From NCBI GenBank assembly GCA_027946365.1, contig JAPEUQ010000004.1, positions 1,302,001 to 1,366,000 of the forward strand: DNA of 64,000 nucleotides, in the 5' to 3' direction. How positions within the stretch are numbered: position 1 is the first letter of the stretch; every line of letters begins with the position of its first letter. The position numbers were made by a program, and so were the translations under genes. A model generated the notes under the pieces. It saw only the letters and a list, made by a program, of their open reading frames with translations. It did not search any database and was not told the DNA's origin. The stretch is from Kalmusia sp. IMI 367209. Its lineage: Eukaryota; Ascomycota; Dothideomycetes; Pleosporales; Didymosphaeriaceae. Below, piece after piece: positions 1 to 64,000 of this stretch.

Positions 1-2924
1 AGAATAACAACATCCTTTTGAGCATATATCGCTCGCGCAAGAGCCTATCAGAAATACGCGTTAGTCATAAGCACGGGGTGCAAGCGGGGCCGGTAGCAGG
101 GCAGCTTACAATGCGTTGGCTTTGACCCCCACTCAAAGCGATACCCTTGCTGCCAATCTGGGTTTGATCTCCTTGCGGCAACTGACGTAAATCTTCGTCT
201 AAAGCGCAACTGCGAACGACGGCTGCATACCATCGCTGATCAAACTCCGATACCCCGGTTATGCTCTGCTGTACAGTGCCGTTCACGTGCCATGGAGTTT
301 GGTCGCACAAAGCGATGCGCATGGATGACAGCTGAACAGTGCCACCCATAACCGGGAGCTCGCCCAGGATAGCCTTGAGCAACGTGGATTTGCCGCACCC
401 AACTGGTCCCACCACCATGGTAATCTTACCTCGTGGGACAACCATATTTATCGCTTGCAGACAGCCCATCGGCTGCTTCTCCTTATCCCAACCAAAATAA
501 CCATTCTCGATGAGCACTGTAGTTGAGGATGTGGATCCCACCTCTCGGACGTCTAGAGAAAAGCGGCTTTTCTGAGATGCAATTGAATCCTTATCGGACT
601 CGTTGCCTAGATCTGATGTAGAGCCAAGACTTCCAATGAGGAAAGGAGCTCTGCGTCGCTCTTCTTGTGTTGGGGTGACGAGAAATTTTTGGATCCTCTG
701 AAAAGAACCAACTCCCCCCCCATGAACGCCGAAAGGGACATTATGAGCGAACTGAGAGGCTCTGATAATAGAGTGAAGAGAGAAAGAGATGTGAAAACCT
801 TTGCAGTGTCGAGAGTGGTAGTGCCATCGCTCTTTTGTGCAAGGACCGAAAATACAGCGAAGGTAAGGATGGGCGACATGAGTGGAGAGATGAAGGCTAC
901 GCCATGTCAACGCAGGCCGCAGTAAGGATGGAGTGATAACTTACAGATACCCATTGTCCAAATCAGCAGTTTCCTGAATTTTCTGGATATATTGAGCTCT
1001 TCTACCCTGAGTCGTTGCAAGTCTTCCCGTAAGACTTCAGTCAGTCCGGTCATCTTTACACCGCGTATCGAATTGAGCATCGCAGTCGTGGCTGCAATGC
1101 GTCGCTCAATGCCTTCTAGCCAAAGAGCTTGTTTTTGCATGACCAGGCTTGTCGCACCGAGCGATCCGACAAAGGAGACTGACGCAAACAGTTAGCCCAA
1201 TGCCTTGCCAATGAGATTAGGCAACTTACGAATTGCGACCCCAATAGGTATCGCGCAAGCGACTCCAAGTTGTCGTTCAAGAAGATAGATAGCCAGCCCA
1301 ACCTCGATCGTGTTTGCCCAAATCTCGTGACCAGTCTGCATCCCGGTAACAATGCGCTCTATGTCAGCACTCATTAGTGTAAGCGAAGATGCCATATCAA
1401 CGTCTGTTATAGGGATGTCTACAGCCTTGCCATAAAGCATAGAGATCAACCCACCGCGCATCATTGTAATGAAGCGGTATGTAAAGTGCTGATACTGTCC
1501 AGTGGAGATCTTGATTGGTTGTCAGCAAGCGCAGGATAAAAGTTGGATAGCGTACATACAGCAATACCCACGTAGACTATGATATACGCGCCAATTAAAC
1601 CGTAACCAATATTATTAGTTTGGGCTGACTTATCCTCTGCCGAATAGGTGACAGCGCGGTTGATGAGAAATGGCTGACAGAAGTTGAATGCCATGAGACA
1701 CGCGCGTGGGGGCACAACAGCTATGATGTGCCATTTGAGCTTTTTTGAACGTAACAACGAAAAGTGAGTTCGATCCGGCATGCGACACTAAGGGAAACAG
1801 ACTAGTCAGTATCTTGAGCGAAAGATAGTTTCTATTCAAGTGAAACTTACCCTTCCCCCAGGCTGATTTGATAGCCTGGTGCAGGTATTCAGCACGAAGG
1901 TGTTTGTCCAACTGGAACAGGTCATCGATCGACAAGGTGCTCTTGAACCCTTTTCTGAACAATGAATTCTGCCACCAGAAAAGCGACCGGTTATAGACCC
2001 CACTCGCAGCTTCCGGGGGATAGTCGGTATAACCCGGTAGCAGCAGGCTGCCCTTCCCTCGTGCTTCAAATATTGCTAAGAATAGCTTGACCCCGACTCT
2101 AGTTGTGAAGACGATCGAGATTTGATTAAGTCTTTGGTCGAGCGCATAACTTCGCGAGCGTGCGGTATCGAATATGATCGTGAAAAGTAGATACACATTA
2201 AGTAGGAATGACGTCTGGATGCATCGCAAGTGCTCAAAGTAGGACAGGACGCCGAGAACGAGCGCACCAATGAAGCCTAAACAAAGGGTTTCGAATTAGC
2301 AAAGATATTATGCTTCCCACTGTCGAAAGCGTTGAGACTACTTACTGATGATGGCTGAAGGTACTGCGGCCTTGCTCCTGAACCCTTGGTGTTTCACCCA
2401 AAGCACAAGTAAAGCGAGGTCGAACGTGGCGAGACTGGAATCCAGAGTGCGGGTTAGCAAACGTAATCCACTTAGATCATCCCATTGTTTGAGGCGGAAG
2501 TAAAACGACGAGGGCGTTGCACCCCAGCCTTTGAGGTCATTTCGAGGAGGGAACGTACAAGGCCCATGCCAGCTGATTTTGATTGTCAGTCTTTATTGTA
2601 CCTATGATCTAGTACAAGATCCTTGAGTTTAACTTACAAGTTTCGCTGGAAGTAACAACGATTTCGAAACCCTTTGTTTCTTCCGCCAAAGATAGCCTAT
2701 TCGATTGGGCGCAATGCACAAGAGCAATGCAATCGGAGCTATGGAAAGAATAGCATCCTCGAAGAGGAGAGTAAAATCAAACCCGCCACGACCTTCAAGC
2801 ACATCTTAGGTTAGCATGTGTTTCATGTGTACTGCGTACCCTATGACAACTTACAGTCTGAGCCTGCGTAAGGACCAAGAGTATTATCGACAGCGGCACA
2901 CCGCTGGCTGGAATCTGAGGCCAT
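1..2924 (-). CDS. ABCC-type (MRP-like) ABC transporter, 5' part, runs off the window; two apparent frameshifts
   Basis: Full-length MRP-like exporter of the plasma or vacuolar membrane, probably exporting the product of the neighbouring NRPS (inference). Order seen: N-terminal TMD0 (GFDFTLLFEDAI), first transmembrane domain (FNFCQPFLI, TYRFITMMRG, IERRIAATTAMLNSIRGVKM), then NBD1 with Walker A GPVGCGKST (about 383-409), the DQTPW stretch and signature LSGGQSQRIALARA. The start ATG is at 2922-2924; it gives a short exon that splices into the family's usual N-terminus. Introns inferred: 2805-2854, 2573-2637, 2436-2558, 2277-2345, 1788-1850, 1510-1559, 1179-1229, 897-944 and 45-109. The last restores SQRI/ALARA across an apparent stop. 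Even with these introns, the frame must change at a T6 run (1741-1746) and a C8 run (714-721). The second half lies outside the window. Either a pseudogene or homopolymer errors. Confidence 0.85.
714..721 (-). other. Frameshift at a G8 homopolymer in the ABC transporter
   Basis: On the coding strand the frame ending IMSLSAFMGG enters eight G and continues in a frame without homology, while the adjacent frame immediately supplies VGSFQRIQKFL, the family's usual continuation. No splice signals bracket the switch. The run length is therefore out of register by one or two bases. Confidence 0.7.
1741..1746 (-). other. Frameshift at an A6 homopolymer in the ABC transporter
   Basis: After the intron 1788-1850 the reading VSHAGSNSLFVVTF continues from the upstream exon. 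The conserved block KLKWHIIAVVPPRACLMAF starts right after the A6 run in another frame. Splicing straight into that second frame fails, because its only acceptor (CTTAG at 1788-1792) is in the wrong phase for the donor at 1850. Confidence 0.55.
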
Positions 2925-5900
2925 TGAAGGTGCAAAGAAAATCAGTTGCCTTTCTCGAAGTCAATGTTCAGGGCATTAGATGGAGAGGGGATGGGATCTC
3001 AGAGTTCATAGTCTGGAGCCGACAAGCGACCCACGGGCTATTCTCGTCTGGCGCTGATACTATCAGCCGACTTCTCACTGAAAATATTACTCAATATCGT
3101 GGCAACGCCGGACGTCCGTTATGGAGCCCGAATGTGCTGTAGGTATGTCGATCTTAGACAATGCAGCATCGCACTTGGTACATGAAAGCTCCACCCTTGA
3201 CCATCTGTGCTAAGGAATGCAACCTCGTAATGCGGACAACTAGCTCTCCGGCCTCAACGGAGAAAATCTTGTTTAGGTCACCTCATGGGATGATGAGTTT
3301 AGTCGAGCCTGGTTTCGGTTTGATGTCCCCGGTCAAGAAATGCGCGCTATCACTGTTTCAATTGCTTCGCCTGCTCTATGATCAGTGCAAGGATGAAGCC
3401 TGGGGGCCGAGCGAGCGCTGATCCCGTGGAGATCATTCAAAGTGGTCGTGCCATCGCGCAATTAAGGTTAAGAATCGTGTTCCTGAGCGGCTCTTTGCCG
3501 TGCCATGCGCATGCACGATTGTGTCTGTGGCGCCGATCTTTACTCCAAATGCGGTAAAAGCAAGCTAAATCTGTATGAGCAATATCGCTGTACCAACCAA
3601 AGCCGTACAAAGGACCCCAAGAACCACAACGCATCAAGCATACGAAGTGACAGCATGCAATCCATCGCTGCAAACAATGGCGCTGTAACAAGATTTCAAA
3701 GCCAGGTCAGCGGAACTCAGCTTGCCCAATAGGACGGCAGATGCTAACAACTACTTCAATTTAATCAATGCCGTCAAGGGCGGTATAGCCTCGTGTCAGT
3801 TTTGAGCCATGGAACAAAGCCGTGTGGAACGGCGTTGTCCGGCTTTCGCCATGCCCTGCGTGCAGTAGTCATCAAGCACTGCTGCATAATCTGTCCTTGC
3901 ACACTGGATGAATACCCTACCGTATGCATTCTAAGGATGCGTCGTCCTTTTCGCCTTGGCTACACTAGCAACCGTGGATCCCGTTAGTATGCTGTTAGCC
4001 CTGACTTCTTGATAATCCACTTCCGGGATCAATACAGGACCACAGTCAAGCTTGCCCTCAATCTTCATCTCAAGAAACGATTGGCCTAGTGACCACTGTC
4101 CACATTAGGAGCCTTTCGCGAGGTGCTTCACCGCATGCCCGATGACGATGCTGTTAAGCAGCGTGCAGCGTTTACGGCGTCAAAAAGTTTTGGGTCAATC
4201 TTTGGCCAATGCTGAATTAAAAATACTAACGTAGCTTGTTCTTGGACACACCTTTTTGATGTCTGCTGTTTATTATGACGGCACAGACCGTGGGTTAGCG
4301 ACCTCAACTCGGATACGCCTCAGCTCCTCCGGTCATCTGATGGCCTCACAAGCAAAATGATACGTATGTCGAGCTTGGACACTCGGCAATCCTCCAAGGC
4401 ATCGTCGCGGCTTCAAAAAATTGTATCGTGCAGCTCCGGTGTGGAGGAAGCATAATGCGAAGGGATAACAAGGACAAGCGGTAGCTGCTATTGCTTGTTC
4501 ACTTTCAGCCCACCCTCTAAGCGCCGTGCTGATGTTTTGTGGAGCCCGGAAGAATCGCGTATTGGTGACAGGTGAGTTCAGTGGCCGATGGCGAATGACA
4601 GTAAACGAAGGAAAAAACTCTTACGCGTAGCGAAATGAAAGTGTACGTACGAGAAGATCTAGCTCAACGTTCTCAATGACTTGGCTCGCAATCGACGGGC
4701 TTGAGAGAGCGGGAGCTGAACGCCACTTTCTAGGTACGGACCTTGCCGCGGACTAGGGTCAATGTAAGGTAGATCTCATCGACGTCGTGCATGAGGCGAA
4801 AATTTGACAAGTCCATTGACTTCAATAGAGCTAGCAGTCCGTCTTTGTCGCTGCCGGCTCTTCGTTCCACGGCGTTGGAGATGTCCGGAGGTTCGTGGAA
4901 GAGCACGAAGTAGTGCTCAAATCTCGTATGGCTAAATTAAGAGTGTCCCGGCACGGGCACCAGCGCCTTAGACTACCGCCTCCCGGCAACCTTAAGGTAC
5001 CCCACAATGAAGAGCAATTTCTGCGTATAGACTAGTCAGCTAGGTGGCTGATGATCGCCATAGCAGATCGAACGGATGCCAGCTAATACTATGTACTCGG
5101 CGCCGTCGTTCAGGCAGAAGGGCAGGTTCAGCGATGACCCGAATGTACCATTGAAACAGCTACGGCTGCAGCGTGAAGATCTCCTGATCGCGATGGCGGG
5201 CATGGCTAATTCCAAATGGCAATGCAACTGCCTAGAGCGTTGCCCTGGATGCGGGAAAGCCAGTCGCTTGCTCGAGGCAAAAGACTAAATCAGCAGAACA
5301 CGAGCGGTAGAAGCCGCAGCTAAAGCTAGGGTTGACAAGAGCGGCCCGGAAGAGGCAGCGGGAAAGCCGCTAGGATTCACACTACGCTGAGTCGGTGGTC
5401 ACAGAAGTTCTGGAAAAGACGGTGACGTGACCGTTGAGTGGCTGCAATGGCACCTGTCAGGTGGGTCGCACAGCAGGGGATGCGTTAGGGGCGCCCATAG
5501 ACATGACTGTGTGTTTTCGTGACCCACAAGATGAGGGAGTGACAGCATACGGCCGGAGCCCGAGAGGGCAAGAAGCCTTGTCGATCGTATCTCGTCTTCG
5601 AAACCAATTGCGGAGGGGGCGAACGTGGCTGAAGTTCAGCGAGGCTGCCAGCTGACGGGCGTGTGGAGAATGTTAGCACGTTGGCGGGGACACCGGGAGA
5701 CGTCGACGGAGACGATGAGTCCGTTCGTAGATGGCTAGATTCGCCCGCTGCCTCGGGTCGCTTGGCCTTGCGCATCAGGAACCCAGCTGGACCATGGACG
5801 ATGTACTGGGTGGGACTAGAATCGACTTTTCAGGCCGACCATGGCGAATGAAGAATGCGCATAGCGGCGTTCAATGCCGCTTGATTTGTTGGTGGCCACA

Positions 5901-6925
5901 ACGGGAAGTCACTGATCCGAATCGCTTCGTTCCCGACTAGGCTATGTGGGTCGATGGATCCTACAGTCACGTGTAGCACTACAGACGCCCCGCAGATTTA
6001 CCGCAGAATTTGGCGCCAGACCCCTGCCACCTCATCAGTCTCCAGCTCTTCCCTCGACACGACAGCTCGTATTGCGTGCGACTACGGACGCACGCACGCC
6101 CCGTCGTACGTATTGTTATTTACTTGGCCGACGACCATGTCCAGCTTGCTCCGGTGCGCCGTGGCTAATATGCACTGTCAATTGCGCCATCACGTGGTAG
6201 CGCTACACCTCAGTCATGGACCCAGCGCTGCATAGCTGCAGTCGCTCCAGCTTCATGACTCCCCGGGGTTCGATTTACTATGACACTGCCGATCGCTCGT
6301 GATGTTTGATGGCTCGTCCGGTCCACCCTGGCCCCGCGACCTAGCGTCCTCCCATGCTTGACCACGATGTTTATCCGTGCCCTGAGACCTCGACAGCGGT
6401 TTAGAGTGGAATGTAACCTGAGTATTGTGACTATTTCGGGTAGCGACTGGTGGCGATGACCTCATCGGACTCTCGAAAAAGGGATACGCTGCAACCAAAA
6501 TCTCAGCAGGCGGTCCGGGTAGTGAGAAGCCTCCGGAATCAGTAGTGTAGACGGACTAGCTCATTAAATGCGCAATCCTGATCTCCGCTAAGCACCATGT
6601 TCCTGGAGTATTTGGTGGATATCATCGACTATCAGCACATCGTTTCCATGCTTGGCGTGGATCATCTGAGTACTGAGTTTGTGAGTTCCCTTCTCTCGGA
6701 AGCTTCCAGGGTAGCAAAGCTCTCAGTTGTTGATCGAAAGACACAGCTATCTCTTGTCTAGCTTGAATTTGTGTCCTAAGTGGGAGCCTACAAGCTTTTC
6801 ATTGCTCCATCAAATCCAGAGCTTTTACATCCCTATTCTTGATTGTCGCAACGTCGGCGTCTAATCTTGGTCTTGTACGTATATCCCGAATAACATAAGC
6901 TGACTTTTAGTTTGATAAAAACAAC
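2925..6925. other. Long gene-poor gap between the divergent transporter and NRPS
   Basis: Four kilobases with only short ORFs on either strand, none resembling a family I know, and no coherent intron-exon reading. The NRPS promoter should lie at the right end and the transporter promoter at the left, but no clear TATA box is visible at either start. I see no transposon ends, tRNA or long repeats. It may hold decayed genes or regulatory sequence. Confidence 0.4.
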
Positions 6926-9900
6926 ATGACTTCAAGCGAAAATGCTGCCCACTCATGCTTTTTCCCGGCCATTGGTAGGGGTTCTGGCAGTGACCAGAAA
7001 CGGCCACTGTCGGTCAGAGTGGAGCTGCAGCATGCGGAACGGCTGCAAGAGCTGTTCGCGAAGGATGATGGGAAATCTTCGCTCGTGGCTGCCATTAGTA
7101 CTGCTTGGGCATTGGTGCTGCGTGTATACACAGGCTTAGACCAAGTGTGCTTCGGATTTGGTGAAGTCGGAGGTGTGCCCAATGAAGGTGAAGTCTTCAG
7201 TAATGAATCGGTTGCTGCGTATGTTATTGATGAAGACATTTCAATTGAGCAGCTTATTCGACGCGTGGGGGAAGATAGCGCCGTCGTCGACCCGCTGAAA
7301 CATGAGAACTTCCGCTACAATACTTCGGTGCTGCTCCGATATGCTACACAAGTGGGTACGGCCCAAGGGTCTAACAAAGCGACTGTGACAACAATGGCTC
7401 AGTCAGTAAGTTGTATCATATCTTTTTCATCTGGTAACACTTGCTGACCGGTGTTGACAGTGCAACCTCCGTCTTCTTGTCAAGGTACTGAAGACAGGCA
7501 TCAGTGTCCTCCTTGAATATCGCAATTCTTATATACCGACTGAGTTCGCCAAGAGCATCGCGAGCACCGCGGACAAGGCATTGGCGACTGTTCTTTGCTC
7601 GCCAGAGTCAATTGTCCGGGACGCCGACGTTCTTAGCGACCGAAATCGCATGCAAATCGAAAAATGGAACTCAGAGCCTCTAGTACGTGTCGATAGCACG
7701 ATCCATGGAACCATTGCAGAGGTAGCAAAGCGCACCCCGGATGCAGAGGCGGTCGTATCGTGGGATGGAAACCTTACATACCGTGAGCTTGAAGAGTATG
7801 CGTGCCGGCTTGCCACGCGTTTGGTGGAGCTCGGGGTGGGCGCCGAGGTTATTGTGCCTCTGTGCTTTCGAAAGTGAGTGCCCTTCATGATAAACCATGC
7901 GGTGCGCTGACAGCAAAATGTTAGGACGCGATGGAATGTCGTTGCAATGCTTGGCGTGCTGATTGCGGGAGGCGCATGTAAGTAGTTGTTTCTTATCGCG
8001 ACCCCCGCGTCTTGTCCCGGCCGTGCAAGGTATCGCGCCACATCAACACCAAGCCGAGACTGCTAGCATACGAGCCACTTTGCTCACATGCGTACGGACA
8101 ATATACTGACCCCAAACAGTCCTTCCGCTCGACCCTACGGCCCCCAAGGAGCGCCTCCACCATCTTATCACTGCTGTTGGCGCCAAGACTGTCCTGTGCT
8201 CCCCCACAGAGTCGCATCTTCTGGAGGGTCTGGCGGACACCCTTATTCCCCTTAAGGATACTATCTTCGAATCGCTTCCACCATTTTCGAGACGGCCTCA
8301 GGCTCAGGTAGACGGCCAAAATGCCGCCTACATCATTCCAACATCAGGCACCACTGGCCAGCCAAAGCTCACGCTACTCGAGCATGGCAATTACTGTACT
8401 GGAGTCAAGACACATCCCGAGGGGCTTGGTATGGACGTGGTACCTCTACGTGTGCTACAGTTTGCGGCACACTCGTTCGATGCCTCTATCGTGGAGATCT
8501 TGTCGCCCCTCATGCTCGGAGGCACTATATGCATCCCGGATGAGAACGACAGACTGAACAATGTCGCCAAAGTAATAAATGATATGCGCGTTACATGGAC
8601 ATGTTTGACTCCTACCTTCGTGCGCTTTCTCGAGCCTTCCATGGTGCCCACACTGGCTACCATTATCCTCATGGGCGAAGCAATGTCCCAGGCTAATCTG
8701 GATACCTGGTCTCAGATTAATCTAATCAATGGGTGAGTGAAGTTAGCATGCCTTTGTCGATTTACTAACGTTCATTTCAGTTACGGCCCTAGCGAATGCG
8801 CGGTAGCATCGTCTTCCCACCGCGGAATGCTAGCAACTTCTGACCCTAGGGACGTTGGCTTCCCAATCGGTTGTCACTTCTGGGTTGTTGATCCGGGAAA
8901 TCATCACCGCAGACTTCCCATTGGGTGTATTGGCGAACTTCTAATTGAAGGACACATTGCCGCTCGAGGTTATTTTGGTGACCAGGAGAAAACAACGCAA
9001 GCGTTCGTCACAGATGTTGCATGGGCTACCGATCGCCCTTTCAGAGGCTATCTGACTGGCGATCTTGTTGTTCAGCGTCACGACGGAGGCTTCAGTATTG
9101 CTGGACGGAAAGATAATCAAGTGGTGAGTAAACATGGCTTTTGGTAGAAATACTTGCTCATTCATGCTTGCAGAAATACCATGGCCAAAGGATCGAACTG
9201 CTTGAGATTGAGCATCATCTAAACCTGGATGGGTTGATTAAGCACAACCTTGTCTTCTTACCTAAAGCTGGGCCTTGTAAGGAGCGTCTGGTCGCGGTTG
9301 TCTCCCTTGCGGAGCACACGGCCGAGAATCAACCCCTCCTCCTGTTCGAAGGTCAAGAACAATCTGCCATTCACTCTGACATAGAGGCAATGCGTGTCCG
9401 GCTATCTGATCAACTACCATTCTATATGGTCCCCCCGGTTTGGATTGCTGTTTCCTCTCTCCCACTTCTTACTTCTGGAAAGCTCGATAGAAAACGAACT
9501 TCTCAGTGGCTCAACGATATGTCTGACGATCTCTATCGACGAGCTATCCCTGCTGTCGAAGCCCCACAATTGCTAGAGCAGTCTGTTTCGCCCTTGGAAC
9601 ATACACTGAGAACAATCTGGGCTCATGTGCTAAATCTTCCGGAGGGGCAGATTGCGTTGAACCGTGCATTTTTGTCACTCGGTGGTGACTCTATCTCTGC
9701 GATGCAGGTCATGGGACAATGTCGAAAACAGGGACTGAGTGTCGGTGTACAAGAAATTCTGCGATCTCGTTCAATATCAGAGCTGGCTACTGTAGTCAAA
9801 GATGACCAGCCTTTGGCGATTGATCTTTTCGAAGAGACTGATGTACCCTTCGATCTCACACCGATCCAGGCACTTTGGTTTGAACTCCCTAATCAAGGTC

Positions 9901-11280
9901 ATGGCCACTTCAACCAATCATTCTACCTCAGAGTCCAACATAGGACCAGTCCCCTGGAGTTCCGTGCAGCGGTGGAGAAGCTCGTAGCTCGGCACTGTAA
10001 GTAACCCTAATTAGTGGATAATTGTAGGTCATGAGCTTATTACTATCAGCTATGCTTCGAGCTCGATTCTCCCACTCAGAAGAGCACGGGTGGCAGCAAC
10101 GTGTGACAGATAATGTCCAAGACTCTTATCGATTCCGCCATGAGATGGTCTCGACTAAAGACGAAATTGACGAAATGATAGAGGGCTCCCAGAAATGTTT
10201 GGATCACGCCAAAGGTCCTCTTCTCGCCGCAGACCTGTTCGAATTCGGCAATGAACAACACGCGTTTCTAGTGGCTCACCACTTGGTCATTGACCTGGTC
10301 ACTTGGCGTCTTCTCCTCGAGGAGCTTGAGGAGATTCTGAAAGGTGGTACCTTGTTGCCGCCAGCTTTACCATTCCAGAAATGGGCGCAACTGCAGCGCG
10401 ATCATGCTCAGACATTGCTCCTGGACAAAGTATTACCACCCGCAGATATTCCACCTATCGATTTCACCTATTGGGGTATTCAGCACTCCGATAACACTTA
10501 CGGCAACGCCGGTCATGCATCTTTCGAGCTTGATTCATCACTTACTTCACTGTTTCTGGGTGACTGTCATTTACCCCTCAAGACTGAACCAGTCGAAGTG
10601 CTCTTAGCTTCACTGATTCACTCCTGGTGTGAAACATTTAATGACAGGCCTGTTCCAGCCATTTTCAATGAAGGGCATGGCAGAGAACCTTGGGACCCAA
10701 CCATCGATATTTCACGAACTGTAGGTTGGTTCACTACTGTATATCCTGTGTTCGTCAAACCGTCCGATGAACCCATTGAAACTGTTCGTATGATCAAGGA
10801 TTTTCGAAGACGAATTCCTGCCAATGGCCGATCTTACCTTGCCCGAAGGGCTCTCACTTCAGATGGTAGAGAATATTTCAAGAACCATTGGCCAATGGAG
10901 ATTAGCTTCAACTACCTGGGACAATATCAGGTTAGTTCTCACGCGACCATACATTGAAGTAAACTCTTGTCTAACATGCTATAGCAATTGGAGCGCAAAG
11001 ACGCCTTGCTCCAGCCCCTGGATAGCATGGCCGGCGAGACACGAGAGGCAGGAGGTACTGCCGACGTCGGATACGCTTCGCCTCGTTTCGGTCTTTTCGA
11101 AATCTCTGCTATCGTGTTCAAAGGACAGCTCAAGTTCGCGTTCACGTTCAATCGTCACATGCGACACCAAGAAAAAATCCAGAAATGGGTATTTCAGTGC
11201 AGCCAAGTGCTCAAAGACATGATCCAAACGTTGCCATCTCTCGCTCCAAGGCTTACATTGAGCGATCTCCCTCTTTTGTC
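6926..11280 (+). other. NRPS partial C plus module 1 (A1-T1-E1)
   Basis: The N-terminus is only the C-terminal half of a condensation domain (STAWALVLRVYTGLDQVCFG, then LLVKVLKTGISVLLEYRNS) without an HHxxxDG site. A1 (residues about 225-760) has a deviant A3 core, PTSGTTGQPKL, and later motifs YGPSE, TGDL and KYHGQRIELLEIEHH. By hand alignment to GrsA the specificity residues read D-A-V-C-I-M-G-V-A-K (tentative). T1 has LGGDSIS (about residue 803). E1 has HHLVIDLVTW, NEGHGRE and SRTVGWFT, so residue 1 is probably released as the D-form. Confidence 0.85.
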
Positions 11281-14200
11281 GCTTGACGAAGAGCGCTTCC
11301 AGATCATGCTGAACCACCTGTCGAAACTCGGTATCTCGGCAGTTGACGTAGAATCTGCTTATCCATGCTCCAGTATGCAAGAGGGACTTTTGCTCTCTCA
11401 GTCAAAGGATGCAGGATTTTATGCGGCAGTCACAGTCCAGGAACTCAAAACACCCAACGGGCATCCTCGCTGGGTAGATATTGTCGACAGCTGGAGCAAA
11501 GTGGTTGCGCGACATCCTGCTTTACGTACAATCTTCCTCGAAAATATCGGTGCTGATGAAGGTTTGTACGACCAGATCGTTCTCAAGAAGGTCAACCCAA
11601 ACATCGTACATTTCCACTGCAGCAACGGAGAGGAAGCACTTGATCTCATCGAGAGGCAACGCTTAGTCAGCTATGACAACGGCCGTAGCCCTCCGCACCG
11701 CTTCACTGTCTGTAGTACAACAGACGATAGGACCTTTTGCTGCCTTGAGATCAGCCATGCTATCATGGACGGCCACTCAATGAGTATAATCTTCCGTGAC
11801 CTGCAACAAGCCTATGAAGACCGACTCGGCGAGGATGGGCCGCAGTATGGTGACTACATCAAGTACCTCATGAACCAGCCACAGGAGACCAGTCTAGGAT
11901 TCTGGAAATCCTACTTACAGGGAACTGAAGTCTGCTCATTTCCAGTGCTAAACGATAGCGATATTACAGAGAAGCGACTGAGCAATATTCGGATAGATTG
12001 CGGCAACATCGGCATTCTCGACCTACAAGCGTTCTGCAATACCCACGGGATAACTCTGGCAAACATTTTCCATACAACATGGGCGCTAACACTCAGTTGT
12101 TATGTAGGCAGCACAGATGTTACCTTCGGCTATCTCACCTCAGCAAGAGATTCTCAAGATATTCACCGAGTGCAAGACATGGTGGGACCTATCATCAATA
12201 CACTCGTTTGTCGTGTTCAGTTAGCCGACGGCTCGCGATGTCTTCTGGACATCATTCGAGAGGTGCAGAAAGACTATTTGGACTCCATCCCGCATCGTCA
12301 CGTCGCTCTTGCAGAAGTGCAACACATGCTGGACTTGGCAGGCGCCAATCTTTTCAACACTGCCTTGTCCTATCGGAAGCTGCCCCCTGACAGCATCACT
12401 GGTAATGAAAAGCTTCACTTTGTCGAGATGGCTCCTATCTATGACCCCACTGAGTATCCCGTCTCCATCAATATTGAGGTCTCCAACGAGGCTGCCATGG
12501 TCGATCTGGAGTAAGTAATCTCCGAAACAAACGCGACCAAAATGCTTACGTATGTAGCTTCTGGACCGACCATCTCTCGCCTGGGCAAGCAGAAAATGTC
12601 GCTAGTACATTTGTGCGATGTAAGTGTTTCATTCCATGTGGCAGACAGAATCGCGCTTATTCCTATTTCATAGCTCTGGAAAATATCCTTTATAATGCGG
12701 AGCAGAGCGTTCGGTCTCTCGATCATCTTAGCGGCAGGCACTGGCAGAAGATTCAAGACTGGAATGTTGTGCCTGAGACCATCCATCAATGTGTACACCA
12801 TCGATTTGAGGAGTGGGTGAAGACCCAACCAGATGCACCTGCAGTACGAGGACACGATGGCGATTACACATATGCTGAGCTCAATACTGTCACCGAGCGC
12901 TTAGCTCATCACCTTGTCGATCTCGGCATCGGACCAGAGATCTTTGTGCCCACATGTTTTGGTAAGCAAGCCTGCTCCCTGAATATCAGCGAGGACATTT
13001 GCTGATAGTATTCCCATTTTAGACAAGAGCTCATTCGCGGTTGTTGCCATGCTGGCGGTTCTTAAAGCGGGTGGCGCAGCCGTTCCACTTGATGCTAAAC
13101 ATCCTAAGCCAGCTCTTGAGTCACGAGTGGAGGATACACAAGCCCAGGTTGTGTTGACCACAGCTGATCGTTCGGAGCTGTTCGAAGACATTGCACCAGA
13201 CGTTGTCATCGTTGACTCGGTACTGCTTGATGATCTATCAAACGTAAAAGGCTCCGCCTGCACGACCGTAGAACCACACAACCCTGCATTTGTTATCTTC
13301 ACAAGTGGAAGTACAGGGAGACCGAAGGGTGTGATGCTAGAGCACTCAGCATTCGTGACCAGTGCACATGCTCACGGCTCTAAGCTGGGTATAGGAACCA
13401 ACTCACGAGTCTTGCAATTTGCATCTTACACATTCGACAACTCTTTGGAAGAGATGTTCACAACCTTGCAAAGAGGTGGATGTGTGTGCGTCCCGTCTGA
13501 AGACGAGCGTGAGTATTTTCTGACTGCATTTGTCTCGCTATTGCTAACCTGAAGTTCTGCTAGGCATGAACGATCTCGCTGGTGCAATCAACAAACTTGA
13601 GGCTAATTTCATGGATTTGACTCCCACAGTAGCCTCGTTATTGAACCCAAAAGACGTGCCTGGGATCAAACAATTGGCACTCGGTGGTGAAGCTTTGACC
13701 AAAGCAGTATTGGACCAATGGACTCCATATGTGCACGTGCAAGGGCAGTACGGCCCAAGTGAAGCCTCAGTTAATTCGGCTTATAAAGATTGGAAAGCCT
13801 TCAAGCAAGGCGACGAGCCCACAAACATTGGAAAAGCCATCGGTTGTGTCTCTTGGATAGTCGATCCAGAAGATCGCAATCGTTTAGTCCCTATCGGCTG
13901 CAAAGGCGAATTGGTACTCGAAGGGCCCATCCTTGCTCGTGGTTATCTACAGGATCCGGAAAAGACGAGATTAGCTTTTGTGGAAGATCCTCGTTGGGCT
14001 CGTAGTAACGGTGAGACGAGTCGCCGATTCTATTGTACCGGTATGCCTTCATTACACTTTATCTGCATACCGTGCAGCAGCTGACTTCTCATAAGGCGAT
14101 CTGGTCCATTATACTTCTGACGGAGAATTGATGTATCTGGGTAGAAAAGACAGTCAAGTCAAGGTATGCACACATGATTGTTACGATGCTGTCCGAGTAT

Positions 14201-17200
14201 TGACATGTGACAGCTAAATGGTCAGAGAATTGAGCTCGGCGAAATCGAGCATCATATGAAGCTTGCCCTTCCGCCTCACGCTCAATCTGCGGTTGAGCTA
14301 GTTAAGTTCACAGACAGTAAAACCACGAGAGCTCTCGTAGGCTTCATCTATTTGCCCGATATCGCAGAACCTTCTATCAATACTGGACCAGCAGTTGGAG
14401 AGATGCTTGACACTATTCGAGGCAAAGCGAAAGAGGTAGAAGGCGTTCTCGCCAACGCCCTTCCTGCTTACTACGTCCCCTCAATGTTCATGCCCATGAC
14501 GAGCATGCCGATGACAACATCTGGGAAACTTGATCGAAAAGTACTAAGGCAGCTGGCTCAAGCTGTTCCTGAGGAACATCTACATGTCTACCGACTTGCG
14601 GGCAAGAGCGGGCGCGCGCCATCGGGTCCCATTGAAACAACACTCGCTCGATTATGGGCTTCTATTCTCAGTCTAAACTTTGAGTCAGTAGGTGCCAACG
14701 ACTCCTTCTTCCGCTTAGGAGGTGATTCAATTGGCGCCATGCGACTAGTTACCGCGAGCCAAAAAGAAGGCATCTCGCTCGCTGTTGCAAATATCTTCGC
14801 ACAGCCTCAATTGGCTGATATGGCAGCCACCGCCGCACTACTGTCTTCAGAAGCAATAAACGCTGCTTCCGAACCAGAGACAGCTCCATTCGAGCTGATT
14901 CCAGAAGATCAAAAGCGACGGATCATCGATCTCGCTGCAACTGAATGTGGTGTCTTTCCCGATTCTATTGGAGACATATATCCATGCAGCCGACTTCAAG
15001 AGGGCCTCATTGCACTCTCTGCCAAAGAACCTGGTAGTTATGTAGCTGAGACCATTTATCGATTGCCTTCCAAGGTCGACATTGAACGCTTCAAGAAGGC
15101 CTGGGACAGAGTCGTTGCCGATGAAGCTATACTACGCACACGCATTATCTATGTCGAGGATCATGGCTTCTTACAAATTGTTGTACGTGCCGCCATTGAA
15201 TGGTCCGAAGTGGATGATCTACAAGACATCAGTACTGCGCACCGACACCTCCCTGCCAAGCCTGGGGGCGCACTAACCTCATATGCCATTGTTGGGCAGG
15301 AATCTTCTTCAGTATTCTTCGTTTGGACTGCTCATCATGCCGTCTACGACGGATGGAGTCTTCCAAACCTGCTGAACAAAGTCGAAGAGTACTATAAAGA
15401 AATCGCACAGGCGCCAATGGATACTGTTCCGTATTCGAAGTTTATCAGATATCTTTCGTCGCTGGACGCAAAAGATTCAGACAAATTCTGGCTTTCTACC
15501 TTGGAAGACCTTGCCGCCCCCCAATTTCCACCTTTGCCGAGCCCGGATTACAACGTCGAGGCCTCACTCCAGCTTCATCATCATGCACCAGTCACCCGCA
15601 GGAGTGGAGCGGATATCACCATGCCCTCAATGATCCGAGCAGCGTGGGCTCTGATGTTGGCAACGTACTCTGGATCGGATGATGTTTTGTGGGGAGAAAC
15701 AAATAGTGGCCGAGAGGTTCCAGTTTCTGGAATTGAAGACATTATAGGTGCCACTATCACGACATCTCCCATGCGCCTGAGAATAAAGCGTCAAACTGCC
15801 GTCCAAGACTATCTCCAAGAGGTTCAGCGCCAAGCATCTGCCGCAATTCCCCACCAATTCGCTGGACTACAACATATTCGCAAGCTTAGCTCTGATACCG
15901 CTGCGGCATGCGACTTCCAGAGCCTCCTTGTGATCGCAAGCGGGGACAGCATGAAAGATCCTGAGGGTGGACTTTGGGATCTACAGAGCACCGGCACCGT
16001 GGGCACTAACTTCTTCAATTACGGACTTGTTTTCAACTGCACCGTTGATGGTACTGGCATTGACGTTGAAGCTCATTACGATGGCCGAATGATTCAGACG
16101 TGGCTCGTTCAACGCCTCTTACAGCAATTTGAGTTCCTTCTTCGTCTTTTCAATACAGAAGAATCTCTTTCTTGCGCTCTTAGCGATTTAGAGATACTCA
16201 ACCCTAAAGATCGAGACTTAATCTCATCCTGGAACAGCCGACCAGTCAACATTGTGGATAAGTGCATTCATGAAGTCATCTCTCAAAATCCGGTTGTTCT
16301 TCGACCAACATCGATTGCTGTCGATTCCTGGGACACGGGCGAAATTTCCTACAAAGAGCTTGATGAGCGCTCCACTCGGCTCGCTTCTCGACTCATCTCA
16401 CTTGGTGTCAGCCCTCAAAGTTACGTACCGCTATGTTTCGAGAAGTCTGGTTGGACAATTGTGGCAATGCTGGCTATCATGAAGTGTGGAGCAGCGTTTG
16501 TCCCATTAGACTTTGAAGCACCAGTTCTTCGGCTCCGTGAGATCGTTGGCGATGTAAAAGCCAACCTTATACTTTGCGCTCCACAGTATGATGAGTTATG
16601 CAGGTCCATTCCATGCCAAACTCTCATTGTCAACCGAGAAACTACTGAAATACAAGCGGAGCACTCTCGACCTCTTCCTTCTGTTCGAAGCGACAAGCCT
16701 GCCTATGTATTGTTTACGTCTGGATCAACGAGGAAGCCGAAGGGGGCTGTAATCAAACACAGCTCCTTCGTTTCAGCATCGGCAGCTTTTGCCCCTGCGT
16801 TCGGGTTCTCGGAAGCTTCTAGAGTCCTTCAATTCTCCTCATACACATTCGATGTGTCTCTGATGGAGATATTCAGCACCTTGACAACCGGTGGGACAGT
16901 CTGTGTGCCTGACCAGAGCTCAAGAACCAACGACCTCGCGGGTGTCATCAGCGGGCTAAAAGTGAACTTAGCCAGTCTGACCCCTTCCGTCGTACGGATG
17001 ATCCACCCTTCTCAAGTGCCGGAACTTAAGACACTGATTTTGGCCGGAGAAGCCATGTCTCAACAAGATCTGCTTACTTGGGCTGACCGAGTGACTCTTT
17101 GCAATGGCTATGGGCCTACCGAGTGTAGTGTTATCGCTGCTGTCAACACGATGTCTTCTACCATGAAACCGAACAATATGGGCAAGGTTCTCTCGGCTAG

Positions 17201-20200
17201 GGGATGGATTGTAGCACGAGACAATCACGACCATCTTGTCCCAGTTGGAGCGGTCGGCGAATTACTCCTGGAAGGAGGAGGCGTCGCTGCGGGCTATCTC
17301 AACAACCCGGCGAAGACTGCCGAAGCTTTCATCGATCACGTAAACTGGACCCTGGGCGCTGACCTCAGTAGTGGTTCTATATCGAGAACCATCTACAAGA
17401 CTGGCGATTTGGTCAGATACAATGAGGATGGAACTATGCTGTACCTGGGTAGAGTTGATTCCCAAACTAAAGTCAGAGGACAGCGTCTCGAATTGACCGA
17501 AGTGGAACATCACCTCATCCAAGACATCCTTGTTCAGAACGCACTAGCAGCTGTACCTACTGCTGGCCCATGCGCAAAGCGTCTTGTCGGCATTGTCTCA
17601 TTGAAAGATATTGCACAATCCGGTGCTCCAATGGTAGATCTTCAGCTTCTGCCGAAGGAGACAGCCTCTTTTAACATTGCGACGATTCGAGAGCGCCTGG
17701 AGACGCGCCTCCCCTCTTACATGATTCCTTCACTGTGGATAGCGGTGTCAAGGTTTCCCCTCATGCCATCCGCCAAGATGGATCGTAGAAAGGTAGCCCA
17801 GTGGCTCGAACATATGGACAACGACACCTATCGCACAATTGCAACCTTGGGCTTAGAGGATCCTGAGGAAGAGATGGGTGGCATAGACCGTAAGCTTCAA
17901 GCAATCTTCGCAAAGGTTCTAAATTTGGCACCGGAAGATATTCGTCTCAATCAATCCTTCCTGCGGCTGGGTGGCGACTCGATCGCTGCCATGCAGGTCT
18001 CATCGATGTGTCGCGCTCAGGGTTTGGCCATTAGCGTTCAGGATATCGTAAGGTCCAAGTCAATTGCTGCACTAGCCGCAGATGTGTCCGTATCGAAGGA
18101 CAATGTCACAACTATGTCGCAACCTCAGGAATTCAATCTACCGTTTGATCTTTCGCCGATCCAAAGATTGTTTTTCGAGACAGTTGGCGATAAGTACAAT
18201 CACTTCAACCAAAGTACTGTCTTCAAGCTCGCCCGATCATTTGAACTCAAAGAAATTCAAGAGGCGCTTGATGCTTTGGTCTTTATTCATCCTATGCTCC
18301 GTGCCCGCTACACTAGGGACGAATCTAGGATCTGGAGGCAGAGCGTTACAAAGATACCGAATCCGTTCCGGCTGCGACATCATCACATCAAGTCTGCTAA
18401 AGAAGATGTGATGCGTCCAATCATCGACGAAAGTGAAGCCACGCTAGACATCATATCTGGGCCAACATTTTCCGCTGATTTATTTGAAATTGACGACAGT
18501 TTCTCCCAGGCAATTGCGCTGGTGGCGCATCATCTAGTCATAGATGTAGTATCATGGGGCATCATCTTAGAGGACCTTCAGAGCCTGCTCAATGGTATTG
18601 CACCTCCGCCTCAGAGCCTTCCATTCCATGCCTGGACACAACAGCAAGCCACACAAGCTCGCAATGAAGCTGCCGGGAAGATCTTTCCCTTAGCCAGCAT
18701 CCCGCCTGCCGATCTAGGTTATTGGGGAATGGATGCCCAGAGCAACCTCAATGGCGATGTCATCAGCGAAGACATAGAACTTAGTCCCAAGGATTCCATG
18801 TTGATCTTAGGTGCCCATGATGCGCTTTCCACAGAGCCTGTGGACGTGTTTATCGCTGCGCTTCTAGAATCTTTCCGGAAGGTGTTCCCAGACAGAGCCA
18901 CGGCCACAATTCATAACGAGGGCCACGGACGCGAAGCATTCGATGCCCGGCAGGACCTCAGTCGGACAGTGGGATGGTTCACAACCATGACACCTATCCC
19001 CTTGCCAGTATCGTTCGAGGACCCTACAGATATCATAAGTACCATTCGATGGGTCGCAAATCTTCGAGAGAAAATTCCAGGCAAAGGTCGACCCTACTTT
19101 GCCTATCGGAGTCTCACTGGAGAAGGACAGGATCGTTTCGTGTCGCATTGGCCTGCCGAGGTATCTTTCAATTATTTGGGAAGAATGCAAAATATGGACC
19201 GCAAGGACGCATTGATGCAGAGAATGAGTAGTATCTCCACAACAGATATAGGCGATGATACTCCACGCCTCGCTCTATTTGAAGTCACCGCCGTCGTTTC
19301 CCAGGGTGTTATCAAGCTCTCTTTCGACTTTAACCGGAGAATGAAGCGGCAACCGGAGATCAAGCGCTGGATCGTTGAATGCAAGCAAACACTCGTCGAC
19401 GCGGTTGACCAACTTCTGCAGTTGCGTTCCGAACCGAGTCTTGATAACTTCAAACTTCTTCCTCTGTCTTACAATGGGCTCTCCAAACTCTCAGCAGCAT
19501 TACCAACAGGCACGGTCATTGAAGACATCGAAGACATATATCCTGCTTCTCCAATGCAGCAGGGCTTGCTTCTGTCTCAATTGAAGCATCCAGAGTTGTA
19601 CTCTTATCACTGCATCTTCAAAGTCCAGTCGACAATTCCAGAGCATCCGATACATCCACGCAAAATTGCCGAAGCATGGCAAGTTGTGGTACAGCGTCAT
19701 CCAGTCCTAAGGACTGTATTCATTGAAAGTCTTTCCAAAACCGGATTAATGGATCAAATTGTGTTCAGGGATAGACCAGGCAGAATCACATGGAAAGCGG
19801 AGTGTGATGTCGACGATGTTGCTCGCCTATTGCGTGAACAGGCATTGGTCGATTTCCGCGAGTTCAATTCCCCACATCGCTTAACGATTTGCAAGACAAA
19901 CGCGAATGATGTTTGGGTTAAGCTGGAGATGAGTCACGCTATTTGTGACGGAAGCTCAATCCCAATCATCCTGAACGATCTTGCGAGAGCTTACGGGAAC
20001 AAGCTTGTCAGATCTGACGCTGGGCCGCTTTACAGCGACTTTGTTGCTCACACTCTCTCGACCTCCCGTGAAGCAGACGTGAATTATTGGAAAGTATATT
20101 TGGCTGGGGTGGAGCCATGCTTTTTCCCAGTCCTCAACGATGGCGTTCCTGGGCCTCATGAAGTCGGCTCTTACGAGCTTCACGTACAAGATACCGCTAC

Positions 20201-23200
20201 CATGCTGGCTTTCTGCAAGAAATCTGGCGTTACCTTATCGAACGTACTTCAGCTTACGTGGGCTCTGCTTCTACACTTTTATGTCGGATCGTACGATGTC
20301 TCATTCGGAGTTGTAGCATCAGGCCGAGATGTTCCAGTGAAGGGTATCGAGGATGCTGTCGGATGCTTCGTCAATATGCTGATTTGTCGACTCGAATTGT
20401 CAGATGAATCCACAATCCGTCAGCTACTGGAAAAACTACAGAGCGATTCGATCAATGCTATGTCACACCAGGGCTCTTCGCTTGCTGATGTTCAACACGA
20501 ACTCCAACTTCCCTCGCTCTTCAACACGGTTTTCACTTTCCAGCGCCGACAACTGTCGCGTGACTCCAGCAAGACTGCGCTTACATACGAAAATATCGAA
20601 GCAGCTGATCCGGCTGAATACCAGGTCACAGTGAATGTCGATGTTTCTGATGAAGGAACTGTCATCGACTTCAGTTTTTGGAAGGACAAGGTCCATCCGT
20701 CACAAGCACAGAACATAGTCGACACGTTTGACAAGATCCTGTCTAGCATCATTTCTGGCTCTGATGAGGACGTATCTATTACCAGCCTTGACATCATCAC
20801 TACGAATAGCCTGCGACAAATCGCGGATTGGAACGCTGAGCTCCCTCCACCTGTGCGCCGATGCGTGCATGATACCATCCAGGAGCAAGTGTTACTTCGA
20901 CCGCGGTCCGCAAAAGCTATTGAAAGCGCCGAAGTGACTTTTACATACCAGGAATTTGACGATATCACCACACGTCTTGGGTTGCATCTACAGTCCCTTG
21001 GCGTCGGACCCGAGGTCTTTGTGCCCATCCTCTTTGAAAAGAGTCCGTGGACACCAATAGCAATGATTGCAATCATGAAGGCTGGAGGTGCATATGTGAG
21101 TGATCAACGAATCTGACTAAGTTTTATATGTATATACTGACCATACACTCACGCTCAGGTGCCCCTGGATCCCAAACATCCACCTAGCCGTCTTCGTGAA
21201 CTGATTAGCGATGTAGGATCCAAGGTTGCTTTGTGCTCGAGAAATTTCCACCCAAAAGCAAGTGAGGTCATTGGCACCGCAATCATCGTTGACAGGCTTT
21301 CGATCAACAAATTACCGTTATCTACGGGGTTACGCATAGATTCAGCCGTGACTCCCGACAATCCTGCGTATTGCTTGTTCACTTCTGGTACAACAGGCAA
21401 ACCGAAGGGTACCATCATCCCGCACCAAGCATTCTGCACGAGCGCGGCATCGTTCACTCGTATGATGCACATTGATTCGACTTCTCGAACTTTTCAATTT
21501 GCAACCTATACATTCGACGCGAGTTGCGCGGAGATTCTCGCAGCTCTTATGGTAGGAGCGACAATCTGCGTACCGACTGAAGATGAGCGAATGTCGGACC
21601 CAGCCGGGGCGATGCGCCGGATGAAGACGACTTAGGCTTTCATGACCCCTTCAGTCCTTAGTACCATGAAGCCATCACGCGTTCCAGCCTTGAAAACTAT
21701 TATCGTCGGTGGCGAGATTGTACCTGCAGCTGAGGTCGCAAGGTGGCAAAACAATCTCCGTTTCATGCTTGGTAAGTGGGTCAAAAGATAGACTGCTATA
21801 TCATAGCTAACCATTTAACAGCGTACGGGCCAACTGAGACCACCGTGTTTGCTAGTACAGTCCACAAGACTACAGATACGGATGGCAGAAACATTGGACT
21901 TCCATCAGGGTGTCGCATGTGGATCGTGCATCCCCGTAATCACAACAAGCTGATGCCTCTTGGAACCGTTGGTGAACTTGTCATTGAAGGCTACACCGCA
22001 GCTCGAGGTTACCTTGGTGATGAAACGAAGACAGCAAACTCTTTCATTAACAACCCGGATTGGGTGTCGATGCTTCCTTCAAATCACGGGTCCTTCTTCA
22101 CGACCCGCATGTATAAGTCTGGAGATCTCGTACGTTACAACTCAGACAGCTCTATCAGTTACATTGCTCGAAAGGATACACAAGTAAGTTGTTCACATCT
22201 TTACACGCCTGTTAGTCCGTTTGCTTACCATGAGTAGGTCAAGCTTAATGGCCAACGAATCGAGCTCGCAGAGATTGAGTTTCACGTCAAAACCAAGTTT
22301 CCGGAAAATGTGCAATCGGCGGTGGAGCTTGTTGCACCTGCAAGCCGCACGTCCGCGAAAGCTCTAGCTGTCTTCTTTTCTCTCGACGACGATCCGCGAG
22401 CATCCTCGAAGGACGTCGTGCAACCCGCATCTTCTGACCTTCCTCAATCCGATGAGCTTCTCTTGCCAATGGAAGATGATCTGCGAGAGTTATGCAAGAC
22501 GCTCGAAAACGCGCTTGTTGGGGTGCTACCTGCGTACATGATTCCGACGATCTTCTTCCCAATGAAGAAACTACCTTGGACGCCTGCAAGCAAATTAGAT
22601 CGTAATCGTCTACGAAATCTGGTGCAGAATTTGAGCAAGGAGGCAATGTCGCCATATCGGTTGGCGAACGCGATGCACAAGAGGAAGCCTACGACTGAAG
22701 CCGAGAAGAGACTCCAGAAATTGGTGTCATCCGTGTTGAACTTGCCACTATCATCGATTGGTGCGGATGATAGCTTCATTGTGAGTGTGCTTCTCTTGCA
22801 TCTGACTTTTTATTTTTATTGACCATACATAGCGACTTGGTGGAGACTCTGTGGCCGCCATGAGGCTTGTTGCCGCTGCACAATCGGAACACCTGGACCT
22901 TTCGGTGATCGACATATTCAAGCAGCCCAAACTATCAGACCTCGCCGCTAAGTGCAGTGTCGCCGAGAATAGGTCAAAGGTTGAACGCAACGTTGAGCCG
23001 TTTGAGCTATTGCACCGCGATCTTTCAAGAAACCAGGTTCTGCATGAACTCTCGGACCAATGCCGTGTGTCGAAGGATAAAATTCAAGACGCCTACCCGA
23101 CGAGCCCGCTTCAGGAAGCTTTCGTTGCCCTCTCCATAAAACAACCTGGTGCTTACGTTGCGCAACATATTCTGGCTCTTGCAGAGTCAGTCGACATCAA

Positions 23201-26200
23201 GAAGTTCAAGGCTTCATGGGAGAGGGCCGTGCAGGAAATTGACCTTCTTCGCACGCGCATAGCCCAACTTCAATCTGGAGATTTTGTACAAGCTGTCCTT
23301 GTAGAGGACCCAATAGCCTGGCGCGATGTGAACTCTCTTGTGGAAGCAGAAAGAGAAACAACCACTGTTCCATCCTACCTAGGTGGCAAGCTCGCGACCT
23401 ACACTCTCGTTCACACCATTTCGTCTGAGCGATATTTTGTTTGGACTATTCACCATGCCCTGTATGATGGCTGGAGTATTCCGTTCATGCTGCAGCGCGT
23501 GGAGGAGATATACCAGGCTGGATTGTCCGCAATTCCGAAAGTTCCATACACGAGGTTCATTCAGTATCTCATCAATAGCAGCAGAGATGCCTCGACAGCA
23601 TATTGGAAGCACAATCTCACAGGCGCTGCTGCTTATCAGTTCCCACAGCAACTTCATTCCAATGCTAATGGACCTCCGAGCGGACAGACGTTGCAACACA
23701 CTGCGCAGCTAACACCGCAACGGCATACCGAAATCACGCCATCGACTGTCATACGTGCTGCATGGGCTTTACTCATCTCCGCGTATACCGGCAGCAATGA
23801 TGTTGTGTTTGGTGAGACACTTACTGGTCGCGACATCGCTGTGGCTGGTGTCACTGAAATCTGCGGGCCTACCCTTACGACCGTGCCTACCAGAGTCCAA
23901 ATCAGTCAGCAAGCCACTGTTCTCGATCTGCTGAAGAGTATTGCTCAAGGAGCAACAGAACGAATCCCTCATCAGCATTTTGGTCTTTCAGAAATTAAAC
24001 GCATAGATGAAGATACCTCGTCTGCGTGTGATTTTCAGAATTTGCTAGCGATCCAAACTGGCAGCGAGAAGCCTTCTCAATCGATGTGGTCGTTCCACAA
24101 CAATGGCATTCAAGCCCAGTACTTCACATATCCTTTGGTCATCGAGTGCCAGGCAAATCAGAAGACTGTTGGAATCAGTGCATATTATGACGCGAACATC
24201 ATCTCAACTTGGGAAGTTCAACGCATTCTATACCAGTTTGATTCCATACTTGGACAGCTGAACTCGGTCGGCAATATTCGTGACATACGAGTCTTCAGTG
24301 AACAGGACGCACGGTTCGTGCAAAATCTAAACGCAACGGAGCCTGTCGTCGTTGACGATACGATATCCTCACTGTTCTTCCAGCAGGTATCATCACGGCC
24401 ACATGCTTCAGCCGTTTCAGCATTCGATGGCGACTTTACCTATAGCGAACTTCGCGACCTTGCATCTCAATTGGCACAAGAGCTCATCCGGCTTGGTGCC
24501 GGTCCAGAAGCTCTTGTACCCATTTGTGTGGACAAATCGCGCTGGGCCATAGTCGCAATCATGGGCGTTCTCATCTCGGGCGCTGGATACGTTCCGCTCT
24601 CGCCTGATCACCCAACATCACGTCATCGCCAGATCATTCAGGATTGTAACGCCTCGATTGTGTTATGTTCACCGCCGTACGAATCGCGCTTCTCAGGGTT
24701 CGTCAACAAGGTCGTTAACATCAGTGAAACGTCTATTCGCCAACTATCAACGCACCAAACTCAAGTAGTACTGCCCGCGAAACCCGACAACATCTGCTAT
24801 GTACTATATACATCTGGCAGTACTGGCGTTCCCAAAGGAGTTGCCATCGAACACCGAGCCATCGCTTCCAGCTCTGCTGCTATGTGTAAGACGCTCAATA
24901 TGAATCAATCCTCTAGGGTGTTTCAGTTCGCGTCTTTTGTTTTTGATGCTTCAGTAATGGTACGTAACTTCGCGATATATTTAGATCCATGTTTACTGAC
25001 TTCCTGGAACAGGAGATTCTGACCGCATTAAGTTGCGGTGCAACTGTCTGCATTCCTTCAGAGGAAGCTCGTACCACGGACATTGCTTTAGCGATTAATA
25101 GCCTTAAAGCTACTTGGACGTGCCTGACGCCTTCGGTAGCGAATATTATCGAATCACCCGAGAGTGTCCCAACCCTCCAGACGTTTGCATCTGGTGCGGA
25201 AGCCTTGACACCCGAAACAATCAAGAAGTGGAGCTCGGGATTGCAGCTAATAAATGCGTACGGTCCTACAGAAGGTTCTGTAGTCGCTATTGCGAACAAA
25301 GACGTAACAACACAACGAGACTCCTCTAGTATCGGACGTGCACTTCAAAGCGCTAGAGCTTGGCTCACCGACCCTGAGGACCCAAATCGACTCGCTCCTG
25401 TGGGTGCTGTCTCGGAACTTTGTATTGAAGGCCCACTCCTCGCTAGAGGTTACTTGAACAACCGGGCGAAGACCGCGGAAACTTTCATAGAAAACCCTAC
25501 ATTTATGAGAGAGTTCTCGAAGGTAGGGTTCTCCCGCATCTATCGCAGTGGAGATCTGGTCAAATATGGGTCTGATGGTAACCTTCGATACGTCGGGCGC
25601 AAAGACAACCAAATCAAGATAGCAGGTCAGCGAATGGAGCTTGGCGAGATTGAGCATCACCTACAGGCTGATGAGAGCATCAAGCAAGCTGTGGTTCTGA
25701 TGCCGAAATCAGGCGCCGGGAAGAGGAAGCTAACAGCTGTCATGTCTTTCCATCTCGCGCCTTTCAAGGCCGAGCTTTCGAGTACGACTTGGCATACACC
25801 CCTAAGCCACCCTGAAGTCTTCCAGCAGATCAGTGCGATAAAGGAGAGGCTTGCAAACCTCGTTCCGTCGTATATGGTGCCGAGTCTATGGGTGGCCCTT
25901 CCTCACATTCCCGTACTAGCTTCATCGAAGCTCGATAGAAAGCAAGTAGGAGTTTGGCTTGAAGAGATGGATGAAGAAACATACCGCAAGATTTTGGAAA
26001 TTGAGAACCTGATGGAACCCAGTATTCCTACAACTGAGGTGGTGAAGAGGATGCAATCAATTTGGGCGAAGGTTCTCAATATGCCTGTGGGTAAAGTGAA
26101 TCCAAACAAATCATGGCTTTGTAAGTTGACAATTCCCTTGGCTAAAAGAATTTGACTAACAAATCTTAGCACTTGGCGGCGATTCTATCACAGCCATGCA

Positions 26201-29200
26201 ACTTTTGGCCCGGTGCAGGAAAGAAGGTATCAGCCTCACATTAAACCAAGTGCTGAGAAGCAAATCACTCGCGCATCTGGCAGAAAGCGTACGAGCTACC
26301 ATTACCTTCGAATCCGAAGAAGAGAAGACCGATAAGCCATTCGCCCTCACTCCAATCCAGCGCTTCTACTTCCAGGGCCTCGGTGACGGAGAAAATTCCC
26401 ATTTCAACCAATCTTTCACGCTCCGCCTGTCGCGCAGGGTAGATCCTGCAGCGCTGAGGACTGCCCTAGAAGCGATAATACAATGTCATTCGATGCTCCG
26501 CGCAAGATTCTCCCAGGACGCGACGGATCAATGGCTCCAGACAATTCCTGGAGCCATCTCAAACGCTTATGCTTTCGAAACCCACGATGATGTCCCCCTC
26601 CACGACCTACCTAAGCTCATCTCTAAATCCCAGAGATGTCTAAACATCGTCAAGGGACCCGTCTTCGCAGCTACGTTGTTCGATACGCAGACAAACGAAC
26701 AGATTCTTTTCCTCGCTGCTCACCATCTCGTTGTCGACGTTGTCAGCTGGAGGATCATACTTGAAGACCTAGAAGAGTGCCTTACATCTGGCCCATCTAT
26801 CCAATTATCGAAAGGAATGTCATTCGAATCATGGGCTGAGAAGCAGATGTCGCATACACTTCGACCGTCACAAATTGAGACCATCATGAAAGAGCAATTC
26901 CCCGTCGAGCCTGCCAACCTAGCGTTCTGGGGTCTTGAAGAGCGCCTCAATGTTTATGGCGACATCGAACGTGAAACCTTCGTACTCGATGAGAAAACCT
27001 CGGCGATTGTGTTGGATGACCACCGTGCGATGCGTACAGATGCTGTCGATCTGTTCGTAGCAGCGATCACGCATTCGTTTTCGCGCGTATTCATTACCCG
27101 AAAAACACCGACAATCTTCAATGAGACGCATGGTCGTGAGCCATGGGAGTCAAGCAATCTGGACCTATCTCGAACTGTTGGGTGGTTTACGACAATGTAC
27201 CCAGTGCATGTATCCATCGCCGAAGATGAAGACGATATTGTCCAGACTGTGCGCCAAGTAAAGGATGTTAGAAGAAAGATTGCAGACAACGGACGCCCTT
27301 ACTTTGCTCATCGTTTCCTTACAGACGACGGGCAGAGCCGATTTGCAGGACATATGCCTATGGAGATTCTGTTCAACTACCTTGGAAAGATGCAACAGCT
27401 CGAGGCCGCTGATGCACTCTTTCAACCGATGCAATTCAGCGAAGACGACGAAGAACGAATGTCTGACCTAGGCACTACAATGGGTAGACCAGCTTTATTC
27501 GAAATTTCGGCGTCAGTCAACCACGGCAAAGTTCAATTCAGCTTCATGTACAACCGTTGGATGAAGAATCAAAAGGGAATTCGCCGGTGGATCCTGGAGT
27601 GTCAGCGCACGCTCGAGGAAATTGCCTCCACTCTGTCAAAGATACAAGCTCCTCAGCCTACCATGTCAGACTTCCCACTATTGCCTTTAGAATCGTATGA
27701 CCGTCTCGACCGCGTAATCAAGTCTTTTACATCAGTCGGGGTATCATATGATCAGGTCGAAGATATGTACCCTTGCGCCGCCGTGCAGGAGGGCATGATC
27801 CTAAGCCAAATCAAGGATCCCAACGCATATTGGTCTTTCTCTACGTTCGAAGTCAAAGCCAAGCGCGGTAAAGTCGACGTCCAACGCGTGATACAAGCAT
27901 GGAAGCTAGTTGTCGGCAGGCATCCTGCTCTGCGAACCATCTTCGTGGATAGTGTTTGCAAAGGTGGGGTGTTCGATCAGATCGTTGTAAAGTCACCAGA
28001 AACGGGGGTCGTCACATTCACCTGCAAGGATGACGAACTTACTTCCAAACTCGACTCTATTCAATACCGCGATCTCAATGGAAAGGAGAAAGCCGCGTCT
28101 CCCACACCAGCTTGCAGTCGTGCAAACAACGTCGGGCAGGGTTGTCGTTAAGATGGAAATCAACCATGCTGTCATCGATGGAGGGTCACACGCCGTTATC
28201 AGACGGGACCTCGAGGCGGCGTATGAAAGTCGCTTATCTGACGATGAAGGTCCGTTGTATGGTGACTACATCAAATACCTACGTGGGCTACCCATGAGAG
28301 AGGCCGTTGACTACTGGAAAGAACAGCTTAGCGGCGTCCGACCCTGCTATTTCCCCATCGCACCACAACATTCCAGCAAACAAAAACAGCTGCATTCACT
28401 TTACGTGGACTTCGATCGCTTTTCAGAAATCCAGCTGCTTGCAGAGAGGAACAATGTTACGTTCGCTAATATTCTCCTCACGTGTTGGTCACTGCTTCTG
28501 CGCGCATACACAGGCTCTTCAGACGTCTGCTATGGCTACTTAACTTCTGGTCGCAATATTCCGATTGATGATATTCAGAACGCAGTCGGAGCCTTTATAA
28601 ACATGCTGGTCTCACGAACGAAGGTGGCTAGCTCGCTTCCTTTGCTCAGTATCTTTGAGAAAGTTCAGACCGATTTCATCGAGAGCTTGCCCTACCAGCA
28701 CTGCTCTCTTGCCCAATTCCAGCATGATCTTGGGCTTTCTGGTCAAGCACTTTTTAACACCGCGGTATCTATACAAAACCAGGGTGCCACGGAAGAGCAA
28801 GGAACATCCGACGCGAACGTTGAATTTGTGCACCTGGATGCTCATGATCCGAGTGAATTTGCCATTACCGTGAACATTGATACGACCCGTGGCGACGAGT
28901 GCGTTCGATTGTCGTATTGGACGGACTCCGTCTCCGATGATGAGGCAAAGAATGTCTCTTCACTCATGGTGAAAATCCTCTCGCAAGCTCTCGCTGATCC
29001 AAGCCAAACCGTTGGCGAGCTTGACGGTGCTATTTCAGACAAACCTAGGGAAGTTTCAAAGCCGAAGGCGTACACATCCTCGATACGGTCACCCAAATCT
29101 AGTCCTCGTTTCGACATTCCGGACCCTATGGCCTCTTTCCCGGTCATACCTAGGATCGAAGCGCCTCAAGCTCCGACTCCGACTTCATCCAGCGCACCTG

Positions 29201-31991
29201 ATTGGGGCAACCTCATTAGATCAATTGTTAGCGAGATGGTACCGCAGATCGTTAGTCAGGTTTTGGAAAAGAACAAGCTTCCACCTATAGCTACTCAATC
29301 GACTGTTAGTGAGATGACCAATCAGATGGCAGGCATGCTTGCAAGGAAAGCATCGCAGTCCAAACGAGGAAGAAACTTGGAGACCGCATCAATTCGCTCT
29401 CGACGCCTGAGCACAACTAGCGATGCGGAAAGCAGAATTCAAACAGCGGCTGATATGGTGGCAGCAGCTGGAGTGATGGCGACGGAGGCATTGAAGTCAG
29501 TGCCGCCGGATTTTGTTGAAAAGAAGTTGCTGGGGCTTTGGAGTGACCTACTAGACATGGTGGAGGATTCCATTGACAAAGACGATTCATTCTTCGTAAG
29601 TTCACTTTACTTGGCCGAGACTATCTTAACTAATCATCCTCAGCAACTTGGAGGTGATAGTATCATTGCGATGAGGCTCGTCGGAGCAGCAAGAGAAGAG
29701 GGACTATCAATGACAGTTGCGGACGTATTCAAAAATCCAACATTTGCAGACATGGCCAGGGTAAGTTTTCTTTCTAACTTTGCCTAGCTTGCCACTAAGT
29801 ACCGCAGGTTGTCCGTGTTGCCGGTGAGGTCATTGACGAGGTCATGTCTCGAGCCGGGGGAGAAAGCCTTAAGGATGGACCCGCGAGCTCCTCCAAACCA
29901 AAGATTCAAATTCCAGAGCGCACAGTCTCGGCTTGGCGCGACTTCCAATCAATAGTGTCTGAACAAGCTATCGGTGACGAAAATACCGAGGGTGGTAATT
30001 CACCTCCACCACAACAAGAGCGTCAGCTTCACGAAAAGACGGAACAAATGTTCAAGAAATGGTCGGGATTTACGCAGAATTCAGCACCGCAGCCACAGCG
30101 TGCGGCCAGCCAAAAGCGTATTATGCCTCAGACCATCCACGAGGATCAGTCAGCTCCCAAATCCGTCTCGCTACTCGGAGATCCCAACGTCGACAGTGTC
30201 ATCTCGAAGGTCCAGGTTTTTAAGGGTGGCATCTCTGATGTTCTCCCCGTGACAGACTTCCAAGCCCTGGCTATCACAGGAACCCTTCTCGAATCGAGGT
30301 GGATGCTGAACTACTTCTACCTAGACGGTGAAGGGCCGCTTGACCTCCGCAAGCTCAAACAAGCATCTTTCCGCGTTGTTCAAGCTTTCGACATCCTGCG
30401 CACTGTCTTTGTGCCGTACGGCGATCGCTTCCTCCAGGTTGTGCTTAGAAAATTGCAACCCGATTTCATTTTCCAGGAAACCGATCAGGACTTAGACGAC
30501 TTTACAGCAGAGCTTCGACAAAAGGATCGCGAACATGGACCACGATTAGGTGAAGCTTTCGTCCAATTTGTGGTTGCCAAGCAGAAGACATCTGGTCGCT
30601 ATCGTATCTTCATGCGACTATCGCATGCACAATACGATGGTTTCTGTCTCTCTAAGATTTTGACCTCTCTCCAGGCAGGATACAACGGCTTACCTGTCTC
30701 GTCAACCCCCAGCTTCGGCAATTACGTCCGTGAGTCTGCAAAGACAGTCGCAGGTGCGCACGATCATTGGAGGGAAGTGCTGCGAGGATCGAAGATGACC
30801 GAAATCGTGCACCGATACGGTCCAAATTATCAGCGCTCCGCCGGACGAACCATTACGCTCACACAGATGCTAACAGTACCAACTCTGTCCTATGTGAATA
30901 TAACCACAGCCAGTGTCATGAAAGCAGCTTGGGCAGCCACTCTTGCCCGTATCGCTGGTAAATCAGACATTGTATTTGGACATGTCATCTCCGGTCGCAA
31001 CAGCGGTGTGCCAAATGTCGAAAGCATCATCGGCCCTTGCCTCAATATGGTTCCTGTCCGCGTTGTCTATCGCCCAGAATGGACCGTTCTAGACCTTCTC
31101 GGCTATATTCAAGAGCAGCAAATCAACAACATGCCCTATGAGTCTCTAGGCTTCAGGGAGATCACACGCAACTGCACTGACTGGCCCGACTGGACAAATT
31201 TCTCAAGCGTGCTACAGCACAATCAGAATATACACTCCGATGATGCAAGCCTCCAGCTCGGTGGTATTCAATACAAAGTTGGTGCAATTGGCTCACAAGA
31301 AGACTTTGCCGACATCTCCGTCCTATCGACCTCGAAAGGCGGTGATCAAGTCGAAGTCGCTCTCACATATGCGCCCAATAGCACCTTGACTGCCGACTTC
31401 ACGCAGAATGTGTTCGACATGCTATGCGCCAACATCATCACCTTCTCGGAAGATCCGTATACACTGCTACCAGCACAGTCTGAAATTGGATCCCAGAGCT
31501 CGACCACCATAACATCAGAAACAGCGCTTAAGAAGTCAGCAGAGAAACAACCTTTAACTCTGCCGACCGACACGGGTCTTTCCAAACATGAATTATCCAT
31601 ACTCGCAACTAAATTGCGCAACGCATGGGAGCAAAACCTACGCGATGAAACAAACTCGCCGCCCGCTCTAGATCTTGCATCCGACTTCTTCGAGCTAGGC
31701 GGTGACATTATGGGCCTCGCGCAGATTGCTTCCATTCTAGACCATGAAGAGGATTGGAAGGTGAGAGTCGAGGATCTGCTTGACAAGCCGGTCTTTGTAG
31801 ACCAGGTGAGGCTATTGGCTGTGGAGCGGAAGAAGCAGATTGAGAAGGAAGAAATGAGCCCTTGGGGAGAGAAGGGCAAAGTCGGCGCTAAGGGAGTACC
31901 GTCTGAAAAGGTTGGGCTGGAGAGGAGGGAGACTGGATTAGGTGCGCTAGCGAGGAAGATTGGGCTTAAGCGAAGGGATATACCAAAATAA
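6926..31991 (+). CDS. Nonribosomal peptide synthetase, five A-domain modules plus C-T-C-T tail (about 7,957 codons)
   Basis: Cytosolic multimodular enzyme assembling a peptide of about five residues. Order: partial C, A1-T1-E1, C1-A2-T2, C2-A3-T3-E2, C3-A4-T4, C4-A5-T5-E3, C5-T6, C6, T7. The start ATG (6926) is the first in-frame Met before a family-typical N-terminus. There are 22 exons. Introns: 7406-7460, 7874-7924, 7978-8119, 8733-8780, 9124-9173, 9997-10049, 10931-10984, 12511-12557, 12620-12673, 12962-13022, 13509-13563, 14041-14095, 14164-14213, 21096-21158, 21772-21821, 22184-22237, 22781-22832, 24960-25012, 26121-26169, 29596-29643, 29761-29807. Two breaks remain: TAG at 21633-21635 in A4 and a frameshift near 28070-28100 in C5. 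No thioesterase is present. The C-T-C tail is shared with some fungal synthetases (the NPS4/AbNPS2 type comes to mind), but I cannot assign an orthologue from sequence alone. Confidence 0.95.
11281..14880 (+). other. NRPS module 2 (C1-A2-T2)
   Basis: C1 follows an epimerase and carries SHAIMDG (11752-11772) in place of HHxxxDG, fitting a D-accepting condensation domain. A2 has FTSGSTGRPKGV, QYGPSE, GDLVHY and LNGQRIELGEIEHH. The tentative specificity residues are D-N-E-D-A-G-Q-V-N-K. T2 has LGGDSIG (14715 on). No E domain follows, so an L residue is expected at position 2. Confidence 0.85.
14881..19450 (+). other. NRPS module 3 (C2-A3-T3-E2)
   Basis: C2 has the canonical HHAVYDG (15333-15353). 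A3 carries FTSGSTRKPKG, where the last Gly of the usual TSGSTG phosphate loop is Arg (AGG at 16731-16733); the other motifs (GYGPTE, KTGDLVRY, VRGQRLELTEVEHH) are intact. The tentative specificity residues are D-V-M-S-I-A-G-V-I-K. T3 has LGGDSIA (17968). E2 has HHLVIDVVSW, NEGHGRE and SRTVGWFT. Position 3 is predicted to be D if A3 is active. The whole module lies in one 6.9-kb intronless exon. Confidence 0.85.
19451..22980 (+). other. NRPS module 4 (C3-A4-T4), broken by an in-frame stop
   Basis: C3 has SHAICDG (19932-19952), again after an epimerase. A4 has FTSGTTGKPKG, AYGPTE, KSGDLVRY and LNGQRIELAEIEFH. The tentative specificity residues are D-A-A-F-I-G-A-V-F-K. A TAG codon at 21633-21635 interrupts A4 just before AFMTPS, where sister domains A1 and A5 have Trp (VTWTCLTPT, ATWTCLTPS). 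T4 has LGGDSVA (22836). If not read through, the product ends near residue 4,623. Confidence 0.85.
22981..27690 (+). other. NRPS module 5 (C4-A5-T5-E3)
   Basis: C4 has HHALYDG (23451-23471). A5 has YTSGSTGVPKGV, AYGPTE, RSGDLVKY and IAGQRMELGEIEHH. The tentative specificity residues are D-A-M-C-A-G-A-V-V-K. T5 has LGGDSIT (about 26171). E3 has HHLVVDVVSW, NETHGRE and SRTVGWFT. This is the last module with an adenylation domain; residue 5 is predicted to be D. Confidence 0.85.
27691..31991 (+). other. NRPS tail without A domain: C5-T6-C6(terminal)-T7
   Basis: C5 carries NHAVIDG (28162-28182) and a frameshift upstream of it. No A domain follows; instead a Ser/Pro-rich linker of about 150 residues leads to T6 (LGGDSII, 29647). 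C6 has SHAQYDG (30621-30641), the S-for-H pattern of fungal terminal cyclising C domains. T7 reads LGGDIMG (31695 on), so the phosphopantetheine-accepting Ser is Ile and the domain should not be loadable. The C-terminus ends in a basic, low-complexity tail. Confidence 0.8.
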
Positions 31992-33038
31992 GGGGATGGT
32001 GAAGGTATATAAAGATGGCGATGGTGTCATTCAACATCGAGTAAGAAAGTTTGTTTTGTTATACTACGGTTTTAGGGCCTGGATGGGAATGACGAGGGTG
32101 GTTGAGCTTTCCACTTGTATCTACTATTTCCTAGCTTGTATTTCTTCTCTCTTGTGACGTTATGTCTACTGCGCTTCCCTAGAATAATAGTATATGTCTT
32201 CTAGCTCTTGCCAGCCATACAACACACGGGTACATTGTGAATTCCCTCGTAATTTGGCTCAAGGACATAGAGGCTTAGAAAACTTTACCGAGGCAAAGGC
32301 CCTGTTGACTGGCTATGGTGTGGCATCTTAGGGAAGAGTTGTAGAAATCTCGAGCAAACCATCTCAGAATGTTGCTTATATATATAATTTCAAACAAACT
32401 TGACCATTACCACTTCCACTCCAGCGCCAATACTACGCGAGGTCAATCACAGACGATCTAATGAGGGTGAGTTTCTCTTGTCATTTGTAGCTGGAAAAAT
32501 AGCTGCTGCAAAGATCGCAACGAGAGAGATACTCAATATCCCCACTCAATCTTCCTACTAATGGTTATTGATCATAAGAATGTATCTCGTTTGGATCTGC
32601 TCCTAGTCTACGAGGTATCAATCTTGTAGCTTTGGCACATAGTACTAGCCGCAACACTACCAAGGACATTTATGAGAAGATAGTACGTAGACCCATCCAT
32701 TGCAACCAGGTATGTTTGCGCCGAATACTGTTGAACTAAAGAAACAATTCATTAGGTGTGTGATAGCTTCGGGGGTATGATTATAACCAAGAAACCTAGG
32801 AAAATTCCATATTAGGTTGTTCTAAATGTATCCCGCACCTAACCACGGCACTCACCATCGGAGTAACCACGCGATCCTGCATTCGCTCGCTAAAAAATCA
32901 ACCTAAATAAAACCTACACACCTTGAGTTTCTATGTGAATACCGTCCAAGCCTATCATGCAATGAAGAAGCTGTCAATCCGTTCACAGGGAACTTCCGCT
33001 CCTTGCCAGGCTGCCACAAATCCCACCCTTTCGTAAAC
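31992..33038. other. Intergenic, NRPS 3' end to HET gene 3' end
   Basis: Convergent gene ends. I see no supported gene, RNA or repeat. The stretch just after the NRPS stop must hold its 3' UTR and polyadenylation site. Confidence 0.4.
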
Positions 33039-35146
33039 TTACCCATGCTGCAGTCTCAGCACAAGATAATGATATCCAATTCGCTTGAGCGTCTTGCATC
33101 CAATCCTCCATAAAAGGTACTTGTCTGTTGCTCCAGCATGCGCATGCCCTACTTGTTCGGCCATTAGCGTATCTTGGAAACCCTTATCCCAGTATATTTC
33201 AAAACCATCGTTTGAGCCTGTTACATATTGATCCTTAGCTGTACCATCGTTGAATATGATGTATGGTTTTTCATCCTGAGTAGAGATTTCTATCGGCGCG
33301 ACGAAACCGGATGTTATCTCCAATTTAGTGGAGATGGCCTCCTTCCCAGCGTACTGAATTTCATGGCTACGCATGAGCTTGGGACGGAGCCACGGCCGAT
33401 CTCGAGGGTTATTAGAGGGATGTATACGTACATCGAACTCATTGCTGATAATGACGTCCATGTAGCGGGTCGGGTACTCAATCGGCCCGTCCCAGCCGAG
33501 TGGTGACCAGCTTGGGAAGTCGCGACGACGTCGGGAGGGCTGCAGGTGGGTCCAGTTCAGCGCGAATTGTAAGTGATCCTCCTTTGTTGTGTATACAAAG
33601 TTATTTACACTCTCCCACGTCGTCAAGTCGATTTTATCATTCCCATTCGAGGTTGGTGCTAGCGGTACGCCCCAGAGATGGAAGATCGGTTCTTTCTTAT
33701 GGTTTGATAGATAGTTGAGGATACCAACGATGGCATTCAGAGCGTCTCCGGATTTTCCGAGATTGCGACGACTATACGCTGTCACATATCGAAGGGCTTC
33801 CTTGAAACGCGATGAGCCGGCCGAAGAGTGGATTTCGCGAGGAAGCTGGGCACAAGAAAGAAATTCGGCAAGGTCTAAAAGTTCGTAATTGAGCCCGGAG
33901 CTGTAGTCTGGAGCGAGATCGTGTAAGTAGTCTTTCATACATATGTATAAGACAGCCTGATCGGTGAAGATGAGCCGGCGCTTTGAAAGGATGCCTTCTT
34001 GAAACGTCCAGCCACGGGTTGCCCACGTTGATTGGTGGACGTCGCGAGCAGTCCGCGTCATAAGCTGGACCAGAGTTACCGGACCGACTTGTTCTATCCT
34101 GGTTTGACGGGAATTTCTTCGTTGGCTTACGCCGGGGAGTCCGTATGTGGGATCCGTGCCGACTGCTGCGATAATGGTGAGATGTGCAGAGGCGTATATC
34201 TGGCCCATCTGCTTGATTTGCAGGTACCGATCCATGGCGCTTGTTTGATCGATGCAATACCTGTCGATCCAGAGATACCGAAACCCAAGTCGTAGTGTTA
34301 TACGGATGGCGTCTTCTATGGTGGGTGTCTGTTCGGCAGGAGGTGTTGGTGTGCACTCTCTGGTAATGGGCCCCAAAGATAGCTCAGAGCCACAAAGACA
34401 CACTTTTCAGGCGCATCCTGCACACATCTTCTCTCGCAATCAATTACTTTCAACCTTTCTATTTCAGTCGTCTCATCGGGATGGCACTCCTCATGATCGT
34501 AGCAACCCTCCATCCAACCTTTGATGAGTTCATGATCGACACGTAGAGTAGATGGAGAAGAGAGTTGTAGATCATTTACGGGATTCTGCGTGACGCCCAG
34601 ATACGAGCCGGCCAAATCGGCATCATGGGCAGAAGCGGGTAACTCTTGGGCAAACGTTAATTTGCCAATGAAGCGTGTCTGATCCGCAGGTACAACCCAT
34701 TTCAAGCAATTATCTTCGTCGAATCGCTTGATGGACCCAATCATACGGCACACGCGACCTTTTTAGGCATTAGATGCGAATGAAGATAAATGTAGTTAGG
34801 CCAACTTACACTGCGAGCTCTCTAGATCTTGTTTTGATTCATGCACATTTTGTAACACAGGGACAGGGCCATGATGGTGGCCTTCCAAGAATCTAGGCCA
34901 AGGAATTGTTGCGCAGCGGCTACAGACTTCACTGATCGACCGAGGCTCTATAGGTGATCGTGCATCGCCGTTCTCCAACAGGTGATCGGGTGCCTGGATA
35001 GCTGCGCGTCAGCAGTCGCGATTGTCGAGGAACAGGGTCAGCCCTACCGCGATATGATCGTCAAGAACCTCAAGTTTCCGCTTCGGCCACAGCCACGTGA
35101 AGAGTATTACTCTCCTCCAATTTTTTGAGAATCGAAATCGTGCCAT
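33039..35146 (-). CDS. HET-domain (heterokaryon incompatibility) protein, frameshifted
   Basis: Fungal allorecognition-type protein; HET domains trigger cell death on non-self contact. Exon 1 (ATG 35144-35146) reads MARFRFSKNWRRVILF. Introns at 34994-35047 and 34759-34809 lead to the Cys-rich N-terminal region (VCSRC, SSQCRVC). HET core motifs are FVALSYLWG, LGFRYLWIDRYCIDQ, IYASAHLTIIAA and WATRGWTFQEGILSKRR. Between FVALSYLWG and TIEDAIRITLRLG the frame changes within about 34330-34375. That segment has no usable intron (the only GT...AG pair would be about 27 nt), so it is a likely one-base indel. The 3' part has no recognisable partner domain. The first exon is less certain than the rest. 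Confidence 0.8.
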
Positions 35147-37249
35147 GAAGGTGCATAAGCTCCACGTTATTGAATCGTCGCGTAAAAGTAAAGGATGGAA
35201 ATGTGGCAGTATGGCTGAGTTGGGAGAATCCGGCCCCCAAAGCTAGTTGGGGCTAAGATGATCAGCTAAGCCAGCCACGGTAACGATTTTGCGAAACTAT
35301 TCCTCTTTCGTAAGGTTATCCCTGCGCCATTGGGTCTGTGTAGCGCGGAAATTGGCGGTTAGAGTATCCTACCTTGATGATGTTTTTCTATACATATGGA
35401 AAACTATCATTCGCACTTGGACTTTAGTACACTCAAAATAGGTCCCATCGTTCCGACAATGCAAGACCTCTATCTAGTGCATAAGAGAAATTAGGTAACG
35501 ATACCGATCACACTACATACGTTATCCGCATTCTGGGTACATCATCAAAAAGATTACTCTCCTTCATGCCTTAGGCATACATGTTGCTACACGATCGAAG
35601 TGCCTCGTTGTTTACATTCCTTGGTGGAGATACAGGTAAGCCTCGCTACTGCATCAGCATTTTTACAATCCTAGCGCGTTTCTTGCCAGACATGATGCTC
35701 ATACAACTCACAAAGTCCTTTTTCGAAATAGTAGAAAGTATGTGTACAGAACTGAATCCAAGGTTGGAGTTCAAAGGCATTCTTTTTATCACCCCTATCC
35801 TGACGTTCTTTGTCAAGGTAAGGATGATATACAAGCTACCTCATAGAGGCATGATTTTTTGGTCTGATTCAAGATGGACACGTGTCTACATTTGCAGCGA
35901 CAGGTTCAGCTTCTGCGAGAGATTTTTTCAATTAGTACGATATCGAATCTTCGTGGCTCGTTGCGGCGTTGTTGAGTTTTTATTTTTTTTTTCTCAATTG
36001 AATCGCTCTACATAACCAAAAGAAAGTTTTTCTCAAGCCCGTAGAAATCGGTGTGAAAAGTGCGCTAGTGTAAAGAGAGAGTTTGTAAGTCGATATCAAC
36101 GTCGAAGGATGAAAGGTGATATCGTTGGCCGAAAGCTCTGACAATGCCGCAGTCGTCCCAGCGCTCAAATTTGCTATGGCTTGAGCAAACCGCTCGGGTA
36201 TTCCAATCTAGGACAAATCTGCTTCATCTTGAGTTTCTTGACGAGCAAGTTGGGTGTCAATATGACCAGAGTTCGCCCACTCGAAGCATGACTTGCCGTG
36301 CATGCCGAACTAGTAGTGCACACGGTTATTGTGAAAAATTAGAGAAGATATGCTCCTATTCTACATTAGGCTATAGCCTATGGCGCATGAACGTGGCCCT
36401 AATATGGAGAGCATCTAGATTAATTCGGGCACCACGTGTATGATGCGATTGGTACCCAATCTCCTCAATAGTAGCCAGCTTTATTTACCCAAACTTGGCT
36501 CTCGAATCAAATTATTCATTCATAGCAGTGGGAAGAGGCTTTCTCACAGATGCCATACTCCCAGAAGACGTAAAAGAGCTGCAGAATATTTACTTTGCAC
36601 TCACGCGCTGCCTCTGTGCGGAAGGTCCAGCTTACCCTTCGGCAAACCACCCAAGATGATATTCGTCAAAGTGGCCAAGAGCTTGACCCACATATACCGG
36701 CTGGTGACGGAGGAACAGTGAAGCATGGGAGAGAGCTCATGCCACCGGTTTCATCATCCAGATATGGTACGAAGCTCCGACGTCGTGAGCTAGGGTGAGT
36801 ATAGGGTAAAGTGGATGGTTGATATCGCCATCGGGAGGTTCCGTGGTGCATTTCTATTGTACAGATTGCAAAAGGCACATGCAAGCTACACTTTGACCCG
36901 ACCAGCATCACATGCAGTCAAGGGGTGGCTCGCATAGATCCATGGATTCGTTCGAAGTCGGGCCGTCTCTTTAGTGTGCCTATAGTTATCCACACTCACC
37001 TTCTCACGTTATTTGCCCAACTCCAACAATGTACGCCCGCGCATAGACCTTCACATGCGTGAATAAATCAATTATTTCATCGTATTCCTAAGCATTGGTC
37101 TCACATCGCAGCTGATTAGAAGCAGTGAAACTTGAGCATCGGTTTTATAAACGAGTGTTATCCCTACATACATATATACATGCCCCTCTCACCTGCTATT
37201 GCCTGCTATTCCCTGCATCTCCCCATCCTATCACCTAGTAAGCATCGAT
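35147..37249. other. Intergenic, no recognisable gene
   Basis: Only short ORFs on both strands; the longest (about 35581-36015) has AT-rich, low-plausibility composition and no family resemblance. Nothing repeat-like or RNA-like is visible. The left end should hold the HET gene promoter and the right end the 3' UTR of the micro-exon gene. Confidence 0.4.
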
Positions 37250-38134
37250 CTAGTTAGCATCCTCAGTCGGCTCTGCCGGCGGGGCGCTAGCAGAGGCTGA
37301 AGGACGTCCCGAGGGCCTGGCGCTGCGGGAGAATGATGGGCGGGCTAATCTTCATGTTCAGCTCCAGAGCTAGCAAGGAGAAAGTAGAGGAAACTTACCG
37401 CTGCCAGTAGGAACGCCAGATGGAGCACCAGTAGGGCGGGAGAAAGACGGGCGAGCTAAGTAGATCAGCGGACTATTCAATCATTAGTCGAGATCACATA
37501 ATGGTAACTTACGACCACCGGTCGGCACGCCGCTGGGAAGACCAGTCGGGAAGCCAGAGGCTTTTTAGCATCGTTAGCGCAATCGTGTCATTTATCTTCA
37601 GTGAGGAAACTACTCACGGAGACCCGTTGGGAAACCAGAAGCTGGTCCGCAATGTTAGCTCCTTCGATTTATACAACTCTAGGCAAATGAAACTCACGAA
37701 GACCTGTAGGGAAGCCAGAAGCTAATCCGGAGTGTTAGCTCATTCAATATAGACAGCTCTCCTTGAGGAGAACTTACGAAGGCCGGTAGGGAAGCCAGAA
37801 GCTGATTCAAACAATTAGCACCGTGAATTCATGTTATTCCCTTAATAAAACATACGAAGACCAGTGAAGCAAGGACGAGGGCGGCCAGAGCGGGTGGCGC
37901 TGGTGGGGGCCTCCTGGGGCTCAGCGAGCGGGACGGCAATGGCGCTATTATAGAGTCAGTTAACCTTTTCGATGTAATATAATACAAAGTGAAAGTTTTA
38001 GAAACCCATCGTGAACTAAGTGACTCCAAAGTGCACGGTTCGCGAAGGCAGTCTCTAACCTTTCAACCTTGAACTGTTGTCTTGAGGGAAAGTTACCCAG
38101 CGGCGAAGATAGCAGCGATGAGAGAGAACTTCAT
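37250..38134 (-). CDS. Secreted octapeptide-repeat protein encoded by symmetric micro-exons (132 aa)
   Basis: No family recognised. Eight exons on the minus strand: 38097-38134, 37856-37944, 37778-37801, 37698-37721, 37618-37641, 37513-37560, 37399-37455 and 37250-37344. They sum to 399 nt, exactly 133 codons, and every intron has GT and AG ends. Exon 1 encodes the start of a signal peptide (MKFSLIAAIFAAG), completed by AIAVPLA in exon 2, so it should be secreted. Exons 3, 4 and 5 (24 nt each, phase 1-1) each encode PSGFPTGL. Exon 6 (48 nt) encodes PSGFPTGL plus PSGVPTGG. Exon 7 has RPSFSRPTGAPSGVPTGS, and exon 8 a related RPSFSRS then a Ser/Ala/Pro tail and stop TAG. There is one Cys and no KR/RR Kex2 site. 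Codon use is strongly C-ending, as in well-expressed genes. A structural or signalling peptide are both possible. Confidence 0.85.
37513..37801 (-). repeat. Tandem exon-intron units of 80-81 bp
   Basis: Exon starts at 37801, 37721, 37641 and 37560 are spaced 80, 80 and 81 bp. The 24-nt coding part is conserved (differences only at synonymous sites). The introns of about 55 bp have diverged apart from splice sites and a GCTAAC/GCTAAT branch-like element, which is repeated at the same distance from each acceptor. Confidence 0.85.
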
Positions 38135-40050
38135 TTGATGTAGGGTTGAGAACGATTGAAGACGAGCTTAAAACTTTTTCAGAAGGTTGGAAACACTGGA
38201 GCTGGATTGTCCGATGGTGTCTACTTTGCGTCGAAGGCAGTCCTGTCTTTATACTTCTCACAAGCCTACATTGTCGTGTTTCTCCGTTGCCATATTTTGA
38301 CTCGGATGCGGAATTCAATATCGCCGTCTGGGGCGTTGTGATGACGATCGGACTTGCGTAGATGAGGCTCAATATCCATTGATTTCACCATTGCGCCCGC
38401 CATAGCCCACCGATCTTTCGTGCTACGGGCTGGTTGCCCTATACATCCCAAATTTCCGACTTGCAGATGCTAGAAGGCTGTTGTGTTGCGGGGAAAGCTG
38501 CAGGGACGTTGCACAGTGCTGCAGGATAGATTGAACACTGAGAGTGCCCGGGACATTCCGAAACTCAAGCTTTTGATCGGAGTGGCCAAGCACTGTTGAA
38601 CCAAGTAGGAGGCGTTGAGTAGTACACTTTAGGACAATTGCCACGAATGGGATGACAGTGCGAGGCGCAGGGTGATGATCTGCAACTGTTGTAGCTATAT
38701 GAAAAGTTCGGTGCGTCGAATAGACGCATAGCTGGTAAAACGCCATCCCTGGTCTATGTGACGAATGACGAGTGTCCCCTGATCACGATGATCGAAAGAT
38801 CTCGCAGTTACGGACCGCTTGGTACTGTCGGTGCTTTCTCTTTTCGAGAAGGATGCTATTACCATTGCATTTAGCCTTTTCATATTCGAGGAATAATTCG
38901 ATCGCAAGCCACATGTGAGTCGTGGTAAGATGCCGAGGAGCTAAACTGATCAACGGCGACGTCGCAAGCAAAATCGGGCCCAGCCGATCTGGCTACAGTG
39001 ACCCACTACTGAGTACTGAAGAGCTCTGAGTAAATAGCTCTGGCTAGGTTCAAGGGTTTTAGATTATGATGCTGCCCGGGTAACAAAGCCCAACAAAGAA
39101 TAGACAAATGCGGGGCGAATTGAGTGACGTTCATGTTGCCGAAGAAGTTGGCATGCAAAACTTCGGGTAAGTAATAGAACGAGATGCGTGGTTCAAGTTC
39201 GGCTGACTGGGCATGGTCGGAAGTGATGCAATTCTGGGAAGCCAGCAGGGCGCACAATGGCGGTGCCTGTTTCTCCAGGAATAGTGGCTTTTTTCAGGGA
39301 TGTCTCGCCAATCATGCGACGTCGGACGCGTAAGCTTGTTGTGCCCGGGGAATGACATCTCGAAATCCAGGATGGCGAGCGAGCACGTCTACCTGACACC
39401 AGGACGCGTATACACACAAGAAAAAGCACGGACAAGAAGTACTTACAACGGCGCGTGCGATGGAACGTGAAGTAAAGGTAAGCTTCGCACAGTGATGAAC
39501 TAACCGGACATAAATTGGATGGTGGAATGCGCTAGCGTGGTGATTGGTCGGGCTACCTAGGTGTTCCTGAATTCTGCCGCTCTGGGCTCATTATTTCTCC
39601 GCAATCGGGTGGCGATCTTGTGGAGAACGTAGTGGCCGCTGTGGCACAGACCGGGGATTTTCAGGATGCAAAGGCCATGGGGGAGGGCTAGACGCCATGC
39701 GAACATATTAAGTGGTCTGTGCCTGACATTTCGTCACTGCTCGCTTCCTCAAGAAACAGGCCACTTGGAATCTACTGACCATTCGAATTATGTACAACTA
39801 GCTACAATTGAGGGGGCCAGGTCAATAGTGAAAGTGCCCACATAATATGTCAATGACCTTTGAAGCAATAGAGCACCACCTCACGAGGTGTCTCATGTTG
39901 TACAATAGATATTTGTTGAGAGACATTCAGTATCGGCGATGGCTGCGGAAACTCATGTAGATGCAAAGGTCTTTCGATATACATTCTAGTGACGCAGAGA
40001 TCAGGCTCTTGGAGATCCAGGTAGAACTTATGCGGTGGCTTTTCGCACTT
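38135..40050. other. Upstream region of the micro-exon gene; otherwise empty
   Basis: Apart from the TATA box listed separately, I find only short unsupported ORFs. A gap of 1.9 kb upstream of a small secreted-protein gene may hold control elements, but I cannot name any. Confidence 0.4.
38248..38253 (-). promoter_or_regulatory. TATA box of the micro-exon repeat gene
   Basis: TATAAA on the minus strand, about 115 nt upstream of the ATG at 38134, a normal distance for a fungal gene with a leader of about 80 nt. Confidence 0.55.
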
Positions 40051-41858
40051 CTACGATATTGACACTGACGGCAGTGGAATTACACTTGCATTCAATACCA
40101 CTCCTTGATCAATCAACCGGTCTTTTAGTTCCAAATACGGAACCTCTTGAATGATACATGCGCGACTAAGAGCGATATCGCAAGCATTTGCACAAGCTTG
40201 ACCCAGCGCATAAAATTGATGCTCTAGCCGAACTGCACCTGTTATGCATCAGCACACCACAAACGATGTCATCATAAAAGGCAGTAAAACTTACCGTAAC
40301 CGACATGGGAGCTTGATGGACACGTTGGAGTAATGATATTTGTTGCTTCTATCCGCTTTGGAACCAAAGCTCGATAGGAAATCCCGAACGGAATCCACTT
40401 GTGTCCGTCTTTGAAGATGAAGCCCTCATTGTGAACGACACCGTTGCGAATAACCCGCCGTGAGCAGTGCGTATCCGTTGGCCAGCAAGCCACTGCCACC
40501 GGGTCAGACACGGGATCTTCGCCGTTTAGCGATGCTGTGTGCTCGGTAATGATATAATCGGATATCATCCTGCGGCCAGCGCGAACATATAATTGGCGTG
40601 GAAAGTGGTCATTGTCAGGGAATTCATCGAGGCAATAACCCCACTTGGACCACTCGCTACGCACGCTGGCAGGGAGCGAAGGATCGCTTGTGAAAAAGTA
40701 CAGAAGGCCTTGTGTGAACGAAGTAGTCTCCTTTAAGATCTTTGTCCGTCCTTCGTCTCCAACAACTAGCCAGTCATCGTTCAATCCCAAGAGATCTGTG
40801 GCAAGGACGGCTTCAGAGCCAATCAAATCTGTCTTACTGTTTGGAACCCGCGGGGCTGGAAGGTAAAATGTGCCTCCTTTTTCAGCGAAGCGCCGATGCA
40901 GCTCAAATTGAGACGGATCATAGTCTTTAGGCTTCGTGATAGGTTTCTGATTTGCAGCGATGTTGGTCAGAGGCACACGGTATGAAAATGCGGGTAGATG
41001 TTTGTCCGCATCACCGGGGATGCCAAATGGCTCATCCGAAACTCCAAATATTGTTCCACTTGTAGGGTCACCAGGCGTGCGATAAGGATCGATAGGCTTG
41101 TCGAACTGCCTATATGGTGTTTCGCTGCGAATTCCGTTCAAGCTTTCTCCATATGTGGAACTGGACTCGCGGCCGAATGTGGTCGAAATGCCCACTCTGT
41201 GCAATAGGTCGCCCTCATATGACGCATCTACAAAGATCTAGCAAGTACAATGAGCAGAGGTCTGAAAGATCACTTAATGGTTTCCTACCTTTGCCTTAAT
41301 TTCTATGTTGTCTGTAAGACGTATGCTCTGAATTGTCTGCCCATTTTTGGACAAGGAACCTTGCTCCCGAAGCGATGCCTACAGGTTTCAGTTCACATTG
41401 CGGGGATTGGATGTATACGCCCTTACGTAGACAATATCAATATCATGTTCTGCAAGCCAGCTAGAAATGACCTTCTCCGCGACTTTGGACTCGAATTTCC
41501 ATACCAGAGGATCTTTTAAATTTTCCGCTACGACTTTCTCAAGATACGGCAGTCGATCGTACACAGCGCTTATTCTGCGGTGAAACTCCAAGGACAACCC
41601 ACCCAAAGTTCCACTATTTTGGAATTCGGGTTGATTATCAATATCTGTTGATCCAAGGCCCTCGATCTGAATACCTCCTACCCGGCCGCTTGTCAGTTTG
41701 AACAACAAAGAATTTTTGTGCATCTAGGACCGACCTATATGTCTGTGTGGAGATATTAAAGCGGCCCTGCGCCCTAGTCTTGCGCTCTGAATGGCAGTTG
41801 CAACTGCGCCTGATGTTGAACCGTAAACGGCAATCTCATATTCAGCGGGTGCGGCCAT
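40051..41858 (-). CDS. FAD-dependent oxidoreductase (FAD_oxidored-like family), 531 aa
   Basis: Flavoenzyme, substrate unknown. The N-terminus EYEIAVYGSTSGAVATAIQS followed by LGRRAALISPHRHIGGIQIE is a Rossmann-type FAD-binding start. Further family-typical stretches are GLGSTDIDNQ, FVDASYEGDLLHRVG, SLNGIR and SSSHVGYGAVRLEHQFYALG. Start ATG is at 41856-41858, stop at 40051-40053. Introns 41678-41734, 41379-41426, 41238-41288 and 40239-40294 give exactly 532 codons. The first intron has a weak donor (GTCGGT) but restores HIGGIQ. No signal peptide is visible. Nothing ties it to the NRPS, although an oxidase role cannot be excluded. Confidence 0.88.
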
Positions 41859-42584
41859 TCTTGTACTTGAAGCGTAATATGTGAGTGCCACTTGGGGATT
41901 TGATGGCTCATACAGTCCTAGAATTGAATTGTATGCGTAGTCTGTGCTCGTATAATGTATGTAAGGACGTCTCGGGGCACAATAGATGGTATGAGTTTTG
42001 TTCTAAATCGCACGATCAGCGAAATGACTCAATGACCACCAATTCATACTACTCAGACCTAATCACTCGATGCTAAGTAGTTCAAGCACTACCAAACAAC
42101 AAGACTGTCGTTACGGCCGCCCATCCAGAGTAAACATTCAAACGCACGCAGGTACGGAAAACGGCAGCCACTCACTTTATCCCTCGCTTCTAGCACGAAT
42201 CGCACTGTTACCCTCTCCGCCTATCATCTCATTCATGAATCAAGAGCTCCGATGACATCTCCGATACCTGTGGGTCAATCTTCATCCATCGCGCGCTCCT
42301 CCGTCCTGGCCCACATTTTCTCGAGAACCATTCTGTATAGGGCGCGATCTTCGTTGTTCACACAAGACGGTTAAGTTTGAGTCGACACTAGAAAGAACAT
42401 CGGACCGGTGTACTAGCGGGCTTCCTTACCCGAACTGGAGCCCCACGGGGTGCTTATGCCTTGGCCACCGAGCTAGCAAATCCTAAGCATTACAAGATGT
42501 AAAAGTTGGGCATGGTACAAAAGCTTGTGGGACCCAGCGAACGGTGCGACAAGCGCCTGCTCACGAGATTCAATTCCATCAAAG
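41859..42584. other. Intergenic between divergent oxidoreductase and sugar transporter
   Basis: Head-to-head promoters are expected here. No clear TATA box or repeat; only short ORFs. Confidence 0.4.
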
Positions 42585-44470
42585 ATGGGCGGCAAAGGCA
42601 ACATCTTCGTCGCCAGGGATGCGTGGAAGTCGGCGACCACCAGATTAGTCCTCATATGTGCGTTGTATTCAATGGGCAGTTTCTTCTTCGGATAGTATGT
42701 TACCACGCCTTCCAGACATTGCACTGAAACTGACCATCGCGAAGTGATGCAGCTTCCTTTGGCGGCGTCCAAGCCTTCCAACCCTTTGCCAAAAAATTCG
42801 GTTCTTACAACCCCAGTACTAAGCAATGGGCCCTCCCCGCCAAAACTGCTTCATTGATGAACAGTCTGCCCCTTATAGGGAAATTCATAGGGACGTTGAT
42901 ATGTGGCCCTATGATCGAGAAGCTCGGCCATCGCACGAGCATGTTCATCACCTGCTTCACGCAAATCGTCGGCGTAGTCATCCAATGCACCAGCCACGGC
43001 ACCGTACAGTATACTGCGGGACGAATAGTCATCTACCTCGCGGTCGGGCTAGTCGAGAACGTCGTGCCCACGTACCAAGCCGAGATTGCGCCTGCGCCGC
43101 TTCGTGGGTTCTTCGTCGGCTCGATACAGCTCTTCCTGACATTCGGGAGCCTCATAGCGGGTATTATTAATAATGAAATGGCAAAGTATATGAGCGATTT
43201 TGGGTGGGTTTTTGCGACGGCATTTCAAGCTGTGCCGGGGGTTATCATTCTCTGTGGACTACCATTTACTCCAAGTATGTGAGCGAGTGAGATGAGAGAG
43301 GGAAGATTTGCTAACAACGTGTGCTAGATTCGCCTCGCTGGTTGGTGCAGAAAGATCGCGCAAACGAAGCAGAAGAAGTCCTTCGAAAATTGCGCACGCA
43401 GGCCGATAATGAGAGTGGGCTTTGTGTGTTGGAGTTGACTGCGATGTGTGAGGAGACGCAGATTGTCAAACAGAAAGATCCGTGGTCGCCGCTTTTCAAG
43501 GGAACTAATTTCCGCAGGACCAAGTATGGTCACCCCTCTACACACGATGGAACGAATGCTAATCAGGATAGTATTGCTATTTCGATCATGGCCCTGCAAC
43601 AATTGACAGGCGTTACTTTCTCTAGCACGTATGGACCAACGTTCTACAAGCAAGAAGGCCTCGGAAACATGGCATTCACCTATGCAGTAAGTCAAACCAC
43701 GCTTGACTCTAGCTCTCTTTGACCATTTGCAGGCAATCAACAACGGCGTGTCGGTTGTCACCGCTATCATGGGAATGGTCATTCTCGACATGTTTGGCCG
43801 CCGCAGTGTATCCCTTTGGGGCAATATCGGACAAGGTCTGTTCCTCTTCTTGATCGGGGGCCTAGGCGCAATAGCGAATCGCTCTACTTCGGACACTCAA
43901 GGCATGGTTGCGTCCTTCATCATATATGCCGCTATACTGCACATGACCTTGGGCCCCGCAGCATACATCACCGCCTCGGAAGTAGGCAAATCGTCGCTGA
44001 GGGAAAAGACTATGTCAATCTCGGTATGTGATTTCCGTCCTCGCTTTTTTTTTTGTTACTGACAAGAATTGTAGACTGCTGTCAATGTCGTCGTCAGCTT
44101 CGTCGTCGTCTTCACTACTCCCTACTTGCTTAACTCGTCTTACGCTGGTCTCGGCCCTCGGCTGGGCTTTGTCTGGGGAGGCTGCGCGGTCCTAGGTGCC
44201 GTGTGGGTCTGGTTCTGTATGCCGGAGCTCAAAGGCCGAAATCTCGAGGAGATCGACGAGTTGTTCGAGGCAAGGCTGCCTGCGTGGAGATTCGAAAAGT
44301 ACGAAACTACAGGGATCAGTCACGACATTGGAGCTCTTCAGGGGAATCACAACGCCCTCACGACATCAAAGAATGCTGCAGTTGAACTGAGAGATGTTGT
44401 TGAGAACAACCATGATCTGAGGATGATGCAACGAGACACTAAAATTGGTGTGGGGCTCACCCTACAGTAG
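42585..44470 (+). CDS. MFS sugar transporter, 545 aa
   Basis: Plasma-membrane sugar:H+ symporter or facilitator of the major facilitator superfamily. Family signatures in order: FFFGYDAASFGGVQ in TM1, MIEKLGHRTS after TM2, AGRIVIYLAVGLVENVVPTY with the downstream PLRG, NSPRWLVQKDR before the central loop, ALQQLTGVTF, DMFGRRSVSLWG, and PELKGRNLEEIDELFE at the end. ATG at 42585; introns 42695-42744, 43275-43327, 43524-43571, 43687-43732 and 44024-44074 give 546 codons with no lesion. The product resembles fungal alpha-glucoside/hexose porters, but the substrate cannot be read from sequence. Confidence 0.93.
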
Positions 44471-45165
44471 GCTTAGCGTCACTGATAAGGAATGTTCATC
44501 AGCGTTGAACCGCAAGTTGAGGCCTGGTTCACTATGCCTTGCACATGCAAAAGTATCTTGATTAGCCTATACCTACAATGCCAGGATGAGCATCCTGAGA
44601 AATATCGTTGTATGCCTTTGAATACGAGGTGAATAGAGCAATCGAATGATATCCGATGCGGGAAGTAGCGACTATGTGTTGACGCGGCCTCAAGCATTGG
44701 CACTGCAATGCATATGCGGCTTCGGGCGGCGCATTGAGCTGCAAAATTCGCAAAGAACATAGATGGTACAATTCAATATAGGAAAGGTCCGATTGCCAGC
44801 TGAGCGTCGGAATGTTCCTTTAAGCTGGTCGGTCGGCGAGCAATCACCTTGGTAATGTGCTGACGCAGGCATCCTGGATAATTTCGCCATGACTCATGTG
44901 CGAAAGGCTTCGAAAACCATGAGATGGCTGGCGGAAAATTGGTGGTATAAAGTACAAGGCTAATTGGTGGTATCATATTGAGAAAGCAAGCGCGGGTAGC
45001 GTGATGACTCTTCGGGACGTATCCGGTCATCAGTGGATGCTAGAATGATGCAAAGACGTATGCCAGTGGCAGCTACATGCCTGGAAGGCCGGTGGTAGTG
45101 GTAGACGGCGTCTTCCGATGTAGGAAGCGGTTGCGCCTTCCGACCTTAGGTATTTGGCGAAGCCC
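44471..45165. other. Intergenic between convergent gene ends
   Basis: 3' flanks of the sugar transporter and of the PRKRIP1-like gene. No supported feature seen. Confidence 0.4.
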
Positions 45166-45789
45166 TCAATCGTCGTCTTCTATGACGAGCCCGATCTCTT
45201 CAGTGTTCTTCACTTCCCCACCACCGTTCAGTACCTGGTCGTCTTCCTCATCGACAGGCTTGGGCGCGTTCGCGTTGGGTGCAAGCTTCCTCTTCAGCTT
45301 GTCGCCCTCTGGAGCTGGTGTGCCTTCCTTATCGTGCCCATCCTCGCCCTTCTGTCCCTTCTTCTGTTTTGCTTTCCTTGCCCGCTGCTTTTCCCGTTTC
45401 GCCCTGTTCCTCTCCGTTTTTTCGCGATCTCGCCGTTCCTGCTCCGCCTTTCTCTCCTGGAAGGCTTTCTCGTCTTCTTCCTTCTTCACCTGGTCATCCA
45501 TGAGTCGTAGGCGCTCATATTCTCGCCGACGACTCGCCTTATACACGTGAAACTCGCCGCTGCCTGCTCCTGCGCTCGAACCCTGCACATTGGCGACGAT
45601 TTCGGGCGGTGGTGCCAGGCCTTTGTCAGGTCTTGAGCCCGGTATGTATATCTCGCGGTCTGGCTTTGCGAAGAGCGCTTCTACGTCTGCGGCGAGCTTC
45701 CCACCAGGCGTGAGAGCGCGCTTCTTGGTGGGCCGCTTCGAGCGCGGGTCTGCGGAGGTGGGGATGGACTCGGGGATAGGCTCCGACAT
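45166..45789 (-). CDS. PRKRIP1-like (DUF1168) nuclear/spliceosomal protein, 207 aa
   Basis: Highly charged protein of the family named after human PRKRIP1, a late spliceosome component. Diagnostic stretch: GSGEFHVYKASRRREYERL, followed by a long Lys/Arg/Glu-rich helix (KAEQERRDREKTERNRAKR) and an acidic C-terminal tail (EEIGLVIEDDD). Single exon. The ATG at 45787-45789 (MSEPIPES) is preferred; a longer in-frame extension to 45873 lacks family character. It lies head-to-head with the phosphatase gene, 412 bp apart. No lesion. Confidence 0.88.
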   Translation of the reverse strand: MSEPIPESIPTSADPRSKRPTKKRALTPGGKLAADVEALFAKPDREIYIPGSRPDKGLAPPPEIVANVQGSSAGAGSGEFHVYKASRRREYERLRLMDDQVKKEEDEKAFQERKAEQERRDREKTERNRAKREKQRARKAKQKKGQKGEDGHDKEGTPAPEGDKLKRKLAPNANAPKPVDEEDDQVLNGGGEVKNTEEIGLVIEDDD

Positions 45790-46201
45790 TGCGGGAGGTC
45801 GATGCTGTGGTGTTGCGCGTCTAGACGAGAGAGCCTTCTCGACACAAGGAATGGGAAAGGATGTAGGAACCAAGCGGCCCAGTAGCGGATACCTGTTAGT
45901 CTGGTGTTGTTGAAGGGCGAAAGTGAGATGCGTGAATGCTGACCGTGTTTATGCGCCAAAGCTTGGACCAGGGATTTTCTTGCGATACGGCGGGGGGCGA
46001 CTGCCAAAAGCGCCACCGATAGCGCAACGACGCCGCCTGGGCTGCTTTGAAACAGCGCACTGGAGCGTTTCACGTCTTTGCCTTACCCACTGACGAATTT
46101 GCGATAGAGCCTTCGCCACGAGTCCGTCACTACACATTCCACTGTACTCCTCGCATAGTAGAAACATCCCTTCTGATCATTGACACCCTCTTCCTGCCAA
46201 C
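45790..46201. promoter_or_regulatory. Bidirectional promoter region
   Basis: 412 bp between the ATGs of two divergent housekeeping-type genes (PRKRIP1-like, minus; histidine phosphatase, plus), so it must hold both promoters. No TATA box is evident. ORFs inside it are shadows. Confidence 0.5.
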
Positions 46202-48033
46202 ATGGGCAAACCTCGGGTAGGTGGACCCTTACCAACGAGCTGCAGCGGGATGCTAATCCAGGCACAGATGATTATCTTGGTGCGCCATGCCCAGTCCGAA
46301 GGAAACAAGAACCGCGACATCCACCAGTTCATCCCCGACCACAGAGTTAAGCTCACCCAGCTGGGCTGGAGTCAGGTAAGCTCTCTGGCCCTACCTTGAG
46401 CCGTATGGCAGCGTATGGACTGTAGCTGACCGCTGTTCTATAAACAGGCTGAAGAAGCAGGCCGACAGCTTCGCTCTCTGCTCAAACCGGACGACACGCT
46501 CCAGTTTTTCACCTCGCCCTACCGGCGGACACGAGAGACCACCGAAGGCATTTTGCGAACGCTCACCTCCGATGAACCCTCGCCATCGCCCTTTCCGCGA
46601 AATAAAATCACCGTCTTCGAGGAGCCGCGTCTCCGCGAGCAAGACTTTGGCAACTTCCAGCCATGTTCTGCCGAAATGGAGCGCATGTGGCAGGAAAGGG
46701 CTGACTACGGCCACTTCTTTTACCGCATCCCCAATGGAGAGAGCGCTGCGGATGCTTACGACCGCGTGAGCGGTTTCAACGAGAGTATGTGGAGGCAGTT
46801 CAGCGAGCCAGACTTTCCAAGTGTGTGTGTGCTTGTCACACACGGCCTGATGACGAGAGTATTCCTCATGAAGTGGTGAGTACCACGTGGGTCAATTGAG
46901 AGGGGCAAGTTTCTGACTAGCACAGGTATCATTGGTCGGTTGAGTACTTCGAGGACCTACGCAACGTTAACCATTGTGAATTCATCGTCATGAAGCAGAG
47001 CCCCGCCAACGGCAAATACATACTAGAGAACGAGCTGCGGACATGGTCTGATCTCAAAAAGCGCGCAGCCGCCGGGGAGAAGGCGAACGGCGGTACACCC
47101 ACCTCGACCCGGGCGACCCCACTATCTGCTAACACAATCGCCTCACCTATTGTCCCTATACGGCGCTGGGGAGGATGCGCAAATGGCTGCAACCACGACA
47201 AAATGAGCTGGCCGAAGCGAGTGATGCGAAAGAATACGGCCGACTTCGTGGGTAGTCAACCTCCTGTACCTCCCCTTCCCCACCAAGACGGCGAAAAGGA
47301 CGATCATCCCAACGCCCCCAAGGAAAGTGACCACACGCCGACTATCAAAGAGCCTACGCCACAAAAACCCACCCGCAAGTCGAGCACGAAGGCTGCCCCG
47401 ATACCAGCAATGCCATTGAGTCCTTTATCGCCAAACGACGCGTCCGACGATGCATCTGGGTCTGCCGATGACCAAGTAATGAGTAGCGAGCAAGAAGATT
47501 CAGGGCCGGTTCAGCCACGGAAGCACCATACCGCACCGAGAACTGCCGCGATACTACGTCATCTGCAACCTCCGGCAAACTCGGCTGGTGAAGGCTTCTC
47601 GGACGACTCCGACTACTTCCCTGGCATGCAGCACCTGCATGCGCATCACCACCACGGCCGACGAACCAACTCAAAGGCAAGGGAAAAGAGCAAGGAGCGC
47701 AAGGCGGCTCGCAAAATGACCGAGAAAGGCTGGATTCAAGAGTCTGGAATGAACTCCGGCGCCCGTGCCGACGCGCTGGGCGATAATGACGAGCTCAGCG
47801 ATGTAGGCTCGGCCTCTTATGTGAAGATTGTTTCTCCAACATATATGGAAGGCGGAGAGAATATGCCGATTCTGAAAGAAGCGCTTAAAGGCGACATGGT
47901 CGTGGAACAGAGGGAGGAGGGCCGAGGAGGTGATGACAAAGACTTGCCCACGCTGGGAGACAAGAAAGTTAGCGAAGAAGACATTGAGAAAATGAAGGAA
48001 GCAGACAGGAAGAGCCTTAGTGAAGTGTATTAG
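46202..48033 (+). CDS. Histidine phosphatase (phosphoglycerate-mutase-like) protein, 552 aa
   Basis: Histidine-phosphatase-superfamily enzyme, probably a phosphatase rather than a glycolytic mutase. Catalytic RHG motif LVRHAQSEGN near the N-terminus, TSPYRRTRET, then the second catalytic His in VTHGLMTRVFLMKW. After about residue 250 comes a long low-complexity tail with a His-rich stretch (HLHAHHHHGRR). Exon 1 is only MGKPR; introns 46217-46267, 46376-46447 and 46876-46925 give 553 codons. Similar long-tailed fungal proteins include yeast Det1 relatives; the physiological substrate is not inferable. No lesion. Confidence 0.9.
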
Positions 48034-48630
48034 GGCTAGAGTGCGATGTCATAAACTGACAGATCTGATGATTACGTATGATGAAATGTTCATGATTTGC
48101 ATAGATTGAAATTGTACGGGAATTGGGTAGGCGTCACATGGATTTTCGAATAGATACCAATAGAAATATCAATAACTCATCGGCAGATTCCAGTTAGCGC
48201 TCGAGGACACAACAGGTTTCCCGCTATGACTGGCGGTTACTTTTGAGCCGAGCTTGTAGTATGCTAGCTATTCGCAGCCAGCATCTTCGGTATCTTCAGC
48301 GTTGGTTCTGCCCTATCATTCTATATTTCCACAATCGTCTTCGAATACGAGTTTTTGCTACATATCTTCTTCTGTTCATCTTGTTCCAGTCCATCATTTT
48401 GCGCCAATATTTAGTGGCGTTAGCTGCGGCTTCGATTGAGGACCCACTCAAGCCAACCCCTCTATGAAGATTACCTGCATGACTAGGTCGAGCGTCTGCG
48501 CGTAGAAGTCAAAGCTACCTACTGACCAACTCCTAGTCTTGTCAGTGATGGCGTCAGCTTCTTAGCATTAAATACTCGCAGCCACCTAGGGAATTTTAGG
48601 TACGTTAACGCTAGTTCAACGCAAGATACC
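48034..48630. other. Intergenic, nothing recognised
   Basis: 3' flank of the phosphatase and 5' flank of the hydrolase. One short hydrophobic ORF near 48243-48467 is not supported. Confidence 0.4.
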
Positions 48631-49692
48631 ATGAGCAGCAAAGATCACTTCGTCTCCTCCCCGGACTGGTCATCCTTCGCAATTAAGAACAACATTCCCC
48701 TCCCATCGAACTCCACACCCGGCGCCCTAGATAAGATTAAGCCCATACAACTCGACTACAAAGCCAACCGCGTGCGCCAGCTCGCCGAACACGCACAATG
48801 GCGCGCGGACCACCCGCTCTCTTCAGTCGGCTACGCCTCTCACGAAGTCTCCGTTACCGCACGCGACGGCCACGCTCTAAGCATCAAGATATCTTATCCC
48901 CATGCGGCGCGGCTAGCTAATGCTCCGAAAAAGCCACTGCCAGTATTGTTCGTCACTTTTGGCGGCGGCTGGATCCAAGGCACGCATACCACCGAAGAAT
49001 GCTGGCTTCTTTGGCCGCTGTATCCATCTTTCGACGTCGTGATAGTCAGTGTTAATTATCGCGTTGGACCCGAGAACGAAGCGCCAATCTGGGTTGAAGA
49101 TAGCTGGGATGTCCTGCAAAAGTTGTTCTCTGGGACTGAGTCTGCGTTCAGGTTGGAAGGTTTAGAAATGGATCTAGGGAGGGTCATTCTGGCGGGGAGT
49201 TCGGCGGGCGCGGGGATTAGCGCTGCGCTGTCGCAGCGCTGTCGCGATGAGAAGCTGCCGCTTTTCGGGGTGGTGCTGAATGTGCCTGTGTTGTGCGACT
49301 ATCGGCATTTCGAGAAGGCGGAGGCGGAGGCAGGCGTCTCTGTGAGATCTTACGAGTCCGGAACTGAAGCGATTCTCCCCTCAGGGGCAATGATGTGGAT
49401 TTGGAATACGCTGTATCCGTCGCCAGAGAACAGTCGCAATCCGACGGCATCACCACTGCTGGGGAGTGTTGAGGGCTTGCCGAGGCACTTGATTTTCGCG
49501 GCCGGGCAAGATGCGCTATACGATGAGGCGATAGCGTATGCGACGAAACTACGGAACACGAGAGTGAAAGTTCATGTGGAGATTTACGAAGGGGTGCCGC
49601 ATATATTTGCCGAATTCTGGGAACTGGAGGCTACGAAGCGGTTTTGGGGCGATATCAGAAAGAACCTTGAGCAGTGGTTTGGGGAAGCGTAA
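48631..49692 (+). CDS. Alpha/beta hydrolase (HSL-like, fold-3), 353 aa, single exon
   Basis: Esterase/lipase-type hydrolase. The oxyanion-hole motif is FGGGW (family usual HGGGW). The nucleophile elbow is AGSSAGAG (family usual GDSAGG). The YRVGPENEAP stretch and the terminal VPHIFAEFW supply the usual context and the catalytic His; the acid is probably the Asp in AAGQDALYDEA. No signal peptide, so probably cytosolic. The ATG at 48631 is the first in frame and preceded by a stop-rich stretch. Phe in place of the first HGGG residue is unusual but seen in relatives. Confidence 0.88.
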   Translation: MSSKDHFVSSPDWSSFAIKNNIPLPSNSTPGALDKIKPIQLDYKANRVRQLAEHAQWRADHPLSSVGYASHEVSVTARDGHALSIKISYPHAARLANAPKKPLPVLFVTFGGGWIQGTHTTEECWLLWPLYPSFDVVIVSVNYRVGPENEAPIWVEDSWDVLQKLFSGTESAFRLEGLEMDLGRVILAGSSAGAGISAALSQRCRDEKLPLFGVVLNVPVLCDYRHFEKAEAEAGVSVRSYESGTEAILPSGAMMWIWNTLYPSPENSRNPTASPLLGSVEGLPRHLIFAAGQDALYDEAIAYATKLRNTRVKVHVEIYEGVPHIFAEFWELEATKRFWGDIRKNLEQWFGEA

Positions 49693-49809
49693 AGATTGTA
49701 GTAGATGTGTTTGACATGCGGTTATTGTAATTTAGATCAACCTCTCAGGCGGGGGGCGTCCCAGTATTCAACATCTGCTGGGATTAACTTGGAACACTGT
49801 TCACATAGG

Positions 49810-50682
49810 CTATCCTAGTAGCTCTTGTGTTTGCCATCGCCTGTTAGGCGAGAGTTTAGTAGAGGCTCCCTGTCCGCTCATCTCACTTATAGCCTCTGTC
49901 GGCAGTTGTTGCCGTGCTCCGTCAAAGTGCGCTATTTTGTCGTCCGTGGTCTGTAGAACTTCTGGAATTTGGTTGCGTTGCATACCATGTCTCCTCCTAA
50001 AGATGAAATACCCTACGACGATCATAAGAGCAACACCACTGACTGCACCTATTGCGATCCCAGCAATACCTCCAGCGGAGATCTTTGCTGAAGTGGATCT
50101 TGCAGATGGTAAAGTTGACGGCGAGGAGGAAGGCAAGGCGGAAGATTCAGATGTCGATGTTAATGTGTCAGTCCTGCCGAGCGTCGATGAAAGAGTGATC
50201 CCGCGCCCTTCACTACGACAGCTGTCGCTCTCGCTGCAACACCACGTCAAACATGTCCCGGTGCCATCACACAGTGTGATTCTCACATCGCTTCGGTCAC
50301 CCTAGCCGTTCTCCTACCCTATCATTAGTCTCTTTTCATACATCTTACAAACACTCTTCTCTTGCGCATACACGTACATCTTTACTGCAAGCCTGCACGC
50401 ATTGTCCCGATACCCATTCCGGTCTGTACACGCCTCCCTCCACCAAGTGGTTACTTTATCTCCGTTGTCTAGTTCAAACTGATTTTCACAAAGACCGTTT
50501 GATAGGTAGCGGTCGGCCATTACGTCTGACGCAGGGAAATTGGAGTCTCGCATCCCGCCATACTTGTTGGCGCGGTTGGTGTTGCAACACGTAGGAGTGG
50601 AACCACAAGAATTTTGAGAAACGTTTGACACATTTGACCCGTCGGGATTGAAGCATTGCGTGGTGAGAAGAGCGTGAGACAT
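49810..50682 (-). CDS. Cys-rich single-pass membrane protein, 266 aa, unknown function
   Basis: Two exons with the intron at 50302-50373, giving 267 codons. The N-terminal half is Cys-rich (TTQCFNPDGS, CGSTPTCCNTN, SNGLCENQ, LTWCCSESDSC), a pattern common to fungal surface proteins. A Ser/Thr-rich stalk follows, then one transmembrane helix (GIAGIAIGAVSGVALMIVVG), basic residues (RRRHG) and a cytosolic tail of about 60 residues. The ATG at 50680-50682 is chosen because such proteins often begin directly with (M)xxALLTTQCF; a longer start at 50799 is possible. A role as a wall sensor is only a guess. Confidence 0.75.
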
Positions 50683-51729
50683 GCTAGAAGAACGATACCC
50701 GAATACTGTGTGCACCAATCTCTGTGAAACCCACCCTGTCTGGTAAGAGAAAGAATGATGAAAAGAGCGTATGGGAAATCTCGAAAGACTAAGAATCACA
50801 GAACGAGAAAACGGAACTTTACATTTGTTATGTATTTGATTCTAGGGGCAAGCATCAGAAACGCTGGTTAGGCAGACATCGGCTCAAGCCGCTGTCATCT
50901 TGCTGTGCCCTAAGCCTGCGGGCTGAGATATCAATGACACTGACACTTTTTGATTGATTCTGCGTAATTTGTACTCAATAGGCCAATCAATGCATGAATT
51001 TTTGAGAACAGTCCGTGCAGACTGATCATGGGGGTAAATCACTCGGGGCTTTTTGGGGTCTAACAGTGACTTTGGGATACCCTCGTCGGAAAATGGCCGG
51101 TGCTAATCAAAAAAGTATAGGTGTGTAGGTGCAATACCGGGCCAAATCATTCGGTCGGGCTCCCTCAAATTTTTTAAACATGGGGTATGCATTCACTTAG
51201 TTCTCAAACCAGAGTTTATCATGTTAAGACGGGCGTCAGATTCGTTTAGCATGTACTAAAGACGTCGTTCTGGTCGACGGCGAGCATCAGTAGTAGCATT
51301 AGTAGGCAAGCAAGTCGGTAGAAGTTGGAGCTTAAGCTAAGTCTCGATAACGTCTAGGTACGTTTCGCATCACTCAATCTGTTGTTCTTTCTTAGTTTTA
51401 TAGATACAGAGTAGTGAGTAATAGTAGCTATAGGTTAGTGTATCAGCGTAGCATGCATCCACATAGCGTGTTCAGCGCGCTGTACCGCAGAAAAACATAC
51501 CCTTGGGCGTTACTAATTGCCTCTGGTAAGCAGGGCCTGAATGGGAGATAATACGGAGCGGTTCAGGCTTGAACTCAGAGGCTGGCGTTGCGAGACCAAG
51601 ATAACTACAGATTGAATTTTGCTTAATTTTTAGGTAATTTTCAACTATCTTTAAAAAAAAAGAAGCTCTGAGTCGCCAAGAACAAATGACATGTAAACGA
51701 ATGTGATCACATATAATCACCCAGCAATC
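50683..51729. other. Intergenic, nothing firm
   Basis: No gene supported. A stretch at about 51025-51190 (GC-rich words, then an AT-rich end) looked like a transposon terminus, but no second copy or inverted partner is in the window. Confidence 0.4.
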
Positions 51730-53768
51730 TACAAACAACACTCTCTCAAAGCTGAGGAGCCAACACAAGGTCCTTTAAACCACGCCTCATCGTTAGACTT
51801 GCACTGCTCGTGAATCTTGCCATCATCCGCCTGATAGTAAAATCTCAGGTCGCTCCCATTGTTCCACTCGACAGCAGAAGAAAGTGTTCCGAGCGATAGT
51901 TGTCCGACGACTACGCCATCGGAAAACCACCCTCAACTCCACTTATATGTCACGATATTCTTCTTGAAATCCTGGCAGTACACACGTAGCTGTGGTTCCG
52001 CGTTGTACCATCCAACGGCGGCGATTGAGGTGCGGTCTGGCATCTTGTCAGTACTGAAATCGCCTATGTTGTATCCGTGTCAAAAGCTGATTACCTTCCA
52101 CAGGGAAGCATTCTATCTCACCTGTATACGACACTTCTTCTAAACAGTATTCTCTCAAAGTCATGTCAGGAGCTTGGTAGTATACCCGGATACGAACCCT
52201 AACATCCTTCCAGTATACTGCGGCAAGACTGCTCCCTGTCAGAGCGACTGGGAGCGTAGTCCCTTTGTGCCACTTATTACCGTAGAAGTATTTCTCGATT
52301 GGATCAGCTATATAATCTGCTAATGTGTTAGATACGTGACATTGAAGTGATCTCGGGGGCATGGCGGCAAGGCTGCTCCCTATAAGAGCAACTAGAGCGT
52401 AGCCCTTATATGCCAGTAATTACCGTAATAGTATTCTTGGATTCGATCGGACATATAATCTGCAAATCCGTTAGATATGTGACATTGAAATGATTCCGGA
52501 GGCACCTTGCCTTGAGCATACAATCGAATCCTCGGACCCGACTCTTCGTCGGCACAGTACACGGCAGCGAGTCTTGTTTCTGCAGCAACGCGAAACCACT
52601 CTCTGTTGATACCGCCAGTGTACCAGTCACTTCTTCCGGACGAAAAGCATAATTCCTCGAGATAGTTGGCTTCCGAGATGTAGTAGATGCGGATCTAATT
52701 CATTCGTTTCATGTCAAATGTGTTCCTTTATAAGGAATACTAGTAGAGCCTAGAACGCATCATACATACCTCCTTACCCGAATCAAAGTTGATGACAGTC
52801 AAAGGAGTGAACAACTTCGCGCTCACATTGGACGAGTTTGTCGCCTTCCAACATCCGTTCTTAGTGTACTCACGTATTACCCCTTGAGCATCTTGGAAGT
52901 ATACATTGCACTTCAACGGACCTGTAGCAGTAATGGCAATGTCGTTTCCGTAAAGAAGCCCGGGCGGCTTGTCGACCAAAGAGCGATGATCGCGTTTTAG
53001 TTGCTCTCTAAGGAAGCTATGTAATGATGACTGATCATGGGCGAACCCGTTGATCTCTCTTTGTAGCCGACGAAACGCTCTATCTTGACCTTCTCCATAA
53101 ATAACTGACATGGATACGTTAAAGATCCCCAATAAACAGTAAGCTGCATCCTCCTTACGTGTCGTTTCACGCTTTTTTACCCACAATTTCCGCGCCGCAG
53201 CACTGAATTGAGATAAAGGGTTCCCTTTGAGAGCTATCGAAGGTATCTCCGTAACCTCAGTAATCAGAGACATAAGCGACTCTCTATCGCCTAGCCGAAT
53301 ACACTCAGAGGAGAAGAACTCGACAGAGGTCGGAGCGAGAAGCTCTTGAAGTGTCCAACCTCGAGTAAACCACCTGCTGTTTGTAAAAGCTGTGTCGACT
53401 TGATCATCGTTGGCGTTAGTGGTTGAAACATCGGATAGATATACGTAGCACTTGGCTGCCGTATGGTACCACTGGAACATAGAGTTAATAGCTTCTGAAA
53501 GCTCTGCACTGCTTGTTTCATCGATACAACAAGTATCTATCCAGAAATATTTCAAGCCGTCTTTTACAGCTTGCTTACTACAAAATTCAAGCTTACGATA
53601 TCCTTTCTTGAATTTTACTTTATCTGTATCTTCCCTCAGGTCCTTGAACGCAACCCCTTCATAGTCCGCTCCCCAAGTATGGGAAAGGATTGCATACTTT
53701 TGGGCAGGTTCTGCTGCATAGAGTTTCAGGCTGAGGCTTCCATCGTCTTCAATTTTCAGCAGGCGCAT
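51730..53768 (-). pseudogene. HET domain joined to a fucose-lectin-like (AAL-type) propeller, lectin part decayed
   Basis: The ATG at 53766-53768 (MRLLKIED) opens a HET domain: YAILSHTWG, YFWIDTCCIDE, FTRGWTLQELLAP, TRKEDAAYCLLGIF and the end motif YGEGQDRAFRRLQ. An intron at 52695-52769 joins it to repeats of Aleuria-lectin type: NVYFQDAQGVIREY, IRIYYISEANYLEEL, RIRLYAQ...IQEYYYGNYW, RIRVYYQAPDMTLREY, LRVYCQDFKKNIVTY and LRFYYQADDGKIHEQ, enough for six blades. The lectin part has a 143-bp tandem duplication, a one-base loss in one copy, and TGA at 51933-51935. The HET part alone is open. Exon borders within 52225-52515 are uncertain (one may use a GC donor). If expressed, the product is HET with a truncated lectin. 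Confidence 0.75.
52225..52510 (-). repeat. Tandem duplication of about 143 bp within the lectin region
   Basis: Two adjacent copies share a branch/acceptor block (ATCTAAC...GCAG) followed by DYMSDRIQEYYYGNYWH in one and DYIADPIEKYFYGNKWH in the other, both ending GSSLAA. Their acceptor sites are 143 bp apart (52460 and 52317). By eye they are about 75% identical, so the duplication is old. The promoter-proximal copy has lost one base after CTC. Confidence 0.75.
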
Positions 53769-55714
53769 GGGGAAATTCGGTGAGGTGCTCAAAGAAAGTG
53801 AACCGTGGAAAAAGAGCGCTGGAAATCGGATATAATTAGATAGGCATATGCCTATCTATAGATGTTTCGACAATTGAGCAAATACTAACGGCATAGCGGC
53901 GACAATGGTTAATACTAGTGGGTCGGGCAGCAATCACCAGGCTGAGCTGCAGGGATCTATGCCACGTAGTTGTGTAACCACAGCACTGCCAGATGAGGTG
54001 GACCTCTGACATTGCTACCGACAGGAAGAGCTCAATCTATCCGGCCTCAGCGATAACCTTGCGTAAAAAGCTACACCGGTATGTAAGCAGAGATTAAAAG
54101 ATGGTATGTAGGCCTGCGCGTGGAGCCAGTCGATTGGCTCAATCCACAATAACAGTGGACTTAGTAGCTGCATCTAATGATTATCATAAGGTATATGGAA
54201 TCTTTTTCAATATCTCTCCTAGTCAAGTTAATCGTGAACATCGATAAATTATATGTATTACTAATCATCGAAAGATTGTACGTAGTATGAAGGGTATTAA
54301 ACTAAAAAAGATAGCAGCGGTTCCCTCCTGCTTTTCTAACTTGAAAGGCGTTTTAAAAGGTGTTGACAGTAAAGGTGTTGCGTTTCCGCCAGACTTATCA
54401 GATCATCAGATTAGATCATGAGATCATCACGCCAGATCATGAAGCGAGGCTTGGCGCACGCTCCAATTGAAAGTCGTTCAATTCATCAAAGAAAGGACAC
54501 GGTACGCGTACCGTCTTTTGACGACGGCTTCTCATCATGGTGGCAGCCATGATGAGTCGCCATCCGTCAAGATTGTCGCAAGCAGCAACCGTCATCTCTC
54601 CGCCTCGCTAACTACAACGTCAATATCCGCCTTGCCGACTGCGAAAACCACATCGATAAATATCTTTTAATATTGTCCCGGGAAGACCCGGGTATGAACA
54701 CAATTTAAAGTATGATCTAAACTGATATGCAGTACAGTAATGTATGATCTACGTCATATGTAGTAGCAACATATCGTATACCGTAGCCATGATGACTATG
54801 ATAATGTCATGAGAAGGAAGAAGCCTAAGGTCTGAAGCTCGTTTCCATCACCAATAATGATACATTCAACACGTTCAAACCCAAGCTTGATTGCGCGGTG
54901 GGTCTATTTCCATTGATCCTGCTGCCCTAGAACTATTCCCGTCAGCCTTTTCTTGACATGTGCCGCATTGGGAACCTGCATTTCGCGCTAGGCGCTTCCG
55001 TCAAAAGCGGGGAGCCACGCCCCAGGGGCTAAGCGCTTTTATGCCATCATCATCATCGTCATCCACAAAACCCAAGCTTTTGGGAACCTAGCTCATGTCT
55101 ATTGATTTTGAAATGCGACACATCGGCTAGGTATATTTCATATATCTTCTATCTCCATGGCATATTTAAAATTCTACGACGTCGGCTGTACTTAGTCGAA
55201 CGGGCGAGAACCTAAAAGCTACTCAATCTGCACGTGAATCAAAGTCATCTTCGCGTAAAGGGACACACTAGTCCGTTCTCAACACTTGGCTCTCATCACC
55301 ACGTGGCTTTCAACTTTCGCTTGTGTCTCGGAAGCGGATCCAACGTAGTCGTTCGGAGCGATATCCGGTTCTTTAGCCTTCAAGCCACAGAGAGCTATCC
55401 GGTAAACTTTCCTAAGATTCTCCTTTCTAACGTCAATCCACGTCGATTTACGTCGATATGCCATTCGGACTCCGCTATACTTTTTGTATATAACCAAATT
55501 TTACCATCTCGCTCGTAAAGCTGGCTTTTAGATTGCAAACTACATGCCACAAGCCACCAACCGCAACCGTGTGGATCAGTCTTGGGTTAGCTTGGGCTAA
55601 AAGATATATATTCTTGCAAGCGGAAGTCCGTCATCAACTATACATGTTTGGGGCATTTGGGCGGTGTGGAAACTACATCTGTATTACCAGCATTCCCTTT
55701 TTTCGTCGCCTTTG
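53769..55714. other. Intergenic, partly AT-rich, with short palindromes
   Basis: No gene supported. Contains an AT-rich stretch (about 54180-54330), GATCAT-rich repeats (about 54398-54442) and several perfect inverted repeats listed separately. It should carry the promoters of the HET-lectin gene (left) and the rhodopsin-like gene (right). Confidence 0.45.
54499..54514. repeat. 16-bp perfect palindrome
   Basis: ACGGTACGCGTACCGT is its own reverse complement. Shortly downstream are two more perfect inverted repeats: CTCATCATGG/CCATGATGAG around a 6-nt loop (54531-54556) and CCCGGG/CCCGGG around AAGA (54677-54692). Confidence 0.8.
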
Positions 55715-57236
55715 ATGGCGCCTTCTCCACTAGCGCATCCAGCTCTATTTCCTCCAGCTGACGGCGGGAACCACACCTGGCCGGAACCGAATTATGTCAA
55801 TCCAGAGACTCGAGATTGGACTGCACCAGCCTGTCTTATTGCACTCTTCATCATTACCCTAGGAGTCTTTTGTGCACGCATTTGGGCCCGATTTCGAATT
55901 ACGAGAACCGCTGGCTTGGACGACTGGCTAATAATTGCTTCGATGGTGAGGCCTAAGCCCAACGATATGTCTAAATACTGATTATCGTACGCTAGCCCGT
56001 CTTGCTTGGCCAGGTCGTTGCGACGGTCTTAGGTTTGAAGTCCATCTAAAGAAATCGTTCGCGGCTTACTCACTGCTCTAGCACTTCGTATCTACGGCTT
56101 CCAGCTTCATATCTATGATCAGACTCCGAAAACTTATATCACCGTTCGTCAAGTAGGTGGCTCCTGCAGTTGGTTCGTACTACACCGAAGCTAAGAGATT
56201 CAGATAACTTTAGCAATGGAGACAATATATATCGGTACTACAACGCTGACTAAAATTTCTATTTTGATATTTTACCGTCGCATGTCCTCGTCCCTTATCA
56301 GTAGGCCCTTCTATATCGCAGTCTGGGCTAGCATTATTTTCGGTATGTGTACCGCCGAAGCCAACGTTCTCTGCGCTAATAGCATTCAAGTGCTTGTATA
56401 CGGAATAACTGTCGTATTTGTCTTAATATTCACTTGCTGGCCCGTCGAAGCATACTGGTATCGTTTTACCACATCGTGGCTCAAAAGTCATTCCTACAAG
56501 TGCCACGATGAATTAACAACACTTGTGGTAATAATATCGATCAGCACTGCGCAGGACTTTATTGCTTGCATACTTCCCATGTTCGTTGTACGGAAGCTTA
56601 ATCTTCAACTCAAGCAGAAGCTTGGACTTTCAGTCGTATTCGGCGTAGGATTGATGTAAGCTCCAACCTCATTCATTGCATTGGCAAAAATAAAACTTGA
56701 ACAGTACCTGTGCGATCGGCTGTCTCCGAATTCATTATGCTCACAAAGTGTATCATTACGTACACTCACAGTCATCAACCTATGATATCACCTGGGAGGC
56801 TCTCGCAGCCTGGATATCAACAACCGTGGAATCCAATCTCGCCATCATTTGTGCTTCAGCTCCTGCACTCAGTGTCTATTTCAAATACTTAAAACCGTCC
56901 AATAACCATGGCCGTTCCTTCGGCTGGTATGAAAGACGCTATGGCTCGGAAAATACCACCTTGGAATCAATACGAAGTATGTTCTGCTGTTCCACAGTTG
57001 GTTCAACAAGCCGTAGAAGCAAAAGCTTGTGCTCAAAGAGGTGGAGTAGTAGTAGGGAAGCTCCGGAGGCCGGTTATTCAGGTGAGATAAGCCCGGCAAT
57101 AAGAATTCATGGTACCCAGCCTGATGATGGAGTACGTGCTCATGAACATATCGAATTGGAGGACACTGGTAATCGAGGTGCAATGAAAAACAACCATCTC
57201 CCGGCGACTTTCATAGAGGCTGCAAGACGTGCATAG
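55715..57236 (+). CDS. Rhodopsin-like (SAT4-type) integral membrane protein, 440 aa
   Basis: Fungal seven-helix protein of the SAT4/rhodopsin-like domain family, function unknown. Typical stretches: LITLGVFCARIWARF-type first helix (CLIALFIITLGVFCARIWAR), GLDDWLIIASM, LAMETIYIGTTTLTKISILI followed by FYRRM, TCWPVEAYW, and ISTTVESNLAIICASAPALS. The ATG at 55715 is the first before helix 1. Introns 55946-55995, 56033-56081, 56153-56203 and 56656-56704 give exactly 441 codons with no lesion. A hydrophilic tail of about 100 residues is cytosolic by the family model. No CFEM domain is present. Confidence 0.85.
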
Positions 57237-58118
57237 AAAGACTTTGGTAATTCTTAATCAACTTCTCTAAGTGTCTACAGAAATACTTATGGCGCATAAG
57301 ATGGATTGAAGTCATCAGATCGCATCTGAACCGCAGGGGCCATAACTCATGCTGCACACTTGACCCGATGCAAGAGTGTGACCCGTATGATTCTGACGAG
57401 GTCTGATTTCGTTTAGTGAGATATGTGCAAGACACAATGAAGATACCGTCACGTGATTTTCATTTCGGCCTCGTCAGTACAATTCCTCTTAGTCGGTATG
57501 CGCCAGAATATGCTTCAGAAATCACAAAACCTACCTTTATTTCAGCTTCTCGGGAATATAGGCTTGCGCAAAATTCTACAACACCTAAAAATCAGTTCGT
57601 TCCCAGCCCAGCACGTCCAATGTGGCTCATCCATTCAACGAAACTCTTCGACACCTATTGTTTATCATTTACAGATGAGAAAAGCGATCAAAATAGTCGT
57701 GTGGTTGTACTGCGATGATACAAGATACCTTGGACTTCACCCATACCCATGCACCCAAACCTCTGATCGAAATATGAAAAACCGTGCTTCTACAATTGGC
57801 GAGTATATTGACCAATGCGTACACCTAGCATCAGAGGAACCTCGTGTTACAAAGTGCAGGAAGAAAACTTACCCAGCTAAATCGGTTGCCGGTCGGCTTT
57901 GTCGGCTTTTGGTTTTAGCTCCGAAAGGCGGGGTTCGATATAATAGCGTCGCGTAGTTGCGCGGTGCAATATTCGGCTCATATCCGGGGAATATCTTCTA
58001 TCAGTCTCCTCAGAAACAACACGAGTTCATTCAGTCATCATTCTCCTGTTCTTCGACTTTATTCGCATCCTACGACGCTCTTGTTCAGCCACAATTGTGA
58101 AGACCTACTGCTGTGAAT
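57237..58118. other. Intergenic, nothing recognised
   Basis: A 167-codon ORF at 57453-57956 has no family resemblance and unremarkable composition, so I do not call it. The right end must hold the VOC gene promoter. Confidence 0.4.
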
Positions 58119-58724
58119 ATGATATCCTCTATCCACCACGGTACGCATGGCCCGATTACAAAGCAATCAATTTTGGTCGAATAATAGACTTGCCTTTGGG
58201 TTGACTGAGATTTGCGATAATTGAGTCGACTTGTCTGACGTGCGCTAACTTTATATGCGTTGATTTAGTCAACCTCGTGGTACCGCCCGGTTCACTATCC
58301 CAAGCAACAGAGTTCTACGGCTCCACTCTAGGCCTAAGCCCTCGACCTGTGCCCCCGTCCATGGTAGGCAAACTAGCATGGTTCGATATTGCAGATAGCG
58401 GGCAACAAGTCCACATTGCGTTCGGGAAGCCAGAGGATTTCCAGACCGCATCCAGTCGACATATGTGCTTTAAGGTAGGTGTAGGACGAGAAATATAAGA
58501 TACACAGGTTTTTATAAGTGATCAAATCATAGATAGAAAATGAGGAGAAGTTACTGGCACTAAAAGAAAAGGTCTGGAAGCATCATGAAGCGGGAGGAGA
58601 GGGCGCTCCGAAAGAGGCAGATAAGCCGGGAGAAGAGGGTAGTTCGATCAAGGGTGAAGGCATTCCTACGAGATTTTTCGCGAGGGATTTTGCGGGGAAT
58701 AGGCTTGAATTTACTTTGGGGTAG
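58119..58724 (+). CDS. VOC-superfamily (glyoxalase/dioxygenase fold) protein, 139 aa
   Basis: Small vicinal-oxygen-chelate fold protein. It opens SIHHVNLVVPPGSLSQATEF with YGSTLGLSPRP, and ends TRFFARDFAGNRLEFTLG, the usual strand with the metal-ligand Glu. QQVHIAFG and SSRHMCFK carry the intermediate His positions. ATG at 58119; introns 58141-58268 and 58475-58532 give 140 codons. The gene does not appear in any long ORF because it is split by introns. A charged insert (EAGGEGAPKEADKPGEEG) precedes the last strand. Substrate unknown; no lesion. Confidence 0.88.
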
Positions 58725-58894
58725 AATCGATTCTCTTGAAAGAATATAGAGGGTGAGATATGTCAACGCGTATTTGATACATTAATTTGAGGAGCCACTC
58801 CTGTGAGGGACGAAAGATCAAAAAACCTAACATCAGTACTTCAACATCAGACTACACGTATGCGTATTCGAATTCACCACCCAGATTCCCTACT

Positions 58895-60706
58895 TCACAC
58901 TCCTAATGGCGCTGCCTCTTCCGTCTCAATGATAGGCCCTTGATATACCTTCTTCCCATGCAATATCCAGAAAGTCGCCGCAAATATCACCACCGCACCC
59001 CAAAGTACACAGCTCCAGTTCATGTTCACTGCGTTAACGGGCACACTAGCCGGCCAAAAGCTGAAGAACATGACCACCGCACTCCACACAATAGCAAAGC
59101 CATTGATCCAAGGTCCCAGTCTACCAAGTTTCCAGGGTCCATATTCGAGCTTTCCAGGCTGGCGGAGCCGCGTGTACAGCAGCAAGCTAAACGGTAGGAT
59201 ATAACTACCAAAGAACCCCGCGACGGAGAGCGAAACAACAGCGTTGAACACCGTCGCGCTTCCGATGTTGATGAGCGAGAGAAGGCAGCTAACTGTACAA
59301 GTGATGAGGATGCTAGGGAGCGGAATCTTGAGCGACGGGTGCACGTAGGCTATTATAGAAGCGTTAGGCACAGCGTTGTCGCGCGCGAAAGCCCAGAGCT
59401 GACGCGAGGCGGAAGCGACAACGCCCACAGTGGCGAGGAAGAACATAGTGACTAAGAACGCCGAGAGAGCTGTTCCACCAGCGATAGAAGTTGTGCCTTG
59501 GGTAAGTATCTCGATGAAGGGATAACCGGTAGGCGTTTTGAGGGCGGCTTCGATGTCGCCGATGCAGTACAGAATTGCGATAAGCATTGCGAAACCCGTG
59601 AGACCGTTAATAATGACAGAGCCTATAGTTTCATTAGTGTTATGTACAAAGATTGAAGCAGAAATCTTGGTCACGACCTACCCAGCAATGCATTCGGTAG
59701 AGCCGTTGAGGCATGCTTGATCTCCTCGCACATATGGACGGCACCGTCCGCACCGGTGAATGCAAATACTGGTGTGATGAGTCCCACGAAGAAAGAGAGA
59801 CCTTTGCTTTTATACCCCCCTTCATTTACGAACAAAACGAAGACGTCGTGGCTGGAACTCTTTTCTGGCGCCATGACTGTCAACGTGACAAGTACAACGA
59901 AGAAGAGTGCAATGTGTAGCACCAGTATCGCTTGCTCCGCCCTTGGTAGCAAATTGGCGAGCCAGGTATTCACGATCAGACATAATACTATGATGGCAAA
60001 GATAAGGAGCGTGCCTTGCCAGCGAGTCGGATTGTAGTCTGATCGCGAATTGATTATGAGACCTTGGAGAGAAGTAGCTGTCAGATAACCTCCTGACGCA
60101 GTTAAGGCTTGCCATGCAATGACAGACTGCCTATTTTTGACATCAGCGAAACCCACAATCTTATTCAACGAGTTCGACGTACCATCCAGTTATGTAACTT
60201 AAAACATCTTTTAGACCTTCTGGTGCCAATTTATGTACCCAATGGTATTGACCGCCAGCTGTTGGCCACATCGATACCAACTCTCCCATGGTTGCAACCA
60301 CAGTCGCATACCCGATCCAGCAAAATAGGAAGCCGTAAATCAGTCCAGCTGGTCCACCGTCCATAAGACCGAAGATGAATACGCTTGCAGAGTCCGTTAG
60401 AGTTATCATTGCTGGGAAATGATACATACCTGCAAAGACCTTCCCATGTGATCATCAGAGAGCACGAAAAGCCAAGGATGCTGAGAAAAGCAAAGTTGCG
60501 CTGCTATACTATTAGGGACCTTCCATCTGATGAATCAGAGCTTGGGATTTATTAGGTTCGTGTGTAGTGGTCGCTGGACCTACCCTTAGCACACTCTTTT
60601 TACCAACTTTTGCCAATTCCTGTGCATCAATATCTTCCACTGTATCTACATTTTCATGCACATATTTTGTGTTTCCATTAGGCATCTGCGTTTTCTGGTC
60701 TTCCAT
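58895..60706 (-). CDS. Amino-acid/choline permease (APC superfamily), 523 aa
   Basis: Plasma-membrane transporter of the fungal amino-acid/choline/GABA permease family. Hydrophilic N-terminus (MEDQKTQMPN), then FAFLSILGFSCSLMITWEGL, GGPAGLIYGFLFCWIGY, ELVSMWPTAGGQYHWVHKLA, the VFAFTGADGAVHMCEEIKHA signature, ASASRQLWAFARDNAVP and YGPWKLGRLGPWIN, all typical. The ATG at 60704-60706 is preferred over the TTG nine bases upstream. Introns 60501-60583, 60384-60429, 60131-60182 and 59623-59681 give 524 codons without lesion. It is convergent with the VOC gene (170 bp between stops). Substrate not inferable. Confidence 0.92.
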
Positions 60707-61868
60707 GACGCACAAGATAGTGTGTCTGAGGTTTTTCTTTAATTGTAATTCTTTTTCGAGTTATGAGGGTGTAATTCAGATCACGTAGATGTGTCTGGTA
60801 GGATGATTGGTGCTAGAAGCTAGGAATGTGCAGCGGTAGCTCCGCTTCCGTGGCCTTCTCCCCGTATGCGGTCTTGAATTCAAGATTCAGAGTATCGTAT
60901 TGTATTGCAAAATATCAAATTTTCCGAGAGAGCCTCAGTAATATATGTAGAGTTAATGCCGCTGCATTCACTTCCGATAAGGTAAAGGGCGGTGGGAAAT
61001 GCTGCAAGGAAAGTGACACCCCGCGACACTTCGTGACGCAGTCTTGGTACTGCAACATTGATAGCGGATCTATCCATGCTGTGTAACACGTTGCGCCAAT
61101 TGGAGGGCAGATCAGCCGCCATCGAATTTAGCCAGCCTGGCCGGGCGTACTGCATACATGATTGTGCCTCTCGCTTGTCCATAAGGCGGGGCTCTCACGT
61201 AAGAATCGGCTGTGAGAAGAACTAGCTGAACGGTAAGTAAAATAAACGATGTAGTCAATGCAGGTGGCGATTTGGGCCTATGAAAATGGATGAATGCTAG
61301 ATAAGGGGCCATACGTCCGCCAGTAGCGCGTTGGGATTTGTGTCACTACATGCCGGATGAGGAAGCTGCTTACTTTAGACTGCATGGATGGTTGCTCTTG
61401 AAAGCACGCTACAAGCGAAGAATCATGAGCGAAGCCACGTTAGTTGAGAGCTCTTTGATATCCTATAGTGAGTTGACAATAGAGCTGTGTAGCAATTGAT
61501 CTATTGATGATAGCAGAAAGAGATTTGAAGCAAAGCTTCGAAGAGAGAAAGCAAGTAGAGAGTAAAGATTGACGGGTAGCTTGAAAAGAGCAAATAAGCA
61601 GAAGATCGACAGATAAAGGAGAGACATCAAGATGATATAGAAAGAATTGATGGAAAAGATTGACTGAAGTGACTTAAAATGAAACTGAGGGGCGGACAAA
61701 CAGGATAGACAACTGGAGCGACTGACACAAAAAGCAAGCTAAGGAAAATATTGACAACAAAAGAGCAGAAAGGCCGTTAGAATAAATCTACAATATTTGC
61801 TGGTGTTCTTTTGAGCCCCGAATGTCAGTAAGATCTGCATGTTTCTCGAGATAATAAGGAAGCTGTGG
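60707..61868. other. Intergenic; purine-skewed stretch
   Basis: No gene supported. From about 61500 to 61760 the plus strand is strongly A/G-rich (minus strand C/T-rich), which creates a spurious hydrophobic Ser/Leu/Phe ORF on the minus strand. Confidence 0.45.
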
Positions 61869-62590
61869 TTAGCGAATGAAGGACATCGCAACCGCTACAA
61901 GTATCAGCAATCAGATATATCAAGGACAGGTATCTATTAGATACTTACCGGCACTGGCAGCATTAGCATGCTCCCCAGAAACCGACGAAGTACGATGAGC
62001 CGAGGCTGCCGTGCCACGCCCGGCCGGCACAGCGATCACGACCCCAGCCACCGCAGGTGCGATACCAATATATACTGGTTTACTCTCGTACAGCATAGTA
62101 TCCAAGACCCGATCTATCTGCGAGGCCGCGTCGGAAGGGCTGTTGATAATAGATCCAGTCGCGAAGTTTAGACCCGCTGTGAGATCTGAAGCACTGCGCG
62201 AATCAGCATTTTGAGTCATGGCATGAACAGAAAATATCGATCGTAAGATACCTTCGAAACTCAGCAGAGCTCAATTCCTGCACAAGGATTACAGGCCTCG
62301 TGGGAAAGTAGCGTCTTGCTTCCTCAAAGCATGCTGCAAGATCGCCAGCATCGGAAGTGACGACGAAAACACCCACTTCGGTGGTAGATGGTGTTGCACG
62401 GTAACGAGTGATATCGATATGTGTAAGTCGATTACGTTGAATCGAGCCGATGAATAGAGTCCCTATCAATGAAATAAGCCTGTGACATGGAGCTGTGAAC
62501 GCGCTTGTTACTTTGACCACGGCCGAGGACTTGACGAGCGCCTATGGCCGCCAACTTCCAGAAAAGGTAGTCCCCAATAGTCGATGTCAT
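61869..62590 (-). pseudogene. Relic resembling a pyruvate/indolepyruvate decarboxylase-type TPP enzyme
   Basis: The ATG at 62588-62590 opens MTSTIGDYLFWKLAAIGARQ, very like the N-terminus of the TPP-dependent decarboxylases. Some 300 bp later, after a degenerate stretch in other frames, comes SDAASQIDRVLDTMLYESKP followed by VYIGI, matching their DNAAxxIDRVL...RPVYI block. The glycine-rich segment, the catalytic Glu region and the whole TPP-binding half are missing, and the frames do not connect. Possible introns near 62193-62250 and 61894-61947 would let the last part run to a stop at 61869. I read it as a truncated, decayed copy; a short novel gene is the alternative. Confidence 0.45.
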
Positions 62591-64000
62591 GGTGACGGCT
62601 AGTTAAGTTGGATACGGTGAAATGGTAACTTCCCAAAAAGGTGACGCAGTAGAGCCCGAATGCTGATGTTGGACCTTGGAGTATAATGATATGGAATCAA
62701 ACAACCGCATCCAGACATCCTCCCTTTTGACTGTTCACAGAGACTACTGAATGTCGTTGCCTTCTCACGATCGTTTGATGACTTCGCTCAGTCACTTCGC
62801 ACAATGCCGCAGCTCTGGGACAGCTGGAATGGGGTCTAGGGGCCTTTACCTTGATGTCTAGGAGATCGAAGCCCAACATAGTTCTCTTTCGGGTCAGACA
62901 ACAGACTGAGGGTCGTGTGTATCCAATCATCTTGAAAGGTGCTCGAATACACGGGGTCTCCGTAATCACGGCCTAGTGTTAATGCTTGCAGTGGTGAAGA
63001 CGAAGCAGCTGAATATTTCGTACAACTCACAAGAGTCATCGCGTAAAGTCCCATATTGAGAAGTTATCTGAGACAATTCCAATTTAATACTTGACCGTGG
63101 CCAGCCGTAATGGTGACTATAGTATGGGGCTCGAAAGCACAAGCCATAGTTGGGCATATCGTTATCGCACCCATCATGAGTGTTCAGTAAACAACAAACA
63201 GGCTATCTATTCATGCCAACTGACATTCGCCGAAATTCGTGTCAAGAGGGTCAAGAAGTGGGCGTAGCGTGAGGCTGGGCATTGGAGTAAAGCTTAACCT
63301 GACTCAATGGTCGGACACCTTCGTGAAGGCAACGGGGCCACTAGCTGAACGTTTCCGCACCATGCCTCCATTTATGGTAATTGCTGTACACTATTGTGCG
63401 ATTGAGATACAAAAGACACTCCGGAGGAGAAAGAAATAGTTGATGTCCGGAAGTAAGATGAGGCTGAGTAGGGCTGATGCAAGCGCGGGACGAACCGAGA
63501 AGCGGGAGGGCTAGCTGTAAAGAATGAAGTGATTTGAAATGTGGAAGCATTCGGTTTCAATCAGAATCTTGACAAGGAAAACATCACTCCCAGTATGTTG
63601 AAGGTCTCGCTTTCCTGTGTTGATCGAGGCAATGGATCAGAGAATAGGCCCCAGAGCAGCAGTTAGACGATGCGTGATCAGAGTATTTCATTTCTTGCTG
63701 TCGATATCGGAACAACGTCTTAATCGCAACACTACAGTTATTGAAGAGCGAAATACTACTGCTTGGTGTACGTAGAGGAAAAGTGCGCGGGGTAGAAAGT
63801 TCAGACGATTACTGGACATCCTCCTTAATCAGCACGTGGCTTGGATACCGCGTGGCTAGTGCTGTGGCGCAGCTTCGTATCTGGTCGAAGTATTTGAGTG
63901 ACGGGCACCGCCTGAGGCTGAACGGGAATACGCAGCAGGCTAACATCTGATGGGCTTTGCTGTGGCTGTCTGGAGACTTCATGAAGTGCGTAGAAGCAAG
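62591..64000. other. No supported gene to the right edge
   Basis: Only short ORFs on both strands, none coherent across plausible introns. A gene beginning outside the window could have UTR here. Confidence 0.4.

What the first reader, a model, noticed from the sequence alone, without database searches (positions are those of the whole stretch)
37250..38134. Micro-exon gene encoding a secreted PSGFPTGL-repeat protein
Seen directly: eight GT-AG exons sum to 133 codons, beginning with a signal peptide. Consecutive octapeptide repeats sit on separate 24-nt exons (37778-37801, 37698-37721, 37618-37641), with related repeats in exons 6-7. No long ORF reveals it. Micro-exon genes for secreted repeat proteins are known from schistosomes; I know of no described fungal counterpart with one octapeptide per exon. 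It lacks Kex2 dibasic sites, so it is unlike the usual repeat-containing fungal RiPP precursors.
Basis: partly seen in the sequence, partly recalled or inferred. Interest (0 to 1): 0.88.

Follow-up and report, generated by a model that had tools for sequence, protein, structure and literature searches.

The report
Fungal secreted-repeat gene with tandem micro-exons
A small fungal gene appears to encode a secreted, proline-rich repeat protein in which identical eight-residue repeats sit on separate 24-letter exons, an unusual layout for a fungus that seems to have grown, at least in part, by copying an exon together with its intron.

Summary
The eight GT-AG exons at 38134-37250 (minus strand) join into 399 nt, 132 residues plus a stop. 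Three 24-nt exons and the first half of exon 6 encode the same octapeptide, PSGFPTGL. These four units differ at six columns, all third codon positions (P = 2e-4). A generic scan of 264 kb of this genome found one chain of three or more linked micro-exons, this gene; 40 shuffles gave none. So it is very probably a real spliced gene, although no RNA was available.

Best reading: a secreted, disordered P-[S/T]-G-x protein, probably of the wall or extracellular matrix. Its central repeats grew by duplication of an 80-bp exon-plus-intron module: introns 3 and 4 are homologous (z 6.8). Function is inferred. Exon skipping is possible, since all 32 combinations stay in frame, but untested.

It is not a schistosome-type MEG: exons of 36 nt or less make up 18% of the coding sequence, against about 80% there. 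It is not a Kex2-processed repeat protein: no dibasic site. Fungal micro-exons are known (Tuber, Trichoderma). One octapeptide per exon in a secreted fungal protein was not found in ten paper searches.

The parts
38097..38134 (-). exon 1: ATG and most of the signal peptide-like segment (MKFSLIAAIFAA and part of the next codon)
   Evidence: hydrophobic N-terminus, 9-residue means 1.8-2.6 over residues 1-19
37856..37944 (-). exon 2: end of the signal peptide (AIA|VP is my reading of the cleavage site), spacer, single Cys, first FTGL
37778..37801 (-). exon 3: 24-nt micro-exon, PSGFPTGL
37698..37721 (-). exon 4: 24-nt micro-exon, PSGFPTGL
37618..37641 (-). exon 5: 24-nt micro-exon, PSGFPTGL
37513..37560 (-). 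exon 6: 48 nt, PSGFPTGL + PSGVPTGG (two units on one exon)
37399..37455 (-). exon 7: 57 nt, PRPSFSRPTGAPSGVPTGS
37250..37344 (-). exon 8: 95 nt, ARPSFSRSARPSGRP... C-terminal tail and TAG; its start resembles that of exon 7 (by eye)
37612..37806 (-). tandem array of the 80-bp exon-plus-intron module (2.4 copies, 78% matches)
   Evidence: Tandem Repeats Finder; introns 3 and 4 align with z 6.8
37945..38096 (-). intron 1, 152 nt, phase 2, within the signal-peptide coding part; donor GTAACT
37802..37855 (-). intron 2, 54 nt, phase 1
37722..37777 (-). intron 3, 56 nt, phase 1, branch-like CTAAC
37642..37697 (-). intron 4, 56 nt, phase 1, branch-like CTAAC
37561..37617 (-). intron 5, 57 nt, phase 1, branch-like CTAAC, acceptor AAG
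37456..37512 (-). intron 6, 57 nt, phase 1
37345..37398 (-). intron 7, 54 nt, phase 1, no YTRAY branch-like site found
38247..38253 (-). TATAAAG, a possible TATA box 113-119 nt upstream of the ATG (read by eye, inference)
   Evidence: sequence

Best explanation
This is a real, intron-rich fungal gene, apparently single-copy, for a small secreted protein (116 residues after the signal peptide as I read it: 22% Pro, 16% Ser, 15% Gly, 9.5% Thr). The core is a tetrapeptide series P-[S/T]-G-x; each 24-nt exon carries two tetrapeptides, PSGF and PTGL. The central repeats multiplied by tandem duplication of a DNA module made of one 24-nt exon and one intron of about 56 nt (80 bp). Exons 3-7 begin and end in phase 1, so gain or loss of a module keeps the frame. 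Splicing of these short introns would follow the usual fungal intron-definition route (inference from general knowledge). The protein probably works as a flexible, turn-rich, O-glycosylated spacer or coat component of the wall or extracellular matrix (inferred from composition only). Shown: gene architecture in the DNA, homology of the repeat units and of introns 3 and 4, synonymous-only divergence of the four units. Inferred: transcription, secretion, glycosylation, role.
For: Gene model and phases. All 6 GTRNGT sites in the gene are its donors, and the four octapeptide units vary only at third codon positions. Only chain of three or more micro-exons in 264 kb, none in 40 shuffles. 80-bp tandem array; introns 3 and 4 align with 41 identities, 10 mismatches and 10 gap positions, z 6.8. 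The four exon units agree at 19-22 of 24 bases. Codon usage favours the frame. No other copy of the gene or of the two-module stretch was reported in the 42.8-Mb genome. Repeat type: Pfam PT disordered repeat, E 1.1e-5, 25.3 bits against a cut-off of 26.2. Other fungi have signal peptide-like N-termini followed by the same kind of repeat (P0011 Xylaria, P0017 Dichomitus, P0040 Daldinia).
Against: No RNA or protein data. No orthologue found: residues 80-132 gave 0 hits from 106 candidates and residues 1-44 gave 0 from 3 at E of 1 or less. Introns 2, 5, 6 and 7 show little or no similarity to introns 3 and 4 (all z 2.6 or less), so the duplication history is clear only for the central modules. 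The DNA search did not list even the neighbouring, partly similar modules, so its power for diverged copies is unproven. A wall or matrix role rests on composition alone; I see no GPI-like C-terminus (by eye, no tool) and no known wall domain.
Confidence: 0.72

Rival explanations
1. A fungal analogue of schistosome micro-exon genes: regulated skipping of the symmetric exons 3-7 makes a set of secreted isoforms that differ in repeat number, giving variation at a surface.
For: Exons 3-7 are all symmetric; all 32 skip combinations stay in frame and give 16 distinct proteins. Tuber diversifies receptors by alternative splicing of 3-bp micro-exons (passages of PMC4986451 and PMC10197012).
Against: No evidence of skipping. 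Introns are short and the donors of introns 2-7 all fit GTRNGT, which favours constitutive splicing (inference). Only 18% of the CDS lies in exons of 36 nt or less. Exons 3, 4 and 5 encode the same peptide, so skipping among them changes only repeat number.
Confidence: 0.12
2. A precursor of small secreted peptides (RiPP, pheromone or signal) in which the octapeptide is the active unit and is released by proteolysis at sites other than dibasic ones.
For: Signal peptide-like start plus exact tandem octapeptides; the amino-acid sequence of the four units is kept while third positions drift.
Against: No dibasic site in 132 residues. The nearest listed UstYa match on the same contig is about 306 kb away (C25:1033039-1033524). 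Similar repeats occur in proteins of many kinds, with a disordered-repeat model as the nearest family.
Confidence: 0.08
3. The introns were inserted one by one into an older uninterrupted repeat (introner-like elements) rather than duplicated with the exons.
For: Introns 2-7 all fall in phase 1 at unit boundaries; introns 2, 5, 6 and 7 are poorly alike.
Against: Introns 3 and 4 are alike over their whole length (z 6.8), and the 160-bp stretch that holds both had no second match listed in the genome (sensitivity for diverged copies unproven).
Confidence: 0.07
4. A pseudogene or chance assembly of splice-like signals, not an expressed gene.
For: No transcript evidence; no orthologue found; weak sites at introns 1, 5 and 7.
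Against: Third-position-only divergence of the units, unbroken 132-residue frame, all GTRNGT sites used as donors, no comparable chain in shuffles.
Confidence: 0.05

Closest known systems
Schistosome micro-exon genes (MEGs)
   Same: Signal peptide, secreted product, tandem symmetric short exons that can be skipped in frame
   Different: MEGs: about 80% of the CDS in symmetric exons of 6-36 bp (passage), 10-20 very short exons and introns of 0.1-5 kb (passages). Here 18% of the CDS in exons of 36 nt or less (54% at 81 nt or less) and introns 2-7 of 54-57 nt; skipping unknown
Tuber melanosporum NACHT-ANK (nank) genes with codon-sized micro-exons
   Same: A fungus with multiple micro-exons in one gene family (passages)
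   Different: NLR-type receptors, 3-bp exons, alternative splicing reported; not a secreted repeat protein. The original paper (Iotti et al. 2012) was not read
Trichoderma Xlr2 micro-exon
   Same: Micro-exon in a filamentous ascomycete (abstract and passages)
   Different: A regulated micro-exon in a transcription factor
Kex2-processed repeat proteins (KEPs) and ustiloxin-type RiPP precursors
   Same: ER signal peptide and highly repeated unit, at least 8 residues in that survey (passages of PMC7329392)
   Different: No dibasic Kex2 site; no UstYa (DUF3328) match within about 306 kb
PT disordered repeat (PF04886) and fungal PSGFPTGL-type proteins (P0011, P0017, P0040)
   Same: Same tetrapeptide grammar after a hydrophobic N-terminus
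   Different: Exon layout of those genes unknown here; ends of the proteins show little agreement. PF04886 is under its cut-off for the query and for P0006, P0011 and P0040, and not hit by P0017
AM-fungal AGL proteins and SP7-like effectors
   Same: Secreted fungal repeat proteins; AGLs are Pro/Gly-rich with an intron next to the signal-peptide cleavage site (passages)
   Different: AGLs have one or two introns, SP7-like genes a conserved intron before the first repeat; repeats are not described as one per exon in the passages seen
Schistosoma mansoni tandemly repeated exons encoding 81-base repeats (Davis et al. 1988)
   Same: Repeats encoded by tandemly repeated exons (title seen in a reference list)
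   Different: Animal parasite, longer repeat; paper itself not read

Membership tests
Schistosome-type micro-exon gene | about 80% of the coding region in symmetric exons of 6-36 bp | tested here: not met
   72 of 399 nt (18%) in exons of 36 nt or less; 215 of 399 (54%) even at 81 nt or less; definitions from passages
Schistosome-type micro-exon gene | symmetric short exons | tested here: met
   exons 3-7 are 24, 24, 24, 48 and 57 nt, phase 1 on both sides
Schistosome-type micro-exon gene | long introns (0.1-5 kb) | tested here: not met
   introns 2-7 are 54-57 nt, only intron 1 (152 nt) is in that range; definition
Schistosome-type micro-exon gene | secreted product with signal peptide | tested here: inconclusive
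   hydrophobic N-terminus by hydropathy; no signal-peptide predictor available
Schistosome-type micro-exon gene | isoforms by exon skipping | not testable with these tools
   no RNA data
Kex2-processed repeat protein / dikaritin precursor | Kex2 (dibasic) sites flanking repeats | tested here: not met
   no [KR][KR] in 132 residues
Kex2-processed repeat protein / dikaritin precursor | DUF3328/UstYa gene in the vicinity (true of only 22.3% of KEPs, so not strictly defining) | tested here: not met
   of 102 listed matches the nearest on the contig is about 306 kb away
PT disordered repeat (PF04886) | score over the curated cut-off | tested here: not met
   25.3 against 26.2 bits; just below
SP7-like effector | hydrophilic imperfect repeats each ending in a conserved island; a conserved intron before the first repeat | tested here: inconclusive
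   compared by reading only: PSGFPTGL repeats with introns between them against the description

The most novel reading that the evidence does not exclude
A fungal lineage independently evolved a secreted micro-exon repeat gene in which each octapeptide is an exon cassette. Repeat number would be tuned both by genomic duplication of the exon-intron module and by in-frame exon skipping (up to 16 distinct proteins), convergent with schistosome MEGs.
Probability: 0.12. Interest if true: 0.75.

Novelty: new variant of a known kind. Interest (0 to 1): 0.45.

Why it matters
Tandem-repeat secreted proteins of fungi are usually thought of as uninterrupted minisatellites (general knowledge). Here the repeat unit is an exon-plus-intron module, so the unit is kept at protein level while its introns drift, and copy number can change without loss of frame. 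Such genes are easily missed by gene predictors, because no long ORF marks them. If found in relatives, it would make the birth of micro-exon arrays by tandem duplication directly observable, and it offers a compact natural test of how a fungal spliceosome handles serial 24-nt exons.

Tried and rejected
Paralogue search: the protein query gave 7 places in the own genome, 4 of them this gene. The next, C30:1245652 (E 0.07), has three stops in the matching frame, and its other strand reads as a KPEGKPE/KPES-type repeat, so I reject it. The two C23 matches (E 0.19 and 2.3) were fetched but not studied further. The repeat part alone gave 4 places: this gene, the same C30 place, and weak matches on C1 and C12 (E 0.08 and 0.2), not followed.

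Orthologue search: the whole-protein search returned 67 proteins from the 7988 candidates that were scored (the ones sharing most words). I read 12 of the 67 sequences; all 12 hold P-[S/T]-G-type repeats. 16 of the 67 carry a Streptomyces name and 3 a fungal one in the listing, so I treat most as convergent low complexity. Searches limited to the N-terminal and C-terminal parts found nothing.

PDB: OCM3 (9ufe, E 4e-14) matches only through PSG-type repeats. I recall OCM3 as an algal mastigoneme protein; no call shows that. No structure prediction was run, as the protein is expected to be disordered.

Viral contigs: the octapeptide-plus-donor pattern gave 0 matches. Rfam (gathering thresholds) and tRNA searches of the window: none. 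Introner-like elements: no second match of the two-module stretch was listed, but that search also did not list the neighbouring, partly similar modules, so the test is weak.

Census: the first version required YAG acceptors and found the three 24-nt exons only. I then widened it to HAG because exon 6 has an AAG acceptor, which lengthened the chain to five. Shuffles were run only with the wider rule. The census covers 264 kb, 0.6% of the genome, and exons of 9-60 nt only, so genome-wide uniqueness of the architecture is not shown.

Full report
What is there. On the minus strand, eight exons between 38134 and 37250 join into a 399-nt reading frame, 132 residues plus a stop. Exon lengths are 38, 89, 24, 24, 24, 48, 57 and 95 nt. 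The seven introns are all GT-AG; the first is 152 nt and the rest 54-57 nt. Intron 1 is phase 2 and introns 2-7 are all phase 1. The protein begins MKFSLIAAIFAAGAIA, a signal peptide-like segment by hydropathy (no dedicated predictor was available). It then carries a P-[S/T]-G-x tetrapeptide series: fourteen P[ST]Gx matches, the first ten consecutive from residue 43. Exons 3, 4 and 5 each encode exactly one PSGFPTGL; exon 6 encodes one more plus PSGVPTGG.

Is it real? No RNA was available, so the case is from sequence. First, the region holds six GTRNGT sites on this strand and all six are the donors of introns 2-7; each strand of the 64-kb window holds 112 such sites. Second, the four PSGFPTGL units differ at six columns and all six are third codon positions (probability 2e-4 if columns varied at random). 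Noncoding repeats would not be expected to do that. Third, a rule-based scan that knows nothing of the peptide looked for linked exons of 9-60 nt, introns of 45-75 nt, a GTRNGT donor, an acceptor, a branch-like site and an open frame. In 264 kb (the window and two 100-kb stretches of other contigs) on both strands it found three chains of two and one chain of five, and the chain of five is exons 3-7 at the coordinates above. Forty locally shuffled versions of the same 264 kb gave 81 chains of two and none longer. With a stricter acceptor rule the same place was the only chain of three. Fourth, codon usage learnt from long ORFs of the window favours the proposed frame (+16.5 bits against +3.5 and -28.5). 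Every intron is below zero in its best frame, four of them only just. Third-position GC does not discriminate (0.57 in frame, 0.64 and 0.77 out of frame). Every intron brings an in-frame stop if retained. Weak spots are the GTAACT donor of intron 1, the AAG acceptor of intron 5, and the lack of a YTRAY branch-like site in intron 7.

How the array arose. Tandem Repeats Finder sees an 80-bp unit, 2.4 copies, 78% matches, at 37612-37806. The unit is one 24-nt exon plus one 56-nt intron. Introns 3 and 4 align over their whole length (41 identities, 10 mismatches, 10 gap positions, z 6.8). The other intron pairs reach at most z 2.6. So at least the central modules arose by duplication of exon and intron together. 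Exons 5 and 6 probably belong to the same series by their exon sequence (19-22 of 24 bases shared among the four units), but their introns no longer show it clearly. Exons 7 and 8 begin alike (RPSFSR), which may be a second, longer duplication (read by eye). No second copy of the gene or of the two-module stretch was listed in the 42.8-Mb genome, and the octapeptide DNA pattern has only these four exact matches. This speaks weakly against introner-like insertion, because the DNA search also did not list the neighbouring, partly similar modules.

What it probably does. The mature part is 22% Pro, 16% Ser, 15% Gly and 9.5% Thr, with one Cys and no Lys. Pfam's nearest model is the PT disordered repeat, just under its cut-off. 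I infer a flexible, turn-rich, probably O-glycosylated extracellular or wall protein. Other fungi hold proteins of the same repeat grammar behind a hydrophobic N-terminus: Xylaria P0011, Dichomitus P0017, Daldinia P0040, and P0006, which carries no name. Their ends agree little with this protein and their exon layout could not be seen. They suggest that the protein type is ordinary in fungi, not that this gene has orthologues. Searches limited to the ends of the protein found no relative (0 of 106 candidates; 0 of 3). The gene is either lineage-specific or missed by annotation elsewhere.

Alternative splicing. Exons 3-7 are all multiples of three between phase-1 introns, so all 32 skip combinations remain open and give 16 distinct proteins, because exons 3-5 encode the same peptide. 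This makes skipping possible without loss of frame. It does not show that it happens. The regular short introns and GTRNGT donors suggest that constitutive inclusion is the default (inference).

Comparison. Schistosome MEGs share the signal peptide and symmetric micro-exons. They have about 80% of the coding region in 6-36-bp exons (passage of PMC5825161) and long introns (passages of PMC10526429). Here the share is 18%, or 54% if exons up to 81 nt are counted. It is therefore not filed as a MEG. Kex2-processed repeat proteins need Kex2-cleaved repeats (passages of PMC7329392). Here there is no dibasic site, and of 102 listed UstYa matches in the genome the nearest on the contig is about 306 kb away. 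Fungal micro-exons are known: 3-bp ones in Tuber NACHT-ANK genes (passages of PMC4986451 and PMC10197012), a regulated one in Trichoderma Xlr2 (abstract and passages of PMC11121469; a passage there adds that fungal ones had been tested only in Schizosaccharomyces pombe), and a one-nucleotide exon in a Fusarium P450 (start of the abstract of PMC12940212 in a listing). AM-fungal AGL genes have one or two introns near the signal sequence, and SP7-like genes a conserved intron before the first repeat (passages). In ten paper searches I saw no fungal secreted protein with one repeat per micro-exon. These were listings of at most 20 papers each, and that library lacks most subscription papers.

Verdict. 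The gene is best filed as a new variant of a known kind: a secreted proline-rich repeat protein whose repeats are exon cassettes. The stronger claim, a fungal counterpart of the schistosome system, is open and would rest on transcript data.

Noticed in passing
window 9141-31991, + strand: Large multimodular NRPS locus: condensation, AMP-binding and PP-binding domains over several ORFs, with an ABC transporter ORF at 65-910 on the minus strand.
   Followed up: partly
window 33039-34403 (-) and 52740-53792 (-): HET-domain (heterokaryon incompatibility) ORFs; the first lies about 2.8 kb from the micro-exon gene.
   Followed up: no
window 40272-41723 (-) and 42854-44470 (+): FAD-dependent oxidoreductase and sugar transporter genes, each split over several ORFs, probably by introns.
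   Followed up: no
own genome G000, many contigs: UstYa (DUF3328) gives 102 exon-level matches in this genome, a large set of possible RiPP-type oxidases.
   Followed up: no
L008:2660-2830: On the minus strand a low-complexity KPEGKPE/KPES-type repeat reads through; its other strand produced the chance hit to the query.
   Followed up: yes
window 37801-37399, exons 3-7 joined: The joined micro-exons are open in all three frames, so only the neighbouring exons fix the reading frame.
   Followed up: no
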